This document shows positions 1 to 64,000 of a DNA stretch of 64,000 bases, in pieces. The notes under the pieces were generated by a model. That model was given only the letters and a program-made list of their open reading frames with translations, ran no database searches and was not told the DNA's origin. The DNA lies in the NCBI GenBank assembly GCA_029573495.1, contig JAKQEI010000198.1, forward strand, positions 1-64,000. The letters are read 5' to 3'. The first letter of the stretch is position 1; the number at the start of each line of letters is the position of its first letter. The position numbers were made by a program, and so were the translations under genes. The stretch comes from Bacteroidota bacterium. GTDB taxonomy: Bacteria; Bacteroidota; Bacteroidia; Flavobacteriales_F; PHOS-HE28.

Positions 1-450
1 CTCGTTCCAGAGCCACGTGCCTTCAGTGGTCTCGGTGTCGTAGGTCTGCCCCTTCACAATGTTCGGCGACCAGTTGGGCACGGGTATCCAATCCTTCCGC
101 TCGAAGAAGAAGGGTTGCACCAATACACTGCATCCGATGTCCAGTACACTGCGCTCCCCGGAAGACAGCCGCCTGATACGTTGCTCCACCTCCAGATAGG
201 TGGCCGCACCGTTCTTCTGGCCAAAGGCTTCCCAGGCCATGCTCAGCGGCAACTTGGAGAATGTGGCGAAATAGCCGCCGCCCGCAATGTGGTTGTGCGG
301 CCGCTTCAGTTTGAAGAGGAAGGGAGTACCCGCAGGCAAGGTGGTAAAGGGCGGCAGGCCGCTGGGCTGCCAGAAGTTCACCTCATCGAAGCCGCGTTCC
401 GAGAGGAACGAGAACCAATCATTGTCGGTGACGCCGGTCCAGAACTTCAT
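1..450 (-). CDS. HNH endonuclease family protein, N-terminal part (runs off the left edge)
   Basis: About 150 residues are visible, beginning MKFWTGVTDNDWFSFLSER and containing DEVNFWQPSG, FLFKL, GGGYFA and a run ending NIVKGQTYDTETTEGTWLW. This is the conserved N-terminal half of a Bacteroidetes/Proteobacteria family whose C-terminal half carries an HNH nuclease; that half would lie left of the window, so nuclease competence cannot be judged. The ATG lies inside the 3' end of a PIN-domain fragment reading in another frame on the same strand. A near-copy of the first 47 codons recurs about 1 kb away at 1248-1415. Family assignment is by recalled sequence pattern, not a search. Confidence 0.75.
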   Translation of the reverse strand, partial: MKFWTGVTDNDWFSFLSERGFDEVNFWQPSGLPPFTTLPAGTPFLFKLKRPHNHIAGGGYFATFSKLPLSMAWEAFGQKNGAATYLEVEQRIRRLSSGERSVLDIGCSVLVQPFFFERKDWIPVPNWSPNIVKGQTYDTETTEGTWLWNE

Positions 451-547
451 GCTTCCCAAAGAAAGGAACTCCAGGTCTTACGGCCACGGCACCATTTGAC
501 CTGAGCAGGGTGCTGGTCACGATGTTCGCATCGACGACGAACCTCAC
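419..547 (-). pseudogene. PIN-domain (VapC-like) toxin, N-terminal fragment
   Basis: The GTG start overlaps the TGA of the upstream antitoxin (GTGA), the normal translational coupling of a vapBC pair. The product starts VRFVVDANIVTSTLLRSNG, the first beta strand and conserved Asp of a PIN ribonuclease fold. After about 20 residues it runs into unrelated sequence that is the out-of-frame 5' region of the HNH gene, and it stops after 42 residues instead of the usual 130 or so. The later acidic residues of the PIN active site are absent, so it is expected to be inactive. Confidence 0.75.
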
Positions 548-756
548 GAGGCGATGCGCCTTTGGCGTTTGCGGAAGGCCGCCTCATCGATCTCCTCCGC
601 CAGCTTGCCCGCTGCGGCCTGCGTCACCTTCTTGTAGTTGCGCGTGAGGGACAGGTAGCGCAGGTAGCGGATCGCCTGTTCCAGTTGCTCCGGATCCAGT
701 GCACCGGAAACGGTGATCACCGTTTCCTTCTTGGACTGTTTTACTTGGACAGGCAT
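544..756 (-). CDS. Small antitoxin-like protein, partner of the broken PIN gene
   Basis: A 70-residue protein, MPVQVKQSKKETV followed by a helix-rich region (DPEQLEQAIRYLRYLSLTRNY) and a basic tail. Size, position and GTGA coupling to the PIN fragment match antitoxins of vapBC-type modules in Bacteroidetes; no DNA-binding fold can be named with certainty. A TATCTTTG box lies 7 nt upstream of the ATG, supporting this start. With the toxin truncated, it is an orphan antitoxin. Confidence 0.65.
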   Translation of the reverse strand: MPVQVKQSKKETVITVSGALDPEQLEQAIRYLRYLSLTRNYKKVTQAAAGKLAEEIDEAAFRKRQRRIAS

Positions 757-763
757 GACATAT

Positions 764-771
764 CAAAGATA
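764..771 (-). promoter_or_regulatory. -7 box of the antitoxin gene
   Basis: TATCTTTG on the minus strand, 7 nt before the ATG at 756. It matches the Bacteroidetes -7 consensus TAnnTTTG exactly. No clear -33 TTTG element was recognised. Confidence 0.55.
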
Positions 772-932
772 GAACGACGGCACACGAAGCGCACAAGCGA
801 CCTGCTTGCGGTACGTCCGGGCTACTGACAGAACTCCCGGAACGAGGCGGCGCATATCTCCTGGCAACGCCCGGCTAGCCCGGCATCCGCGGGGCGGCGG
901 CGGGCACGAGCGCGTGCGTGTTGCTGTCGCTT

Positions 933-952
933 CCGACCGTAACTTCGGTCGG
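933..952 (+). promoter_or_regulatory. Palindrome bracketing a -7 box (probable operator-promoter)
   Basis: CCGACCG (933-939) and CGGTCGG (946-952) form a perfect 7-bp inverted repeat. The 6-nt loop begins the box TAACTTCG (940-947). The palindrome ends directly against the ATG at 953. A repressor bound here would cover both the -7 element and the start codon, the arrangement expected for an autoregulated antitoxin-type gene. A hairpin in the nascent RNA is the alternative reading. Confidence 0.5.
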
Positions 953-1279
953 ATGTACACACCGCCCCTTTATGTGTCCGAGGCGAATGGAGTCGTGGTA
1001 GCCGTGCAGGTCCCCATCGCCGACTGGATCGATCTGCTCGAGCGGATCTGTGACCTGGAAGAGCAACTACGGCCCACGACCAAATTGGACCGGCAGTTGG
1101 ACGACCTGGTTCGGCAACGTACGCGGAAGAAGAAGGACCTGAGCCTGGATGCCATCGGCTTCATCGGCACGGGCAGACCGCTGTCAAAAGCGGAAAGCCT
1201 GTTGATCTCCGCGCACATCCAACTTCAGCGAGGAACGCGCCCTTCAGCTAGGAGCAAGGTGTCAGCCCGTAAGCCTTGA
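953..1279 (+). CDS. Hypothetical protein, possible antitoxin or regulator
   Basis: 108 residues from MYTPPLYVSEANG. The first part (VVVAVQVPIADWIDLLERI) looks like a short beta-strand plus amphipathic helix, followed by a charged helical region (DLEEQLRPTTKLDRQLDDLVRQRTRKKK). I do not recognise the family. The start is chosen because TAACTTCG lies 5 nt upstream; an in-frame upstream ATG at 806 would place the promoter inside the gene. The last 10 or so codons overlap the antisense HNH fragment at 1248-1415, so the native C-terminus may have been replaced by rearrangement. Confidence 0.45.
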   Translation: MYTPPLYVSEANGVVVAVQVPIADWIDLLERICDLEEQLRPTTKLDRQLDDLVRQRTRKKKDLSLDAIGFIGTGRPLSKAESLLISAHIQLQRGTRPSARSKVSARKP

Positions 1280-1415
1280 ACAGGAACGTTACGCCCGCCG
1301 GCAGATCGGTGAAGTACGGCCCCGGCGAAGGGCGCCAGAAGTTCACCTCATCCAGCTTCCGCTCGGAGAGGAACGCGAACCATTCATTATCTGTGACGCC
1401 GGTCCAGAACTTCAT
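1248..1415 (-). pseudogene. Truncated second copy of the HNH endonuclease 5' end
   Basis: Begins MKFWTGVTDNEWFAFLSER and continues LDEVNFWRPS...LPAGVTFLFK, nearly the same as the first 47 residues of the gene at 1-450, then diverges to AYGLTPCS and stops at codon 56. It keeps its own promoter-like box TAGCTTCA (1422-1429), 6 nt before the ATG. The two copies differ in sequence, so this is an older duplication or a remnant of a paralogue, not a recent tandem copy. Confidence 0.75.
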
Positions 1416-1421
1416 GCGGCG

Positions 1422-1429
1422 TGAAGCTA
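1422..1429 (-). promoter_or_regulatory. -7-like box of the truncated HNH copy
   Basis: TAGCTTCA on the minus strand, 6 nt before the ATG at 1415. The spacing is the same as for intact genes in the window, which implies the fragment was once an expressed gene with its own promoter. Confidence 0.4.
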
Positions 1430-1461
1430 AAGGTCATCCCGGCATCGAACACACCTCGGCT

Positions 1462-1469
1462 TACCTTTG
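1462..1469 (+). promoter_or_regulatory. -7 box of the DUF433 gene
   Basis: TACCTTTG, an exact TAnnTTTG match, 5 nt before the ATG at 1475. It decides between that ATG and the in-frame one at 1421. Confidence 0.55.
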
Positions 1470-1474
1470 GGTTC

Positions 1475-1681
1475 ATGAACGCCAACCCCGAACTGCTCAA
1501 GCGCATCACGGTGGATGACCGCATCTGCAACGGCAAACCGGTGATCCGGGGCATGCGGATCACGGCGCAGACCGTGCTGGAGTTCCTGCTGCCGGGTACG
1601 CCGGAGGACGAGGTCCTGGAGCAGTATCCGATGCTGGAACGGGAGGACCTGGATGCGTGCAAGCAATTCGCCAATACTTAG
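1475..1681 (+). CDS. DUF433 domain protein (VapB45-type antitoxin)
   Basis: 68 residues containing LLKRITVDDRICNGKPVIRGMRITAQTVLEFLLPGTPEDEVLEQYPMLEREDL, the full DUF433 pattern (I-x-x-G-K-P-x-I-x-G-x-R-I-T) with a helix-turn-helix-like core. DUF433 proteins usually precede a DUF5615/PIN-like toxin gene. Here the next gene is hicB, so the partner is missing and this is a solitary antitoxin. The usual length is about 70-80 residues, so it is complete. Confidence 0.8.
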   Translation: MNANPELLKRITVDDRICNGKPVIRGMRITAQTVLEFLLPGTPEDEVLEQYPMLEREDLDACKQFANT

Positions 1682-1699
1682 TTTCATCCGAACCCGTTC

Positions 1700-1879
1700 A
1701 TGGCACAGCTCACCTACCGCATATTGCTGACCCGCGAACCCGAGGGCGGGTTCACTGTGAACGTGCCGGCCCTGCCTGGCTGTGTCACCTTCGGCGAGAA
1801 CATCGACCATGCGATGGCCATGGCGAAAGAGGCCATCGAACTGTACGTGGAAACGCTGCAAGCAGAAGCGGTAAGATGA
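1700..1879 (+). CDS. HicB-like antitoxin
   Basis: 59 residues: MAQLTYRILLTREPEGGFTVNVPALPGCVTFGENIDHAMAMAKEAIELYVETL. The GGFTVNVPALPGCVT strand and the AKEAIELY helix are the signature of the HicB partial RNase H fold. HicB normally neutralises HicA, a small mRNA interferase. The gene ends right after the core fold and its TGA overlaps the start of the HicA remnant, so the end may have been trimmed by the same deletion that removed most of hicA. Confidence 0.8.
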   Translation: MAQLTYRILLTREPEGGFTVNVPALPGCVTFGENIDHAMAMAKEAIELYVETLQAEAVR

Positions 1880-1971
1880 CCATCATGCCCATGCACATGC
1901 GTGACCTTCCCAAAGGCACCATGCTCGCGATCCTCAAACAAGCAGGGATCGACAAGGACGAGTTGTTGTGA
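1876..1971 (+). pseudogene. HicA toxin, C-terminal remnant
   Basis: The 31-residue product MTIMPMHMRDLPKGTMLAILKQAGIDKDELL matches the last third of HicA (V/T-I-P-M-H-x-R-D-L-x-x-G-T-L-x-A-I-L-K-Q-A-G). The N-terminal half, including the conserved catalytic His in the G-S-H motif, is absent. The same frame continues upstream into hicB as SRSGK, as if one deletion joined the 3' parts of hicB and hicA. The fragment is probably not a functional toxin. Confidence 0.75.
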
Positions 1972-2567
1972 GCATTTCCCCACACATCCACTGCACCGCC
2001 AAGCTGACCAAGCTGCTGAAGGTGAAGCCTGCCGTTGCGCCGCCCGATGCCGACGGCTGGAACGCCAACCTCTTCCCCATCGCGGGCCGCAAGTGCATCA
2101 TCCTGGTGCACAAGGCCACCTTCTTCTCGCTCATCAAGTACGATGTGGTGAAGGCCGACCTGAAGGACTTCCCGGCGTTCTTCCGGAACCTGTTGCGCGA
2201 GCAGCTCCTGCTGCAATGGCCCATGCACGCCGCCGCCATCGATGCGTGGCTGGGCACCATGGCCCCTGCCGTGCTTTCCACCAGCGACAACGACAAGCGC
2301 ACCATCGGCGTGATGAACCGCTTCGTGGACGAGTTCACCTTCAAGTTGGACTGGTTCGGAACACCGCTTCAGGAACCTCACCTACGTGTGGCGAATTGGA
2401 ACTTGAACAACAACGTGGTCGGCGGCGGCACGAACAGGAACGCCTACACCAACCCGGAAGAGCAGATGGCCCGCCTGCTGGGTTTGCCCTACGACCGCGT
2501 GGATGCCGAACAGCGCTATCAGCAAGCGAAGCATGTCTTGGACCGGATGCACTTGCGGCTAAACTGA
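1968..2567 (+). CDS. DUF6933-like protein
   Basis: 199 residues. The N-terminal pattern CTAKLTKLLKVKP...GWNANLFPIAGRKCIILVHKATFFSLIKYDVVKADLKDF resembles the DUF6933 family, of unknown function and commonly found near mobile or toxin-antitoxin genes. The GTG start overlaps the stop of the hicA remnant (GTGA), so it may be translationally coupled to the hicBA relic. No catalytic motif is evident. Later in-frame starts are possible. Confidence 0.65.
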   Translation: MSISPHIHCTAKLTKLLKVKPAVAPPDADGWNANLFPIAGRKCIILVHKATFFSLIKYDVVKADLKDFPAFFRNLLREQLLLQWPMHAAAIDAWLGTMAPAVLSTSDNDKRTIGVMNRFVDEFTFKLDWFGTPLQEPHLRVANWNLNNNVVGGGTNRNAYTNPEEQMARLLGLPYDRVDAEQRYQQAKHVLDRMHLRLN

Positions 2568-2575
2568 CCTCTCCT

Positions 2576-2751
2576 GGCCTTGAGGCTTCGAGGCCTTGGG
2601 GCTCATGGGCCTGTGGGCTTGTTGGCCTGAAGCCTATCGGCCTTGTCGGCTTGCTGGCCATTTGGCTCAAAGGCTTAATGGCTCATGGGCCTGTGGGCTT
2701 ATCGGCCTGTGGCCTATAGGCCTTGGGCTTGTAGGCCTGGGCGATCGGCCT
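2576..2751 (+). repeat. Degenerate 8-bp tandem repeat (GGCYTNNN), about 20 units
   Basis: GGCCT or GGCTT recurs in mostly 8-bp steps (for example GGGCCTGT, GGGCTTGT, TGGCCTGA) through the whole span between the DUF6933 gene and the AraC gene. Reading frames stay open across it but encode low-complexity Gly/Leu/Ala strings. The reverse complement of the same pattern occurs at 60905-61110, where it is inside a coding region. Confidence 0.8.
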
Positions 2752-2823
2752 CATGCCCCATCGTACTTTTCGGTGCCTTGCACGCCGGGCCACCCGAGGG
2801 CCCGGTGCTTCCCCCGCACCCCC

Positions 2824-3684
2824 ATGAGCGAGATCCCCTTCCGGAGCCTGGCCACCGCACCCACCTCCTTGCGGCTCTCGGACGAATTCGACATCCGCTC
2901 CATGGAACAGGTGCTGGGCGGCAACGATCTGGTGCAGGCGCTGCACCGGCACGACCACTACTTCCTGCTGGTGCTCACCACCGGGGAAGGCATGCACGAG
3001 TGCGACTTCCGGCCGCACACCCTGGAGCCTCACACCATCTACGCGATGCGGCCCGGGCAGGTGCACCGGCTGGAGTTGAAGGCGGGCAGCACGGGCTACA
3101 TCCTGCAGTTCAAGGCCGGGTTCCTGGCCACGAGCGAGCAGGGCGCACGACAGGTGCTGCGCCGGACCGGCCATGTGGAGGTCTTCCGCACCACGGCCGA
3201 ACGCTACGCCGAACTGCGGATGCTGCTGGACCGGATCGCCCGGGCGTACACCGCCCACCAGGAGGGATACCTGCACCTGGTGCGCGCCTACCTGGGCGCC
3301 TTTCTGGCGGACCTTGTGCTGCAGGCGCCCGTGCCCGCGCCGGCGAGCGGCGCCAAGGGCTACACGCAGGAGCGGCTGGAGGAGCTGCTGGAGCTGATCG
3401 AGGCCAACGTGCACCGGGTGAAGGAGGTGGCCGCCTATGCGGAACGCATGCACCTCTCCACCTTCCAGCTGAACGCCATCGCAAAGGCCGGCACGGGCCG
3501 CACCTGCTCCGAACTGATCACGGACCAGCTGATCCTGGAGGCGAAGCGCTACCTGCTCGCTACCACCGACCAGGTGACCCAGGTGGCCGACCGCCTCGGC
3601 TACGAGGACCCCTCCTACTTCATCCGCTTCTTCAAGAAGCACACGGGGCACACACCGGAGGGTTTCAGGCAGAAGTCGCGGTAA
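2824..3684 (+). CDS. AraC family transcriptional regulator with N-terminal cupin
   Basis: 286 residues. The N-terminal part (residues 35-100) has a cupin-like strand set including HDHYFLLVLTTGEG and MRPGQVHRLEL, a likely ligand-sensing barrel. The C-terminal 100 residues carry two helix-turn-helix motifs, the second with QVADRLGYEDPSYFIRFFKKHTGHTPEGFR, typical of AraC/XylS. The ATG at 2824 is chosen because upstream in-frame codons only translate the 8-bp repeat. The membrane protein, FAD oxidoreductase and DUF4386 genes downstream on the same strand are plausible targets. Confidence 0.9.
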   Translation: MSEIPFRSLATAPTSLRLSDEFDIRSMEQVLGGNDLVQALHRHDHYFLLVLTTGEGMHECDFRPHTLEPHTIYAMRPGQVHRLELKAGSTGYILQFKAGFLATSEQGARQVLRRTGHVEVFRTTAERYAELRMLLDRIARAYTAHQEGYLHLVRAYLGAFLADLVLQAPVPAPASGAKGYTQERLEELLELIEANVHRVKEVAAYAERMHLSTFQLNAIAKAGTGRTCSELITDQLILEAKRYLLATTDQVTQVADRLGYEDPSYFIRFFKKHTGHTPEGFRQKSR

Positions 3685-3926
3685 TGCCATTTCGCATCGC
3701 GGACGGCCTTGAGGTGCGCCGTTTGTTTTTCGCAGGACGATACGAAGAGGTCGTCGCGTAGCCGGAGCTACGGGACGATCACTTCGGAGAAGTAATACGG
3801 AAAAGAAACAAGCAGATCGGGTCGTTCTGCGTTGCGAATTGGCATAGAGTACCGATCGATCACGCGTTCGTCCTATCCCCTCGGGAGGGGGTCGGGGTTG
3901 CTTTGCCCTCGCAAACAACACGACCC
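3685..3926. other. Intergenic, no gene recognised
   Basis: 242 bp between the AraC gene and the small membrane protein. It holds a short hairpin (GTAGCCGGAGCTAC near 3757) and a CCTCGGGAGGG inverted repeat near 3881; neither is followed by a T tract, so no terminator is claimed. Confidence 0.5.
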
Positions 3927-4151
3927 ATGAAGACGAAAATGAAACTGCTGGCCTCCCTGAAGATCTGGGTGGTCATCTACCCCTCCATCACCGGCTTCCT
4001 CGCCCTGTTCGGCGAGCCGCTCGCCGCGCTGCCCCTGTACCAGCGCACCTTCCTGCTCACCATCTGCCTGGTGCCCTGGATCGTGTTCGCCGGTGTGCCC
4101 CTCGTGGACCGCATCATCCGCGCCTTCTCCACCAAGCCCACGCAGGCCTGA
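3927..4151 (+). CDS. Small two-helix membrane protein
   Basis: 74 residues from MKTKMKLLASLKIW. Two hydrophobic segments (WVVIYPSITGFLALFG and FLLTICLVPWIVFAGVPLV) are joined by a short loop. No family is recognised with certainty. It sits 37 nt before the FAD oxidoreductase gene on the same strand and may be cotranscribed with it. Confidence 0.6.
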   Translation: MKTKMKLLASLKIWVVIYPSITGFLALFGEPLAALPLYQRTFLLTICLVPWIVFAGVPLVDRIIRAFSTKPTQA

Positions 4152-4188
4152 GGCCCCGGAACCGGAATGCACAGCACGGACAACTCCC

Positions 4189-5190
4189 ATGGACCGACGG
4201 CACTTCCTCACCCTGGGCGCCACAGCTACCGGTGGAGCGCTGATGCCGCTGCGGGCCCTGGCATATCCAACACCTGAACGCATGAACGAGGACCAACACT
4301 TCGACGCGATCATCGTGGGCGGCAGCTACGCCGGCCTCGCCGCGGGCATGGCCCTGGGTCGTGCCCTGCGGCGCGTGCTGATCGTGGACAGCGGCCTGCC
4401 CTGCAACCGCCAGACCCCCTTCTCCCACAACTTCATCACGCAGGATGGCGTGCCACCACACCTGATCGCAGCCAAGGCGCGCGCCCAGGTGGAACGCTAT
4501 CCCTTGGTGGAGTTCAAGCGTGGACTGGTCACGGGCGCGTCCATCACGGACGAGGGTTTCGATGTGCGCCTGGAGGACGGAGCCGGATATCGGGCGAAGA
4601 AGCTCGTTTTCGCCACGGGCGTGCGGGATGTGCTGCCGACCCTCCCCGGCTTCGCGGAATGCTGGGGCATCTCGGTACTGCACTGCCCCTACTGCCACGG
4701 CTACGAAGTGCGCGATGAGGCCACCGGCGTGCTGGGCAACGGCGAGCGGGGCTTCGAACTCGCGCGCCTGATCTCCAACTGGACCAGGGACCTCACGCTG
4801 TTCACCAACGGACCTTCCACGCTCACAGAAGCCCAAGCAGCCCAATTGCGCGCGCACAGCATCCGCATCGTGGAAACATCGGTGACGGAGCTGGAGCAGG
4901 TGAAGGGGCAGCTGCAGCGCATCCTCTTCACGAATGGATCGGCAGCGGCCATCCATGCCCTCTATGCGATGCCCGCCTTTGAGCAGCACTGCACCCTTCC
5001 ACAAGAGCTCGGCTGCGCGCTCACGGACGAGGGCTACCTGAAGGTGGACGCGCAACAGCGTACGAGCATCCCCGGCATCTACGCCTGCGGCGACAGTACC
5101 CTTCGCCTGCGCACGGTGGCCAACGCGGTGGCCACGGGCACCACGGCCGGCATGATGCTGAACAAGGACCTGATCACCGGAACATTCTGA
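4189..5190 (+). CDS. NAD(P)/FAD-dependent oxidoreductase, thioredoxin reductase-like
   Basis: 333 residues. The FAD-binding GGSYAGLAAG motif, an HCPYCHGYEVR segment with the CxxC pair typical of thioredoxin-reductase-like flavoproteins, a second nucleotide-binding region (GVLGNGERGFELARL) and a closing PGIYACGDST motif are all present. An N-terminal MDRRHFLTLGATATGGALMP resembles a twin-arginine or hydrophobic leader and is absent from most relatives. Translation may instead begin at the ATG at 4282 (MNEDQHFD), which would give a cytosolic enzyme. Function is probably disulfide or small-molecule redox chemistry. Confidence 0.85.
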   Translation: MDRRHFLTLGATATGGALMPLRALAYPTPERMNEDQHFDAIIVGGSYAGLAAGMALGRALRRVLIVDSGLPCNRQTPFSHNFITQDGVPPHLIAAKARAQVERYPLVEFKRGLVTGASITDEGFDVRLEDGAGYRAKKLVFATGVRDVLPTLPGFAECWGISVLHCPYCHGYEVRDEATGVLGNGERGFELARLISNWTRDLTLFTNGPSTLTEAQAAQLRAHSIRIVETSVTELEQVKGQLQRILFTNGSAAAIHALYAMPAFEQHCTLPQELGCALTDEGYLKVDAQQRTSIPGIYACGDSTLRLRTVANAVATGTTAGMMLNKDLITGTF

Positions 5191-5203
5191 ACCACCACAC
5201 ACC

Positions 5204-5923
5204 ATGAACACCAAGCTCACCACCAAACGACACGCCATCCTCACCGGCCTGTTCTTCATCACCGCCACGGTCACCGCCATCATCGGGTTGCTGCTGTACA
5301 AGCCCGTGATCGATGCGGGCGACCCCTTCACCGCCGCGCGCCTGCATGCCGACCGGATCGGCTGGGGCGCGTTCTTCGAAGCCCTCCTCGCCCTTGCGAA
5401 CTGCGGCACGGCCGTGATGATGCTGCCGGTGCTCAGCAGGGTATCCCCGCGCCTTGGGCCCGCCTACATGGTGTTCCGCGCGCTGGAGGTGGTGGCCATC
5501 GTGGTGGGTGCCGTAAGCATGCTCGCGCTCGCTTCCATCGCCGGCTCGCTGGCGCCGGACGCATCGGGTGCGCAAGTGGTCGGTCGCGCATTGATCGCGG
5601 TGCACGACTGGACCTTCGTGCTCGGCCCGCACTTCTTCCTGGGGGTGAACACGCTCATCTACAGCTCCCTCTTCTTCCGCTCGGGGCTGGTGCCACGTCC
5701 CTTGGCGGTACTCGGCATCACCGGCGCAGGGCTCATCCTGGTCGTAGGTGCGATCGAACTGCTGGGTGTGATCACCCCCTACTCCACCACCACCATGATG
5801 CTGGCGATGCCAATCGCGGTGTATGAGATGGTGCTGGCGGGCCGCTTGATCGGCAAGGGGTTCAATACGGCCGACCGGGATGGAGTGCCTCCCATGGAAT
5901 TGATCGATGGGAGCGCCTCGTGA
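5204..5923 (+). CDS. DUF4386 family membrane protein
   Basis: 239 residues with about six hydrophobic segments. The N-terminal TTKRHAILTGLFFITATVTAIIG, a central HDWTFVLGPHFFLGVNTLIYSSLFFRSGLVPR and the following LAVLGITGAGLILV are diagnostic of DUF4386. The function of the family is unknown. It begins 13 nt after the oxidoreductase stop, so the two are probably one transcript. Confidence 0.85.
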   Translation: MNTKLTTKRHAILTGLFFITATVTAIIGLLLYKPVIDAGDPFTAARLHADRIGWGAFFEALLALANCGTAVMMLPVLSRVSPRLGPAYMVFRALEVVAIVVGAVSMLALASIAGSLAPDASGAQVVGRALIAVHDWTFVLGPHFFLGVNTLIYSSLFFRSGLVPRPLAVLGITGAGLILVVGAIELLGVITPYSTTTMMLAMPIAVYEMVLAGRLIGKGFNTADRDGVPPMELIDGSAS

Positions 5924-6131
5924 GCCTGTTCGAGAAGTAAGGGCTGGTGCCGGGGTGCTTCCAGCGTGCTGAGCATCAGGTATCGATCGTTGCAATGGCG
6001 TGGAAGTGGGATCGTATCGTCCTCATGGCCTTGCGTGCTCAACCATCCAACACCATCCCCACGGTCGACGGGTCGGTGCATGCGCTTCTCGCAGAGCCTT
6101 CGTTAGGCTTGCACGCGCGATCCATCTTCCA

Positions 6132-6704
6132 ATGACGAAGTTGATACATAGCGCGATCTGTGCATTGACGGTGTTCAGTACACAGGCACAGTTCAAGGAC
6201 CAGTTGTCTTTTCAAGCGGCGTACTCCGGGGGCATGTTCCTTCATCCGGGGCTTACCCTCGGAGCGGACCTTGCCTTTGGTGAACGGGTGAAGCAGAAGC
6301 CCAGGGAGCGCACCATTCGCCATGACTACCTGGTCGGTGCGGACGTGGGAGGCTACTACCACAAGCGCTACCATACCGGGGTCTGGGGCCAGGGGCGCAT
6401 CGGCTGGCGACGGACCAAATTGCACCGCATCGGGCACTACCGAACGGTTTCGCTCGGTGTCGGCTATCTCGGCACCTTCATCGCCAACAGCTATGCGGTG
6501 GATGACGAGGACAACGTCCGCTATCGCAGCGCTGTGGGCTACGGACACTTCCTGCTCGCCCCCAGTGTCGAATGGGGCGCGGACCTGCAGAAACCCTTCC
6601 TGGGAGCGGACGCCTGGTTCATCTGTCCGAAGGTGCAACTCCAGTTCAACTACTTCCAAGGCCCGAACAAGTACTTCCTGTTCGAGACCGGATTACGCTT
6701 CTGA
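6132..6704 (+). CDS. Secreted protein, probable outer-membrane beta-barrel
   Basis: 190 residues. A signal peptide MTKLIHSAICALTVFSTQA/Q is followed by alternating polar/aromatic strands (GGYYHKRYHTGVWGQGRIGW, FLLAPSVEWGADL, KVQLQFNYFQG) and a terminal strand ending in LRF, the usual barrel-closing aromatic. No named family was recognised. The ATG is placed at the start of the signal peptide. It lies 3 nt before the lipoprotein hydrolase gene and is probably cotranscribed with it. Confidence 0.7.
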   Translation: MTKLIHSAICALTVFSTQAQFKDQLSFQAAYSGGMFLHPGLTLGADLAFGERVKQKPRERTIRHDYLVGADVGGYYHKRYHTGVWGQGRIGWRRTKLHRIGHYRTVSLGVGYLGTFIANSYAVDDEDNVRYRSAVGYGHFLLAPSVEWGADLQKPFLGADAWFICPKVQLQFNYFQGPNKYFLFETGLRF

Positions 6705-6707
6705 ACC

Positions 6708-7748
6708 ATGAAGAAGGCACCCCTACTTCTCTTCCTGTCGCTGCTTCTCATCTCCTGCTCCAAGGAAGGCGAGTTCACCGAACAGGTCAACGACTTCTTC
6801 CACGTGGAAGTGGATGGCGCCCAGCTTCCGGTGAAGGTGCGCGGCAACACGGCCTCGAAGAAGATCATCCTGTACATACCCGGCGGACCGGGTGGCACGG
6901 GTCTCGATGTATCCATCCTCGATCCCGGGAACTGGAAGGAGCACCTCGAAACACAGGTGGCCATGGCCTACTACGACCAGCGTGGGCTGGGCAATGCACA
7001 GGGTGACTATGACGAACGAACGATCACCCTGGCGCAATACCTGTTGGACATCCGGGCGATCGTGCTCGTCCTGAAGACCCGGTATCCCGGCTCCGAGGTC
7101 CACTTGATGGGGCACAGTTTCGGTGCGATCCTGACCTATCGCTTCATGAACCGTTATGGACATGAAGGACTGGTGAAGCGCTACATCGCCTCCAGCGGGG
7201 TGGGTACCCGGATCGTGGATGACGAACACTGGGAGTTCCGCAGGGCGTACGTCGCCCACATCGCCGGCAACAACGTCAGCAACGGTGTGGACCCCGGCTA
7301 CTGGCAGGTGGCGCTGGATTGGCTGGCACAGCATCCGGTCATCGATACCATTCCTATACGCGCCAAACTCTACGAATACATGCAGGCCACCGCGGTGGAA
7401 GAGGACATCACCATCTCCGTGGCCGATGTCGTGAACATCCTCCTGCTGTCGGACAACAACCCCTTCCCCTATTACCTCACGCTCTTGCAACGACAGGAGT
7501 TCATCAACCGCCTGGTCGACGAGGAACGGCGCTGGGACATCAAAGCGGAGATCCCGTTGATCGATGAGGACCTGCTGATCCTGGGGGGCGAGTTCGATAT
7601 CAATGTCCCACCCCAGGAACTTCAGTGGATCCACAACACCATTGCCTCCACGAACAAGCAGATCCTGATCATGCCGGGTGCAGGGCATGATCATTACATC
7701 TCCCAGCCCCAGATGTTCGCAGCGGCCGTCCTGGATTTCGTGCAGTGA
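6708..7748 (+). CDS. Alpha/beta hydrolase lipoprotein, proline iminopeptidase-like
   Basis: 346 residues. A lipoprotein signal peptide ends in LISC (Cys17). The oxyanion segment GGPGGTG (residues 59-65), the YYDQRGLG loop, the nucleophile elbow GHSFG (Ser137), an acid in GGEFDINVPP and the histidine region GAGHDHY follow the order of alpha/beta hydrolases of the prolyl aminopeptidase group. The enzyme should be lipid-anchored in the envelope. The substrate cannot be predicted. Confidence 0.85.
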   Translation: MKKAPLLLFLSLLLISCSKEGEFTEQVNDFFHVEVDGAQLPVKVRGNTASKKIILYIPGGPGGTGLDVSILDPGNWKEHLETQVAMAYYDQRGLGNAQGDYDERTITLAQYLLDIRAIVLVLKTRYPGSEVHLMGHSFGAILTYRFMNRYGHEGLVKRYIASSGVGTRIVDDEHWEFRRAYVAHIAGNNVSNGVDPGYWQVALDWLAQHPVIDTIPIRAKLYEYMQATAVEEDITISVADVVNILLLSDNNPFPYYLTLLQRQEFINRLVDEERRWDIKAEIPLIDEDLLILGGEFDINVPPQELQWIHNTIASTNKQILIMPGAGHDHYISQPQMFAAAVLDFVQ

Positions 7749-7998
7749 TCCGCCACGGCCCGCCCGGGTCGTAGACAGGCACACCGGGCTTGGGGAATGG
7801 CGGTACTCGAGGTTGCCAAGGATAGGGGCAGCTTTGAACCACTCCGCAGGCACTCCGCTTCGGGACCCAGCGGCTTCAACTACATTCACATGGCCCCCGA
7901 TCGCGCGACCGCGTTCGACACGTCCTCCGACCGCTCATCCTAAAATGTAACGCATCGGCTTCCGCAGGCGTCACATTCGGCATTCAGAACCACCCACC

Positions 7999-9624
7999 AT
8001 GCGCATCCCCTCCCTCCTTTCCGCGCTTGCCCTCCTGGCCAGCACCTACGCCCAGCCCCCCGCCGAATTCGAGGCGGCCATGAAGGAACACTTCACCGCG
8101 GATGCGCCCGGTGGCGCGGCCATCGTGACCAAAGGCGGCAAGGTGCTGTATGAAGATGCCATCGGCATGGCCGATCTGACGAAGGGCGAAGCGCTCACAG
8201 TGAACAGCCAGTTCCGCATCGGGAGCGTGACCAAGCAATTCGCTGCGGTGGCCATCATGCAGCTCGCCGAACAAGGGAAGCTCGCCCTGGGCGACGAGAT
8301 CCAGAAGTACGTGGATTTCCCGAAGAAGGAGAAGCCCATCACCATTGAGCACTTGCTGACGCACACCTCAGGCATACCCAGTTTCACGGACCTGCCGCTC
8401 TACCAGCCGGAGGCCTACGCGAAGGACATCGATCTGCCGGCGATCATCGCCCTTTTCGCCGACCTCCCCCTGGAGTTCGAACCCGGCACGAAGTGGAACT
8501 ACAGCAACAGCGGCTACCTGCTGCTCACGGCGATCATCGAACGCGCATCCGGCCTATCCTGGACGGAGTATGCCAATGAACACCTGTTCAAGCCGGCCGG
8601 CATGGAGCACAGCAGCGCGGCCATCACCGGAGCCGCCTTGCCCGCGGAGGCCGTGGGCTTCGCCGAGACCGAAAGCGGCTGGGAGCCTGCCTCCCCGATC
8701 AGCCTCACCTGGCCACGCGCGGCGGGATGCATTCGCAGCACGGTGCGCGATCTGTGGAAATGGAACACGAGCGTGTTCGCGGGCAAGCAGGTCTCGAAGG
8801 CCATGCTGGCCAAGGCTCACGTGGGCCAGCGCTTCCCGGATGGGAGCACGGAGGAGTATGGCTACGGATGGGGTTTCCAGAACGTGCAAGGCAGCCGCAC
8901 CATTGAACACAGCGGCGGCATAGACGGCTTCGTGAGCAACAGCCTCTACCTGCCCGAGGAGGACATCTATGTGGCGGTGCTGGTGAACCGCGAGACCAGT
9001 GATGCGAGCTACCTGGCCCCGAAGCTCGCCGCCATCGCTCTGGGCAAGCCCTATGGTGGCCCGGTGCTGCCGCTAGCTGCCGAAGCCGCTGCGGAATACA
9101 CCGGCGTCTATGTGTCCGCCGACAGTGTGGAGCGCTACATCACCGCCGATACGAACGGCCTGCACTCCCAACGCCAGGGCTCCCGCAAGCTGGACCTGCA
9201 GCATCTCGGCGACGACCGCTTCCTCTTTGCCGGGGATGTGGCCACGCTGACCTTCCAACGCACCAACGGCCGGGTGAGCGGCGCCCGCTTCCTGACACGG
9301 GGGCGCGATGAGCTGCTCGTGCGCAGCACCAAGCCACTGCCCGCAGAGCACGTGGCCATCCCGCTCGACAGCGCCACCTTGCAGGCCTACGTCGGCAAGT
9401 TCGAGCTGATGCCGGACTTCATCCTGACCTTCCGCGCGGAGGGTGATCGCCTCTACCTCCAGGCGCCGCGCCAGGCGGAGGTGGAGGTGTTCGGCGAAGC
9501 ACCGCACAAGTTCTTCCTGACGGTGGTGGATGCCACGATCGAGTTCCACCCCGAAGCGGACGGCAGCGTGCAACGGCTCACCTTCACGCAAGGCGGGACC
9601 GTGGAGGGCAAGCGGATCGAGTAG
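7999..9624 (+). CDS. Secreted serine hydrolase, class C beta-lactamase/PBP fold
   Basis: 541 residues with signal peptide MRIPSLLSALALLASTYAQ. Catalytic signatures of the beta-lactamase/transpeptidase superfamily are SVTK (Ser76, Lys79), YSN (Tyr168) and HSGG (His304, in place of KTG). The C-terminal 170 residues form a beta-rich domain typical of DUF3471-containing esterase-like members. Most such proteins are esterases or D-aminopeptidases, not resistance enzymes. The start is set by the signal peptide. Confidence 0.9.
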   Translation: MRIPSLLSALALLASTYAQPPAEFEAAMKEHFTADAPGGAAIVTKGGKVLYEDAIGMADLTKGEALTVNSQFRIGSVTKQFAAVAIMQLAEQGKLALGDEIQKYVDFPKKEKPITIEHLLTHTSGIPSFTDLPLYQPEAYAKDIDLPAIIALFADLPLEFEPGTKWNYSNSGYLLLTAIIERASGLSWTEYANEHLFKPAGMEHSSAAITGAALPAEAVGFAETESGWEPASPISLTWPRAAGCIRSTVRDLWKWNTSVFAGKQVSKAMLAKAHVGQRFPDGSTEEYGYGWGFQNVQGSRTIEHSGGIDGFVSNSLYLPEEDIYVAVLVNRETSDASYLAPKLAAIALGKPYGGPVLPLAAEAAAEYTGVYVSADSVERYITADTNGLHSQRQGSRKLDLQHLGDDRFLFAGDVATLTFQRTNGRVSGARFLTRGRDELLVRSTKPLPAEHVAIPLDSATLQAYVGKFELMPDFILTFRAEGDRLYLQAPRQAEVEVFGEAPHKFFLTVVDATIEFHPEADGSVQRLTFTQGGTVEGKRIE

Positions 9625-9797
9625 GGATCGGGAGGAAGACCATTCAAGGGCCATGGCCCGAGTCCGATGCGTGATGGTTCGGTTCCATTCACGATCCGGT
9701 CTCATGGTCGTGGTCGTTGCAGCATAGCGGCAATGCTTCCTGCTGGTTCCAACGTCGCCCTCGACGCGACCATGCGTAGGCTCCAGCACGCGGCCGT

Positions 9798-10553
9798 TCA
9801 ATCCTGGTTCAGGAAACCGAACACCTTCTCGTACTCGCCCTTGCGTTCGGCATCGCGCAGCACCTTCACCCGCTCCACCAGCACTTCGCCCCGAGGCGGC
9901 TCGGGTACGGCCAACAATTGCATCACCTCCGCGATGTAGTCGGCCAAAGGCATGGCGTTGGGGTCGGTGGCCTGGTGGGCGCCGGTCAATTCGGTCTGCA
10001 CGTAGGGCGGTGCGAGTTCGAGCACCTGCACCTGCGTGCCGCGCAGCTGCTGGCGCAGGCTCTGCAACCAGGAATGCAAGAAGGCCTTGCTGCCGCAGTA
10101 GGCCGGGAAGTTGGCGCGCGGCACGAAGGCCAGTCCGCTGGTGGTGGCCAGGATGGTGGCGCTGTCCTGCGCCAGCAGCGTGGGCATTAGCTCGGCGGTG
10201 AGCTGCAGCACGCTGGTGATGTTGGTCTGGATGGTGCGTTGCGCCACGGCGAAGGCGCTGATGCCCGCGCTCAGGTCCTCCTCCACCATGATGCCCGCGT
10301 TGTTCATGAGCACGTTGAGCTGGGGGAAGTCGGTGCGCACGCGTGTAGCGAAGGCGGTGATGGCGGCGGGATCGGTAAGGTCCACCGCGATGCCGTGCAT
10401 GCCCGGGTGCGCGGCGGTGATGCGATCAAGCTCCTGTTGCCGGCGACCGGCGATGAGGACGGTGTTGCCGCGCTGATGGAATTGGTGGGCGAGCGCCTGG
10501 CCGATGCCGCTGGTGCCGCCGGTGATGAGGATGGTGTTGCCGGTGAGTTTCAT
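9798..10553 (-). CDS. SDR family oxidoreductase (DltE-like)
   Basis: 251 residues with a Rossmann TGGTSGIGQA motif (11-20), NNAG (84-87), and a catalytic Ser near 139, Tyr152 and Lys156 (YCGSK). This is the classical NAD(P)-dependent short-chain dehydrogenase layout, closest to the DltE-type group. It follows the AraC gene on the same strand after a 177-nt gap that shows no gene. Confidence 0.9.
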   Translation of the reverse strand: MKLTGNTILITGGTSGIGQALAHQFHQRGNTVLIAGRRQQELDRITAAHPGMHGIAVDLTDPAAITAFATRVRTDFPQLNVLMNNAGIMVEEDLSAGISAFAVAQRTIQTNITSVLQLTAELMPTLLAQDSATILATTSGLAFVPRANFPAYCGSKAFLHSWLQSLRQQLRGTQVQVLELAPPYVQTELTGAHQATDPNAMPLADYIAEVMQLLAVPEPPRGEVLVERVKVLRDAERKGEYEKVFGFLNQD

Positions 10554-10730
10554 GAGTCGTTCTCCAAGGGACCGTGAACGGCCGGTCCGTGCGCCGTTGC
10601 GGAAGTACCCGCTGCGCTTGCGGAACGTGCGGTTTGGGCGCCGACCGAAAGCGGCTGCGAACGTATCGGGGACCTCAGGGCTGCTGTTTGCGCGAATCGG
10701 TCCGTTCGTTGCACGGACCGCACAGCGCCC

Positions 10731-11639
10731 TCAGACGCGGTAGGCCGAGGGCGACACCGCGGTGTGCTTCTTGAAGAAGTTGCTGAAGTGCGACACCTCC
10801 TGGAAGCCGAGCGCATGTGCGATCTCGGAGATGTTCCAATCGCTGCGTTTGAGCAGGATGCGCGCCTCCTGCAGCACGCGCGCGCTGATGAGCTCGCTGG
10901 TACTGCGGCCCGTGGTCTCGTTGAGCACCTTGTTCAAGTGATTCACCTGGATGGCCAGGCGGGCAGCGTATTCGGCCGGTGTGCGCAAGCCCAGCGGTTG
11001 GTGGCGATCCTCGATGGGGAACTGCCGGTCCAGCAATTCATGGAAGAGCGTGGTGACGCGGTCGGCCGCGCTGTGCAGCACGGGCGCAGCGGCCATGGGG
11101 CTGAGTTTCTGCCCCCAGTGCACCAGCTCCATCACGTGGTTGCGCAGCAGGTCTTCCTTGTAAGCGTAATCCGAACCCTGTTCGCGGTGCATCTTCTCGA
11201 AGATCGCACCGACCTCCGCCGCTTCCTCTGCAGATACCTGCAAGACGGGAAAGGCACCGGGCTGGAGGAAGGGCAGGCTGTCCGGGGTGATGCCGCGCCC
11301 GTTCTGGAAGATGAACTCGTGGGTGAAGATGCAGAAGTGACCCGCTTGCATGCCGCCCCGCTGCATATAGCGGTAGGGCACCTTCGGTGTGGCGAAGAGC
11401 AGGGCGCGCTCCTCCACGTCGATCACCTTATCCGCGTACTCCACCCGGCTACTGCCGATGAGGAGGCTGATCTTGTAGTAGGCGCGCCGGTTGTAGGTCA
11501 TGGGCGGCTTGTCCTGCTTGGCCGCCGCCAGCTCCGCCGCGCTGTACACCTGGAATTGCGGCAGGTCGTGGCCGTTGCCGCTGCCGTTGCTGGGCGGCAT
11601 CACCTGCTCGTAGAACGCGTCGAGGGAAAAGGCCTTCAT
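10731..11639 (-). CDS. AraC family transcriptional regulator
   Basis: 302 residues. The N-terminal half is a cupin-like sensor ending near LPFLQPGAFPVLQ. The C-terminal half has an AraC double helix-turn-helix, with ISEIAHALGFQEVSHFSNFFKKHTAVSPSAYRV at the end. A likely target is the SDR gene directly downstream. A CACCTTTG box 4 nt before the ATG supports the start and an essentially leaderless transcript. Confidence 0.9.
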   Translation of the reverse strand: MKAFSLDAFYEQVMPPSNGSGNGHDLPQFQVYSAAELAAAKQDKPPMTYNRRAYYKISLLIGSSRVEYADKVIDVEERALLFATPKVPYRYMQRGGMQAGHFCIFTHEFIFQNGRGITPDSLPFLQPGAFPVLQVSAEEAAEVGAIFEKMHREQGSDYAYKEDLLRNHVMELVHWGQKLSPMAAAPVLHSAADRVTTLFHELLDRQFPIEDRHQPLGLRTPAEYAARLAIQVNHLNKVLNETTGRSTSELISARVLQEARILLKRSDWNISEIAHALGFQEVSHFSNFFKKHTAVSPSAYRV

Positions 11640-11643
11640 GGTG

Positions 11644-11651
11644 CAAAGGTG
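11644..11651 (-). promoter_or_regulatory. -7-like box of the AraC gene
   Basis: CACCTTTG on the minus strand, 4 nt before the ATG at 11639. It differs from TAnnTTTG only in the first base. Confidence 0.4.
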
Positions 11652-11691
11652 GGAAGTGTGCGCGATGGGCGTTCCGATCCATCGCGGAACA

Positions 11692-12240
11692 ATGAACCGA
11701 TCCGTTGGTCAGGGGGTACAGGTTCCCGTGCGCCACCTGTCCCTCCTGTTCCTGCTCGCGGCCTTGCATGGCAGGGCCCAGCATTGCGGCTACTGCAACG
11801 CGGGCCTCATCGCTTTGCGCCCCCACGCCGCGTACAGCGACGAACTGGTGCCGGACCTGCGCATCACCTTGCTGGACAGTACCGGACTGCCGGCCACGTA
11901 CAACCATGGCCTGCCCTACGGCGACTTCGTGCGCAACAATGAGCGCCCTGCCAACTGGCGATCGCAGCGCACCTGGGTGGAGCACGGCGGCTTCTTCTTC
12001 CCCTTCGCGGGGGATACCTATACGCTCGTGGTACCACTGGGCCTCGTGCGCAATGGCTGGTCCGTGCTGGTGCAGGACCTGAACGCCGCGGCGGTGTGGC
12101 CACGCTTTCAACAGCAGGTGGTACCCATCACCACGTTCGAGTGCCATCCGCTCTGCAACACGTTCAATGACACGGTCTATCACCCCCGCGAGGGAAGACC
12201 GGACTTCACACCGGTGGACATCATCCTGCAAACCCGATGA
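11692..12240 (+). CDS. Secreted protein of unknown function, first gene of a three-gene operon
   Basis: 182 residues from MNRSVGQGVQVPVRHLSLLFLLAALHGRAQ, a signal peptide. The mature part begins with a CGYC motif and later has FECHPLCNTFND, giving four cysteines that may pair in the periplasm or outside the cell. A beta-rich middle (GFFFPFAGDTYTLVVPLGLV) suggests a small beta-sandwich. It overlaps the next gene by 4 nt (ATGA). Confidence 0.6.
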   Translation: MNRSVGQGVQVPVRHLSLLFLLAALHGRAQHCGYCNAGLIALRPHAAYSDELVPDLRITLLDSTGLPATYNHGLPYGDFVRNNERPANWRSQRTWVEHGGFFFPFAGDTYTLVVPLGLVRNGWSVLVQDLNAAAVWPRFQQQVVPITTFECHPLCNTFNDTVYHPREGRPDFTPVDIILQTR

Positions 12241-12815
12241 AGCCTTCACACTTGCTCTTAATTCTCATCCCGTTCACCACGCAGGCGCAACCCGGTGACT
12301 GGCTGGAGCGCCTCCACAACCCCTGTGGCTTCGCACCGACCGACAGCATCGACCTCACGAACGATGGCATCCCGGACCTGATGGTACAAGGCTTCAGCAA
12401 CGGTACGGATGATGTGCCCAGCAGTTCGGGCAGTTGCACGCTGCACCTGACGACTCTTCCCGGCACCACCCTGCTCAATGCCCTTGACCCACACCAAGGC
12501 TATTGGCTCGTGAAGACCTGCGCTCCGGGGGAACGCATCGCGGCGATGGACACGAGCATCCAGGACGACCTGCGGATCCCGAGGACCAAGTATGCCGATG
12601 GTTCCATCCAAGTGGCCTATTGGGGCTACGGGGGCCAGACGACCTTGTTCGCCGCAATGCCTGGACTGACGGGCCAGCACTTCGTCTTCCACACGGTGAG
12701 CAAGGACCAGCAATGGCACGGCTCGTTCTCCATTGAGCCACCCCTGCGCAAGGACCAGATCACCATTCATGTTGGTGCCTTGGTACCCGCCGATCAGTCC
12801 TTCCTGGTGCGATGA
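12237..12815 (+). CDS. Secreted protein with one DxxxDGxxD-type domain
   Basis: 192 residues with signal peptide MKPSHLLLILIPFTTQAQ. The segment TDSIDLTNDGIPDLMVQG resembles the Asp-rich calcium loops of dockerin/EF-like repeats. It is followed by LTTLPGTTLLNALDPHQGYWL, and the same order of motifs occurs twice in the next gene, so the two are paralogous. Overlaps its neighbours by ATGA on both sides. Confidence 0.65.
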   Translation: MKPSHLLLILIPFTTQAQPGDWLERLHNPCGFAPTDSIDLTNDGIPDLMVQGFSNGTDDVPSSSGSCTLHLTTLPGTTLLNALDPHQGYWLVKTCAPGERIAAMDTSIQDDLRIPRTKYADGSIQVAYWGYGGQTTLFAAMPGLTGQHFVFHTVSKDQQWHGSFSIEPPLRKDQITIHVGALVPADQSFLVR

Positions 12816-13963
12816 GGTCATTGCTCGTGACATGGACCATCGCTCTGGCCTTGCCCATCCATGCACAGCCGGGCCCTCCGCCCGACGAGTACGTCGACGT
12901 GACCGGTGACGGCGCTGCGGACCTGCTGATCACGAGTCGCACCATCCCCATCTCCGATCCACAACAACCGGGTTATCTGGGCCTGATCAAGGTGGGCGTG
13001 CGTACGCTGAGCGGCACTTCGGTGCTGATGTGGAGCACACCCAGCAACCAGCGCTGGTTCACACTTGACTCCGGTGCGCAACTGGATACCGCCGAGCTCG
13101 CAGCGCGTGTCCACTTCAAGCAAGTGCACTGGACCGACCAACATCAAGCGACCGAGTTCTGGTTGCTCGAACGACCCTTCGGACCGGCCATCACATCGGC
13201 GCAGGATGGTTGGTACGGCACCGGCGATCATCACGACGGCAACATCATGGTCCTGCGGAGTATGAGCGCGCGTGGTACGAGCATCGCCGCGTTCCAATTC
13301 ATGCTGCCTTATCCATATGGGCAAGTGGTGATCGACACGAAGGAGGCGCTCGCTGTTCCGAACGGGTATGGGGATGAAGGTGATGCACCCAAGCCACGTT
13401 CCAAGACGAAGACCGACTTCGACTTCGGGGACGAGGATGGTTCCGCGCAGGTGCTGGTGCCCCCCGGCCTTCCACCCGATGAAGCGGTGGACGTGAACGA
13501 CGATGGTGTGATCGACGTGGTGATCCATGCCGAGGATGAACATGGGCACGGTGGCGGAGAACCCGGCTACTTCGTGCGTGGGATCGTAGCTCATCCTGGG
13601 ACATCATTGCTGATGACGAATGCACGCTGGGGCACATGGGGACCCTTCACCCTGGACGAAGGCGCAACGTTGACACCTGAACGCCTGGCTACAGGACTGT
13701 ATAACGCCACGCTGCGCTGGGCATCACCGGAGAAGGAACCGGTCTTCATCGAGCTACTGCGCCATCCGCATGACGTGAAGAACATGCCCATTGCGTGGTC
13801 CGCGACGCCCTTCGCTTCGGCAGGTCATCTGGTGTACCGCACGACCTCATACGGACGCGCATACATCGGCGCGTTGGAAGTGGTGTACACCCTGCCCGGT
13901 GGTGAACTCGGGGTGCGGCCGCAGGCCTGGGTGGAGGAAGGAGGGACGCTGGAGGTGCGGTAG
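12812..13963 (+). CDS. Secreted protein with two copies of the DxxxDGxxD-type domain
   Basis: 383 residues with signal peptide ending near HAQ. Two homologous halves are visible: PDEYVDVTGDGAADLLI...GYLGLIKVGV...GTSVLMW...FTLDSGAQL (residues 25-100) and PDEAVDVNDDGVIDVVI...GYFVRGIVAHPGTSLLM...FTLDEGATLT (residues 219-300). The single-domain gene upstream has the same architecture, so the family expanded by duplication. The Asp-rich loops suggest calcium-stabilised extracellular domains. No sorting domain is obvious. Confidence 0.65.
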   Translation: MRSLLVTWTIALALPIHAQPGPPPDEYVDVTGDGAADLLITSRTIPISDPQQPGYLGLIKVGVRTLSGTSVLMWSTPSNQRWFTLDSGAQLDTAELAARVHFKQVHWTDQHQATEFWLLERPFGPAITSAQDGWYGTGDHHDGNIMVLRSMSARGTSIAAFQFMLPYPYGQVVIDTKEALAVPNGYGDEGDAPKPRSKTKTDFDFGDEDGSAQVLVPPGLPPDEAVDVNDDGVIDVVIHAEDEHGHGGGEPGYFVRGIVAHPGTSLLMTNARWGTWGPFTLDEGATLTPERLATGLYNATLRWASPEKEPVFIELLRHPHDVKNMPIAWSATPFASAGHLVYRTTSYGRAYIGALEVVYTLPGGELGVRPQAWVEEGGTLEVR

Positions 13964-13998
13964 CCGATGGGTCGGATCGGCTGTTACGCCGGACCACC

Positions 13999-15777
13999 CT
14001 ACTTCGACCGCGAGGTCTTCACGATGCGCGAGGTGTGTACGTGATCGCCTGTACGCACCAGGATCGTGTACTCGCCGTCGGCCAGGTCGGTCAGGAGCAT
14101 GGTGGGATCCGAGGAGCCCAGCGCCGCGCTCTTCACCAGCCGCATGGAATTGTCGAACACCCCCACGGCCAGGTTCCGTGCTTGCGGATCGAAGATCGTG
14201 AGGTTGCCTTCGGTCGGATTCGGGTAGAAGGACCAGTCATGCTCATCCATCCGCACCGCCACGACAGGACTGATGTCGAAGGTACCGTCCGTATCCGTCT
14301 GGATCAGGCGATAGTAACTGAGGCCCGCATAAGGATGCGGATCCTGCTTGTCGTAGAAGAGGGTGTGTTGCGAATATCCTGCGCCGGGAATATGCGCGAG
14401 ATCCTGGAAATCGACCCCATCCCTGCTTCGCTGGATGGTGAAGTGGTCGTTGTCGAACTCGGAAGCCGTTGCCCAGTCCAGCCGCACCTCCTCCCCGTCC
14501 GGAATAGCCCGGAAGTAGAGCAGTTCCACCGGCAGGGTGCTATAGTGGTAAACGGTGATGCGGATATGGTCCACACGTGCGTTACCGTTCTGCACCCGCG
14601 CCGCGATGGCCGCTCCGAAGGTGCTGGAATTGATGTCCGCAGTGGTCCAGTTGGTTCCCCAGGTATCGGACGAACCACCGTAGGAAGCGTACGCATCCGC
14701 CAGGGGCCAGGCGGTCGAACTCGCCTTGTCGGTGCCGCCCACCACACCGTTCTTCACCAGTTGCACACGGTGATCATACTCCGGCATGCGGTTCAGGGTG
14801 AATCCGATCATCACCCATCGGTTCACCGTGCCATTGAAGGTGCACGAGGGACGCTCCGTACCGGTGGTGGTGATGGCCTTATGTGCCGTCTGGAAACAGG
14901 CACCGGTGGTGGCTTGGCTCGTATTCGCGAAGTAGATGTCGGTCCCCTCCGTGTAGCCGGAGTTGATCGTGTAGGTGTTCGTACCTCCGATGCTCACACC
15001 CGGCGTGGTGTTGTTGCCCTCGGTCACGAGGTTGATGGCCATGTTCCCGGCCACCGCGGCGATGGTGGCGCCGAGCTGGTGCGGATTGGCGGTGTTCGGC
15101 GGGTCCATGGCCCCGGTCGTCAACAAGCTTCCGATCGGGTTGGACTGGTCAACGTTCGCGAAGACCGCCACACTGAACTGATCGCAGTACTCGGTGGCCG
15201 TGTATGCACCGAAGGTGGGAACGATGGTATTGGAACCTGCCAGGGCGATGTCGACCTCCAGCAGGATCCATACCTCGAGGCGCGCAACGAAGCCACCGGT
15301 GGTTCCCGATATCCGTTCCGCCACCTGCGTCATGGCCCGCCCGCCGTAGGTCATGGCGGTGATGTCGCGCGAATTGAAGCCGTTCTCCTGGGCATAGGCC
15401 ACCACCAGGCATCGGTTCGTTCCGGCGGAAATGATCTTCGTCGTCCCCGTGGTCCAGCCATCATTCACCGTGACCGTGGCCGTGCTGTTCCGTTCGACCT
15501 CCACGGTGATCCCTTGAATGGCCGATGGCGTGGGGATGCTGAAGCCGAAGTTGGTGGTCTTCAGGTAGTGCGATATCCCCTTTGTGCTGACGGTGGCATA
15601 GCTGTTGTCGCTGGCGGCGCTGTTGCCGGTATTGCTCCAGTTGTTCACGCCGACCGCGGCATCATTGGCCGTGGTCCCGGGGTTCAGCGGACCCGAGCTC
15701 TGGGCACGCATCGTCACTGTCAGCGCAGGTATGAGCACGAGCACCAGTGACCACCGGAGGGAGAGGATGGACAGCAT
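13999..15777 (-). CDS. T9SS type A sorting-domain protein with a nested domain
   Basis: 592 residues with an N-terminal signal (MLSILSLRWSLVLVLIPALTVTMRA). Residues 30-105 begin a beta-sandwich common in Bacteroidetes (NNWSNTGNSAASDNSYATVS...IQGITVEVERN). The domain resumes only near residue 330 (VQLVKNGVVGGTDKASS...DTWGTNWT...VDHIRITVYH). Between them lies a separate domain containing NRCLVVAYAQENG and WVMIGFTLN. Then comes an LPVELLYFRA...WATASEFDNDHFTIQRS linker domain, and a C-terminal T9SS sorting domain starting WSFYPNPTEGNLTIFD. The product is expected to be exported and anchored at the cell surface. Confidence 0.85.
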   Translation of the reverse strand: MLSILSLRWSLVLVLIPALTVTMRAQSSGPLNPGTTANDAAVGVNNWSNTGNSAASDNSYATVSTKGISHYLKTTNFGFSIPTPSAIQGITVEVERNSTATVTVNDGWTTGTTKIISAGTNRCLVVAYAQENGFNSRDITAMTYGGRAMTQVAERISGTTGGFVARLEVWILLEVDIALAGSNTIVPTFGAYTATEYCDQFSVAVFANVDQSNPIGSLLTTGAMDPPNTANPHQLGATIAAVAGNMAINLVTEGNNTTPGVSIGGTNTYTINSGYTEGTDIYFANTSQATTGACFQTAHKAITTTGTERPSCTFNGTVNRWVMIGFTLNRMPEYDHRVQLVKNGVVGGTDKASSTAWPLADAYASYGGSSDTWGTNWTTADINSSTFGAAIAARVQNGNARVDHIRITVYHYSTLPVELLYFRAIPDGEEVRLDWATASEFDNDHFTIQRSRDGVDFQDLAHIPGAGYSQHTLFYDKQDPHPYAGLSYYRLIQTDTDGTFDISPVVAVRMDEHDWSFYPNPTEGNLTIFDPQARNLAVGVFDNSMRLVKSAALGSSDPTMLLTDLADGEYTILVRTGDHVHTSRIVKTSRSK

Positions 15778-15883
15778 GGGGCCTTTGAACGGGATCCGGG
15801 CGAACAGGTTCGCACGTAACGGTAGCTCCCGGATGGATACCGGGCTCGAAGACCGCGCTTCGGGGTGCCCGACCCTGGTTCCT

Positions 15884-15891
15884 TACCTTGC
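15884..15891 (+). promoter_or_regulatory. -7-like box of the Crp/Fnr gene
   Basis: TACCTTGC, 17 nt before the ATG at 15909. Confidence 0.4.
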
Positions 15892-15908
15892 CTTTTCACC
15901 GCCTCGCC

Positions 15909-16496
15909 ATGGACCTCAAGCCCTCCCAACTTCCTGGCATGTCGGACCTGCTCTCCGCCGACGAGGCGCGGGACATGGACCGGTTGGTGCCGATCAAACA
16001 GTTCAAGAAAGGAACCGTGCTGCTGAAGGCTGGCGATGTGGCCACCGAGGCTTGGTATTGCATCGAAGGCTGCGTGCACATGTACTATGATGTGGACGGC
16101 GACCTGCGCACTACGGAATTCTATACCGAAGGACAGGCGGTGGCCTCCTTGTACAGCTTCATCAAGCAGGTCCCTGCGAACCATTACCTCGCTTGTGTGG
16201 AGGATTGCACGCTGGTGGTGTGGAGTTATGCGGCTGAACGGGAATTGTTCGGAAAATACCCGAACCTGGAGAGCAGCTGCCGCGTGGCGGTGGAGAGCGA
16301 CTTCGGCGAGCACCAGGAGAGGCATGCAGCCTTCATCACCAAGACCCCGGAACAGCGCTACCTGGACCTGATGGAGCAACGACCCGAACTATTGCAGCGT
16401 GTGCCACAATACCTGCTGGCCAGCTACCTCGGCGTAACGCCTGAATCCCTGAGCCGCATCCGCAAGCGGATCCTGACGAAGGAGGCGGCGCGGTAG
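15909..16496 (+). CDS. Crp/Fnr family transcriptional regulator
   Basis: 195 residues from MDLKPSQLPGMSDLLSADEARDM. A cyclic-nucleotide-binding-like barrel (FKKGTVLLKAGDVATEAWYCIEGCVHMYY) is followed by a dimerisation helix and a shortened helix-turn-helix (YLLASYLGVTPESLSRIRKRIL). This form is common in Bacteroidetes. The FNR iron-sulfur cysteine set is absent, so an oxygen-sensing cluster is unlikely. It converges on the oxidoreductase gene with only 3 nt between stop codons. Confidence 0.85.
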   Translation: MDLKPSQLPGMSDLLSADEARDMDRLVPIKQFKKGTVLLKAGDVATEAWYCIEGCVHMYYDVDGDLRTTEFYTEGQAVASLYSFIKQVPANHYLACVEDCTLVVWSYAAERELFGKYPNLESSCRVAVESDFGEHQERHAAFITKTPEQRYLDLMEQRPELLQRVPQYLLASYLGVTPESLSRIRKRILTKEAAR

Positions 16497-16499
16497 GGC

Positions 16500-17474
16500 C
16501 TAGGCCGCCACATCGATCACCACGTTACCGCGCTTGTGGCCCTGGTCCACATAGCGGTGCGCTTCCACGATGCTCTTCAGTGGAAAATGGCGGTCGATCA
16601 CAGCCTTCAACTTACCCGCGCCCGCCAGCTCGCGGATGCGTGCGATCCCTGATGCACCACCGGAGGAGACGCCCCCGATCACTTGCCGACTGCCGAAGAA
16701 CTTGTTCGTGAGCATGTGCCAGTAGTCAGACCCTGCCGCCGCGCTCGTGACGAACCGGCCCTTCACGGTGAGCAGGTGCTTCGTCGCGGAATAGCTGGTG
16801 CGACCCACCGTGCTGAAGATGACATCGTAGCGCTGGGTGCTCTTCGTGAAGTCGTTCTTCTTGTAATCGATCACTTGGTCAGCACCCAGCCCTTGTACGA
16901 GTTCCACGTTGGCGGTGCTGCACACAGCGGTGACCCTGGCGCCCATGGCCTTCGCCAACTGCACCGCCGCGGTCCCGATGCTGCCTGATGCACCGTGGAT
17001 GAGGATGTGCTCACCTTGCTTCAGTTGGGCCGCCTGGATGAAGTGCTGGGCCGTAAGCGCCCCGACGGCGAGCGTGGACGCCTCGCCATGCGCCAGGTTG
17101 TCCGGGGTATGGGCGATGGCCCCATCCTCCGGCATGCAGATGTACTCGGCGTGTGTACCGGAGCGCATGCCGGTGCTTCCAAAGACGCGGTCACCCACCT
17201 TGAACCTGGTGACCTTATCCCCCACGGTCTCGATCACACCGGCCAGCTCATGGCCCAGGATGGGTGCCTTGGGGGTGAAGAGACCGGAGAAGAAACGGAT
17301 GAGGAAGGGGTCGGCCTTGCGCAGGCGTACATCACCGGAGGTTACCGTGGTGGCGTGGATGCGGATGAGCACTTCGTTCTCTCTGGGTTCGGGCTTGGCC
17401 ACCTGGGTGATGGTCAGGACCTCAGGGCTTCCATAGCGGCTGTACACCGCTGCTTTCATGAGCGTGTTGTTCAT
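16500..17474 (-). CDS. NAD(P)-dependent medium-chain dehydrogenase/quinone reductase-like
   Basis: 324 residues of the MDR superfamily: a GroES-like N-terminus with GHELAGVIETVG, then a Rossmann half with HGASGSIGTAAVQLAKAMGA and a C-terminal FPLKSIVEAHRYVDQGHKRGNVVID. The structural and catalytic zinc ligands of alcohol dehydrogenases are not evident, pointing to a zinc-free quinone oxidoreductase-type enzyme. GACCTTTG, 5 nt upstream, supports the ATG at 17474 over the internal one at 17459. Confidence 0.85.
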   Translation of the reverse strand: MNNTLMKAAVYSRYGSPEVLTITQVAKPEPRENEVLIRIHATTVTSGDVRLRKADPFLIRFFSGLFTPKAPILGHELAGVIETVGDKVTRFKVGDRVFGSTGMRSGTHAEYICMPEDGAIAHTPDNLAHGEASTLAVGALTAQHFIQAAQLKQGEHILIHGASGSIGTAAVQLAKAMGARVTAVCSTANVELVQGLGADQVIDYKKNDFTKSTQRYDVIFSTVGRTSYSATKHLLTVKGRFVTSAAAGSDYWHMLTNKFFGSRQVIGGVSSGGASGIARIRELAGAGKLKAVIDRHFPLKSIVEAHRYVDQGHKRGNVVIDVAA

Positions 17475-17479
17475 GGCGG

Positions 17480-17487
17480 CAAAGGTC
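17480..17487 (-). promoter_or_regulatory. -7-like box of the dehydrogenase gene
   Basis: GACCTTTG on the minus strand, 5 nt before the ATG at 17474. Confidence 0.4.
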
Positions 17488-17573
17488 CCAGGAGCCCTGT
17501 ACTGGATCCGTTGATGTTGGGTAAGAACGGTAGGACCTCTAGCACCGATCTCCTCCCGTGATGGGTCAGCCGG

Positions 17574-18719
17574 CTACCTCGTCCTTGCCCGAAAGAAGGG
17601 ATCCCCCTTGCGATGCACAGGTGTGGTAATGGGCATGCCGGCCTGTTCCTGCAGGAAGGCGAGCAGTTCCTGGAGCATGGCGGCGTGCAGGTCGAACTGC
17701 TGGTCCATGGCCTCTGCATCGGGCACGTTGAACCGCCCATCTCCAGCGCGGCGCAGGAGGAAGGCGCTGGTATAGCTCTCATGCCCGAACGGCTCCTTCG
17801 GATCGAGGTAGCGCACATCACCCTGCACACCACGGAACATCGGAAAGGGCGGTTCGCCATCGGTATCGGCCACCATGAGGATCGGCATCGGATATCGGTT
17901 CGACGTGATCGCATCGAGCACATGTGGCCACTTGTCCCGTACCTCAGCGGTGTCGGTCTTCCACTCCATGGTCGTCTCCAGACTGATGAAGGCATCCACG
18001 AGTCCGGGTTCGTGCAATGTGCACCAGCCTTCCTGCGCCCCCCAGCTATGGCCGATGTAGAAGACCCTGTTGCCATTGGCGAGCTGCCGCGCAACGTGCA
18101 GCACTTGGTGGATGCTGTGCTGGTCGGGCTCCCACACGATCGGCGTACCGTACATGGCGCCCTCCAAAGGCCAGTGCCAGTTGCAGCTGATGAAGATGAA
18201 GCCATGCTCCGCGAACCACTCGGCCATCCAGGTGTTCTCGTCGCTCATACCCTGCGCGCCATGGTGGTACACGATCACCGGCGCATGCATTCCCAGGGGC
18301 ATGCTAGCACGCTGCGCATGCGTCGGCAGGGCGAAGAGGCTGTCCTTCACCTGCCAGGCCGTGTACGGGGTGTAGTCTATCGGCTCATCACCATCGAACG
18401 GATAGCGCAGGTCATACTCCACGAACATGGAATCCATGCGCAGGCACAATTCATCGTACACCCGGCGCAATGGCCCATCGAGCTTTCGCTCGTGCAACTC
18501 GCGAAAAGTGATCGCGGAACACAAGGCACTGCGCTCCACCGGGAGCCAGGCCTGCAGAAAGAGCGGTGCAGGACCATCATAGCCGTATCCGGTGTAGTGC
18601 AGACCATCGCTAAAGAGCACGGTATCCGCATGACCGATCGCAATGGGCACCGTGTTGGTCTCCTGTCCGAAGAGCACCGCGCACATGATCACTTGAATGC
18701 CGAACACCAGGCAGCGCAT
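17574..18719 (-). CDS. Secreted alpha/beta hydrolase
   Basis: 381 residues from MRCLVFGIQVIMCAVLFGQ, a signal peptide. The pieces are VIVYHHGAQG (oxyanion region), the nucleophile elbow GHSWGAQEG, an acid-containing LMVADTDGEPPF, and a histidine in PFGHESY. The large size and insertions resemble secreted dienelactone or PAF-acetylhydrolase-type hydrolases, but the substrate is unknown. TATCTTGT, 5 nt upstream of 18719, favours this start over the ATG at 18746. Confidence 0.75.
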   Translation of the reverse strand: MRCLVFGIQVIMCAVLFGQETNTVPIAIGHADTVLFSDGLHYTGYGYDGPAPLFLQAWLPVERSALCSAITFRELHERKLDGPLRRVYDELCLRMDSMFVEYDLRYPFDGDEPIDYTPYTAWQVKDSLFALPTHAQRASMPLGMHAPVIVYHHGAQGMSDENTWMAEWFAEHGFIFISCNWHWPLEGAMYGTPIVWEPDQHSIHQVLHVARQLANGNRVFYIGHSWGAQEGWCTLHEPGLVDAFISLETTMEWKTDTAEVRDKWPHVLDAITSNRYPMPILMVADTDGEPPFPMFRGVQGDVRYLDPKEPFGHESYTSAFLLRRAGDGRFNVPDAEAMDQQFDLHAAMLQELLAFLQEQAGMPITTPVHRKGDPFFRARTR

Positions 18720-19063
18720 CGCGGACAAGATAGCCGTCATCACCACCGCCTTTCACTCGAGTTGCCAAGCCGGTGTCCAGGTCCGGCGCCGGTTGATCCC
18801 CTTACAATAAATAGTATAGCGATGTGCTCGTTGGCCGCGGAACTGCGCATGGCCCTGTCGGGTCCCGTTGCCGAGCGCGATACACCTTGCTCCCTGGCTG
18901 ATGGCGAAGATGTCCGGGCTGTTCACCTCGGGAAGGAAGTGATCACGATCCATCAACCTGACCATCATCCATGAGAGACGCCTCCGTCCGCTACACCGAG
19001 CACGAGCGGGATCGCCAATTGCAGCCGCATGGGTGGCAGTGCCTTATGGGATGGGCGCTCCCA
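18720..19063. other. 344-bp intergenic region
   Basis: It lies upstream of the hydrolase and downstream of DUF2207. It contains the hydrolase -7-like box TATCTTGT at 18725-18732 and a short AT-rich patch (ACAATAAATAGTATAG near 18806) in otherwise GC-rich DNA. A 71-codon minus-strand open frame (18753-18968) has no recognisable domain and no supporting signals. Nothing else is seen. Confidence 0.5.
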
Positions 19064-20779
19064 CTACCAGCCACCACCGCCGCCGCCGCCGCCACCGCCG
19101 CCTGATGATCCACCTCCACCCGAACCACCGCTACTGCTCGGCGGGGTGCTGCTGGCACTGACACTGCTGCTCAGCGAGGAGGACATGCTGCTGGAGAAGG
19201 ACCCGAAGTGACCGATGTTCCCGCTGTACCAACCCGGCTTGTAGTTCGGGTCGACCAGGGCGTTGCTGATCATGTCCTCGAATCGCTCACCCCAGACCTT
19301 CTCCACCCCGAAGGCGATGGCATAGGGCAGGTACTTCTCAAAGACCTCAGGTGTCATCGTCGGCGGGTTGAAGTGCTGCAACTGCTTCTCCTCCGCCGCA
19401 CCCAGGTACATCTTGAATCCGAAGAGCTTGGCGCGTAACGCCTGTTTCGCCTCACTCGGCCGCTTGATCAGATAGGTGTAGAGCAGGAACAGGATCACGT
19501 TCACCACGATGAAGGCGCCGATGTACAAGATGTCCTCTCCACCCAGGTACTTATTGTGCAACACGATCAACGTGATCAGGCAGGCGGCCACCAGCAGCAT
19601 CGGTATCCACCAGAACCGCCCGTTGTTCCCTTTGGTGAGGAAGTCGTGCCATTGCCCGGTCAGCTCTCCACGGAACTCGCTCGCCATGCGCTTCATGCCG
19701 GGATCGTACGTGCCATCGATCACGCATTGCCTGCCGCCACCGACGAACAAATGATCCATCAGCTCCTGTTCCTCGCGCGGCAGGCCTGACCCGTTCAAGG
19801 TCCTCACGATGGTGTAGGTCCGTGACTTCACCAGACCGAACAATACCGCATCCGTCCTCTCCTCGATGCGGATGCGCCCCTTCACCGCGAGCGAGATCAT
19901 GGCGGGTGTGATCTGGTCGTTGTCGAAGCTCCCCTTCATCACCATGGCCACCGAAGCAGGTGAAAGGCCGTCGGGCGGCTCGAATAGCGGTATCACCGTG
20001 GGCCGGTCGGGATCCCGGCCGAAGCGGAACCAGGTGATGAAGTAGTAGAGCAGCAACAAGCCCGTGATCCCGCCACCCGTCAACGGCACCGCGTTCTCCT
20101 CCCAATAGGTCGGCGGCGGTGGTTCGGCCACCACGCCCTTCTGGAACCCCACGGCCACGGTAAGACCTTCATAATAGCCCATCGACCGCCCCTTGAACTG
20201 AACGGTGCGCGGATCGAGGATGGTCGCGCTGCAATCATGCTCGGTACTTCCGTAGGCACCGGTGTAGCAGGCGGTCTGTTCCACCTCGGCGCCGGGCGGC
20301 AGATGGATCAACGCGGAAACGCTGTCGATGTTGAAGGCCCATCCGTTGCCGTTCACGTTCCAATAGATCTCGTCGAAGTCCGCGAAGAAACCCAGCTGAC
20401 CTTTGGTGATATAGGTGATCGTGTACGGGTAGTCGCCTGGCTCCAGGAAGTTGCCCTCGGAACCCACGTACAGCACGAAGTCATCGCCTTCGGTCGCCGT
20501 GTGGTGGGGAGAAGGCGCGCCGAACACGAGCACCTGGGTGAATTCATAGCTGACCCGGTGCTGCCTTCCCTTGTTGTCCGTGAAGAGGCGTGGCAACCTG
20601 CGCACGATGCCGCGCTTGAATTCGTTCCCCTCGGCGTGGATGTTGATCTCCTCGGTGATGGTCAGCTGCCCATCGGCGGCCACCGTGAGGTCCGTGTGGA
20701 ATGAGTTGATCTTCTCGGTCTGGCCGTGAGCGCACAGGACGCCCAGGACCGCCATCAGCAGAAGGGCGCGGCGCATCAA
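19064..20779 (-). CDS. DUF2207 family membrane protein
   Basis: 571 residues. Signal peptide MMRRALLLMAVLGVLCAHG is followed by an extracytoplasmic beta domain with SFHTDLTVAADGQLTITEEINIHAEG, a membrane segment near 240 (GGGITGLLLLYYFITWF), a YPRDP-like region (FRFGRDPDRPTVIPLFEPPDGLSPASV), and two further membrane segments near 395-440. It ends in a Gly/Ser-rich tail with a terminal Trp, as is typical of DUF2207 and TPM proteins. It overlaps lemA by 4 nt. LemA-DUF2207 pairs are widespread membrane partners of unknown mechanism. Confidence 0.9.
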   Translation of the reverse strand: MMRRALLLMAVLGVLCAHGQTEKINSFHTDLTVAADGQLTITEEINIHAEGNEFKRGIVRRLPRLFTDNKGRQHRVSYEFTQVLVFGAPSPHHTATEGDDFVLYVGSEGNFLEPGDYPYTITYITKGQLGFFADFDEIYWNVNGNGWAFNIDSVSALIHLPPGAEVEQTACYTGAYGSTEHDCSATILDPRTVQFKGRSMGYYEGLTVAVGFQKGVVAEPPPPTYWEENAVPLTGGGITGLLLLYYFITWFRFGRDPDRPTVIPLFEPPDGLSPASVAMVMKGSFDNDQITPAMISLAVKGRIRIEERTDAVLFGLVKSRTYTIVRTLNGSGLPREEQELMDHLFVGGGRQCVIDGTYDPGMKRMASEFRGELTGQWHDFLTKGNNGRFWWIPMLLVAACLITLIVLHNKYLGGEDILYIGAFIVVNVILFLLYTYLIKRPSEAKQALRAKLFGFKMYLGAAEEKQLQHFNPPTMTPEVFEKYLPYAIAFGVEKVWGERFEDMISNALVDPNYKPGWYSGNIGHFGSFSSSMSSSLSSSVSASSTPPSSSGGSGGGGSSGGGGGGGGGGGW

Positions 20780-21333
20780 TTGAACTTCACCTGGGGGTTC
20801 TGCTTCTCCACTGGGTTCTCCAGTTCGAAGAAGGCGCTCTTCGCGAAGCCGAACAGGTTCGCGACCAGGTTGCTCGGGAAGCTCTCGATCAGCGTGTTCT
20901 GTTCGCGCACATTGCCGTTGTAATAGCGGCGCGACTTCTCGATGTCACCCTCCACCATGGCCAGCGTGTTCTGCAGCTCCAGGAAGTTCGTGTTCGCTTT
21001 CAGCTCGGGATAACGCTCAGCCACGGCGATCAGGTTCATCAGTGCACCGCTCAACTGCTTTTCCGCCGCCTGCTTGCCTTCCACCGTGGTGGCCTGCTGC
21101 GCTGCGGCGCGGGCGCGTGTCACGCTCTCGAAGGTCTCCCTCTCATGAGCGGCATAGCCCTTCACCGTCTCCACCAGGTTCGGGATGAGGTCGTAGCGTT
21201 TCTTCAATTGCACGTCAATGCCGCTCCAGGCTTCGGCCACGAGGTTCTTCAGCTTCACCAGCTTGTTGTAGATGCCGATGGCATAGAAGGCAAGAAGGAC
21301 AAGGAGGCCGAGGATGACGAGCAGGGGGAGCAT
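20776..21333 (-). CDS. LemA family protein
   Basis: 185 residues from MLPLLVILGLLVLLAFYAIGIYN, a single N-terminal transmembrane helix. The body is a long helical bundle with the LemA signature LKNLVAEAWSGIDVQLKKRYDLIPNLVETVKGYAAHE and a NPQVKFN end. The ATG is supported by TATATTCG, 19 nt upstream. It is translationally coupled to the DUF2207 gene by ATGA. Confidence 0.92.
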   Translation of the reverse strand: MLPLLVILGLLVLLAFYAIGIYNKLVKLKNLVAEAWSGIDVQLKKRYDLIPNLVETVKGYAAHERETFESVTRARAAAQQATTVEGKQAAEKQLSGALMNLIAVAERYPELKANTNFLELQNTLAMVEGDIEKSRRYYNGNVREQNTLIESFPSNLVANLFGFAKSAFFELENPVEKQNPQVKFN

Positions 21334-21352
21334 GGGTGGTGGTTGGGTGGTC

Positions 21353-21360
21353 CGAATATA
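21353..21360 (-). promoter_or_regulatory. -7 box of the lemA-DUF2207 operon
   Basis: TATATTCG on the minus strand, 19 nt before the lemA ATG. Confidence 0.45.
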
Positions 21361-21446
21361 ACCGGCAGCGGGATCGTACGCATGCAACAGGCCACCCCTG
21401 CGATGGACGGCCCCGGTGATCGCGGTGGGACGATCGTCCGTCCGAT

Positions 21447-21836
21447 CTAGCCGGATGCCACGCCTGTTCGGAGCTTCCGAATGATGTACACCGCCCCAAG
21501 GACCTCCACCATGCTCCATGGTACGGCCACTGGAAGGATGGAGAACGGAAGCACGGACATGTTGCCGATGACCAGCCACATCAGCACGAAGCCCATGGTC
21601 CAGGCGATGGCCGCGGTCTCCAGGAGCCCGCCCTTCCGCGCGAGGAAATGGATGGCGATGGCCAGCACCAGCGCCCAGATGCCCCACACCGCACCGTTCA
21701 CCGGCTCACTTGGAAAGGTGAGCCCCAAGCCCGTGTAATGATCCGCCCAATGATCGGCAAGGACCAATTGGTTCCGAACGAACTCGTGAATGGAGATCCA
21801 TACCGTGGCGATGAGGATGGCGAGGACTGTGCGCAT
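21447..21836 (-). CDS. Four-helix membrane protein, unknown function
   Basis: 129 residues from MRTVLAILIATVWISIHEFVRNQL. Hydrophobic segments occur near residues 3-17, 47-64, 72-92 and 97-115. The pattern of a start helix containing HEF and a charged loop (ADHWADHYTGLGL) recalls small bacterial membrane proteins of unknown role. The start was placed at the hydrophobic N-terminus. Confidence 0.6.
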   Translation of the reverse strand: MRTVLAILIATVWISIHEFVRNQLVLADHWADHYTGLGLTFPSEPVNGAVWGIWALVLAIAIHFLARKGGLLETAAIAWTMGFVLMWLVIGNMSVLPFSILPVAVPWSMVEVLGAVYIIRKLRTGVASG

Positions 21837-21881
21837 GATCGTGCCACCGAAAGTAGATATCCCGGACCGGAACCAGGAGTG

Positions 21882-21889
21882 CACCTTTG
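21882..21889 (+). promoter_or_regulatory. -7-like box of the methyltransferase gene
   Basis: CACCTTTG, 4 nt before the ATG at 21894. Confidence 0.4.
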
Positions 21890-21893
21890 CCAC

Positions 21894-22682
21894 ATGTCCA
21901 AGACCACCTATGACCGCATCGGTACGGGCTATGACGCCACGCGCGCGGCTGATCCGTTCCTGGCCCAACGGTTGTTCGACCTGCTGAACGCAGCGCCGGG
22001 GAAGTCTATCATTGACATTGGCTGCGGCACCGGCAACTACACCGGCTTTCTTGCCGCACGTGGACTAGAACTCACCGGCCTCGATCCATCGGAGCGCATG
22101 CTCGAACAGGCGAGGACGAAGAGCGATGCCATCCGGTGGGTGCAGGGGCATGCTGAGGCCATGCCCTTTGAGGACCGAGCCTTCCAAGCGGCGGTCGCCA
22201 CGCTCACCCTGCACCATTGGGCGGACCTGGAGCGCGGTCTTGCCGAATGTGGAAGGATCCTCCAGCCTGGTGCCCGTTTCGTCGTGTTCACTTCCACGCC
22301 GGAGCAGACCGGTGCCTACTGGCTTCGCCATTATTTCCCACGGATGATCGAACGAAGTGCGGCCACGCTGCCCGCCGAGGAACGGATCATCGCCGGAGCC
22401 GCACGTTCCCGACTGGAGCTGAAGGAGCGTGTCCCCTATTCCGTACGACCCGACCTCCAGGACCTCTTCCTGTTCGCTCGCAAGCATCAACCCTTTGCTT
22501 ACCTCGATCCGGAGTTCCGAAAGGGCATCTCCTCCTTCGCGCTGCTGGCGGCGGGCGACGAGCTGGATGAAGGTCTTGCCTCCCTCGAAGCGGATATCGC
22601 ATCAGGTCAATGGGCCAAGGTGCGCGATGAACATGAGCATCAAGGCGGTGACTACCTGCACTTGGTGTTCGAGCGCGCATGA
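21894..22682 (+). CDS. Class I SAM-dependent methyltransferase
   Basis: 262 residues. Motif I DIGCGTGNYTG, an acidic strand end (LTGLDPSERML), and AEAMPFEDRAFQAAVATLTLHHW define a UbiE/Methyltransf_11-type fold. The first residues (SKTTYDRIGTGYDATRAADP) match small-molecule methyltransferases. The substrate is unknown. The ATG at 21894 begins exactly at the family N-terminus and follows the box by 4 nt. Confidence 0.88.
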   Translation: MSKTTYDRIGTGYDATRAADPFLAQRLFDLLNAAPGKSIIDIGCGTGNYTGFLAARGLELTGLDPSERMLEQARTKSDAIRWVQGHAEAMPFEDRAFQAAVATLTLHHWADLERGLAECGRILQPGARFVVFTSTPEQTGAYWLRHYFPRMIERSAATLPAEERIIAGAARSRLELKERVPYSVRPDLQDLFLFARKHQPFAYLDPEFRKGISSFALLAAGDELDEGLASLEADIASGQWAKVRDEHEHQGGDYLHLVFERA

Positions 22683-22694
22683 TCGTTGGCGCAG

Positions 22695-23204
22695 CTATCG
22701 TCCCACAGCGTTCAACATCGCTTCACAGTTCCTCCGCTGCTCGGCAACGAAGCCGGTGCATTCCCGGGCCGTTCCATAGCGCAGCTCCTCACGTGCCTTG
22801 CGCACCTGCGGGTGCCAACCCCAAAGTCCGATGTTCCCGGGCCTGCCCTCTTGAACGGTCCAACAGCGCTCCAGGATCCGTCCCTTCTGTTCCCAGCGCA
22901 TCCCGAAGGTGCTTCGCCCCGGCCAGATCGCAGCCTTGGTCACACAGGCGTCCCAGGTCGCATCCAGGACCCCGGGCTGGTTGCGCAGGAAAGCGACGAG
23001 CGTATCGTACGTTGCCTGATGGTTGATGTATGTCGTCGACCCGTTCAGAACAAGGTGACCTTTACGATGGTCGCGGATGAACCGCTTCATCCAGTGATCG
23101 ACGCGTTCCACCTTCCCGCTCTTGAGGGCCCGCTGAAGCGCGTGAGCATCCTGCCCGTACACCGCACGCGACAGCAACAGCGTGCCGATCAGCACCAGTT
23201 TCAT
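22695..23204 (-). CDS. Secreted protein of unknown function, third gene of operon
   Basis: 169 residues with signal peptide MKLVLIGTLLLSRAVYGQ. The mature protein is helical at first (ALQRALKSGKVERVDHWMKRFI) and has cysteines in WDACVTK, LERCWTV, ARECTGF and RRNCEAM, suggesting two disulfides. No family is recognised. The start overlaps the upstream stop as ATGA. Confidence 0.6.
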   Translation of the reverse strand: MKLVLIGTLLLSRAVYGQDAHALQRALKSGKVERVDHWMKRFIRDHRKGHLVLNGSTTYINHQATYDTLVAFLRNQPGVLDATWDACVTKAAIWPGRSTFGMRWEQKGRILERCWTVQEGRPGNIGLWGWHPQVRKAREELRYGTARECTGFVAEQRRNCEAMLNAVGR

Positions 23205-23887
23205 TCCCCAAGCCATTGCTGCGCGTCATCGATCGTTCGTTGCACGACGGCATCACCGGGAAAAGGCAGAAGATCCTCCCCGCGACGAAAGAGATGGTCC
23301 TGCCCGATGAACTGATCGATGGTCTTTACCACGGCGCGGAGGTACGCGCCATGGATGGTCGCGTTCTCACTGCCCGGGATGTACAGGGGAGTGCTTTCCA
23401 ACACGCTGATCAGATAGCGCACCGCCGCCCTGTCCTGACGCAACAGTTGCTCACTGCCCTCCTTGGTGGTGCAGACCATCGGTCGGATCCGCCTGTACTC
23501 CTGCAATTCGTTCAGACCGCGGATGCGATGGTCCTCATTCCAATGCGCCGTCGCCGCCATGGCGAGCGGAAAGCTGTGGTGCCTTTCGATGTAGGCATGT
23601 GTGACGCGTGCGTGCGGATCCTCCATCCAATGACGGCGCGCCAGCTGCTCGAAGCAATAGCGCGCGCTGTCATTCCTCAACTCTTCATGCAGCATTCCCA
23701 ACAAGGCACAGGAAAGCGGTGTGGCCGGCGGGTAAGCGCCTTGGAAGAGATCCGTGCTGTCCGTCAGCACACCTTCCACATGGATCAGGAAAGAACCGGG
23801 CACATCGCTGCACCCGACCTGATAGCTGGCCCTTTCCTGTCCGCACGATAGCAGCGGAAGCATCAGCAATGGTATCAAGACCTTCAT
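23201..23887 (-). CDS. Lipoprotein of unknown function, second gene of operon
   Basis: 228 residues with lipobox LLSC in MKVLIPLLMLPLLSCGQ. It is mostly helical with conserved-looking Cys/His (RYCFEQLARRHWMEDPHARVTHAYIERHHS). Three internal cysteines lie beyond the lipid-anchor cysteine. No family is recognised. Translational coupling on both sides indicates one transcript with its neighbours. Confidence 0.6.
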   Translation of the reverse strand: MKVLIPLLMLPLLSCGQERASYQVGCSDVPGSFLIHVEGVLTDSTDLFQGAYPPATPLSCALLGMLHEELRNDSARYCFEQLARRHWMEDPHARVTHAYIERHHSFPLAMAATAHWNEDHRIRGLNELQEYRRIRPMVCTTKEGSEQLLRQDRAAVRYLISVLESTPLYIPGSENATIHGAYLRAVVKTIDQFIGQDHLFRRGEDLLPFPGDAVVQRTIDDAQQWLGE

Positions 23888-24654
23888 GGTTCCTGACGTT
23901 GCGCTACGGTGATCCAAAGATCCTCATTCAACAGGAAGTCGATGTCGCGCAGGTGCTCCCCTTGTGAGGGTGACTGCCTGAAGCGATAGCGCCCGCCGAC
24001 CAGCGGTCCAAGGTCGAACGGGATCACCTCCTCGTTCCAGCTTTCGGTGAGCACATCCGTATCGGTGCGCACGGCGAACTGGAGATCCAACAGATAGGTT
24101 CCCATGTCCTTCACCACCAGGGAATGGGAGACCTGGCGAGGCTCACCGCTGGTGATGTAGCCGAACACGAGCTCCATCCGCTCTCCCGGCTCGGGGTTCA
24201 TGGGCCGCAGTAGCAGGTAGGTACCAAAGGGCTCTCCGATCACGGTATCGCGCGGAACACCGGTATCGATCACCAGACCAGCCGGCGTCAACCGATAGTG
24301 CGCGGGCCGCCACACAAGCTCCCCAAGGTCGATGTCCTTTGCAAAGGGCGCTCGGACGAACATGCTCCGCCTCCCTGGTCCGTAGTCGGTGAAGGCATGG
24401 AACTCGATGTCTACCCAACGGCCATGCCTGTTGCGCACTGGATCACAGCTCAAGGTGCCGCTGAAACGGCCGGTAGCCGCATCCGCTGCGGTGCTCGGAT
24501 CCAACCAACCTGTTGAGCGGATGCCGATGGTGGATGGTCCCATGCCGGGTACAGGCTCCTGCCAGTTGACGATGCGGCCGGAAACGTGGACCGTTACTGT
24601 GGCACAGGCGGCAACGGTGCGGATCAGGACAAGCAAGAGCAGAAGGACGCGCAT
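23884..24654 (-). CDS. Secreted protein of unknown function, first gene of operon
   Basis: 256 residues from MRVLLLLLVLIRTVAACATVTVHVSG. The hydrophobic leader ends near AAC, so lipoprotein or signal peptidase I processing are both possible. The rest is beta-rich (WVDIEFHAFTDYG, RMELVFGYITSG, HSLVVKDMGTYLLDLQFAVRT) and looks like a two-sandwich protein. An ATG two codons earlier (24660) is equally possible. Overlaps the next gene by ATGA. Confidence 0.55.
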   Translation of the reverse strand: MRVLLLLLVLIRTVAACATVTVHVSGRIVNWQEPVPGMGPSTIGIRSTGWLDPSTAADAATGRFSGTLSCDPVRNRHGRWVDIEFHAFTDYGPGRRSMFVRAPFAKDIDLGELVWRPAHYRLTPAGLVIDTGVPRDTVIGEPFGTYLLLRPMNPEPGERMELVFGYITSGEPRQVSHSLVVKDMGTYLLDLQFAVRTDTDVLTESWNEEVIPFDLGPLVGGRYRFRQSPSQGEHLRDIDFLLNEDLWITVAQRQEP

Positions 24655-24864
24655 GACCACCCGTACACCTGGAACCCTCGGAGGTTCGATCCTACTCCGG
24701 GATCAAGTACCTTGAACCATCCTCCCGGTCGATCCACGATCGTTCACAATGTGATACCGTCCTCGATAGGCAGAGAGGCGAAGGGCGTTGGTTCCCGATC
24801 CGGACCGACCCCATTGAGACCGAACAAACCGATCATCATCCCACAGTCACCAGCACCATTCATC

Positions 24865-25677
24865 ATGCGGACACCTCTCCTCCTGTTCACCGTCGCGATA
24901 TCCACTTCCCCGCTCCTGAGCCAGACCACCGAAGGCTTCGAGACCGGCTATACCGCTGGGGCCACCACCTTCAACGGTCCTACCGGGGAGACCTTCCTCC
25001 TGACCTCGGACCTCCGTATCACCAACTTCGACACCTATGGCGCCGGCGGCAGTGATTGGTTCATCGATACCGGCATCCTGGAAGGGAACGACAACATGCC
25101 GGCATCGCAGCTCGTGTTGCAGGACGTGCTCAAGACCTTCACGCTGGAGAGTGTGAAGATGTGGACGAGCGGGACGGATGGGAGCAGCTATGCTGTGGGA
25201 TTCGTCACCCTGACAGGGACCGGCCCTGGCGGGAACGTATCCCACATCTTCACCGTCGCCCCGACCGGCAACAGCGGTCTGGATTGGGTGGAGCTCTCCA
25301 TGACGGGCACCCTGCTGCAAGGCGCTGCATTACAGACCCTCACCATCACGTATGGCAGCACGCTCAACTACGTCTCCCTCGACGATCTGACCTATACCAT
25401 CGGATCATTGGTCGGTATCGAGGAAACGAGCGCGCTACAGCGCGTGTCACTCTTCCCATTCATCGCCACCGATCTCGTGAACGTCGACCTCGGTGCGATC
25501 AGTGGTCGAGTACAAGCCAGGATCCTGGATGAACTCGGGCGTTTGATCGACACACACCGATCGGTCGGAGGAAGCACGACAACCATCCCGGTGGTCCGGT
25601 TAGCGAAGGGTGCCTACCTGCTGGAACTGACCACCGAGGCCGGCGACCGGAAGGTGTTACGATTCACGAAGGACTGA
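24865..25677 (+). CDS. T9SS-sorted secreted protein
   Basis: 270 residues. Signal peptide MRTPLLLFTVAISTSPLLSQ is followed by a jelly-roll-like beta domain (EGFETGYTAGATTFNGPTGE at the N-terminus) and a C-terminal segment RVSLFPF...VNVDLGAISGRVQARILDELGRLIDTH...LAKGAYLLELTTEAGDRKVLRFTKD. That segment follows the type A sorting-domain pattern, although the FYPNP motif is degenerate. It lies 2 nt before the delta-60 gene and is probably cotranscribed. Confidence 0.7.
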   Translation: MRTPLLLFTVAISTSPLLSQTTEGFETGYTAGATTFNGPTGETFLLTSDLRITNFDTYGAGGSDWFIDTGILEGNDNMPASQLVLQDVLKTFTLESVKMWTSGTDGSSYAVGFVTLTGTGPGGNVSHIFTVAPTGNSGLDWVELSMTGTLLQGAALQTLTITYGSTLNYVSLDDLTYTIGSLVGIEETSALQRVSLFPFIATDLVNVDLGAISGRVQARILDELGRLIDTHRSVGGSTTTIPVVRLAKGAYLLELTTEAGDRKVLRFTKD

Positions 25678-25679
25678 CC

Positions 25680-27236
25680 ATGACGTCCACACCCATGGAA
25701 CGAGTCAGCCTCACGCTCTTCGGAGCACTGCTGTGTGTTGGATCCTTCGCCCAACCGGGATCGCTTGATACCGGCTTCGGGAACGGAGGTACGCTGACCA
25801 CGGACTTCGGGATCCCATCGGCCGAAGCGACTGCGATCGCTCAGCTTCCTGACGGAAGGTTGCTGGTCGCGGGTTATACCAATGCAGGAGCCAACTACGA
25901 TCCTGCACTCGCGATGTACCTCCCCAATGGCGATCTCGACCCTTCCTTCGGTGAAGGCGGACTGGTAAGCGTGAGCCTCGATGTAGCCGCAGCGATCCAC
26001 ACCTTGGCGGTGAGGCCGGATGGACGCATCCTGATCGCCGGCTCAGCTGCAGGATCGGAAGATGGGAACGCGATCGTGCTGCAATTCCTTCCCGATGGCA
26101 CCCTCGACCCTGATCTTGGTTCCATGGGGTATGTCACCCACTCCATTCCGGGTGGTATTGTCTCGCCGCGTGCGATGGTACTTCGTCCGGATGGCGGCCT
26201 TGTGCTCACCGGGAACCACTTCGTGGGCACGGTCTCCCACCTCATGTTCATCGCGCTGCATGCCGACGGGACGCCCGACGAGACCTTTGGCACCGATGGC
26301 CACGCGACCTTCCTGCCCACGGCCAACAACAATGTGGCCAATGCGATGGTCATACAGCCGGATGGGCGCTTGGTCGTGTGCGGATCGGCCAGTGGCTCCG
26401 GATCGTCAGGCAATGCGGCCTTGCTCATGGCCCGTATCCTCCCCGATGGCTCTCCCGATGCGTCGTTCGGTGACGCGGGCTTCGTGATCCGGGACGTGCA
26501 ATACCCGAGCTTCGCCGCGGCGAATGCCCTGGTGCTCGAACCGGACGGGCGCATCACTTCCACGGGCTCCGTTGGAGGATCATTCGCACCGGATGCCTTC
26601 CTGATGCGCTTGTTGGCGGATGGCACCCCGGATCCAAGCCTGGACAACGACGGCTTCATCAGCCAAGAGCTTGGTGCGTACGACTTCATGTTCGGCATGG
26701 TGCGCCAACCCGATGGCAGGTACGTGATCGGTGGGTGGGGAGGCTCGACCAGCAGCTTCTGCCTTGCAAGGCTGAATGCGGATGGGTCGTTGGATCCTTC
26801 GTTCACCGATGGCGACCCGAACAACGCAGGACCGGTTGTCACACCCTTCGGAACAAGCATCTCCATTGCCAATGCGCTGGTGCTGCAAGCCGACGGCAAG
26901 GTGGTGGCGTGCGGGCGTGGTGACAATACGTTCGCCCTGGCGCGGTACAATACCGGCGTGGTATCCAGCGTATCGACCCACACCGCGTTCAAGGCACTCC
27001 CCTGCTGGCCCACGCTCGTGTGCGACCAGGAACAGGTGAACGTGGACCTGCGCGACCTTCACGGGAAGTGGAACTATCGGGTGCTGGACATGCGTGCACG
27101 CGTCCTGATCAACGACTCGTGGTCCGCTGGTCGGATCAACAAGCTGGACGTAAGCAAGCTGGATGCAGGCTCCTATCTGCTCGAGTTGCACTCGACCGAT
27201 GGAGATATGCGGACCGCACGTTTCGTGAGGGAGTGA
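25680..27236 (+). CDS. Delta-60 repeat surface protein with T9SS-type C-terminus
   Basis: 518 residues. Signal peptide ends at FAQ. About seven delta-60 repeats follow, each with a L/P-D-x-x-F-G-x-x-G landmark (LDTGFGNGG, LDPSFGEGG, PDETFGTDG, PDASFGDAG) and an x-QPDGRxxVxG strand, expected to form a beta-propeller. The last 80 residues (ALPCWPTLVCDQEQVNVDL...LDAGSYLLELHSTDGDMRTARFVRE) are a degenerate type A sorting domain like the one in the gene upstream. Probably cell-surface exposed. Confidence 0.85.
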   Translation: MTSTPMERVSLTLFGALLCVGSFAQPGSLDTGFGNGGTLTTDFGIPSAEATAIAQLPDGRLLVAGYTNAGANYDPALAMYLPNGDLDPSFGEGGLVSVSLDVAAAIHTLAVRPDGRILIAGSAAGSEDGNAIVLQFLPDGTLDPDLGSMGYVTHSIPGGIVSPRAMVLRPDGGLVLTGNHFVGTVSHLMFIALHADGTPDETFGTDGHATFLPTANNNVANAMVIQPDGRLVVCGSASGSGSSGNAALLMARILPDGSPDASFGDAGFVIRDVQYPSFAAANALVLEPDGRITSTGSVGGSFAPDAFLMRLLADGTPDPSLDNDGFISQELGAYDFMFGMVRQPDGRYVIGGWGGSTSSFCLARLNADGSLDPSFTDGDPNNAGPVVTPFGTSISIANALVLQADGKVVACGRGDNTFALARYNTGVVSSVSTHTAFKALPCWPTLVCDQEQVNVDLRDLHGKWNYRVLDMRARVLINDSWSAGRINKLDVSKLDAGSYLLELHSTDGDMRTARFVRE

Positions 27237-27538
27237 CACCTGCTAATCCCTTCGCGGAGTTGTGATCACTGATGGATCGATCCTTCGTTGCGGTGATGGC
27301 GCCGTACCACGAGGAGGATCGCTGAAGCTGATCCCTATCGGATCGCAGGATGGACAAGATCGTTCGTTCTGCACCTCGCTCATCACATTCGAGGCCCATC
27401 GCGCGAAAGTGTAGCACCGGCGCACACCCGAAGGAGGAATGCACCAGGGGACCGTTCCTCGGTGTAAAAGGACCGTAACTGTCCGTCACAATTCATTTCC
27501 GTACGGATCACCTCACATTCGATGGAAACCACCCTGCC
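27237..27538. other. 302-bp intergenic, no gene recognised
   Basis: A region of mixed composition ahead of the large gliding-type gene. No -7 box stands close to the ATG at 27539, so this gene may have an ordinary leader. No hairpin with a T tract was seen. Confidence 0.5.
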
Positions 27539-30500
27539 ATGGTTCCCATCGATACCCGTTCCATTCGTCGCTCATCCAACGGTGCGTGCATCAATATCCT
27601 GCTCCTTGCGACCCTGCTTCCGATCACACATGCCTCGGATGCACAGGATGGTTCGGCGGTGAAGAAGTGGGCGAGCTATCATGGTGGTTCCGGAGCCGAC
27701 GCCGTACTTTCCGTGGCCACGGATGCTGCCGGGAACATCTATGTGGCCGGACGCACGACACAGGGCCTGCTACTCAGCAACGATACCACCGCGAATAGTG
27801 TGGTCGTTCATCAGAGCAGCTACGGTGGAGGTGCATCCGATGCCTTCCTCGCAAAGATCGCCGCGCACGGTTCCATGCTTTGGTGCACCTACCTCGGTGG
27901 TGGTGGTGATGACGAGGGCGTGGAAGTGGTGGTGGCGGCCACCGACAGCATCTACCTGATCGGGAACACGACCTCCACGGACAGCATCGCCACGGACACG
28001 CTCGCCTTCCAAGGTGTGCCCGGAGGTGCTTCGGATATCTTCCTGGCTCATTTCGGAAGCAACGGAACCCTGCGCAGTGCCAGCTATTTCGGCGCCGCGG
28101 AGAACGAGATCGCCCGATGCGCCGCCATGGACGTGCATGGTCGCCTGCTCATCGGTGGCACGACCAATGGCCCCGGCAGCCTGAGCGGCCTCACACCCAG
28201 CGCCCAGTCCTACACCCTGGGCATCGATGGGCTGCTGCTCCTCTTCACCGGCACGGATTCACTAATGGCCGCAACCTTCATCGGGGGTGAAGGAGATGAC
28301 GAGATCGTTGCCATGGCGAACGGCGACAGTACGGGCATGGTCTTCGTCGGGAACACCAACAGCACGGCGAACATCGCCATGATCAATGCCGGAACACCGG
28401 CTTTGCAAGGCGGCCTCGATGCTTTCGTGATGAAGGTGGATACCTTGCTGCTCATCGTCGCAGGAACCTATCACGGGGGGCCAGAAGACGATATGGCCCA
28501 TGACATCGCCGTGCATCAAGGCATTTCCGCCATCTGTGGGACCACGTGGTCCGAGCAATTGCACGATGACACGACCTCTTTCCAACCACTGAACGCAGGC
28601 GAGGCCGACGGCTTCTTCACCGTCCTCGATAGCACGCTCGCCATCAGCTGGGGCACCCTGTTCGGTGGTGCGGACTTCGACTCCTTCCATAGCATTGGAT
28701 CGGATGTCGATGGCCGTTGGTACGTCAGCGGGGCCGCACGATCGGACGAGTTGACCATCGAGGAGAGCGGCCCTGTTGGCCAGCCCATTGGTACTTCGGA
28801 CATGATCATCCTGCGGTTCGATTCCACACATGCGGTCGAGTGGTCGCGGTATCTCGGTGGCGATGGAGAGGAAGAGGCACTGGCCATGGCGGTCTTTGGA
28901 AGGACCCACGTCTACATCGGTGGGATCACCGATTCCGGATCGGGCTTCTCGTTGCTTGGTCATCAGATGCAACCAGGTGGAGCGTTGGATGGATGTTCGG
29001 CCCGGCTGGACCTGAAGGAATCGACACCGCCGATCGGGATCGGTGGTTGGGGTGGTGGTGGCGGTGGCGGTGGCGGTAACGGCGGGTATGGTGGTGGTGG
29101 TGGAACGACCCCCCCCCCACCGCCACCCTTCATTGATGTGTGCCTGGGAGATCCCATCACCATGGTCACCTACGGTGGCGCCTTGGGCACCGGTGCGAGC
29201 TGGCGCTGGTACTCGAACGAATGTGGTGTGCCCGAGCATTACATCACCTCCGGTGACACCATCACCCTCTGGCCTACCGCTTCGTTCCGACTCTTCGTTC
29301 GCGCGGAATACGCCAATAGTGTCTCCACCTGCCGGTTCGTGGATGTGAACGTGCACATCCCTCCCGATCCAACGGTCACCATCCCGGATACGGTGTGCGC
29401 CGGTTCGGGCTTCATGGTGGATGGACTCGGTGCCACCATGTTCTCCTGGCTTCTGGGAGACTCCCTGTACGAAGGCACCAACATCATCCTCCCGGCACCA
29501 CTGTCCTCCGGCATCCATGGCATCGGCATCACCGCCACCGAGGGCGCCTGCGTCGTTCCGCTCACGGACAGCATCACCGTGGTGCCAAACCCCGCGACCA
29601 GCTGGTCGGTACAGGACATTTCCTGCCACGGCATGAACGATGGCTCCATCGAATTGATCGACGGTCTTGAGCAAGCGCTTCAGATCAGCTGGGAGGATCC
29701 TGAACTCGAAGGAAACAGCATCAGTGGGCTAGCGGAAGGCTCCTATGCGGTCACCTTGACGGACACGCTGGGCTGTCAGCGGACCTACACCCTGGGGATC
29801 ACCATGCCCAACGCACTGGTGGACAGCATCAGCACGACCACGGCGACCTGCGGCCGACCCAACGGGACCGCACAAGCCTTTGGAAGTGCCGATCCCTCGA
29901 CCCTGACCTATCTCTGGCTGCCCGACTCATCCTTCACCAGCATGGTGAACGACCTTGCGCCCGGTCTTCATGTCCTATCGGTACAGGACAGCGCGGGCTG
30001 TTGGGAGGAGCATCCGGTCCTGATCGCCGACAGCGGGAGCGTTCAAGCGATCATCATGGCCGACACGCTTGGCACGGAGGATGGTCCTGCCCTGCTCATC
30101 TGCACGGTGATCCCTGCCGACAGCGCAGCAACGTTTAGCTGGCAACCCACCATCTGGCTCGAGGATCCGACCGCATCAAGCACCTGGTGCGAACCCCTGG
30201 ACACCACCACCTACGTCGTCACCGTGACCAGCGCGTTGGCATGCACGAGCGCGGATAGTGTGGTGGTGCTTCCGAAACCACTGCTGACGGACACCGGTGT
30301 TCGACCCTGCGGTGAAGCCTTCCTGCCAGACATCTTCTCACCGAACGGCGATGGGTTGAACGATGGACTCTGTTTGCTCGGTGGGTGTGTGACCCGCCTT
30401 GATCTTCGCATCTACGACCGTTGGGGCGGCCTGGTCTTCCACGGCTCCGAGGCGGACGCATGCTGGGATGGCACCGCGAAGGGCGCTCCACTTCCCTCCG

Positions 30501-30583
30501 GCCCATACGTGTTCACCCTATCCGCTGAACGCTCCTTCGGCGATCCGATCGAGCGGACAGGGACCATTCTCCTGCGGCGATGA
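27539..30583 (+). CDS. Large SBBP-like repeat protein with gliding motility-associated C-terminal domain
   Basis: 1014 residues. Residues 35-470 contain seven SBBP-like blades, each starting with an aromatic-x-T/Y-x-G-G motif (WASYHGGSGADA, WCTYLGGGGDDE, WSRYLGGDGEEE). A Gly-rich then Pro-rich hinge (residues 500-532) follows, encoded partly by a run of ten C. After it come Ig/SprB-like modules (QDISCHGMNDGSIEL, CGRPNGTAQAF) and a CHU_C domain (LPDIFSPNGDGLNDGL...YDRWGGLVFHG...SGPYVFTL) that targets T9SS export. It overlaps the PorP/SprF gene by ATGA. Confidence 0.88.
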   Translation: MVPIDTRSIRRSSNGACINILLLATLLPITHASDAQDGSAVKKWASYHGGSGADAVLSVATDAAGNIYVAGRTTQGLLLSNDTTANSVVVHQSSYGGGASDAFLAKIAAHGSMLWCTYLGGGGDDEGVEVVVAATDSIYLIGNTTSTDSIATDTLAFQGVPGGASDIFLAHFGSNGTLRSASYFGAAENEIARCAAMDVHGRLLIGGTTNGPGSLSGLTPSAQSYTLGIDGLLLLFTGTDSLMAATFIGGEGDDEIVAMANGDSTGMVFVGNTNSTANIAMINAGTPALQGGLDAFVMKVDTLLLIVAGTYHGGPEDDMAHDIAVHQGISAICGTTWSEQLHDDTTSFQPLNAGEADGFFTVLDSTLAISWGTLFGGADFDSFHSIGSDVDGRWYVSGAARSDELTIEESGPVGQPIGTSDMIILRFDSTHAVEWSRYLGGDGEEEALAMAVFGRTHVYIGGITDSGSGFSLLGHQMQPGGALDGCSARLDLKESTPPIGIGGWGGGGGGGGGNGGYGGGGGTTPPPPPPFIDVCLGDPITMVTYGGALGTGASWRWYSNECGVPEHYITSGDTITLWPTASFRLFVRAEYANSVSTCRFVDVNVHIPPDPTVTIPDTVCAGSGFMVDGLGATMFSWLLGDSLYEGTNIILPAPLSSGIHGIGITATEGACVVPLTDSITVVPNPATSWSVQDISCHGMNDGSIELIDGLEQALQISWEDPELEGNSISGLAEGSYAVTLTDTLGCQRTYTLGITMPNALVDSISTTTATCGRPNGTAQAFGSADPSTLTYLWLPDSSFTSMVNDLAPGLHVLSVQDSAGCWEEHPVLIADSGSVQAIIMADTLGTEDGPALLICTVIPADSAATFSWQPTIWLEDPTASSTWCEPLDTTTYVVTVTSALACTSADSVVVLPKPLLTDTGVRPCGEAFLPDIFSPNGDGLNDGLCLLGGCVTRLDLRIYDRWGGLVFHGSEADACWDGTAKGAPLPSGPYVFTLSAERSFGDPIERTGTILLRR

Positions 30584-31581
30584 GAAGCCTCGCATCCCTT
30601 TCAAGCCTCGCGCTGGCGGCTTCGTTGCTGGCACAGGACGCCGACCGGTCATTCGCTCCACGGATCCCATCCACCCTGGACCCATCGCGAACAGGTGCAT
30701 CGGCGGCGGTGAACGCGGCCCTCATCCATCAGGACCAATGGCTGCAGGTGCCCGGCGCCTGGCGCAACGAACTCCTCCATGTGGACCTCTGCCTCCGGAA
30801 TCGCAGGAAGAAGATGGACAAATGGATCGGCGCAGGCCTGGATGCAGCGGTCGATCGTTCACCAGCCTCCGGTTGGCAGCGCACACATGCGGCGATCCGC
30901 ACAGCGGTCCATCTCCGCAGTGGCCAACGCTCATACCTCGCTGCAGGGTTGGGCACCGCCTTGGTAAATGCCACGATGAACGCCCAGAATGGCGCGTGGG
31001 GGAGTCAGTACGACGGTCTTCGTTACGATGCATCATTACCATCCCAGGAAGCTTGGACCACCGACGCCAGCACCTGGTTCGAGGCCCGAGCCGGCGTCTC
31101 TTTCACCCTGAAACGTGCAGCCGAAAGTCCTCGACGCCGTGAGCCCGATATCCTGACCGCCGGTCTTGCCGCCGATCACCTGGGCCGCCTTGTGCTGCGG
31201 GAAGCGGGACAACGCATGGAACCGTTACCCATGCGCGCCACGGCCTATGTGCTGAGCGAAATGCATCACCGGCTATGGGAGAACGGCTTGTTCTCCGGTG
31301 AGCTCATCGGGCACCTGCAAGGACCTTTCCACACCGGTCGGCTCAACTTCTACGCAGGCAAACACCTGCTGAACAGCGTGCGCAATGAAGGTGGACCTCC
31401 GCTCTTCGGCTTCAAGGCGGGGCTCGGCTATAAGTACCTCGATGCGGTGCTTGTGAACGTCATCATCGACTACGGCAGGCTATCCTTCGGCATGACATAC
31501 GGATGGTCCGTGGGTGCAAAGGATCGAGCGGTCAACGGCCGGCGCACCTTCGAACTGCTGCTGCAATGGAGCACCCGCTAA
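30580..31581 (+). CDS. PorP/SprF family type IX secretion membrane protein
   Basis: 333 residues with signal peptide MRSLASLSSLALAASLLAQ. The overall pattern matches PorP/SprF: an N-terminal PRIPSTLDPSRTGAS region, a barrel of alternating strands, and FYAGKHLLNSVRNEGGPPLFGFKAGLGYKYLD near the C-terminus. Such proteins sit in the outer membrane and are usually encoded next to the CHU_C-bearing adhesin they help to anchor or export. The ATGA overlap with that gene here fits the pairing. Confidence 0.85.
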   Translation: MRSLASLSSLALAASLLAQDADRSFAPRIPSTLDPSRTGASAAVNAALIHQDQWLQVPGAWRNELLHVDLCLRNRRKKMDKWIGAGLDAAVDRSPASGWQRTHAAIRTAVHLRSGQRSYLAAGLGTALVNATMNAQNGAWGSQYDGLRYDASLPSQEAWTTDASTWFEARAGVSFTLKRAAESPRRREPDILTAGLAADHLGRLVLREAGQRMEPLPMRATAYVLSEMHHRLWENGLFSGELIGHLQGPFHTGRLNFYAGKHLLNSVRNEGGPPLFGFKAGLGYKYLDAVLVNVIIDYGRLSFGMTYGWSVGAKDRAVNGRRTFELLLQWSTR

Positions 31582-31676
31582 GGCGATCTTGATCAGAACC
31601 AGCGGATCAACGCGAGCAGCCTTGTCCAGCCCTTCCCCCACGTGGTGGAGTTTTCGAAGGTCGCTCACCACGGACC

Positions 31677-31684
31677 TACCTTGC
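31677..31684 (+). promoter_or_regulatory. -7-like box of the propeller lipoprotein gene
   Basis: TACCTTGC, 5 nt before the ATG at 31690. It favours that start over the upstream in-frame codon at 31642. Confidence 0.45.
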
Positions 31685-31689
31685 ATGAC

Positions 31690-32712
31690 ATGAAGGCCTA
31701 CAAACAGGGCTGGGTGATCGTACTGATCCTCAGCACCGCATGCGCGGCGCAGAACGAAAAGGTGAATGACGTTGGTCCCGACGACCCCATCGCTCAATAT
31801 GTCGTCACCGCCTTCACCGACAGCCGCGGAGGACTCTGGTTCGGAACGATCGGCAAGGGCGTTGCACACCCCGCCGGCGGACAGCTCACCTTTCTCAGTC
31901 CGGCGGATGGGAAAGGCGGCGATGTGGTGAGCAGCATCGCCGAGGACACGAATGGTCATTGCTGGTTCGCCGGACATGAAGGCACCGGCCTTGTCCGGTA
32001 TGATGGTTCCTCGTTCCATCAATACTGGGCGGATGAGACCAGTGTGAGCACCGATCGCGCTGGGACGGTATGGGCGGGGACCGATCGGCAGGTGCTTCGC
32101 TCCGATGGTCCTGGCTTCATCCCTTTTCCCCTGCCCATCGATCATGACACCATTCATACCTATGCCATCAAGCCGGGTCGGGCATCGCTCGCGTTGCAGG
32201 ACAGCAAGGGCGACCTGTGGTTCAGGACCGATGGTGCGGGGCTCATCAAGTACGATGGTGCGACGTTCCGCACGTACACCAAGGCGGATGGACTTTGCAG
32301 CAATTCCGTGAATGATGTCGTGGAGGATGACGATGGGCGCATCTGGGTGATCGGCATGCAGGCCTATCAACCTGCGATGACCCATGACGGCGGGCTCTGC
32401 CGGCTGGACGGTGACCACTTCATCACCTTCCCGGAAATACCCGGCCTGCATGCGAATGACCTGTACACGATCTTCAAGGACCGGAGCGGTGACCTGTGGA
32501 TCGGCGCCACGGGCGTGGGTGTGTACCGGTTCCGCGATGAGCACTTCACGCTCTTCGACCGCACCGATCGACCGGACCTGAACGCAAGCTTCGGCCTGCA
32601 AGGAATGACCCAGGCGGACAACGGGACCTTGTGGTGTGGATTCAGTGGTGGCCTCTTCCGCTTCGATGGCGATGGCTTCGTGCATGTCGGGCGCAATGGC
32701 CCATGGGAATGA
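31690..32712 (+). CDS. Two-component regulator propeller-type lipoprotein
   Basis: 340 residues. MKAYKQGWVIVLILSTACAAQ has a lipobox-like STAC. The body repeats the reg_prop pattern, for example FTDSRGGLWFGTIGKGVA, LQDSKGDLWFRTDGAGLIKYD, VEDDDGRIWVIGMQA and FKDRSGDLWIGATGVGVYRF, giving about six blades. In hybrid two-component sensors this propeller is the periplasmic input domain. Here it stands alone with no kinase in the window. Confidence 0.85.
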   Translation: MKAYKQGWVIVLILSTACAAQNEKVNDVGPDDPIAQYVVTAFTDSRGGLWFGTIGKGVAHPAGGQLTFLSPADGKGGDVVSSIAEDTNGHCWFAGHEGTGLVRYDGSSFHQYWADETSVSTDRAGTVWAGTDRQVLRSDGPGFIPFPLPIDHDTIHTYAIKPGRASLALQDSKGDLWFRTDGAGLIKYDGATFRTYTKADGLCSNSVNDVVEDDDGRIWVIGMQAYQPAMTHDGGLCRLDGDHFITFPEIPGLHANDLYTIFKDRSGDLWIGATGVGVYRFRDEHFTLFDRTDRPDLNASFGLQGMTQADNGTLWCGFSGGLFRFDGDGFVHVGRNGPWE

Positions 32713-32819
32713 GGTCTTGACCTCGTGCCGTGCGCTATGTCGCGATCCGTTCGACCTCGTGATGGAGGACCGACCGCTCTCTTGAACACGTGGATCGGCG
32801 CGGTTCCCAGAATATTTCG

Positions 32820-32827
32820 TAACTTGC
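32820..32827 (+). promoter_or_regulatory. -7-like box and leader of the RRM gene
   Basis: TAACTTGC, 93 nt before the ATG at 32921. This is one of the few genes here with a real leader, which suits an RNA-binding protein that may regulate its own message. Confidence 0.35.
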
Positions 32828-32920
32828 GCCCGGACATTGCTCAACGTGCTCTTGGGGCCTTTAGGTCCGGCCGATCAGGTCAGCGCGACTAACATCTTAT
32901 CAACCTTAATCCCTGCACGC

Positions 32921-33172
32921 ATGAACATATTCGTGGGGCGACTGACCCATGCCATCACCGACCTTCATCTGGAACTCCTGTTCGGCCATTTCGGCCAGGT
33001 GGACAAGGCACGCATCGTGACCGACCGGGTCACCGGCGAGAGCCGCGGCTTCGGATTCGTTGAGATGAAGAACGAGCGCGAGGCCGTGAAGGCCATCAAC
33101 AAGCTCGATGGCGTGAAGCTCGAGAACACGATCCTGCGGGTGAAGCCCGCCTATGACCGCACCGAGAACTAG
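32921..33172 (+). CDS. RRM domain RNA-binding protein
   Basis: 83 residues, a single RNA recognition motif with RNP2 NIFVGRL and RNP1 RGFGFVEM, linked by the usual helix and the acidic VTDRVTGES loop. This is the short single-RRM type common in Bacteroidetes and Cyanobacteria, often cold-induced. An in-frame upstream ATG at 32837 is rejected because the RRM starts exactly at 32921. Its stop codon shares a CTAG palindrome with the convergent MFS gene. Confidence 0.92.
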   Translation: MNIFVGRLTHAITDLHLELLFGHFGQVDKARIVTDRVTGESRGFGFVEMKNEREAVKAINKLDGVKLENTILRVKPAYDRTEN

Positions 33173-34419
33173 GTCGGTCCGTTCTCGTTCGCCGGCTGCT
33201 CCGCGTTCGCCGGACGCACCATCCTCTCCAGGACCAGCAGCCCACCCAAGGCCACCAACAACAAGGCGGTGAAGAACCACCAGGTGGCCGCATATCCCAC
33301 GCTGGCCACGAGCCGCAGCCCGAGCGTGTGCCCGATGATGTGTGCCACGCTCCACGAGATGGTGAACAACGCCATGTACGCTCCCGGCTTTCCGAGGTCC
33401 GACCGCTCATAGGCGAACCGGTTCATGAAGGGGAAGTTGAGCATCTCCCCGAAGGTCATCAACACCATGCCCAGCCACAGGAAGGCTACGAATGGTGAGA
33501 CCACCAGCACCACGAAGCTCAACGCGAACAGCAACACGCTCACGCCCAGGATCCGGAAGAGCGGCACCCGTCCATCCTCGCATCCCTTCACCAGCGGCAT
33601 CTCCACGAGGAAGATGAGGAGACCGTTGGCCCCGAGCAGCAGACCGATGTACTCCTCGCTCAATCCGTGCACCTCACTGTAGAACAAGGGAACCGTGCTG
33701 AAGTACTGAAGGAAGGGGATGCTGATGAGGGTGACGATGACAAGGAAGAATAGGAACGGCCGATCACTGTATGGCGAGGCTTTGAGTGCGTTGTTCGTTG
33801 CCGGCCGGTCACCGGTACCGGACCCCCTCCGTGGCAGCCAGCGCAGCAACATGGCCATGGCCAGCAAACAGGTGATCCCATCCACCCAGAACAGCCCGGC
33901 GTAGCTCCAGCTGGTGATGATCAACCCACCGATCGCCGGCCCCAGGCTGAAGCCCAGGTTGATCGCGAGCCGGATGAGCGTAACAGCACGCGTACGGTTC
34001 TCCGGTCGTGCATACTGTCGGATCGCCACGAACATCGCCGGCCTGAAGCCATCGGACAGGACCATTAGCCCGAAGACCGCGAGACCGAAAGGCACCGCAC
34101 CACGCACGTATTTCAAGGCAAGGAACGCGAGACCCGAGGTGAGCAATGAGCCGACCATCACCTCGTAGAAGCCGATCCGGTCGGTGAGCCGCCCACCCAA
34201 CCAGGACCCCACGACCGATCCCGCACCGAAGCAGCTCATGATCCAGCCCACCTGCTCCAGGGTGAGCCCCATGTCCTTGGTGAGGTAGAGGCTGAGGAAG
34301 GGGACCACCATGGTTCCCGCCCGGTTCACGAAGGTGATGAGCGTGAGCAGCCAGATCCCACGGCTGAAGCCACGGAACGAATCGAGGTAATAACGCCATG
34401 CACGGCCCACCGTCCCCAC
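33169..34419 (-). CDS. MFS transporter
   Basis: 416 residues with 12 predicted membrane helices. The loop between helices 2 and 3 holds GSWLGGRLTDRIGFYEV, the conserved MFS motif A (G-x-L-x-D-R-x-G). The pattern resembles drug/sugar exporters of the YdeO/TetA-like class; the substrate is unknown. The GTG start is supported by TAGGTTCG, 4 nt upstream. Transcribed divergently from the 95-residue gene and ending in the shared CTAG. Confidence 0.9.
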   Translation of the reverse strand: MGTVGRAWRYYLDSFRGFSRGIWLLTLITFVNRAGTMVVPFLSLYLTKDMGLTLEQVGWIMSCFGAGSVVGSWLGGRLTDRIGFYEVMVGSLLTSGLAFLALKYVRGAVPFGLAVFGLMVLSDGFRPAMFVAIRQYARPENRTRAVTLIRLAINLGFSLGPAIGGLIITSWSYAGLFWVDGITCLLAMAMLLRWLPRRGSGTGDRPATNNALKASPYSDRPFLFFLVIVTLISIPFLQYFSTVPLFYSEVHGLSEEYIGLLLGANGLLIFLVEMPLVKGCEDGRVPLFRILGVSVLLFALSFVVLVVSPFVAFLWLGMVLMTFGEMLNFPFMNRFAYERSDLGKPGAYMALFTISWSVAHIIGHTLGLRLVASVGYAATWWFFTALLLVALGGLLVLERMVRPANAEQPANENGPT

Positions 34420-34423
34420 ACCG

Positions 34424-34431
34424 CGAACCTA
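34424..34431 (-). promoter_or_regulatory. -7 box of the MFS gene
   Basis: TAGGTTCG on the minus strand, 4 nt before the GTG at 34419. The divergent gene has CATCTTTG at 34455-34462 on the other strand. Confidence 0.5.
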
Positions 34432-34470
34432 TCCACCATCCAGATACGGCCGCACATCTTTGCGGCGACC

Positions 34471-34758
34471 ATGACCGATACCGAGCTCATCCGCGACCTG
34501 CGCCTCCTGCAACGTACCACGCTCATGCTGCAGACCGAACTGCGGCATGGTCATGTGGATACCGACCTGATCGATGCGATCGACCGGATGATGGAACGCG
34601 GGATAACGACCGACCCAAGGTGCGATGAACTGCGCGACGCGGTGGATGCCCTGCGCGAGAACACCCTCACCCCGCGCGATGAACTGCATGGCGATACGAT
34701 CAGGGCCTGCGAAGCGCTGAAGGACCGGATCGACGCCGTGATCGGTCAGCTGGTCTGA
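34471..34758 (+). CDS. Small helical protein of unknown function
   Basis: 95 residues, strongly charged and helical (ELIRDLRLLQRTTLMLQTEL, DLIDAIDRMMERG, CEALKDRIDAVIGQLV). No cysteine or catalytic pattern suggests an enzyme. CATCTTTG, 8 nt upstream, supports the ATG. It converges on the PA2928-like gene. Confidence 0.55.
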   Translation: MTDTELIRDLRLLQRTTLMLQTELRHGHVDTDLIDAIDRMMERGITTDPRCDELRDAVDALRENTLTPRDELHGDTIRACEALKDRIDAVIGQLV

Positions 34759-34766
34759 AGCAGCGC

Positions 34767-36119
34767 TCAGCGCCAGAGTGAATGCGTCACCGCCTTTCCG
34801 CTGGCATGGTCCACGAGCACGAGGATCGGCTCGCTCACCTTGCCGGGCACCGGCAGCCGGGTGCCCATGAACGCCGTGACCTGCCCGCCGGGCAGGATCC
34901 GCTGCAGCTTGAAGCGATCAATGGCGGTGTCCACGTGCCAGATGATCCGGCCCTCCATATCCACGCGCGCCATGACCAGCGTTCCCTTCAAGCCCGGCTC
35001 GGAGGTGTAGAGCATCAAGGCACCGTCCGGTTCCGATGGCCGTATCGGTTCCGATCGTTCGTCCATCCGTAGGAAGGACGCGTTGAGGAATTCCTCCTTT
35101 CCGATGGGATCCATCGAGATGATCCGCCGACTTCCCGTGGTCGCGCTATCCCCTAACAGAGAGCGCTGGAGCCGTCGGAGCTGCCTGGCATCGTTCGCGT
35201 CCGCGATCTTGCGCACCCACTTCCCCGGAGCGTACTCCTTCTCCAACTCAGGAACGGAAAGCAAGCCGAGCCAGGTGTGCTCATCCAGGCACAGGCCGGA
35301 AGCCAGATGGGCATCGATCCGCGGCTGGAACGGTAGTGCACGTCCACCTTGCAGTCCACGCGGATCCCTCGGTTCACCTTGTACCACTTCATAGGTCCGT
35401 AGGTCGACACCTCCCGTTCCATTGACATCGAACCAGAGCGTTCGACCATCACTCCCGAGGATCCTGGCCAGGGAGAACGAGTTGCCCTCGAGCCCTTCCC
35501 GGATGGGCACCTTCCTCGGGGCGGAACCATCAAGTGGGATGAGCAACATGCCGACCGAGTACCGGTCCTTGGAATGATCGCGGTGGAGCGAAGGCGTGTA
35601 GGCCTCCAGCGTCTGCAGCAGGATCGCGACATGCTGCTCCGTGCGCACGGCGTCGCCCAACGGCGTTCCCGGTCCGGGATCGATCACCAGGAATTCGTTC
35701 TTCAACCAGACCACGCCCCCGAAGATCAGTGCGATCGCGCCGACCAACACCGCCAGTTTCACTTTGAGGTCACGATATCTTCCGTACCAGGCGGTGGGTC
35801 CAGCGGTCCTGGGTGTGGGCCGAGGAGCACCATGGCCTCGTCGGATCGTGATCGACCCATCATCGTAACCGATCTCCGCCACGCAACCGGATGCCTTCTG
35901 GCGGATCACTTCATCCGCCACATTGCGCAGGATGTCCCCTCTCCTTTCCATGGCCCAGGGATAGGCCTTCTCCCATTGGGAACGCTCACCCATGCTCACG
36001 ATGGTGATCACATCGCCTCCACCGAACTCCCACCACCCGCTGATGCGCTTCCCGCCCTCTTCATAGCTAACGCTGCCTGACCGGCCTTCCTGCGTGATGA
36101 TCACGTGTGCCCCTCGCAT
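34767..36119 (-). CDS. Membrane-anchored protein resembling the PA2928 family
   Basis: 450 residues. An N-terminal cytoplasmic part (residues 1-125) is followed by one transmembrane helix (VKLAVLVGAIALIFGGVVWL) and a C-terminal periplasmic beta-propeller-like part with GRTLWFDVNGTGGVDLRTYEV, DEHTWLGLLSVPELEKEY and IIWHVDTAIDRFKLQRILPGG. The C-terminal part recalls PA2928-type proteins of unknown function. That comparison rests on recall only. Confidence 0.5.
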   Translation of the reverse strand: MRGAHVIITQEGRSGSVSYEEGGKRISGWWEFGGGDVITIVSMGERSQWEKAYPWAMERRGDILRNVADEVIRQKASGCVAEIGYDDGSITIRRGHGAPRPTPRTAGPTAWYGRYRDLKVKLAVLVGAIALIFGGVVWLKNEFLVIDPGPGTPLGDAVRTEQHVAILLQTLEAYTPSLHRDHSKDRYSVGMLLIPLDGSAPRKVPIREGLEGNSFSLARILGSDGRTLWFDVNGTGGVDLRTYEVVQGEPRDPRGLQGGRALPFQPRIDAHLASGLCLDEHTWLGLLSVPELEKEYAPGKWVRKIADANDARQLRRLQRSLLGDSATTGSRRIISMDPIGKEEFLNASFLRMDERSEPIRPSEPDGALMLYTSEPGLKGTLVMARVDMEGRIIWHVDTAIDRFKLQRILPGGQVTAFMGTRLPVPGKVSEPILVLVDHASGKAVTHSLWR

Positions 36120-36216
36120 GGTGGATCGTTACTTGGTGGTCCAAAGATGATCGGCGTCGCGGATCACGCATCTGGTTCACCTGAGAACGCGATCTTCACG
36201 TCCACAACCCATCACC

Positions 36217-36945
36217 ATGTCCTGGAGGATCGCTCTGGTCGTCGCCGTGATCACCGCGGTGGTCACGGCCATCATCGCCACACTCGTATCCGACAAGGTC
36301 ACGCGCATGCACGGCGTGAGCGACTTCGAGGGTGGACGCGGCATGCTCATCGCCTTCGTGCTGATCCCGGCCGGTTTCATCGGTGGCTTCCTGGTCGGCC
36401 TGCTCGGGACCAAGCTCGTTCATGCCACCGAATGGGGTCAGTTCTGGAAAGCCGCGGGTCTCTCCATCCTCATGGCGCAGCTGGCCTTGCTGCTGATCGC
36501 GGGTCTGAGCCTCCTGTCCGTGCCCCGTCCGCCGCTGATCAACGGCCGGGAGCTCTCCCTGAAGATCGAGGTGCATGTACCCAAGGCTCGTGTCCCCGCA
36601 GATGCGATGGAACCGAACGCTATCCGTCTCAGCGTATACGCAGGGCCGAAGGACAACCATTATGCGGAGATCGACCGGGGTCGGTTCCGCGAGGAGGATG
36701 ACCGCCTCATCGTAACGGCCATCGCCCCGCTCTTCAGCCGCTCCCCTGGTCGCGTCGCCAGCTTCCACATCCTGGATGACACCTGGCTGGCCGCGGACAT
36801 CGACCTGCCCGCGCGACCATCAGAGGCGGATACCTCCTGGTGCGACCTCAAGGCGATGCGCGATGCACGGACCGCTGGAGCCAGCGCGATCATGAGCGAT
36901 GTGCTGATCCGATACCGCGTGATCCTTGATCCAGCTCCGCAGTGA
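36217..36945 (+). CDS. Membrane protein of unknown function
   Basis: 242 residues. Three hydrophobic segments lie in the first 105 residues (ALVVAVITAVVTAIIATLV, LIAFVLIPAGFIGGFLVGLLG, LSILMAQLALLLIAGLSLL), followed by a beta-rich soluble domain with SLKIEVHVPKARVPADAMEPNAIRLSVYAGP. It is divergent from the PA2928-like gene, 97 bp away. Such divergent pairs often function together, but there is no direct evidence. Confidence 0.55.
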   Translation: MSWRIALVVAVITAVVTAIIATLVSDKVTRMHGVSDFEGGRGMLIAFVLIPAGFIGGFLVGLLGTKLVHATEWGQFWKAAGLSILMAQLALLLIAGLSLLSVPRPPLINGRELSLKIEVHVPKARVPADAMEPNAIRLSVYAGPKDNHYAEIDRGRFREEDDRLIVTAIAPLFSRSPGRVASFHILDDTWLAADIDLPARPSEADTSWCDLKAMRDARTAGASAIMSDVLIRYRVILDPAPQ

Positions 36946-36971
36946 GCGGATCAACCTTGAGCCACCGGCGA

Positions 36972-37454
36972 CTAGGCGGCCCGCATCTCAGGCATCGCGC
37001 GCTGGCGATCGCTCTCACCCGTGAAGAGCGAAGCGAGATGGTCAGCGAGCTCATTGTCGCCCAACCGACGCGCCAGATCCACACCTTCCTCCAGGCGGGC
37101 CAGCACGACCTTGCAGAGCACCAGGAAGACCTCGTGCACCCTGTCCTCCATGCGTGCCTCTTCATGTCGAGCTGCCAACGCATGGTGGATCTCGTTGAGC
37201 AGATCATCCGTTTCCGAGCAGGCACAGGGGCGCAGGCGCTCTCCCCAACCCGCGATCAGTCTGTCCAATTCGGCGCGCTGCACCTGCACGCTCGTCACCT
37301 GATCGCGGAAGAAGGCGCCCCAGCGTTGGGTGCGTGTGGCCACCACCGCACGTTGCAACACCACGGGCAATCGGCGGTGGATGAAGTACAGTTCGTACAG
37401 GTGCCGGCGCAGCTGTTCCAGCAGCGCGGGCGGGAGCAGGTTCTTCCTTTCCAT
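36972..37454 (-). CDS. Probable DUF892 (YciE/YciF) ferritin-like protein
   Basis: 160 residues, all helical. The order of landmarks (LRRHLYELYFIHRRLPVVLQRAV, a LDRLIAGWGERLRPCACSETDDLLNEI segment in the place of the usual C-x-A-M-x-G-L, and a C-terminal ARRLGDNELADHLASLFTGE) follows DUF892. The metal ligands are not clear, so the ferritin-like site may be lost. The start at MERKNLL is chosen as the family N-terminus. Confidence 0.5.
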   Translation of the reverse strand: MERKNLLPPALLEQLRRHLYELYFIHRRLPVVLQRAVVATRTQRWGAFFRDQVTSVQVQRAELDRLIAGWGERLRPCACSETDDLLNEIHHALAARHEEARMEDRVHEVFLVLCKVVLARLEEGVDLARRLGDNELADHLASLFTGESDRQRAMPEMRAA

Positions 37455-37680
37455 GTGCAGGTCGATGGAATTAGGCCGATATGTGATCCTCCTGGACCAG
37501 GTGCATGGGGTTCCGGCCATGCCTTACCGATCTCTGCTGCAAAGAACGGTGCGGGTGCCGCCGGAGTTCCAATGAATAGATGATCACCTCTGAGCGCCCG
37601 ACCAATGCGCTCTGGCGACCCACGTCCGCTACTTCCGGCCAACGACGGGATCCAACGAACGATCGTTGATCACGCGGCAT

Positions 37681-38766
37681 TCACCGGCATGCTCCGCGGG
37701 CCACCACTTGCACCCCCGCGCGCCAGGCAGCGCACCTGTTCGGGTAGGTCCTGCCGTCGCAACCGCAGAAGGGATCGTACTCCATCGTACAAAGTCCTTC
37801 GCTCTTGCGCGCCGGGTCCTCACAGGGTGGCTCCTTCAGGATGCGCAGCAGGTGTCCCTCGAACACGTCCTTCTGTTCGACGCTGGCTACATGCCCGGCC
37901 TTCGGCACGATGATGAGGTGGTCATCGGGCAGGCCGTTGCGCGCCGCGATGCCCTGCCCCACAGTCAGCGGGATCAGCCTGTCGCCCTCACCCCAGAGCA
38001 CGAACACCGGCATGGTCCACATGTAGTGTTTGGTCGCATACCGCTCTTCGTTCTTGAGCAGATCCTTCAGAAGTCCGAGGTACACGGCCTGGTGCGCGCT
38101 GAACTTCTTGAAGAGCTGCTTGCGCGCGAAGCCAGGGACCTTCGGTGGTTCGTACATCGACGTTGCCAGCAAGCGGTACATCTCGTCCGGATCCTCCGGT
38201 GTGAACAGGTCCGCGATATCCGTGGCACCACGGCTCCGCGCCACGCTGTCGGCCATGGCGCTCGTATAGTCGCTGGCCGGACCGTCGTAAATGACCAGCG
38301 CGCGGGTGCGGTGCGGCTGTTGTTCGGCGAAGTTGGCGCTGATGGCGCCACCGTACGAGTTGCCTACCACGTATACCGGTTCGTTCACACCAAGGCTGTC
38401 GAGGATCAACGCCAGATGTTCCACCTGGCGGTCCACGCTGGAGCCGTTCCATTGCACGGTGCTTCCACCATGCCCGATCAGGTCGGGCACGATCAGGTCG
38501 AAATGTTGTGACAAGGTGGACAGGTTAGCCGCCCACATCGCGTGACTGCTCGTGATGCCATGCACCAGCATCAAGCGTGGCTTGCCTCCACTGTTCAGGC
38601 TCTTGCTGACATACGTAAAGTGCGGACCCATCTCATCGGTGAAGGTGCGAGCCTCGAGGCCGTTCGCATCAAAGGCCCGGCGAGCCCGCTTCTCCGCGAT
38701 CCGGTTCACATTGCATGCAGCGAACAGTAAGGCGAGGCCTGAGGCTAGAAGGAGCGCGCGCGACAT
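37681..38766 (-). CDS. Alpha/beta hydrolase lipoprotein fused to a C-terminal Kazal-type domain
   Basis: 361 residues. The N-terminus MSRALLLASGLALLFAAC is a lipobox. Hydrolase landmarks are LVHGITSSHAMW, PDLIGHGGST, the nucleophile elbow GNSYGG, VIYDGPAS and PKAGHVASVEQ. The last 47 residues contain six cysteines in Kazal spacing (C-x11-C, then YDPFCGCDGRTYPNRC and ARGAC), the signature of Kazal serine-protease inhibitors. The reading frame is continuous, so this is one polypeptide. The inhibitor domain may protect the enzyme or its host surface from proteases. Confidence 0.85.
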   Translation of the reverse strand: MSRALLLASGLALLFAACNVNRIAEKRARRAFDANGLEARTFTDEMGPHFTYVSKSLNSGGKPRLMLVHGITSSHAMWAANLSTLSQHFDLIVPDLIGHGGSTVQWNGSSVDRQVEHLALILDSLGVNEPVYVVGNSYGGAISANFAEQQPHRTRALVIYDGPASDYTSAMADSVARSRGATDIADLFTPEDPDEMYRLLATSMYEPPKVPGFARKQLFKKFSAHQAVYLGLLKDLLKNEERYATKHYMWTMPVFVLWGEGDRLIPLTVGQGIAARNGLPDDHLIIVPKAGHVASVEQKDVFEGHLLRILKEPPCEDPARKSEGLCTMEYDPFCGCDGRTYPNRCAAWRAGVQVVARGACR

Positions 38767-38868
38767 GGGGAACGGAAGGTTGGAGCCGCCGGGAAGTTAA
38801 CCCGGTTGAACGCATGACGGCCGCCTGATCCATGGCGGACCGGGCGGCCGTGATCGCTGGAACGGGGC

Positions 38869-39297
38869 TTATCGCTTGAACAGGTTCCCCAACATGCCTT
38901 TGGCCATCCCGGCCAGTCCTTCGCCACCCAGCAGGGACTGGAGGTTCTTCGCGTCCCCGCCCACATGGCGGCTCACCAGGTCGGTGATCAGGGGCAGCAG
39001 CATCCCGGACACACCGCTTGCCTTGCTGCTTTCCAGGCCGATCTGCCCGGTCAATTTATTCTGCAACAACCCGCCGATCTTCTCCATCAATCCGTCGGCA
39101 CCGGTGGAGTTGGCACCGCTGCTGAAGAGGCTCAACGCGTCATCCAGGCCGAAGCCATTATCACCGGCCACGGCCTCCTTCACACTGTCGGCGGCGGCTT
39201 TCACCGAACCACCCGCCTGTTTCTCGTCCAGTCCGAACTGGTTCATGAGCTGTGGAACGGCTTGTTGCTGGAGCGTCTTGAGGATCTGATCGAACAT
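38869..39297 (-). CDS. DUF937 domain protein
   Basis: 142 residues from MFDQILKTLQQQAVPQLMNQFGL. The low-complexity Gly/Ser/Leu pattern and the paired MLLPLITDLVSRHVGGD...LAGMAKGMLGNLF are typical of DUF937/YidB-like proteins of unknown role. A TACCTTGT box (39334-39341) lies 36 nt upstream. It is divergent from the enoyl-CoA hydratase gene. Confidence 0.7.
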   Translation of the reverse strand: MFDQILKTLQQQAVPQLMNQFGLDEKQAGGSVKAAADSVKEAVAGDNGFGLDDALSLFSSGANSTGADGLMEKIGGLLQNKLTGQIGLESSKASGVSGMLLPLITDLVSRHVGGDAKNLQSLLGGEGLAGMAKGMLGNLFKR

Positions 39298-39391
39298 GGT
39301 CGTGTTGTTTTTCGAGTTCACGTTTCTGACGCCACAAGGTACATCGGTCACGGACCAGGGCCGAACTTTGTCCGCACAAGCGACGACCATC

Positions 39392-40162
39392 ATGAGCGAC
39401 GGCTACGTGAACCAACGGATCCAGGACGGGATCGCCACCGTCACCTTCCATCATCCGAAGAGCAACAGCCTGCCCGGCCACATCCTACGCGGAATGGCCG
39501 ATGCGATCACCGCCTGCGGCAAGGATCCATCGGTGCGTGTGATCGTGCTGCGCAGTGATGGCGAGAAGGCCTTTTGCGCAGGTGCGAGTTTTGATGAGCT
39601 TGTCTCCATCGAGGATGCGGAGACCGGGCTCCGGTTCTTCAGCGGCTTCGCGCATGTGATCAACGCCATCCGCAAGGCGCCCGTGCTGGTGATCGGGCGC
39701 ATCCATGCACACACCGTTGGTGGTGGTGTCGGGCTTGCCTGTGCGGTGGACATCGCCTACGCGCACCAAAAGGCCAGCGCACGGCTCAGCGAGCTCGCCA
39801 TCGGCATCGGTCCCTTCGTGGTGGGTCCGGCGGTGGAGCGCAAGGTGGGTACCGGCACCTTCGGGTTGCTAAGCGCCTCCCCGGCCCTGCGCCGCGAGGC
39901 CGACTGGTGCGTCAGCCGTGGCTTGTACGCCGAGACCTTTCCGACCATCGAGGCGCTGGACGCCCGCATCGAAGCGCACACCAGGGAACTGGCGGGATAC
40001 AGCCCCGAAGCCATGGCCGAGCTGAAGGCCGTGATGTGGAAAGGCACCGACGATTGGGATGAACTCCTGATCGAACGCGCCAAGATCAGCGGACGCCTTG
40101 TGCTGAGCGACTTCACCCGCGAGGCCATCGCGAAGTTCAAAGCCGCGGTGGCGAAGGGCTAA
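39392..40162 (+). CDS. Enoyl-CoA hydratase/isomerase family protein
   Basis: 256 residues of the crotonase fold. The oxyanion-hole segment KAFCAGASFDEL and the helix start HTVGGGVGLACAVDIAYA are present. A later SPEAMAELKAVMWKGTDDWDELL region is as in Bacteroidetes enoyl-CoA hydratases acting on branched-chain or aromatic acyl-CoA. The exact substrate cannot be given. The two gene ends overlap by 4 bp with the convergent DUF4293 gene. Confidence 0.88.
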   Translation: MSDGYVNQRIQDGIATVTFHHPKSNSLPGHILRGMADAITACGKDPSVRVIVLRSDGEKAFCAGASFDELVSIEDAETGLRFFSGFAHVINAIRKAPVLVIGRIHAHTVGGGVGLACAVDIAYAHQKASARLSELAIGIGPFVVGPAVERKVGTGTFGLLSASPALRREADWCVSRGLYAETFPTIEALDARIEAHTRELAGYSPEAMAELKAVMWKGTDDWDELLIERAKISGRLVLSDFTREAIAKFKAAVAKG

Positions 40163-40635
40163 CGCAACCGCTCCGTACTGCGCACCAAGGCCTCGTCAGC
40201 CCGAATGGCGCGCTCCGCCAGGAACGAGAGGATGAGGGTGCCCAACGGGAGGTAGAAGCCAGCGCCGTAGGTGCCTGAGACCAGCCCTCCGTTGCGGCCC
40301 AGATAGCTCTGCAGACTGTTGTCCGTGATGAAGAGGAAGGCGATCACCGCGAGCGTGACGATGTACGTACCCCGCACGAAGCGCATCTGTCGAGGACGGT
40401 TCTTGTATAGGAGGATGCAACCCAACAGGGCCACGCCGATCACCGTGAGCAGGACGCTGAACGGCAGCTTCAAGTCCACATCAACCACCTCGGTCCCTTC
40501 AGCGTTGAAGAAGCCGGTGGTGCGGAAGATGAACTGATCGCCCGCGTGCTCATAGCTCACCACCGGGAAGAGCCAGGTAGCCAGGGCCATCAGGGCTGCC
40601 ACCACCAGATAGATCGTTTGTTTCCGCTGCCACAT
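40159..40635 (-). CDS. DUF4293 family membrane protein
   Basis: 158 residues with four hydrophobic segments, beginning MWQRKQTIYLVVAALMALATWLFP, the DUF4293 signature. A soluble loop (YEHAGDQFIFRTTGFFNAEGTEVVDVDLKLP) lies between the first two helices. The gene is characteristically found next to rho in Bacteroidetes, as here, transcribed divergently. Function unknown. Confidence 0.85.
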   Translation of the reverse strand: MWQRKQTIYLVVAALMALATWLFPVVSYEHAGDQFIFRTTGFFNAEGTEVVDVDLKLPFSVLLTVIGVALLGCILLYKNRPRQMRFVRGTYIVTLAVIAFLFITDNSLQSYLGRNGGLVSGTYGAGFYLPLGTLILSFLAERAIRADEALVRSTERLR

Positions 40636-40656
40636 GGGTGTTGCTGCTTGCGGGTG

Positions 40657-40682
40657 CGAAGCTAACCCGGAGGGTACTTTGC
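40657..40682. promoter_or_regulatory. Back-to-back promoter boxes of DUF4293 and rho
   Basis: TAGCTTCG on the minus strand (40657-40664) and TACTTTGC on the plus strand (40675-40682) are separated by 10 bp. The two RNA polymerase sites must overlap, so the promoters are probably mutually exclusive. The rho transcript would carry a leader of about 170 nt. Confidence 0.55.
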
Positions 40683-40858
40683 ATTTTGAACGGAAGGCCG
40701 TATCATTGCACCGCATTGCCGGGACCCGGGGATCTCCCCGATGGCCGATGGCCGGTCCCACTCCCTTCGAACCGTTTTCCTACTGTTCTGAACACTGAAG
40801 CCCGCCGGGCTTTCCACCGGACCCAAGCGGTCCATCCCCAACCACATCCGATCGTCGC

Positions 40859-42676
40859 ATGTACGACCAGACCGCACTCAGCGGCATGAAGCTCTCCGAA
40901 CTGAAGGAGATCGCCCGCGAGCTGAAACTGAAGAAGGCCGAATCCCTCAAGAAGGTCGACCTGATCACCAAGATCCTTGAGGCACAAGGCGCCAAGGGGG
41001 ACAAGCCCAAGTCCATCGGTCCCGACTTCGTGGGGGATGACGCGGCGCTGACCGAACTGGCCACGGCTGACGAACCACTGCCCGTGGAGGATCCCGAACC
41101 TCCGGCACCGGATGACGACGAGGATGAGGATGATGACGATGATGAGGAGAACGGAGAAGAGGATGAGGAAGAGGAGGAGGAAGAGAGCGGCACCGAAGCC
41201 GTGAAGCCGGATGCCCCACCCCCCGTGGCCCCAGTTGGCGACGAAGGCAGGAACCAGGATCGCGGGCGACGGGAGCGCATCCCACATGACCAGAACCGCG
41301 GCCGGGATCGCGACCAGCAGCGGGAGGACCGGCCCCAGGAGCAACGGCACGAGCGCGGCCAACGTGGTGATCGCGATCAGCGCAACGACCGGGACCAACG
41401 CAACGACAACGACCGTAGGGACCGCCACCAGAACGAGCGTCGCGATCAACGCAACGATCGCAACCAGGACCAGCGCAACGACCGGCAGGACCGTGACCAG
41501 CCGCGCAACGACCAACGGAACGACCAGCGCCAGCAGCCCCAGCAACGGGAGCAACTGAGCTTCGACGCCTTCGTGGAGACCGAAGGGGTGCTGGAAGTGA
41601 TGCCCGAGGGCTACGGATTCCTGCGCAGCAGCGACTACAACTACCTGGCATCACCGGACGATGTGTTCGTGAGCCAGCAGCAGATCAAACAGTACGGCCT
41701 GAAGCTCGGGGACACCGTGCACGGCTACGTGCGCCCGCCTCGCGAAGGCGACAAGTACTTCCCGCTGGTGAAGGTGGACGTGATCAACGGTCGGGATCCG
41801 GAATGGGTGCGCGACCGGGTGCCCTTCAAGTTCCTCACCCCGTTGTTCCCGGACGAGAAGTTCAACCTGGCCGGCAAGGACACCAACATCAGCATGCGGG
41901 TGCTGGACCTCTTCTCCCCCATCGGCAAGGGCCAGCGCGGACTGATCGTGGCGCAACCGAAGACCGGTAAGACGGTGCTCCTGAAGGACGTGGCCAACGC
42001 GATCGCCGCGAACCACCCGGAGGTCTACCTCATCGTATTGCTGATCGATGAACGTCCGGAGGAAGTGACCGATATGGCCCGCAGTGTGAACGCAGAGGTC
42101 ATCGCCAGCACCTTCGACGAACCCGCGGCACGCCACGTTCAGGTGGCCGGCATCGTCCTGGAGAAAGCGAAGGCCCTCACCGAATGTGGTCACGATGTGG
42201 TCATCCTCCTGGACAGCATCACGCGCCTGGCGCGCGCGTACAACACCGTGCAACCCGCCAGCGGCAAGATCCTCAGCGGCGGTGTGGACGCCAATGCCCT
42301 GCAGAAGCCGAAGCGCTTCTTCGGTGCGGCACGGAAGATCGAGAACGGTGGATCCCTCACGATCCTGGCCACGGCCCTGGTGGATACCGGCAGCAAGATG
42401 GACGAGGTGATCTTCGAGGAGTTCAAGGGCACCGGCAACATGGAACTGCAGCTCGACCGGAAGATCAGCAACCGCCGGATCTTCCCAGCCATCGACATCC
42501 TCAGCAGTGGAACACGTCGTGACGACCTCCTGCACCACAAGGACGTGCTCCAACGCACCTGGATCCTGCGCAAGCACCTTGCTGACATGAACAGTGTGGA
42601 AGCCATGGAGTTCGTGAAGAAGCACATGGAGGGAACGAAGAGCAATGAGGAGTTCCTGGTGAGTATGAACGGCTGA
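40859..42676 (+). CDS. rho: Transcription termination factor Rho with disordered insert
   Basis: 605 residues. Residues 1-45 are the Rho N-terminal SAP-like helix bundle ([23 protein letters not shown]). Residues 75-115 are almost purely acidic, and 125-238 are an Arg/Asn/Asp/Gln-rich low-complexity stretch. The cold-shock RNA-binding fold follows ([19 protein letters not shown], from about 243), then the ATPase with Walker [38 protein letters not shown] and the Q-/R-loop region. Bacteroidetes Rho proteins commonly carry such inserts; in Bacteroides one has been linked to condensate formation. Confidence 0.95.
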
Positions 42677-43152
42677 TGAGACTCGCCCTCCTCGGTGTCT
42701 TCGGGGTCATGGCCCTGCGCCTCCTGCTCTTCAAACTCGGGCGCTCTCCGGAAGGCACGGAATTCATGCTCGTGCACTTCCTGGCCTTGGTCACCATCGT
42801 GTTCTTTAGCGGACAAAGGCTGATCTCACAGGACCCAGCCACCTCCTTCCCGGACCTCGTGCGCGAAGGTTTCAAGGGAGCCGCCGTTTACGCCCTGCTC
42901 TTCGGACTATTCCTGCTCGGCTACTACCGCTGGGTGGAACCCGACCATTTCCACTTGCGCGTGGAGGAACTGGTGGCGCGCGGAACGGCCGATGGCCAGC
43001 CCGAGGACGTGATCCGGCCTCGGATGGAGAAGTTCTTCACGCCGTTCAACTATGCCAGTATGACCTTCTTCACACTGCTGATCGTGGGAGGGTTCAATGC
43101 GCTGGCGGTGGGCCTCATCCACCACAAGGTGCTGCGGCGCATCCGGGGATAG
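42676..43152 (+). CDS. DUF4199-like membrane protein
   Basis: 158 residues with four hydrophobic segments. A charged loop ([26 protein letters not shown]) precedes the last pair, and the end is [16 protein letters not shown]-like, matching DUF4199 proteins of Bacteroidetes. It overlaps the rho stop by one base (TGATG), so it is translationally coupled to rho. Function unknown. Confidence 0.6.
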
Positions 43153-43166
43153 TTCGCGCGACCGGT

Positions 43167-44531
43167 CTACGCGATGAACGCTTCGCTCAAGGCCTGAAGG
43201 TCCACCCCTCCGAAGTTGCCACTGCTCATCATCAGCAGCACGGCCTCCTCCTTCCTATCCTCCCGCACGGCGCCGATCACCGCGATCGGGTCGTTCAGCA
43301 CCTGCACATCGTTCCGCGCGAAGGCGCGTTGGATCCGTTCCGGTGGAATGGGCGGCAGGCGCTTCAACTGCACGGCATGCGGGTCATAGAAGACGATCGC
43401 CCGATCCGCCGCATCCATGCATCCCGCATACTGGTCGAGGAATTCCTCGCTCAGGCTGCTGTACGTGTGCAGCTCCATGCAGGCAACGAGTTGCCGCTCC
43501 GGGAACTGCTCGCGCACCGCCTGCACCGTGGCCTTCAACTTGCTCGGCGAATGCGCGAAGTCCTTGTAGACCATCCGACGCTCATCACCTCCGATCCGCT
43601 CCAACCGTTTCGCCGCACCGTGGAAGCGCGCGATGGCCGCGTTGAAGTCCGCATCGCCGATCCCCAGCAGATGGCACACATGGCGCGCCCCTTCCATGTT
43701 CTGCAGATTGTGCTGGCCGAAGACCTGCAGGGGAACATCGCCCTGTTGCGTCTCCAGGAAGGTCGTCCCACCACTGATGCGATGCTTCGGAGTGCCGTAT
43801 CCCAGACGCTGCGCGGTCACGCCCTTGTCCTCCGCGATGCCGCGCACCACCTCATCCTCCCGGCAGTACACCAGCTTGCCCCCGGGTTCGATGGCGTCGA
43901 TGAAGAGCCGGAACTGGTCCACATAGTTGTCGAAGGTCTTGAAGACGTTGATGTGGTCCCAGGCGATGCCGCTGATCAATGCGATGTCGGGCTTGTAGAG
44001 GTGGAACTTCGGAACTGGTTCCAGGGCGGATGCGAGGTATTCGTCGCCCTCGATGATCGCCACGCTGCTCCTGTCGCTGAGCTTCACCATGCAGTCGAAG
44101 CCATCCAACTGAGCGCCCACGAGGTAGTCGAAGTCCACGCCGGCGTGGCGCAGTACATGCACGATCATGCTCGTGATGGTGGTCTTGCCATGGCTGCCAC
44201 CGATCACCACGCGCGTCTTGTGCCTGGTGCGCTCATGGAAGTACGAGGGATAGCTGAACACCGGGATGCCCAGTTCCTGTGCGCGCTTCAGCTCGGGGTT
44301 GTCGAGTCGTGCATGCATGCCGAGGATCACGGCGCTCAGCCCCTTGTGGATGCGGAGCGGGTCCCAACCCAGTTTGTCAGGCATCAGGCCCAGGCGTTCC
44401 AAGCGACTGCGGCTGGGCTCGAAGATCTCATCATCGCTTCCGGTCACATCGAAGCCCTGTTGATGCAGCGCGATGGCCAGGTTGTGCATGGCGCTGCCAC
44501 CGATGGCGATGAAATGGACTTGGGAGGACAT
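43167..44531 (-). CDS. mpl: UDP-N-acetylmuramate-peptide ligase (Mpl-type Mur ligase)
   Basis: 454 residues of the Mur ligase family. The N-terminal Rossmann-like HFIAIGGSAMHNLAIALHQQG is followed by the ATP loop GGSHGKTTITSMI, the SGIAWDHINVF magnesium/His region, and a C-terminal domain with YKDFAHSPSKLKATVQAVRE. The order and the GSAMHNLA start indicate Mpl, which reattaches a tripeptide to UDP-MurNAc in peptidoglycan recycling, not MurC. The start codon lies inside an 8-bp CACATGNN array. Confidence 0.85.
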   Translation of the reverse strand: MSSQVHFIAIGGSAMHNLAIALHQQGFDVTGSDDEIFEPSRSRLERLGLMPDKLGWDPLRIHKGLSAVILGMHARLDNPELKRAQELGIPVFSYPSYFHERTRHKTRVVIGGSHGKTTITSMIVHVLRHAGVDFDYLVGAQLDGFDCMVKLSDRSSVAIIEGDEYLASALEPVPKFHLYKPDIALISGIAWDHINVFKTFDNYVDQFRLFIDAIEPGGKLVYCREDEVVRGIAEDKGVTAQRLGYGTPKHRISGGTTFLETQQGDVPLQVFGQHNLQNMEGARHVCHLLGIGDADFNAAIARFHGAAKRLERIGGDERRMVYKDFAHSPSKLKATVQAVREQFPERQLVACMELHTYSSLSEEFLDQYAGCMDAADRAIVFYDPHAVQLKRLPPIPPERIQRAFARNDVQVLNDPIAVIGAVREDRKEEAVLLMMSSGNFGGVDLQALSEAFIA

Positions 44532-44552
44532 GGTAGCATGTGGTCATGTGCG
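44529..44552 (-). repeat. Three-unit 8-bp CACATGNN-type array over the mpl start
   Basis: On the mpl sense strand the units are CACATGAC, CACATGCT and a degenerate last unit ACCATG that contains the start codon. The same octamer pattern lies upstream of ridA-like and surE genes. Confidence 0.55.
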
Positions 44553-44688
44553 CACAGTGCCCATGACCGTGCAAATCTCTTCGGAGACCGCCGGTCCAGT
44601 AGCGTCATCGGGCACAATGGATCAACCGGGGATCGTGGGCAGCGCTGAACGGCACGCGCCATCTGAACGGAAGAGCGAACTTCGCCCC

Positions 44689-45552
44689 ATGCGACTGCAC
44701 GTGATCGATACCGGTTTCTTCAAGCTCGATGGCGGCGCCATGTTCGGCGTGGTGCCCAAGACCCTGTGGAGCAAGAACCACCCGCCCGATGCCAACAACC
44801 TCTGCACCTGGGCCATGCGCTGCCTGCTCGTGGAGGACGGCGACCGGCTGATCCTGATCGACAACGGGATCGGCGACAAACAGGACGCGAAGTTCTTCGG
44901 CCATTACGACCTCCACGGCGACGACAGCCTCGATGCGTCATTGAAGAAGGCAGGCTTCTCCCGCGATTCCGTCACCGACGTCTTCCTCACGCATCTGCAC
45001 TTCGACCATTGCGGCGGAAGCATCGTGCGCCAGGGCGATGGTTTCGCACCCGCTTTCAAGAACGCGACCTATTGGAGCAACGAGCATCATTGGAGATGGG
45101 CCACCAAGCCCAACGCCCGGGAGAAGGCGAGCTTCCTCAGCGAGAACATCCTGCCGATCCAGGAAAGCGGGCAATTGAAGTTCGTGGATATCGGACGACG
45201 GAGTGCGGAGGAGAACGTGTACCTGCGTGATAGCCTACCCGGCATCGATGTGTTCGTGGTGAACGGTCACACCGATGCGATGATGGTCCCGGTGATGACG
45301 TACAAGGGACGGACGATGGCGTTCATGGCGGACCTCCTCCCGAGCGTACACCACATCCCACTGCCCTGGGTGATGGCCTACGACACACGCCCACTGCTCA
45401 CGCTCGCCGAGAAGCGCGACTTCCTGAACATGGCGGCCAAGGAGGAGATCGTGCTCTTCTTCGAGCATGACCCCGTGAACCAATGCGCCACGGTGGAACT
45501 CACGGAGAAGGGTGTTCGCCTGAAGGAGACCTTCCCGCTGAGCGCACTCTAG
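44689..45552 (+). CDS. MBL-fold metallo-hydrolase
   Basis: 287 residues. The metal-binding HLHFDHCGG motif, an upstream LILIDNGIGD and a downstream VNGHTDAM define the metallo-beta-lactamase superfamily. The closest general type is lactonase-like or phosphonate-type hydrolases with MRLHVIDTGFFKLDGGAMFGVVPK at the N-terminus. The ATG follows GAACTTCG by 4 nt. It is not the missing ComEC C-terminal domain, which reads on the opposite strand. Confidence 0.88.
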   Translation: MRLHVIDTGFFKLDGGAMFGVVPKTLWSKNHPPDANNLCTWAMRCLLVEDGDRLILIDNGIGDKQDAKFFGHYDLHGDDSLDASLKKAGFSRDSVTDVFLTHLHFDHCGGSIVRQGDGFAPAFKNATYWSNEHHWRWATKPNAREKASFLSENILPIQESGQLKFVDIGRRSAEENVYLRDSLPGIDVFVVNGHTDAMMVPVMTYKGRTMAFMADLLPSVHHIPLPWVMAYDTRPLLTLAEKRDFLNMAAKEEIVLFFEHDPVNQCATVELTEKGVRLKETFPLSAL

Positions 45553-45559
45553 AGCCTGT

Positions 45560-47683
45560 TCAGGACCTGAGCCCTTCCAACTGGAAGGCGCCCTGTTCGG
45601 TGACATCGTGGCATGGAATGTCACGCTCCGCGCACCACTTGCGCACGTGCGCCCGCAACTTCCACGGTAGACCACCGGCCAGGACGATGTAACCGCTGCT
45701 TCCTGTCAACACTTCGAGATCATGCTCTTCGATGAACTGAATGTCGTGCAGCACGAGCACGTCGCTCGCAATGATCACCGATGTCGCGCTGCTGCCGGTG
45801 TGGAAGCGAACGTCCAGGCCGGGCGTTGACCACAAGCCTCCACCCAGGATCGTACCTGCCTCCGTCCGCACCCCGGCTCCACGGAGCGCATCATCGCCCA
45901 GAAGAGGCCGAGGCGTGAGACCCAGGGCGCGTGCGTGCCGTTCAACCTTCATGCGCACCCAGTCCGATCCCTGCGAAGTATCCGGTGCATAGACCATCAA
46001 TTCACGTCCCACGCGCATCGCGGCCTGCAACGCGTGACGATCATCATACACCGAGAAGGTCACACGCTCGTGCGCTTGTTGAGCGCGATGGCCCCAGCCC
46101 ACCAGGATCAGCACGATCACAACGAGAACATAACGCCAGGCCGATCGCCATTGCCACATCAGACCAATGGCCACGAGCAGAACGAGCGCATAGAGCAAAA
46201 GGCCATCCCACAGGGTCACGCGGATCGATGGGTAGGCCAGTGGCAGTCCAGCGAAGAAATTGGTGACGGCATCAACGATACGCAGCAGTGCCGTGAGCAG
46301 CAGGACCACGAGCGGACCAAGAACGGGCACACGGAAAAGGACCAACAAGGCCACCGCCCCGTACACCGCGATGCCCGCCGCCGTGACCACGATGAGGTTG
46401 GCCGGCAGGAACCAGACGGGAAAGGCATTGAAAAGGTAGAGTGAGAGCGGTGTAGTGAAGGTCTGTGCTGCGAGCGAAAGCGCGGCGAGCGACCACAGGT
46501 GACCCACGATCGCGTTGTGCGGCATCCACGCGCGGAAGAGCGGCTTGTAGAAGAGGATGATACCGAGCACCGCGAGGAAGGACAGCTGGAAACCGATCTC
46601 CACGAGCATATGCGGCTCCCACAACAGCAGCAACAGAGCCGCTGCGAACAAGCTGTTCAAGGGTTCGTTCTGCCGCTCGGTCATGCCCGCGATGGTGAAG
46701 AGGCTGAACATGATCGTGGCGCGCAACACGCTCGGACAGGCACCCGTGAGACCCGCATACCCCCAAAGCGCCAGCAGGATGAGCACGCCTCGAACGCGGC
46801 GCGCGCGACCCGTATGCCCCCACCACTTCGTCATGAAGAGGAGCATCACATAGATGAAGCCCACGTGCGTACCCGAGACCGCAAGCACATGGATGGTCCC
46901 ACTGCGCACGAACGCCTCGCGCTGGTCGCTGTCCAGTTCATCGCGCAGGCCAAGGACGAGCGCCTTCACCAAGGCGCGCTCGCGATCCGGCAGACCGCTC
47001 TCCGCAAGCCAGCTGGAGACGCGTTGTCGGGTCGGTTCGAAGAGGTCCGTCCATCGCCAGGCGTGACCGATCACCGCCCACTGCCCCGGACCGGCGAAGG
47101 CCTCGTGGTACATCCCGCGAGAAGCGGCCCAGGACCGGCGATCGAAGCCACCCGGGTCGGGTACGCGCGTGATGGGTTCCACCCCACTGCGCACCACGAG
47201 CTCATCTCCCGCCACCGGATCCGCCGTCCCCTCGCGGCGCATGAGCGTGAGCATGATGGTTCCGGTACGCGGGCGCAGCTCACCGTCCACCATCGCCGCC
47301 ACCACACGGGCATCGGCACGCACCACCTTCGCACTGATGCCGTTGATCGCCGTAAGGTGCAGGATGCGCTCCTCCACCGCCGCACCATCAACGGATACAT
47401 GAGTGGGCTTGGCGAGCGGATCGCGCACCGCAGCCCAACAGATGCCGAAGACGAGGAACCAGCTCGAAACCGCCATCCCGCGCACCCATCGCTGCTCGAA
47501 GACCGTGCGGCGCAGCAGGATGGCCACCACCGGAACGGTCGTTATTACCAGGAGGGCCAGTGCAGACCAGGGCGGGAACAGGCCCGTGCGAGCCAGGGCG
47601 ATGCCTGCGGCAAAGGGCAAGGCCAGCCGCACCATCGGGGCGCGCGCCATCACACCGAAGAAATTGATCGCTGCCGGGGACAT
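45560..47683 (-). CDS. comEC: ComEC/Rec2-type DNA uptake channel
   Basis: 707 residues from MSPAAINFFGVMARAPMVRLALP. Several N-terminal helices surround a DUF4131 region. The competence domain has IHVLAVSGTHVGFIYVMLLFM, YAGLTGACPSVLRATIMFSLF and further helices. The last 180 residues are a soluble domain without the HxHxDH metal-binding motif, so the nuclease-like MBL domain appears degenerate. A TATTTTCA box (47700-47707) supports this start over one at 47731. It transports single-stranded DNA across the inner membrane in transformable bacteria. Confidence 0.88.
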   Translation of the reverse strand: MSPAAINFFGVMARAPMVRLALPFAAGIALARTGLFPPWSALALLVITTVPVVAILLRRTVFEQRWVRGMAVSSWFLVFGICWAAVRDPLAKPTHVSVDGAAVEERILHLTAINGISAKVVRADARVVAAMVDGELRPRTGTIMLTLMRREGTADPVAGDELVVRSGVEPITRVPDPGGFDRRSWAASRGMYHEAFAGPGQWAVIGHAWRWTDLFEPTRQRVSSWLAESGLPDRERALVKALVLGLRDELDSDQREAFVRSGTIHVLAVSGTHVGFIYVMLLFMTKWWGHTGRARRVRGVLILLALWGYAGLTGACPSVLRATIMFSLFTIAGMTERQNEPLNSLFAAALLLLLWEPHMLVEIGFQLSFLAVLGIILFYKPLFRAWMPHNAIVGHLWSLAALSLAAQTFTTPLSLYLFNAFPVWFLPANLIVVTAAGIAVYGAVALLVLFRVPVLGPLVVLLLTALLRIVDAVTNFFAGLPLAYPSIRVTLWDGLLLYALVLLVAIGLMWQWRSAWRYVLVVIVLILVGWGHRAQQAHERVTFSVYDDRHALQAAMRVGRELMVYAPDTSQGSDWVRMKVERHARALGLTPRPLLGDDALRGAGVRTEAGTILGGGLWSTPGLDVRFHTGSSATSVIIASDVLVLHDIQFIEEHDLEVLTGSSGYIVLAGGLPWKLRAHVRKWCAERDIPCHDVTEQGAFQLEGLRS

Positions 47684-47699
47684 GCGACGGATACCGCCT

Positions 47700-47707
47700 T
47701 GAAAATA
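47700..47707 (-). promoter_or_regulatory. -7-like box of comEC
   Basis: TATTTTCA on the minus strand, 16 nt before the ATG at 47683. It lies downstream of the alternative start at 47731. Confidence 0.35.
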
Positions 47708-47735
47708 GCGCGCCTCGGCCGATCGGACCACCCGA

Positions 47736-48929
47736 TCACACCACCTCCAGGATCAAACACTTGAGGTAGTGCGTTTCCGGCACGCCCCAGAGGATGGGAT
47801 GATCTGGTGGCTGGGAGCCGTAGTACACCTCGCGCAAGCGGCGACCCGCATCGTGGGCCGCTTCGGCCACCATGCGCCGGAAAAGCTCGGGGGTCATGTG
47901 CTGTGAGCACGAACAGGTCACGAGGTGGCCGCCACTGGGGATGCACTTCATGGCCCGCAGGTTGATCTCCTTGTAGCCCCGATAGGCATTATCAAGGGCG
48001 CCGCGGCTCTTCGCGAAGGCCGGTGGATCCAGCACGATCACATCCCATTCGTTGCCTGCACGGCTCGCCTCGGTGAGGTAGTCGAACACGTTGGCCACCT
48101 TGAAGGTGCACACCTCCAGCTTGTTCGCCGCGGCATTGCGCGTGGCCTGCGCCACGGCCTCCTCGCTGATGTCCAGGCCGAGCACCTTCTTCGCACCGAA
48201 GGCCGCCGCATGCAGGCCGAAGCCGCCCGTGTGGGTGAAGCAGTCGAGCACGCGCCGATCCCGGCTGATGCGCTGCATGGCCGCGTGGTTCAACACCTGG
48301 TCCATGAAGTGGCCCGTCTTCTGCCCCCCGGCCACATCCACGCGCAGCTGCAGGCCGTTCTCCTCGATCACCAGGTCGGTGTTGACGGGCTTGCCGTGGA
48401 AACCCTTCCATTGTTCCAGGCCCTCCTTCTCGCGGATGGGCACGTCGTTGCGGATGTAGATGCCATCAGGTGCTAGCACGGTGGTCAGCGTTTCGAGCAC
48501 CACGTCCTTCCAACGCTCCATGCCGAGGGTGAGGAATTGCACCGAGAGCACGGAGCGGCCGCCATCCGATACATCCACGAAGCGGTCCACCACCAGGCCG
48601 GGCAGGAAGTCGGCATCACCGAAGACCACGCGGCACGACCCGGTGAGACCGTGCCGTTGCCGCGATCGCCACGCCTGTTCGATGCGCGCCGCGATGAAGG
48701 CGGTGTTCACACGTTCCTCCACATGGGGCGTGAGCATGCGCACCCGGATGAGCGAGGCGGGGTTGATGTAGCCCTGCCCTAACGGACGTCGCCTGGCATC
48801 CAGCACCTGCACCACATCGCCGGGAGCATACTCCCCTTCCTCCGCCGTGATCTGGTTCGCGAAGACCCACGGATGCCCGCGAAGGATGCGGTCCTGCGTG
48901 TCCTTCACGGTGATGCGCGCCTGTGCCAT
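47736..48929 (-). CDS. rlmI: Class I SAM-dependent rRNA methyltransferase, RlmI-like
   Basis: 397 residues. An N-terminal PUA domain (ILRGHPWVFANQI...YAPGDVVQVLDARRRPLGQGYINP) is followed by a Rossmann methyltransferase with VLDCFTHTGGFGLHAAAFGA, VIVLDPPAFAKSR and a catalytic VTCSCSQHM. This is the layout of RlmI, which makes m5C1962 in 23S rRNA. Relatives with other specificity exist, so the symbol is tentative. TACCTTCG, 5 nt upstream, supports the ATG. Confidence 0.85.
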   Translation of the reverse strand: MAQARITVKDTQDRILRGHPWVFANQITAEEGEYAPGDVVQVLDARRRPLGQGYINPASLIRVRMLTPHVEERVNTAFIAARIEQAWRSRQRHGLTGSCRVVFGDADFLPGLVVDRFVDVSDGGRSVLSVQFLTLGMERWKDVVLETLTTVLAPDGIYIRNDVPIREKEGLEQWKGFHGKPVNTDLVIEENGLQLRVDVAGGQKTGHFMDQVLNHAAMQRISRDRRVLDCFTHTGGFGLHAAAFGAKKVLGLDISEEAVAQATRNAAANKLEVCTFKVANVFDYLTEASRAGNEWDVIVLDPPAFAKSRGALDNAYRGYKEINLRAMKCIPSGGHLVTCSCSQHMTPELFRRMVAEAAHDAGRRLREVYYGSQPPDHPILWGVPETHYLKCLILEVV

Positions 48930-48934
48930 GGCCG

Positions 48935-48942
48935 CGAAGGTA
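48935..48942 (-). promoter_or_regulatory. -7 box of the rRNA methyltransferase gene
   Basis: TACCTTCG on the minus strand, 5 nt before the ATG at 48929. Confidence 0.5.
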
Positions 48943-49089
48943 GATGGGCTTCGGAGAGTCCAGAGGATCCCCGATGATCCGTTCCAGTGTGGGAACGAGT
49001 GCCGAAGCCACCACGGCAGTCACTCCAGGCGAAGAGCCGCAGTCTCAACAGGATCCATCACCGACCAGCCGTTGACACGCCAGCCCTCC

Positions 49090-49097
49090 TACTTTCG
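49090..49097 (+). promoter_or_regulatory. -7 box of the exporter gene
   Basis: TACTTTCG, 4 nt before a GTG at 49102. TTGAC lies upstream near 49067-49071. It decides the start, since the longer open frame upstream has no support. Confidence 0.45.
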
Positions 49098-49101
49098 CGC
49101 G

Positions 49102-50373
49102 GTGGTCCCTGCTCCTGCCGATACTTCGCGTGAACGCGCGACCCTGCTCCGCTTCCTCGGCAAGCTGGGCCAGGCTGAACTGAACGCGGGCAATGCCGTA
49201 CCGTTGGTGGAGCGCGACCTGGCGATGATCGCCCGCGCCAACGGCGAACCCGATGTGCAGGTCTTCGTGCTGCCCACGGTGCTCTTCCTGAAGTGGGAAC
49301 GCGGCGAGGAGTACCAGGTGGACATGACCCACGGCGCCTATCGCGTGGCGTCCCTGCGCTTCGACCAGATCGAGGAAGTGCTCACCATCGCACGCTCTGC
49401 GCGCAAGGGGGAGCTCACGCCGAACGAAGGGCTCAGCCGGCTGGAGGAGATGTGGCGCACCCCGCACTACTACGGCGACCTCGGCTATGTGTGCGGTTAC
49501 CTCATGACCACCATCGGCGTGGCGCTCATGCTCCGCCCTTCCCCCAAGGGCCTGCTCATCACCGCCCTCATGGCCTTCGCATGTGCGCTCATGCTGGTGG
49601 CCGCGCGACGACGACCGGCCTGGACGGTGGTGCTGCCCGTGGTGGTGTCCTTCCTGCTGAGCGCGGGTGTGGCGCTCGGCTACCAGTACGGCCTGAAGGA
49701 GCCGCCTCTGAGCCTCCTCATCCCGCCGCTCATCACCTTCCTGCCCGGCACCATGCTCACGGTGAGCGTGATCGAGCTCGCATACAACAGCATCATCTCC
49801 GGCGCCAGCCGCATGGTCGCCGGCTTCACCCGGCTGGTGCTCCTGGCCTTCGGCATCATCGGCGGCTTCAAGGCCTTCAGCGATGGACAGGTGGAATATG
49901 TGACCCACTACGACGATCGCCTCGCCAACTATTGGCCGTGGCTGGGTGTGCTCGTCTTCACCCTCGGCCTGCACATCTACCAGAGCAGCAAGCGGCGCTC
50001 CTTCGTCTTCATGCTCATCACAGCCTACGTGGCCTACATGGCGCAGAACTTCTCCGGCCTCTTCATCAACGGTGCTTCCACCGCTTTCTTCGGTGCGGCG
50101 CTCATGACCATCGCGGCGCTCGTGATCGAGTTCCGCTTCCACGGCCCGCCGGCCATCGTCACCTTCCTGCCCGGCTTCTGGCTGCTCACACCCGGCGCCT
50201 TCGGACTGATGAGCGTGACGGGCATCGCTTCCGGACTCGATACGGGCGGCAATGTCCTCAACCTGCTCTTCGCGCTCTCTGGCATCGCGACGGGCTGCCT
50301 CATCGGCGCCTTCGTGTACAACGCACTGCTGCACCCGAAGAAGGCGGGCTGGTGGCGCGTGCAGGATACGTGA
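49102..50373 (+). CDS. Threonine/serine exporter ThrE family protein
   Basis: 423 residues from a GTG. The N-terminal cytosolic ThrE domain (LLRFLGKLGQAELNAGNAVPLVERDLAMIARANG...QVFVLPTVLFL) is followed by about ten membrane helices covering the DUF1212 and DUF3815 halves, including ITFLPGTMLTVSVIELAYNSIISGASRM and VTFLPGFWLLTPGAFGLM. The two LPG segments are the internal pseudo-repeat of this family. Fused versions are normal in many bacteria. Confidence 0.9.
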   Translation: MVPAPADTSRERATLLRFLGKLGQAELNAGNAVPLVERDLAMIARANGEPDVQVFVLPTVLFLKWERGEEYQVDMTHGAYRVASLRFDQIEEVLTIARSARKGELTPNEGLSRLEEMWRTPHYYGDLGYVCGYLMTTIGVALMLRPSPKGLLITALMAFACALMLVAARRRPAWTVVLPVVVSFLLSAGVALGYQYGLKEPPLSLLIPPLITFLPGTMLTVSVIELAYNSIISGASRMVAGFTRLVLLAFGIIGGFKAFSDGQVEYVTHYDDRLANYWPWLGVLVFTLGLHIYQSSKRRSFVFMLITAYVAYMAQNFSGLFINGASTAFFGAALMTIAALVIEFRFHGPPAIVTFLPGFWLLTPGAFGLMSVTGIASGLDTGGNVLNLLFALSGIATGCLIGAFVYNALLHPKKAGWWRVQDT

Positions 50374-50377
50374 TCGC

Positions 50378-51571
50378 TCAGCGCTTCGGCCCCGCACTGC
50401 CCGTGCTGGGGTCCTCATCCCGGAAGAAGTCCAGGCTGTTCACATCCACCAGGTGCACGTCGGTGTAGTAGTGCCGCAGGATGTCCGTGTAGCTCTTGCC
50501 CGCACGCGCCATGTGCATCGCCCCTTCCTGGCAAAGCCCCACGCCGTGCCCGAAGCCACGACCGTTCAGCACCACCTGATCGCCGGTGGTGGTCACACTG
50601 AAGAAGGTGGACTTCAGCTTGAGGTCCTCGCGCACGTGCTTCAGCGGCACGCGGTGCGTGGTGTTGCCCATGAAGATGTCCCGGCAGGTGGGTTCGTAGT
50701 TGAGCAGCGGCTCCAGGGCCTGCCGGTCGCTGCTCCGCACATGGAAGCGTTTCTCCAGGTAGCCCACCCATTCCTTCCGCGTGAAGGTGCGCTGCCAGGT
50801 GGCGTGCGGCTCATTGCGGCAGAATTCGTCCGTGGTGGAGCGCAGGTAGGGCTCGCGCTTGCTCCAGAGGTCCTCGGCGTTCATGGTCTCACCGCCGCAA
50901 TTGCTGTGGAAGAGCGCATGGATGAGCTTGATGTCCGCATCCACCATCACCATGCCCTTCGTCGCTTCCACCGCCATGGTGATGCTGTCCTGCTTGCACG
51001 CCCCGTGGTACACCTGACAATGCACCCCATCGCACAGTTCGAAGCCCTCCGGCGCATGCTTGCGCACGTTGCACAGCGCGTAGGTGCGGCAGCTCACCGC
51101 CTGCATCTTGTAGTATTCCTGCCGGTGTTCCTTGCCCGCCTCCGCCTGCACCACACCCGCCGTGTAGGCTTCGATGGGCACCGCATTGGTCAGCCGCAGG
51201 TTGTTGCCTTCCACCGTGATGGTGATGCCGCCTGGATAGGTACGCTCCGCCATTTTCGTCTCCGGTAGTCGCAGGCGCAGACCGCTCGTCTCCATACGCG
51301 GCACCAGCTCGATGCGCTCCTTGGCCGTGACCGATAGGTTGAGCGACTTCGCCACGAGGCCCTTTCCGCTCAGGTCCACCCGCAGGCCATCGTTCACCTG
51401 GATCTCGCCCTTGCGCTCCCCATCGGCGAAGACGGTGCACACGCCGCGCTGGCTCATCACGAGCACATTGCGGAAGGTGCGGTCTCGCAGGATGCCGATG
51501 CGCAGCACCTTCTCCTGCGCCAGGGTGCAGAGGGTGGTGCTCAGGAAGAGGCAAAGCGCGGTAAGACGCAT
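50378..51571 (-). CDS. SpoIID/LytB domain protein
   Basis: 397 residues with signal peptide MRLTALCLFLSTTLCTLAQ. An N-terminal beta region is followed by the SpoIID core YPGGITITVEGNNLRLTNAVPIEAYTAGVVQAEAG, MQAVSCRTYALCNV, and HSNCGGETMNAEDLWSKREPYLRS, and it ends with VVLNGRGFGHGVGLCQEGAMHMA. SpoIID proteins are lytic transglycosylases acting on peptidoglycan. In a non-sporulating Bacteroidetes it is probably an envelope remodelling enzyme. TACTTTCG, 7 nt upstream, supports the ATG. Confidence 0.88.
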   Translation of the reverse strand: MRLTALCLFLSTTLCTLAQEKVLRIGILRDRTFRNVLVMSQRGVCTVFADGERKGEIQVNDGLRVDLSGKGLVAKSLNLSVTAKERIELVPRMETSGLRLRLPETKMAERTYPGGITITVEGNNLRLTNAVPIEAYTAGVVQAEAGKEHRQEYYKMQAVSCRTYALCNVRKHAPEGFELCDGVHCQVYHGACKQDSITMAVEATKGMVMVDADIKLIHALFHSNCGGETMNAEDLWSKREPYLRSTTDEFCRNEPHATWQRTFTRKEWVGYLEKRFHVRSSDRQALEPLLNYEPTCRDIFMGNTTHRVPLKHVREDLKLKSTFFSVTTTGDQVVLNGRGFGHGVGLCQEGAMHMARAGKSYTDILRHYYTDVHLVDVNSLDFFRDEDPSTGSAGPKR

Positions 51572-51578
51572 TCGGGGC

Positions 51579-51586
51579 CGAAAGTA
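51579..51586 (-). promoter_or_regulatory. -7 box of the SpoIID gene
   Basis: TACTTTCG on the minus strand, 7 nt before the ATG at 51571. Confidence 0.5.
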
Positions 51587-51605
51587 CCGGGGGCACGACC
51601 ACCCC

Positions 51606-52736
51606 TCAGGTGGCGGGGTGCAGACTTATCCACACCGCCATGGCGACCTTCTGCGAAGCCCCCGGCCCGCCCAGCTTCTGGCGCAGTTGGGCCAGGTCGC
51701 GTTCCATGGTGTCGCGGTCCGTGCCGGGCTGCATGATGCGCTCCAGCTCCTTGCTCAGTGTGCGTACGTTCAGGTCCGACTGGATCAGTTCACGCACCAC
51801 TTCCCGCCCCATGATCAGGTTCACCAATGAAATGAATTGGATGTCGACCAGGCGGCGCGCGATCCAGACGTTGAGGGCACCGCCGCTGTAGCACACCACC
51901 TCCGGCACGCCGAAGAGCGCGGTCTCCAGGGTGGCCGTGCCGCTGGTGACCAGCGCACCACGCGCATGGCGCAGTACATCATAGGTGCGGCCGTTCACCA
52001 CCGTGATGGGACCATCGCCGATGAGCGCGGTGTAGGTGCTCTCCGGTACCGATGGCGCGGCGGCCAATACGAAACGATAGGTGGGGTAGCGCCTGGCCAC
52101 CGCCACCATCAAGGGCAGCACGCGCGCGATCTCCTGCTGGCGACTGCCGGGCAACAGCGCCACCACCGGCCGGTCATCAGCACCAGGCAGGGGTTGTAGT
52201 TCGGACCTCCCCTCCTGTTCGATGGCGTCCAGCAGCGGATGGCCCACGAAGTCCACCGCGTAGCCATACTTCGCGTACCAGTCCTTCTCGAAGGGCAGGA
52301 TCACGTACAGGTGGTCCACCACGCGCTTGATGGTGTGTACGCGCCCCTTCTTCCAGGCCCACACCTGCGGACTGATGTAGTAGTGCACGGGGATGCCCTT
52401 CGCGTGCGCCCATTCGGCGATGCGCAGGTTGAAGCCCGGGTAGTCGATGAGGATGATGGCGTCGGGCTTGAAGGTCTCGATGTCCTTCTTGCACGTATCG
52501 ATGTTGCGCAGGATGGTGCGCAGGTTCATGATCACCTGCGTGAAGCCCATGAAGGCCAGCTCGCGGTAATGCTTCACCACCCGGGCACCTGCGGCGGCCA
52601 TGCGGTCGCCACCCCACGCGCGCACCGTCAGCTCCTCCCCCGCGGACCTGGCCTGTGCGAAAAGCTCGCGCACCAGGTTGCCGCCGTGCAGGTCGCCGCT
52701 CGCCTCACCGGCGATGATGTAGATGCGCTTGCCCAT
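51606..52736 (-). CDS. lpxB: Lipid-A-disaccharide synthase
   Basis: 376 residues from MGKRIYIIAGEASGDLHGGNLVRELF, the exact N-terminal signature of LpxB. Other family blocks are FMGFTQVI, IDYPGFNLRIAEWAHAKGI, LLPGSRQQEI and the C-terminal VTSGTATLETALFGVPEVVCY. It condenses UDP-2,3-diacylglucosamine with lipid X in lipid A synthesis at the inner membrane. The ATG overlaps the stop of the membrane gene upstream by one base. Confidence 0.95.
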   Translation of the reverse strand: MGKRIYIIAGEASGDLHGGNLVRELFAQARSAGEELTVRAWGGDRMAAAGARVVKHYRELAFMGFTQVIMNLRTILRNIDTCKKDIETFKPDAIILIDYPGFNLRIAEWAHAKGIPVHYYISPQVWAWKKGRVHTIKRVVDHLYVILPFEKDWYAKYGYAVDFVGHPLLDAIEQEGRSELQPLPGADDRPVVALLPGSRQQEIARVLPLMVAVARRYPTYRFVLAAAPSVPESTYTALIGDGPITVVNGRTYDVLRHARGALVTSGTATLETALFGVPEVVCYSGGALNVWIARRLVDIQFISLVNLIMGREVVRELIQSDLNVRTLSKELERIMQPGTDRDTMERDLAQLRQKLGGPGASQKVAMAVWISLHPAT

Positions 52737-53065
52737 CAGATCCAACCGAGGGTGGTGAGTTCGTCCATGACGATGGCCGGCACGATGTAGCAGGCATAGA
52801 CCAACATGGCCAGGATGACGCCGCGCATGGTGCGGTGCTTGTCCGTACGGTCGAAGAGGAAGAAGAGGAAGGCGTCGGCGATGAGGCTGATGCTCACGAT
52901 GCGTGTGCGGTACTCCGGGGTGCCCAGGAAGAGGTCGTTCACGAACCAATGCATGTCGTACCAGGGACGGATCGCGGTGACGTACATGACGCCGTAGGCG
53001 AAGAAGCCGAGCACCGGCGCCAGCAGGCCCAGCACCACGCCGAGTGGCAGGCTATCCCAGCGCAT
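52736..53065 (-). CDS. Small membrane protein between surE and lpxB
   Basis: 109 residues with three hydrophobic segments (GVVLGLLAPVLGFFAYGVMYV, IVSISLIADAFLFFLF, GVILAMLVYACYIVPAIV) and WYDMHWFVNDLFLG in the first loop. Its start overlaps surE by 14 nt and its stop overlaps the lpxB start, so it is translated as part of a surE-X-lpxB operon. Its constant position next to lpxB suggests an envelope role, but the function is unknown. Confidence 0.75.
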   Translation of the reverse strand: MRWDSLPLGVVLGLLAPVLGFFAYGVMYVTAIRPWYDMHWFVNDLFLGTPEYRTRIVSISLIADAFLFFLFDRTDKHRTMRGVILAMLVYACYIVPAIVMDELTTLGWI

Positions 53066-53831
53066 GGTCCCACGTGTTGAGGGCGGCGATGCTGTGGTGG
53101 GCCGTCATGTCGAACTGCGTGGGCACGATGCTCACATAGCGGTTGTTCACGGCCCACACGTCGGTGTCCTCGCCATGGTCCTCGCTCCGGAACTCACCGC
53201 GCAGCCAGTAGTATTCCTTGTTGCCGGGATCAAGGCGTGTCTCGAACTCGTCCTCCCAGTTGGCCTTGGCCTGGCGGCACACGCGGATGCCCTTCAGCGG
53301 CGCACCATCGCTGCGGGGTACGTTCACGTTGAGACAGGTGCCGGTGGCCATGCCATGCTTCAAGGTGTTCGTCACCACGCTCCGGATCACCGGACGGACC
53401 TGCGCGAAGTCCGCTTCGATCGCATGGTCCATCAGGCTGAAGCCGATGCTGGGGATGCCCTCCATGGCACCCTCCACCGCCGCGCTCATGGTGCCGCTGT
53501 AAAGCACGTTGATGCTGATGTTGGCGCCGTGGTTCACCCCGCTCACCAGCAGGTCCGGCTTGCCGCCACCCAGCAGCTTGTAGATGGCGAGCTTCACACA
53601 ATCCACCGGGGTGCCGCTGCAGCTCCAGGCTTCCACGCCCGGCATCAGGTCCACCGGTTGCAGGCGCAGGAAACTGTGGATGGTGATCGCATGGCCCATG
53701 GCACTCTGCGGCTTGTCCGGGGCCACCACCATCACCCGTCCGAAGGCCTTCATCTCCTCGGCCAGCGTACGGATGCCGGGTGCGAAGATGCCGTCGTCGT
53801 TGGTGACCAGGATGAGGGGCTGTTCGGACAT
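53052..53831 (-). CDS. surE: 5'/3'-nucleotidase SurE
   Basis: 259 residues from MSEQPLILVTNDDGIFAPGI, carrying the metal-binding NDDG loop. SGVNHGANISINVLYSGTMSAAVEG and IPSIGFSLMDH complete the SurE signature. It is a metal-dependent phosphatase of nucleoside monophosphates and survival factor. TAGCTTTG, 6 nt before the ATG, decides the start against two upstream in-frame ATGs. It is the first gene of the surE-X-lpxB operon. Confidence 0.95.
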   Translation of the reverse strand: MSEQPLILVTNDDGIFAPGIRTLAEEMKAFGRVMVVAPDKPQSAMGHAITIHSFLRLQPVDLMPGVEAWSCSGTPVDCVKLAIYKLLGGGKPDLLVSGVNHGANISINVLYSGTMSAAVEGAMEGIPSIGFSLMDHAIEADFAQVRPVIRSVVTNTLKHGMATGTCLNVNVPRSDGAPLKGIRVCRQAKANWEDEFETRLDPGNKEYYWLRGEFRSEDHGEDTDVWAVNNRYVSIVPTQFDMTAHHSIAALNTWDHALG

Positions 53832-53837
53832 GGGGCG

Positions 53838-53845
53838 CAAAGCTA
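53838..53845 (-). promoter_or_regulatory. -7 box of the surE operon
   Basis: TAGCTTTG on the minus strand, an exact TAnnTTTG match, 6 nt before the ATG at 53831. Two CATGTGGG octamers (53850-53865) lie directly upstream. Confidence 0.55.
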
Positions 53846-53849
53846 GCGG

Positions 53850-53995
53850 CATGTGGGCATGTGGGCCGCACGCGAAGCCACCGCGCCATGTGCGCATGGA
53901 ATACGCCCTGTCCAGAGCAGGCATCTAACCGATCCGCTGACAACTCGGGGCATTATTCATGAGCACATGCGCACATGGGCACATGTTCACATGCC
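53850..53995. repeat. CACATGNN octamer arrays between surE and ridA-like gene
   Basis: On the surE sense strand two CCCACATG units lie at 53850-53865. On the ridA sense strand four units, CACATGCG, CACATGGG, CACATGTT and CACATGCC, are exactly 8 bp apart at 53964-53995. The arrays face outwards, each on the sense strand of its own gene and each 5-20 nt upstream of the -7 box or start. Confidence 0.7.
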
Positions 53996-54015
53996 GACCT
54001 CGATCTTCGCCCCCC

Positions 54016-54393
54016 ATGAAACAAGCCATCCTCCCTCCCGACTCCGCCAAGCCCATCGCGCCATACACGCCGGCCATCCTCCAGCACGATACGCTCTACC
54101 TCAGCGGCCAGATCGCGCTGGATGCACAAGGGCTGTTGCACATGGCGGACATCGCCACCGAGACCCGCCAGGTGATGACCAACCTCGGCACGTTGTTGCA
54201 GGCCGCCGGCATGGGCTATGAGCACCTTGTGAAGGTGACCATCCTGCTGAGCGACATGAGCCATTACGCTGCGGTGAACGAGGTGTACGCCAGCTACTTC
54301 AGCGAGGTGCCGCCCGCACGCGAGGCCTATGCGGTAAAGGGACTTCCGCGCGGTGTGAACGTGGAGATCAGCGGGATCGCGGTGCGCGGGTGA
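54016..54393 (+). CDS. RidA family protein
   Basis: 125 residues of the YjgF/YER057c/UK114 family. The pattern includes AILQHDTLYLSGQIALDAQG, RQVMTNLGTLLQAAG, VKVTILLSDMSHYAAVNEVYASYF, PPAREAYAVKGLPRGVNVEISGIAV. The Arg in the PAR segment and Asn/Glu of NVEI match the substrate pocket of RidA enamine/imine deaminases. GATCTTCG lies 6 nt upstream of the ATG. Confidence 0.92.
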   Translation: MKQAILPPDSAKPIAPYTPAILQHDTLYLSGQIALDAQGLLHMADIATETRQVMTNLGTLLQAAGMGYEHLVKVTILLSDMSHYAAVNEVYASYFSEVPPAREAYAVKGLPRGVNVEISGIAVRG

Positions 54394-54429
54394 ACATCGA
54401 CCCTCGCTCAAACGCCGCCCCGGCGAAGG

Positions 54430-54792
54430 CTAACACTTCCCCGATCCCGACCGCTCCTCCACGGTGATCCGCAGGAACTCCACACCCTTCTCGATACCGG
54501 CCTTGCCCAGCAGGTTCTGCGTCATCGTCACCGCATCCCCGCGTTCGCTCACCGGCGCCTCGTTGAATTGGAGCACCACGACCCCGCTCCAGGTGCAGCT
54601 GTATTCGATGCCGATGCTGTGGTCCTTGCCCACCTCGGCGGAGAGGCGTCCGTAAAGCGCATCGTTGAAGCCATCGATGTGCAACACCACTTGCACGGTC
54701 GACGCGGCCGGGGACGAGACCATCGGCGGACCCGCCATGACCATCAGGTTGGACACAAGGGCGAAGAGTACGAGGAGACCGGCGGTGCGCAT
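54430..54792 (-). CDS. Small secreted protein of unknown function
   Basis: 120 residues. A hydrophobic leader (MRTAGLLVLFALVSNLMVMAG) is followed by a short beta-rich domain (VVLHIDGFNDALYG, SIGIEYSCTWSGVVVLQFNEAP, VEFLRITVEERSGSG) with one internal cysteine and a C-terminal one. The shape resembles small TonB-C-like domains, but this is only a guess. Confidence 0.5.
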   Translation of the reverse strand: MRTAGLLVLFALVSNLMVMAGPPMVSSPAASTVQVVLHIDGFNDALYGRLSAEVGKDHSIGIEYSCTWSGVVVLQFNEAPVSERGDAVTMTQNLLGKAGIEKGVEFLRITVEERSGSGKC

Positions 54793-54902
54793 GGGGGTAT
54801 GGGTTTGCCCGAAGGTGCGACGCGGAACGCACCGCGGCCATGACGATCCTCAGGTGGACCGCTGGCGGTGCTTGGACCCCATGATGCGAAGCGGAGGTCA
54901 AC

Positions 54903-55808
54903 TCACTTCCGCGGCTCCAGGTACACCTTCCCCGCCGGCAGGTCATAGGTGATCGTGAAATCGTTCAAGAGTTGCTGGCCGATGAGGCCATCGCAGGCGT
55001 GCTTGGATAGCGCGTTCACCGGATCCACCTGGTACACCACCGGCAACTTCCGCCAGGTGCGCCCGCCCACGCTCGCACTGGACAACTTGCCCTTGCGGTT
55101 GTGCGTGATGGTGGGTTCGGCACCGAAGCCGCGTACACCACGATACCGCTTGCCGGCGCGCATCAGGCCATGCGCCACCACCGCGTGGTTGTAGAAGGTG
55201 AGGTCGTTGTCCGCGCCGGTGTCCAGCTTCACCAGCACCTCGATCGTGTCCTTCCGCCCATCGGGCACCACCTGGATCGGGAAACCGTAGGTGCCGGAGT
55301 CCAGTTCAGTAACGGCCAGACCGGTGGTGCTTCCGGTGTGTACATAGGTCTTCGGGTCATGGATGCGCATGCGCATCGCATCCAGGTCCGTGCACACCAC
55401 TGCGCGGCTCAGCAGGTCGGTACCCAGGATGGCATCGATCGGGGTCTTGTAGTGCGCGCTCAAGTGCGCCAGGTCCATGAGGTAGAGTTCCACGCTGTCC
55501 AGCATGTAGCGCTCACCCAGGCGGATGGTGTTCCCCGGCGAACGATCGGCCTGTACGCGCTTCCCCGAGGTGCCGATGGACAGCGCACCGGACAGCACGA
55601 GGCCCCGCTCCCTGGCCACCTTGCTGTCCACCACCGTCACGCCCGCGCCCGAGTCGAAGAGCACATGCAACGGCGTGGGGTCGTCGTTCAAGTACACATC
55701 GATGAAGAGGAGCTTGCCGCGCATGGTCATGGGCAGCTCGGCGAGCGGGGCCTGTGCGCCTGCAACGAGGAACAACAAAGAAGTGATGATGAAGGAAGGG
55801 AGGCGCAC
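54903..55808 (-). CDS. Secreted retropepsin-like aspartic protease with two active-site motifs
   Basis: 301 residues from the GTG VRLPSFIITSLLFLVAGAQ. The first retropepsin-like motif is LFDSGAGVTVVD and the second LKLDTGADNDLTF, so both catalytic Asp-Ser/Thr-Gly triads lie in one chain, as in pepsin-like fusions. Each is followed by an ILGTDLL or LIGQQLL segment typical of clan AA. TACCTTCA, 4 nt upstream, and the signal peptide both support this GTG; longer in-frame starts are rejected. Confidence 0.82.
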   Translation of the reverse strand: MRLPSFIITSLLFLVAGAQAPLAELPMTMRGKLLFIDVYLNDDPTPLHVLFDSGAGVTVVDSKVARERGLVLSGALSIGTSGKRVQADRSPGNTIRLGERYMLDSVELYLMDLAHLSAHYKTPIDAILGTDLLSRAVVCTDLDAMRMRIHDPKTYVHTGSTTGLAVTELDSGTYGFPIQVVPDGRKDTIEVLVKLDTGADNDLTFYNHAVVAHGLMRAGKRYRGVRGFGAEPTITHNRKGKLSSASVGGRTWRKLPVVYQVDPVNALSKHACDGLIGQQLLNDFTITYDLPAGKVYLEPRK

Positions 55809-55812
55809 CGGA

Positions 55813-55820
55813 TGAAGGTA
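55813..55820 (-). promoter_or_regulatory. -7-like box of the aspartic protease gene
   Basis: TACCTTCA on the minus strand, 4 nt before the GTG at 55808. Confidence 0.45.
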
Positions 55821-56023
55821 GGGTATCGGTGCGATCCTATTGCCCTCGGCAGGATGCCTTTGCGTTCTGAGCATGGAGCGATCGAATTGACGAGTGCGGA
55901 ACTTCTTCATTGCGAATGGCGCCTTCCAAAGCTGCCATAGCACCACCTCCACGCTGTTCACATTCGGGGTGGATCCCGATATCACAACGACCCACCGTCC
56001 GATCCACAATGGCAGAACGATCC

Positions 56024-57658
56024 ATGTCCGCACTTGTCAGACCCTCACTCCTTCGACCACATACCTCCATCGGTCGTCTCTTCCTCCTTTTGGTCCTGGC
56101 TTTCGGCGGACCGATCGGGACAACATCCGCTCAATACTTCCTCAAGCACTTCCCTGCAGGTGGTGCGGTCAGCCTGGTGCCCATGCCTGGCGGTGGCGTG
56201 CGCGCCATGGCCGCAACAGGGGATGGCACGGAACTCGAACTGGATGCCAATGGGCAGATCATGAGCAGTACCCTGGTGGAACAGACCATCGATGGATCCA
56301 CCTACCTGCGACGCATGCTTCCGTTCGGACCCGGCGCACGGCTGGGCTTTGGTGGGTTCGATCATCAGGACGGTCCCGGTATTCTCCAAAGCATCCTCCT
56401 CGCGCGTGTTCCCGATGGAGCCACCACCGCCAATGCCGTGGCCATTGGCACACCGAATGGTTACGAGTACAATGGGGACGTGGTGGTGACCCCCGGCGAA
56501 GGGGTGGTGGTGACCGGTCGTATCGGCTTCGGCTCCAGCCCCACGATCCGCTACCACCTGCTGGTGGGCAAGTTCGACATGGACCTGAATGCCATGTGGC
56601 TGCGCACCGTGGATGTGCAGGAGAAGAACCTCACCCCTTTGCGCGTATTCGTAGATCCTACCACGGACGTGATCACCTGTTTCACCAGACAAAGCGCCTT
56701 CGGCGCCGTGGACAACACCATAGCCCGTGTTCGGCTGTCCCCTAACGGCGACCTGCTGGACTGCATCGTGTACGACTATGCGGGCAATGGCTGGGAGAAC
56801 GCGGATGTAGTGCCCCTGGAGGATGGGGCTTACCTCATGCTGCACGAGTTGACCGGTTTCGCGGACATCCAATTGGTGTGCACCCGCATCGAGGCCGATG
56901 GACAAGTGGCCTGGTCCCGCATCATCAGCGCGCCCGGCGATACGGACTTCGCTTCCTGCGAACTGTACAACGGCGCCCTCTACGCGGTCGGCACCACCAG
57001 CACGGACTTCAGCAACGAATATGTGGTGCTCATGAAACTGGACCTGGAAGGCGAGGTGCTGTGGACGCACACCTACGGCATACCGGAACGTTGGAGCCGG
57101 GCGTATTGCCTCGCGGTGGCACCCGATGCCACGGGCGCTGAAGCGATCTGGATCGGTGGTACCTACCGCCTCAACGGCACCTCGCCGCAGGAGGTCCTGA
57201 TCATGAAGGTGGATGGGAACGGCGAAGGCTTGCCATGCACCCAGCCGGACCTGGTCTTCACCACCACGGCCACCGAAATATCGATCTCCACCGGTGCCAC
57301 CATCGCCCCCTACACGGCGGTGAGCACCTTTAACATGTCCGTGGGCACCTATCCCGCGCAGGAGGTCACCAGCGAATGTGTCAGCATCGGGTTGGATGAA
57401 GTTGACGCTGGTTCCGCCCTTCGCGCTGCGCCTGTCCCCACCACGGGGTTGTGCACCATACACCTGCCGCCGGCCGGCCACCCACGCCTGCTCCGGCTGA
57501 TCGATGCGCGGGGACGCAAGGTGCAGGAAGTGCTGGTCGCTGGCCACGCCACCACCGCGCTGGTGGACTTGAGCGCACTGCACGCCGGTCCTTACACGGT
57601 GCTGGTGAGCGACCGGGACCGTGGTTCCCAAGGAACCGTGCGTATCGTGAAGGAGTGA
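56024..57658 (+). CDS. T9SS type A sorting-domain protein, beta-propeller-like
   Basis: 544 residues from MSALVRPSLLRPHTSIGRLFLLLVLAFGG. The signal ends near TTSAQ. The body is a series of beta blades (VVVTPGEGVVVTGRIGFG, LYAVGTTSTDFSNEYVVLMKLDLEGEVLW, EAIWIGGTYRLNGTSPQEVLIMKVD). The last 80 residues (LRAAPVPTTGLCTIHLPP...VLVAGHATTALVDLSALHAGPYTVLVSDRDRGSQGTVRIVKE) are a type A sorting domain. An upstream ATG at 56009 is possible. Confidence 0.8.
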   Translation: MSALVRPSLLRPHTSIGRLFLLLVLAFGGPIGTTSAQYFLKHFPAGGAVSLVPMPGGGVRAMAATGDGTELELDANGQIMSSTLVEQTIDGSTYLRRMLPFGPGARLGFGGFDHQDGPGILQSILLARVPDGATTANAVAIGTPNGYEYNGDVVVTPGEGVVVTGRIGFGSSPTIRYHLLVGKFDMDLNAMWLRTVDVQEKNLTPLRVFVDPTTDVITCFTRQSAFGAVDNTIARVRLSPNGDLLDCIVYDYAGNGWENADVVPLEDGAYLMLHELTGFADIQLVCTRIEADGQVAWSRIISAPGDTDFASCELYNGALYAVGTTSTDFSNEYVVLMKLDLEGEVLWTHTYGIPERWSRAYCLAVAPDATGAEAIWIGGTYRLNGTSPQEVLIMKVDGNGEGLPCTQPDLVFTTTATEISISTGATIAPYTAVSTFNMSVGTYPAQEVTSECVSIGLDEVDAGSALRAAPVPTTGLCTIHLPPAGHPRLLRLIDARGRKVQEVLVAGHATTALVDLSALHAGPYTVLVSDRDRGSQGTVRIVKE

Positions 57659-57665
57659 TCCTGGG

Positions 57666-57816
57666 GAGCACCTTACCCTGATACTTACCGCAAGCCGGTG
57701 CGCGGGCAACGGTTGGATGTGCTACCGCACCCATCACCCCCACCCTTACCACCAACCCCTCCAACGCAAGTCACTCCGGGCGAAGGAGGCTCTGCGACTG
57801 AGACCCGGAGTCTCAC
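57666..57816 (+). repeat. 151-bp direct repeat, left copy
   Basis: It matches 58503-58653 with four mismatches in 151 bp. It starts GAGCACCTTACCCTG and ends with the 29-bp GGCTCTGCGACTGAGACC element. The GIY-YIG gene lies between the two copies. Confidence 0.85.
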
Positions 57817-57917
57817 AAATGCACATTGCACTTATACGGCTCTGCGACCGAAGAGCCGGAGTCTCACCAATGCATATAGAACGAAGGAGGCTCTGCGACT
57901 GAGACCCGGAGTCTCAC
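57788..57917 (+). repeat. Three copies of the GAGAC/GTCTC stem-loop element
   Basis: Copies at 57788-57816, 57838-57867 and 57889-57917 share the core GAGACCCGGAGTCTCAC or GAAGAGCCGGAGTCTCAC after GGCTCTGCGAC. The inner GAGAC and GTCTC pair across a 5-nt loop. Units are separated by 21 bp of AT-richer text containing ATGCATAT or ATGCACATTGCAC. Confidence 0.8.
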
Positions 57918-57958
57918 AAATGCACATTGCACGCGCGAGGCTCCTGATACCAATATCC

Positions 57959-58267
57959 TCATTCAAAGTCCCGGTAGTCATACCAGCCATCACTCAGGTC
58001 CTTCCAGTCCGGATTCATCTTCTTGATCAACTCCTCCTTCCATGCACGCCGCCAATGCTTGATGCGCTTCTCCATCCGGATGGCTTCGCCGATGGTCCGG
58101 TACTGCTCGAACCAAACCAGCTTGTGGCATAAGAACTGATCCGTGAACGACCCCGGGAAGGTGCCCTTCTTATGCTGAAGGGTGCGCTTCATCAGCATGC
58201 TGGTCACACCCACATAAAGTGTGGTGTTGTGCTTGTTCGTCATGATGTACACCCAGCCGCCTTTCAT
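57959..58267 (-). CDS. GIY-YIG nuclease family protein, embedded in repeats
   Basis: 102 residues, the full length for the single-domain UPF0213-type. The pattern is GGWVYIMTNKHNTTLYVGVTSMLMKRTLQHKKGTFPGSFTDQF, then KLVWFEQYRTIGEAIRMEKRIKHWRRAWKEELI and NPDWKDLSDGW. The catalytic Tyr pairs, Arg and Glu positions of the fold are present. Such solitary proteins are numerous in Bacteroidetes and their role is unproven. GACCTTCA, 4 nt upstream, supports the start. It is flanked on both sides by copies of the GAGACCCGG repeat. Confidence 0.85.
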   Translation of the reverse strand: MKGGWVYIMTNKHNTTLYVGVTSMLMKRTLQHKKGTFPGSFTDQFLCHKLVWFEQYRTIGEAIRMEKRIKHWRRAWKEELIKKMNPDWKDLSDGWYDYRDFE

Positions 58268-58301
58268 TCCGTGAAGGTCGTTCGGGCAGGCGTAACTCCA
58301 T

Positions 58302-58434
58302 CACCCCCACCCCTACCACCAACCCCTCCAATGCAAGTCACTCCGGGCGAAGGAGGCTCTGCGACTGAGACCCGGAGTCTCACAAAAGCACATTGCACTT
58401 GTACGGCTCCGCGACCGAAGAGCCGGAGTCTCAC
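58302..58434 (+). repeat. Middle repeat block: 82-bp partial direct repeat plus two stem-loop elements
   Basis: The ATCACCCCCACCCCTACC segment and what follows repeat the second half of the 151-bp repeat. Stem-loop elements lie at 58355-58383 and 58405-58434. Confidence 0.7.
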
Positions 58435-58467
58435 CAATGCCACCCAGCATTCGTGAGGCTCCGGATG

Positions 58468-58501
58468 GCTGGGACCTACGCGCAAAGCGCGCCCAGCCTC
58501 C
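58468..58501. other. Imperfect GC-rich inverted repeat
   Basis: GGCTGGG and CCCAGCC pair around the region containing CGCGCAAAGCGCG, itself a short palindrome. A second structure of the same kind occurs at 58792-58826 (GGCCGGG with CCCGGCC). No T tract follows, so neither is called a terminator. Confidence 0.45.
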
Positions 58502-58502
58502 A

Positions 58503-58653
58503 GAGCACCTTACCCTGATACTTACCGCAAGCCGGTGCGCGGGCAACGGTTGGATGTGTTGCCACACCCATCACCCCCACCCCTACCACCAACCCCTCCA
58601 ACGCAAGTCACTCCGGGCGAAGGAGGCTCTGCGACTGAGACCCGGAGTCTCAC
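58503..58653 (+). repeat. 151-bp direct repeat, right copy
   Basis: It is the partner of 57666-57816, offset by exactly 837 bp, with four mismatches. Confidence 0.85.
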
Positions 58654-58790
58654 CAATGCATATTGAACGAAGGGAGGCTCTGCGACCGAAGAGCCGGAGT
58701 CTCACAAATGCACATTGCACGTACGACGCTCTGCGACGGAGACCCGGAGTCTCACAAATGAAACGTAGGCACCACTTGTGAGACTCCGGA
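58625..58790 (+). repeat. Three more stem-loop elements plus one inverted half-copy
   Basis: Copies lie at 58625-58653, 58676-58705 and 58727-58755. An inverted copy of the 3' half (GTGAGACTCCGGA) is at 58778-58790. The last direct and inverted copies form a perfect 14-bp stem, CCGGAGTCTCACAA with TTGTGAGACTCCGG (58744-58757 and 58776-58789). Confidence 0.8.
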
Positions 58791-58868
58791 CGGCCGGGGC
58801 CCACGCGCCCCGCGCGCCCGGCCTCCGGAGTGACCCACAAGTAACGGCCACCGCATGGCCCAAAAGCA

Positions 58869-58894
58869 ACGACCCCCGCCGTCGCGGGGGTCGT
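58869..58894 (-). terminator. Rho-independent terminator of the FN3 gene
   Basis: An 11-bp perfect stem, ACGACCCCCGC with GCGGGGGTCGT, has a 4-nt loop. On the minus strand it is followed by TGCTTTTGG, a short T tract. It lies about 95 nt beyond the stop of the FN3 gene on that strand, with nothing between. Confidence 0.6.
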
Positions 58895-58987
58895 GCATGC
58901 TGGGTATGTGTTGTGTTCCGATCGGCCGGTGGACGAACACCTGCCGTAGTGGTCGCGGGCGGGTCGGGTCCGCCGCGCGGGTCGTGC

Positions 58988-59608
58988 TCAGGCGGCGCGC
59001 GCCATCAGCACATCGCTGGGGAGGCTCTCGCCGGCCACGTTCACCGCGATCACCCGGAACCAGTACATCTTGTACGGCTCCAGACCGGCCACGGTGCAGT
59101 AGCGTTTGCTGATGAGCGCCACCGTGGTCCACTCCGCCGTTCCGGCGGGGTCCGTGGCGGACATCTGCACCTGGTAGAGGCGCACCCGCTTCTCGCTCTT
59201 CCACTCGATCTTCACCGCGTTGGTGACATCGGGTGTCAGGGCTTCGAGGTTCGTCGGCGCACCCGGCAGGTGGCTCGGCTTCCTCTCGGCGCGTACTTCG
59301 AACCCTCCGTCAATGATCAGCTGGGCGTCGCCGTTGGCCACGTTGGCCACGTACTCGGCGATCTGCCGCAGCGTGTTCATCAATTTCAGGTGCGCATCGC
59401 GCTTCGCTTGGTGTGCGCTCCGGCCGCCATCGATCGCATCACCGCTCGCCTTCAGCAAGCCTTCCTTCGCCGCCTCCAGGCTCGCCAGACTGGGGCTCGG
59501 AGTGGGGAATTCGGCTGCGTGGGCGGTCAGCTTGGCGTGCACATGCTCGGCCTTCGCTACCAGACCTTCGGCGTTCAACAGTGACAGACCTTGCTTAAGA
59601 GTTGCCAT
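58988..59608 (-). CDS. Fibronectin type III domain protein
   Basis: 206 residues without a signal peptide. Residues 1-90 are helical (LSLLNAEGLVAKAEHVHAKLTAHAAEF, LEAAKEGLLKASGDAIDGGRSAHQAKRDAHLKLMNTLRQIAEYV). Residues 110-205 form an FN3 domain (LPGAPTNLEALTPDVTNAVKIEWKS...AVALISKRYCTVAGLEPYKMYWFRVIAVNVAGES). Such proteins are common in Bacteroidetes accessory regions; the role is unknown. A terminator follows. Confidence 0.75.
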   Translation of the reverse strand: MATLKQGLSLLNAEGLVAKAEHVHAKLTAHAAEFPTPSPSLASLEAAKEGLLKASGDAIDGGRSAHQAKRDAHLKLMNTLRQIAEYVANVANGDAQLIIDGGFEVRAERKPSHLPGAPTNLEALTPDVTNAVKIEWKSEKRVRLYQVQMSATDPAGTAEWTTVALISKRYCTVAGLEPYKMYWFRVIAVNVAGESLPSDVLMARAA

Positions 59609-59815
59609 GGTTTTTGCGTTCAGGTCATCGGCCTTTCCCGTTCGTCTTCGGTCCGGGCCGACGCGTTAATGTTTAGGACTCCTGCTTGTTCCCCGCTCAT
59701 GATCAGGGGCAGTTGGGGGTTTCAACGCGCCATGGGCCACCGCAGTTGGGCAAAGCACCCCTCATTTCCTGGCAGGCAAGACGGCCGCCGCACAAAATGG
59801 CGGGGCAGGAAATCT
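59609..59815. other. Intergenic between FN3 and XRE genes
   Basis: 207 bp, with a homogeneous base composition and no box or hairpin close to either gene end. Confidence 0.4.
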
Positions 59816-60061
59816 TCACTGCACCGTAACCCCATCCCCGTTCGTGCCCCCGGTGTGCAGGTGCGGTACCTTCAGCAGCTCGCACAGCGGCACACGCAGG
59901 TGCAAGGCCAGCAGCTCGGCCAGCTCCAGGCTGATGCCCGGGTAGTGGTCCATCAGGATCTTCGAGAGCGTGCTGGGATCGATCCGCATCGCTTGGGCCA
60001 GCGTAGTGCCCTTCAGGCCCAGCACTTTCATCCGGGCGCGGACGCGGCTGCCATCAAGCAT
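59816..60061 (-). CDS. XRE-family helix-turn-helix protein
   Basis: 81 residues. RVRARMKVLGLKGTTLAQAMRIDPSTLSKILMDHYPGISLELAELLALHLRVPLCELLKV is a complete five-helix Cro/C1-type DNA-binding domain. It lies upstream of and divergent from the restriction-modification gene, separated by the 21-bp repeat array, so it could be a controller or copy-number-type regulator of that locus. There is no direct proof. Confidence 0.8.
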   Translation of the reverse strand: MLDGSRVRARMKVLGLKGTTLAQAMRIDPSTLSKILMDHYPGISLELAELLALHLRVPLCELLKVPHLHTGGTNGDGVTVQ

Positions 60062-60692
60062 GGCCGTGGAGTTCGCTCGAAGGCCGCTCCGTGCTCAGCA
60101 CCCCGCGAGAATGGATCGTATCGCCGCTTCCCATGATCATGTCGTGGCGTCATTGGATCATGTCGCGCCGCACAGTGATCATGTCGTGGCGCTCAGTGAT
60201 CATGTCGCGCCGCATAGTGATCATGTCGTGGCGCTCAGTGATCATGTCGCGCCGCATAGTGATCATGTGGTGGCGCTCATTGATCATGTCCCGGCGCACA
60301 TTGATCATGGGGAGGCGCTCATGGATCATGTCGCGCCGCACAGTGATCATGAGGTGGCGCGCATGGATCGCTGGGCGGCTCCCCTCCATGACCTTCCGGG
60401 CCGATCGGACCGTCCTCCGCCCATCCAGCACCCCCACCAGCTCCCTCCCGCACAGCACAAGGTCCTCGACCACGGCGCTGCGCAGAACGGTCCCGGTGCT
60501 CATGGGTGGGTGGGTGGTGGCCAGGGGCGCGGCAGTGCCCGCCGGCAACAACGAAAATAACGGTCGCCCTGCATCGGTCATTGTGTAGGTCTACGGATGC
60601 CCACCCCCGTAATTCTACGGGGTTGGCCGGGGCCTATCCGGCAGCCCGGGTTGCGGAACCTTGGTTAGCTTGGGCGTCGGGAAGCCCACGCT
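60062..60692. other. 631-bp intergenic containing the 21-bp array
   Basis: The first 70 bp and the 320 bp after the array hold no recognised gene. Reading frames on both strands stay open across the array because the unit length is a multiple of three; none has an independent domain. TAGCTTGG at 60666-60673 is a weak -7-like box 19 nt before the ATG at 60693. Confidence 0.5.
60135..60372 (+). repeat. Exact 21-bp tandem array, 12 units, GATCATG at each start
   Basis: GATCATG occurs at 60135, 60156, 60177, 60198, 60219, 60240, 60261, 60282, 60303, 60324 and 60345, always 21 bp apart. A degenerate GATCGCT sits at 60366. Odd units mostly carry TGGCGCTCA and even units CGCGCCGCA, giving a 42-bp super-period. 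Most copies read TGATCA, a palindrome with a GATC core. A 21-bp period keeps all sites on one face of B-form DNA. Confidence 0.92.
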
Positions 60693-63600
60693 ATGGGGCC
60701 CGCGAAAAGCACGATGAAGGAGCAGTTGGATGCAGCGGCGCAGCGCCTGCTGGCCCACTTACAGGAGCACGGCTCCCTGGGCAATGGCCGGGCGCGCGAC
60801 CTGCTGGGGATGGACGAAGCAGGCTATGTGGCGCTCCGCGATGGCCTCGTGGCCCGTGGCCTGGTGGCCAAAGGCCGGGGCCGTGGGGGGAGCATTTCAC
60901 TGGTGGCCGGAGGCCAGGAGGCCGCTAAGCCTCAAAGCCAACAGGCCCCTGAGCCAAAGGCCTACAAGCCACTAGGCCGCAAGCCCAAAGGCTCGGTAGC
61001 GCAAGGCCAGGAGGCCCAAGGCCTACAAGCCACAGGCCCACAGGCCAATGGCCAAGCGGCCAGCAAGCCTGTAAGCCAGAAAGCCAAGAAGCCTGTAAGC
61101 CCAGAGACCATTGAGCCCCTGGCCGAAAAACCCAAAGCCCGCAAGGCCAGCACCCCCGCCATCGACAAGTACTACACCAGTGTCCAGAAGATCAAGGACT
61201 GGGGAGGTAGCGGTAAGGAGACTGCCATCCGCTCTGCATTCTATACCCTGCTGAACCACTATTCTGAGAAAAAGGACTTGATCCTGATCACGGAACTGAG
61301 TGTCGAAGGCAGGCTTGGGAAGAAGGTCACCCCTGATGGTACCCTGAAGAACGCCTTGCGCCTGGACTATGGCCATTGGGAAAGTAAGGACGAGGCGGAC
61401 GACATTGACGAGGAGATCGAGAAGAAGTTCAAGAAGGGCTACCCCGACCGCAACATCCTCTTCGAGGACAGCCAGACCGCCGTGCTGATCCAGGAGGGGC
61501 GTGAGGTAATGCGGATCTCCTTCAAGGACCCTGAAAAGCTCGACGCTATCCTCAACGCCTTCGTGAACCACAAGCATCCCGAGGCGCGCAAGTTCGAGGA
61601 GGCCCTGGCGCAGTTCAAGACGGACATCCCCCAGATCCTGGAAACGCTGCGCGACCGAATCGAGTTGGCGCGCGGGCAGAACGAGAAGTTCAAGGCTGCG
61701 GCGGATACCTTCTGGACCCTGTGCAAGCACGAGATCAACCCGGAGATCACAGAGGCCGACATCCGGGAGATGCTCATCCAGCACATCCTCACGGCGGACA
61801 TCTTCAACAAGATCTTCGACGAGCCTGACTTCCACCGGCAGAACAACATTGCCCGCGAGCTGGAGGAGCTGCTGGCCACCCTCTTCACCTACGGCGAGCG
61901 CAAGAACCTGCTGGCCACACTGGAGCATTATTACGAGGCCATCAACGCCGTCGCCGCCAGCATCAAGGACCACCACGAGAAGCAGCAGTTCCTGAAGATC
62001 CTCTACGAGAACTTCTACAAGGTGTACAACCCCAAGGCCGCCGACCGCCTGGGCGTGGTGTACACCCCCAACGAGATCGTGCGCTTCATGATCCGCAGCA
62101 CCGATCAGCTGCTGCACCGCCACTTCGGCAAAACCTTGAGCAGCCGCAACGTGGAGATCCTGGACCCCGCCACCGGCACGGGCACCTTTCTCACTGACAT
62201 CATCGACCACCTGCCCAAGCAGGACCTGGATTACAAATACAAGAACGAGATCCACGCCAACGAGGTGGCCATCCTGCCCTACTACGTGGCCAACCTCAAC
62301 ATCGAGTTCACCTTCAAGCAGAAGATGGGGTACTACGCCGAGTTCCCCAACCTGTGCTTCGTGGATACGCTGGACAACACCGGCGCCCTGCAGTTCGGCG
62401 GCAAGCAGGACAGCCTCTTCGGCGTAAGCAGCGAGAACAGCACGCGCATCAAGCGGCAGAACGAGCGCAAGATCAGCGTGATCATCGGCAACCCGCCCTA
62501 CAACGCCAACCAGCAGAACGAGAACGAGAACAACAAGAACCGCGCGTACCCGCTGATCGACAAGCGGATCAAGGATACCTATGCGAAGAGGTCACGAGCA
62601 TCGAACAAGGCCAACGTGTACGACATGTACACTCGGTTCTACAGGTGGGCCATGGATCGGATCGACCGAAATGGCATCATTGCATTTGTTACCAACCGCT
62701 CTTTTCTCGAGGGCAAAGCCCTAGATGGATTCCGCGCAGTAGTGCGCGATGATTTTGCACACTGCTATGTCATCGATACGCACAGCGACGTGCGGGATAA
62801 CCCTCGCATCGCCGGCACCAGCCACAACGTGTTCGGCATCCAGACCGGCGTGGCCGTGTGCTTTCTGGTGCGGCAGGAGCAGAAGTCCGGTCCTTGCCGT
62901 ATCCACTACACCGAACTGAGCGATGAACTGCGCAAGGAAGAGAAGCTGGACTGGTTCAGGTCCGCTGAGGATTTGAGTCATGTGGCGTTTAGGGAGATTA
63001 CACCTGATGCCAAGGAAACGTGGCTTGAGCAAGCACATGATGGTTCAGGCGATACCGTACCTCTGATCGATAAGGAAGATCGTGGCGCGCTAACCTCGCA
63101 GACCATCTTTTCGAACTATGCCCTTGGTGTCAATACCAATAGGGATGAGTGGGTCTTTGACTTCAATGACCGAGATCTCCTGTCGCGGATGAAGTACTTC
63201 ACAAGGACCTACAACGACTTGGTTCAGGCCAATGACCGTAGCTATCCCGATGTGATCAAATGGAGTTCTAGCCTTAAAGACAACCATGGCCGAGGAGTTC
63301 AAGGGCAATTCGCTGAGGCGCATCTGAGACGAACGATGTACAGGCCATATGTACGCCTGTGGCACTACACAGAGAAGTTGTTCAACCACCGCCTGACTGA
63401 GAACCACTACGAGTTCTACGGCTCCCAACTGGATAGAGACAATCCGACTATCACGTTCATAACGGGTACTGCTAAGCCCTTCAGTGTACTTGCGGTGAGT
63501 TCTCTCTTCGACATGAACTTTGTGAGCCCAGCAGCCGGGGGCACCTATGGGATGCCTCTAATGCGGTATGGGAAGGATGGTGCGAGCTCTGCCAACCTTA

Positions 63601-64000
63601 CCGACTGGGGCCTCGACCAGTTCCGCACGCACTACGGCGACAGCGGCATCACCAAGGAGCAGGTGTTCCACTACGTGTACGCCGTGTTGCACGATCCCGT
63701 GTACCGCGAGAAGTATGCCCTGAACCTGAAGCGCGAGTTCCCGCGCATCCCCTTCTACCCGGACTTCCACCGCTGGGCCGCCTGGGGCAAGGAACTGATG
63801 GACCTGCACATCGGCTACGAAACGGCCGTGCCCTACCCGCTGGAGCTGGTAAACAGCCAGAGCAAGGCCGAGGCAAAGAAGAAGAAGGCTACGCTACTGG
63901 ACAGCCTGGCCGAACCCGAGCCGCTCTACCAGCGCGAATACGCCCCCAAGGTGAAGCTGAAGGCCGACAAGGCCGCCGGTATCATCGAGCTGGACGAGCT
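60693..64000 (+). CDS. Single-chain restriction-modification enzyme, type IIG/ISP-like (partial at the right edge)
   Basis: About 1102 residues are visible and the frame stays open to the edge. Residues 8-70 are a winged-helix-like domain (LLAHLQEHGSLGNGRARDLLGM). Residues 72-150 are a Lys/Gln/Pro/Ala linker encoded by the 8-bp repeat. A nuclease domain follows (IRSAFYTLL, then LDYGHWESKDEADDIDEEIEKKFKKGYPDRNILFEDS, with a probable D...ExK site). The adenine methyltransferase has motif I DPATGTGTFLTDII and motif IV IIGNPPYNANQ. The C-terminal part should hold the target-recognition domain. No helicase motor is seen. The ATG at 60714 is an alternative start. Confidence 0.85.
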   Translation, partial: MGPAKSTMKEQLDAAAQRLLAHLQEHGSLGNGRARDLLGMDEAGYVALRDGLVARGLVAKGRGRGGSISLVAGGQEAAKPQSQQAPEPKAYKPLGRKPKGSVAQGQEAQGLQATGPQANGQAASKPVSQKAKKPVSPETIEPLAEKPKARKASTPAIDKYYTSVQKIKDWGGSGKETAIRSAFYTLLNHYSEKKDLILITELSVEGRLGKKVTPDGTLKNALRLDYGHWESKDEADDIDEEIEKKFKKGYPDRNILFEDSQTAVLIQEGREVMRISFKDPEKLDAILNAFVNHKHPEARKFEEALAQFKTDIPQILETLRDRIELARGQNEKFKAAADTFWTLCKHEINPEITEADIREMLIQHILTADIFNKIFDEPDFHRQNNIARELEELLATLFTYGERKNLLATLEHYYEAINAVAASIKDHHEKQQFLKILYENFYKVYNPKAADRLGVVYTPNEIVRFMIRSTDQLLHRHFGKTLSSRNVEILDPATGTGTFLTDIIDHLPKQDLDYKYKNEIHANEVAILPYYVANLNIEFTFKQKMGYYAEFPNLCFVDTLDNTGALQFGGKQDSLFGVSSENSTRIKRQNERKISVIIGNPPYNANQQNENENNKNRAYPLIDKRIKDTYAKRSRASNKANVYDMYTRFYRWAMDRIDRNGIIAFVTNRSFLEGKALDGFRAVVRDDFAHCYVIDTHSDVRDNPRIAGTSHNVFGIQTGVAVCFLVRQEQKSGPCRIHYTELSDELRKEEKLDWFRSAEDLSHVAFREITPDAKETWLEQAHDGSGDTVPLIDKEDRGALTSQTIFSNYALGVNTNRDEWVFDFNDRDLLSRMKYFTRTYNDLVQANDRSYPDVIKWSSSLKDNHGRGVQGQFAEAHLRRTMYRPYVRLWHYTEKLFNHRLTENHYEFYGSQLDRDNPTITFITGTAKPFSVLAVSSLFDMNFVSPAAGGTYGMPLMRYGKDGASSANLTDWGLDQFRTHYGDSGITKEQVFHYVYAVLHDPVYREKYALNLKREFPRIPFYPDFHRWAAWGKELMDLHIGYETAVPYPLELVNSQSKAEAKKKKATLLDSLAEPEPLYQREYAPKVKLKADKAAGIIELDE
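60905..61110 (-). repeat. 8-bp degenerate repeat inside the restriction enzyme coding sequence
   Basis: On the minus strand the pattern is GGCYTNNN, as in the intergenic array at 2576-2751. On the coding strand it reads ARGCCNNN in 7-9 bp steps. Because 8 is not a multiple of 3, each unit is read in a shifted frame, giving KPQSQQAPEPKAYKPLGRK-like text. It occupies exactly the linker between the winged-helix and nuclease domains. Confidence 0.75.

Follow-up and report, generated by a model that had tools for sequence, protein, structure and literature searches.

Phased 21-22-bp dyad arrays upstream of a family of small fn3-domain protein genes in Bacteroidota and other bacteria

Introduction

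Replication iterons are direct repeats of about 17-22 bp set in helical phase. The C-boxes of restriction-modification controllers comprise only a few sites, and in the multi-operator regions of HTH regulators (LuxR/NarL, XRE) dyad sites lie by the regulator gene, upstream of the target. In the centromere-type arrays of plasmids, repeats form a block ahead of an operon, and the small protein that binds this block is also the repressor of the operon (PMC5016525).

Here we analyze a repeat array that has something of each. It lies in a 64,000-nt stretch of DNA, hereafter the window, which begins contig JAKQEI010000198.1 of the Bacteroidota assembly GCA_029573495.1. The array shares with iterons the helically phased direct repeats of about 17-22 bp, and with plasmid centromeres (type Ib parS, type II parC with ParR, type III tubC with TubR) the upstream block of short repeats and the phased spacing. 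Like HTH multi-operator regions, it has dyad sites by a regulator gene and upstream of a target and, as with C-boxes, a small XRE gene lies by a restriction-modification gene with candidate operators between them.

Results

The array in the window

Eleven full 21-bp units, all beginning with GATCATG, run across 60135-60365 with zero indels, and a degenerate unit follows directly at 60366. Over 60135-60369, self-identity was 0.75 at lag 21 and 0.89 at lag 42, and just 0.10-0.12 at lags 20 and 22; TRF reported a 42-bp unit with 5.6 copies and 89% match. Among all 200-bp segments of the 64 kb, the highest lag-21 identity was that of this array (0.755; the runner-up reached 0.44) and, since the lag-21 maximum over 50 block shuffles was 0.42, the array is not a product of chance. 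The pattern occurs in a single place in its own 4.07-Mb genome, an assembly of 306 contigs with an estimated contamination of 8.5%. Self-identity, TRF and the shuffles thus bear out the exact 21-bp period and 42-bp super-period given in the preliminary description of this DNA, and the position that it gave, between a divergent XRE gene and a restriction-methylation gene, is confirmed as well. Its count of twelve units stands for eleven full ones, the twelfth being the degenerate last unit. Of the two decayed units at the fn3-side edge (Table 1), the second begins with GATC.

Taken alone, the window array gave a z of 2.2 (p 0.028) in a test for dyad symmetry of its units. The proposal that the alternation of two half-types (A and B) reflects paired sites survives in part: the A/B differences follow the dyad in the window array (p 0.02), but they do not across 14 arrays with a 42-bp super-period. 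A dyad test of the 42-bp unit by full column permutation was set aside, because its null destroys the 21-bp period. We also considered whether the super-period always consists of alternating complementary units; this is supported for the window array and for that of sister locus L036, but not generally.

Gene calls in the window (Table 1) are based on open frames and composition. The restriction-methylation gene is divergent from the fn3 side, and about 500 bp separate the end of the array from the fn3 start, a distance explained by the intervening XRE gene. Near the array, no Bacteroidota promoter of the known type was detected.

Table 1. Features of the window around the phased array.
Feature	Coordinates	Strand	Evidence and remarks
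Phased array of 21-bp units, 42-bp super-period, centre TGATCA, dyad-symmetric	60135..60369	.	Self-identity, TRF, dyad test
Two decayed units in register with the 21-bp array, at its fn3-side edge	60093..60134	.	
fn3-family gene, 206 aa	58988..59608	-	Pfam fn3 E 3.6e-9, family search, AlphaFold2, array control
Small XRE/HTH_3 gene, 81 aa, between array and fn3 gene	59816..60061	-	Pfam HTH_3 E 1.5e-5
Type ISP/IIG-like restriction-methylation gene	60693..64000	+	Continues beyond the window end; open frame of 1191 aa
Terminator-like hairpin directly 3' of the fn3 gene	58869..58894	-	Consensus match; chance expectation for the region about one

Other features of the locus were noted in passing. 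Two more intergenic tandem arrays, of about 50-52 bp and with a GAGACCCGGAGTCTC inverted repeat, lie at 57781-57933 and 58618-58760, on either side of a GIY-YIG nuclease gene (57959-58267, minus strand). The N-terminus of the restriction-methylation protein (60693-61150) has a winged-helix-like segment and a low-complexity linker, and hsdM-type proteins of sister species (L033, L034, L135) share this N-terminal segment.

Arrays accompany an fn3 gene family within the genus

A scan of sister genomes for three GATCA boxes spaced 21 bp yielded arrays in several congeneric species. Their units were quite different, and most of the arrays lay directly upstream of the gene of a homologous small fn3-domain protein. 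The fn3 protein was then used as query, so that the association could be tested on loci picked independently of any array. About 134 usable matches to the family came from 32 of the 45 congeneric genomes, with seven copies in the genome of the window and up to 19 in one genome. We studied 66 loci from the genus, 60 found by the protein alone and six through their arrays.

Across the 825 kb of DNA around these 66 fn3 copies, TRF found at 49 loci an array that measures 100 bp or more, has a period of 21 or 22 bp or a multiple, and lies upstream of the fn3 gene at a distance of no more than 1,050 bp; the other 759 kb gave zero arrays of this kind and 23 TRF rows, all of other periods. Measured by self-identity, the best repeat lag was 21 or 22 at an identity of at least 0.5 upstream of the gene in 52 of the 65 testable loci, and downstream of it in 0 of 66. 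The median distance from the end of the array to the fn3 ATG is 240 bp, and seven of the 66 loci gave an array signal that was weak, absent or not confidently testable. The fn3 loci thereby present a repeat block upstream of an operon, and in one AT-rich sister locus a promoter-like TTG-N19-20-TAnnTTTG, read directly from the sequence, stands between array and start codon. Comparison across genomes shows the array as an upstream, presumably cis-acting, element of the fn3-family gene.

The preliminary description had assigned the array to the XRE and restriction pair, and this assignment does not hold: most sister arrays have neither gene, and the owner is the fn3 gene. The search of relatives for the same unit and neighbours, which it had suggested, did find arrays, but their units differ and their usual neighbour is the fn3 gene, which it had not mentioned. 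As evidence against its claim it had named arrays in unrelated contexts without the XRE or restriction gene, together with no binding by the XRE protein, and most sister arrays are of the first kind, which counts against the specific claim. Its more general idea, an iteron-like binding array for a regulator, fares better in that dyads, phasing and an HTH gene at 33 of 66 loci (below) agree with it, though not in its tie to this XRE gene and the restriction gene.

In two sister species, arrays (L033 and L034) adjoin hsdM and are without a full fn3 gene. Near the L034 array there is a possible trace of the last 20 fn3 residues, a weak match (E 0.003). Both arrays are probably remnants, which suggests that arrays can persist after the fn3 gene is lost. 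The two orphan arrays, L033:6591-7163 (27 units) and L034:6929-7249 (15 units), are 96% identical between the two species and differ by a change in the copy number of units. One clade (L136, L146, L154, L162, L166) has a divergent gene of an uncharacterised family (MCLKAVGVEL...) on the upstream side of the array, at about -1500 to -730 relative to the fn3 ATG; the L146 member had no match in Pfam, NCBIfam or PHROG.

The fn3-array pair beyond the genus

A GTDB scan with the family alignment located loci in other Bacteroidota, Verrucomicrobiota, Geomonas, Methylococcaceae, Ignavibacteriae and a Rhodospirillales MAG, several of these taxon names being MAG labels. Among the non-genus loci, 45 of 63 upstream regions reached an identity of 0.55 or more at a lag close to some multiple of 20-22 bp; only 2 of 67 downstream regions reached the threshold, at lag 21 or 42. 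Two non-genus loci (L263 and L272) have a 21/42-bp array downstream, not upstream, of the fn3 gene. The family is patchy in the sampled phylum: 17 of 395 genomes had a match of any kind at 1e-10, and full-length members were present in about six of the 17, the genome of the window included. Searches of plasmid and phage collections with one family member gave no match. Isolates carry the pair too (for example Lacibacter cauensis, Limnovirga soli and Sphingobacterium nematocida), so it is open to experiment.

Some neighbours recur at these loci. In Verrucomicrobiota, the gene just after fn3 is collagen-like or tail-fibre-like at about eleven loci (L219, L225, L226, L238, L244, L245, L253, L269, L272, L285), and a tyrosine-recombinase-like gene, its family judged by eye, is found near four non-genus fn3 loci (L217, L218, L285, L288).

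What the arrays keep and what varies

The letters of the units are private to each locus. Similarity of units between loci falls to about background once protein identity is below about 70%, the unit motif shared by all is only about one bit above a column-permuted null, and unit sequences evolve apart faster than the fn3 proteins do. What is kept across loci is the period of 21-22 bp, the dyad symmetry of the unit and the location some 240 bp ahead of the start codon. Dyad symmetry was assessed by permutation of unit columns, which does not keep dinucleotide content. It gave a Stouffer z of 16.5 for 56 arrays of the genus and of 19.2 for an independent set of 42 non-genus arrays; some loci are closely related, so these values overstate independence, and the sign of the effect is consistent. 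The loci thus offer dyad-symmetric sites in helical phase, as an array of HTH operators does. All six 22-bp arrays fall in one clade of fn3 proteins.

Between the array and the fn3 start, some loci (L135, L141, L148, L169, L160, L031) also have a pair of locus-specific 18-bp palindromes with 7-bp arms and a 4-nt centre, about 26 bp apart, at about -130 to -60 before the fn3 ATG. Their mispairs, few in number, gave no evidence of RNA.

Regulator and restriction genes beside the arrays

An HTH gene of XRE or LuxR type adjoins the array at 33 of the 66 genus loci (within about 1.6 kb, 27 with a LuxR-type gene and six with an XRE-type gene), and Pfam confirms XRE and GerE examples among them. Such genes are about 19-fold denser near the arrays, with 33 in 206 kb as opposed to 4 in 483 kb farther away. 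At four of the six loci with 22-bp arrays, an XRE gene is directly upstream of the array. In the non-genus flanks examined, a LuxR-type match was found at about five of 69 loci and an XRE match at 0 of 69. Since HTH genes are common at arrays in the genus and rare outside it, the regulator is a lineage-level partner, not a universal one.

The link to restriction genes is real at the population level. All three N6_Mtase genes in the genome of the window are within 5 kb of an fn3 locus, and in the fn3-bearing genomes of the genus this is true of 21 of 83, where about 1.1 would be expected (about 19-fold); the expectation assumes uniform placement and ignores the clustering of mobile genes, so that its p value is not to be taken literally. 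Some sister loci repeat the order of the window, with the array flanked by a divergent restriction gene on one side and the fn3 gene on the other. Near array locus L037, PADLOC identified a very large helicase (482-5788) resembling DruE of Druantia.

Discussion

What may read the arrays

That the array belongs to the fn3 gene comes from comparison among loci; binding, regulation and the identity of the reader we infer from sequence. We lean, by a modest degree, towards reading the window array as a control region for the fn3 locus, made of cis-regulatory dyad sites two helical turns apart that are bound by a dimer. The array would act as double-stranded DNA, on which a dimeric protein would fill, probably with cooperativity, one dyad site after another along the same helix face; the nucleoprotein stretch so formed would set the expression of the genes that start alongside it. 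In the window these would be the minus-strand XRE-fn3 unit and, possibly, the restriction gene that diverges from it. A plausible candidate for the reader here is the XRE protein, whose gene separates the array from the fn3 gene; it might form an autoregulatory loop, a step in which we have less confidence; at sister loci, a LuxR-type or another XRE regulator next to the array may play the part. Against an operator array speak the rarity of adjoining regulators outside the genus and the near privacy of the unit letters, since units that diverge faster than the proteins and share about one bit at most are unusual for operators.

A broader possibility, which we put forward tentatively and think less probable than not, takes that privacy as the point. 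The fn3 protein and its own private array would be a two-part element found across several phyla and, in this genus, clustered by restriction-modification genes, in which geometry is inherited and letters are not, so that each locus has its own address; the reader would be the fn3 protein or a factor sensing structure, and the element might serve self-recognition or the control of defence islands.

That the fn3 protein itself is the reader we consider rather unlikely. Each paralogue would bind its own private array through its helical part, for autoregulation or as a filament with one subunit per 10.5 bp. The fn3 protein is the sole partner of the array conserved outside the genus, the period of the array tracks the protein clade, and the family members are basic (median pI 9.1) and predicted from their hydrophobicity to be non-secreted. 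AlphaFold2 modelled the window protein (pLDDT 96) with an N-terminal three-helix bundle and a C-terminal fn3 domain. However, no DNA-binding fold was recognised in it: as a whole it matched fn3 domains, and the helical part alone had no significant match in the PDB. The units also diverge faster than the proteins, which further argues against direct reading by the fn3 protein. Annotation gave little else, as no NCBIfam family fits the protein, four family members had no match among PADLOC models, and matches in PHROG were weak and mostly to the fn3 part of tail proteins.

It is less probable still that the arrays are selected for DNA structure, a hairpin or cruciform or the helical phasing as such, sensed by a general host factor and leaving the letters free. 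The conservation of geometry with private letters fits this well, and the consensus units of some arrays (e.g. L138, L142 and L158) are near-perfect hairpins, but many dyads are short and imperfect, that of the window included, and the clustering of local HTH genes at the genus arrays points elsewhere.

Transcription of the array into a repetitive structured RNA, its dyads forming a chain of hairpins, appears very doubtful. G.U-tolerant pairing on the transcribed strand, the mark of such an RNA, was not seen: on the gene strand, G.T mispairs numbered 906 and A.C mispairs 1065 in the genus, and 579 and 624 in the second set. With no excess of G.T, no strand skew and no Rfam match, a hairpin RNA from the sense strand is therefore unlikely, and it is simpler to suppose that the array acts at the DNA level.

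We give little credit to a switch of the restriction gene sensitive to GATC methylation, as the preliminary description had considered. The window array does have twelve phased GATC sites and an adjoining methyltransferase gene, but GATC is present in at least half of the units at only 12 of 56 arrays, and an N6_Mtase gene lies within 8 kb of only 24 of 134 fn3 loci, so that such a switch fails as a general function. A repeat peptide, also raised there and here taken as one of seven-residue repeats, can be dismissed almost entirely: the period of 21 divides by three, and stops are few or absent in three of the window array's six frames, but 22-bp arrays exist, the open frame varies among sister arrays so that none is common to them, and some frames have a stop in every unit.

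Significance

The joint occurrence of a gene family and its array across phyla, with geometry kept while the letters vary freely, strongly indicates function, and does so in a way that searches for sequence conservation miss. The loci serve as numerous natural replicates for the question of what reads such arrays, and they tie an uncharacterised fn3 family to restriction-modification neighbourhoods.

Comparison with known systems

No ParM, TubZ or ParA partner was recognised at the window locus, where the operon-like unit consists of the XRE and fn3 genes, and none of the recurring neighbour families in sister loci was recognised as a motor gene; nor was a replication-initiator gene recognised beside the window array, whose neighbours are the XRE, fn3 and restriction genes. 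We therefore do not class the array with centromeres or iterons. Unlike plasmid centromeres, the arrays described here are chromosomal, with many loci per genome, an fn3 gene replaces the motor-protein gene, and the units are mirror-symmetric at 21-22 bp. They differ from iterons in that the family has up to 19 copies per genome, each with letters private to its locus. HTH multi-operator regions usually have few sites, whereas a typical array here has about 15-20 units over 300-400 bp, and most non-genus loci are without an adjoining regulator. In contrast to C-boxes, the array goes with an fn3 gene, and many loci have no restriction gene nearby. This pairing of a phased array with the gene of a small soluble fn3-domain protein is apparently widespread and undescribed: we found no description of it in the open-access literature, a scope that does not prove novelty. 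Within that literature, the fn3-array pair is without a described counterpart, while a phased operator array is in itself a known kind of mechanism.
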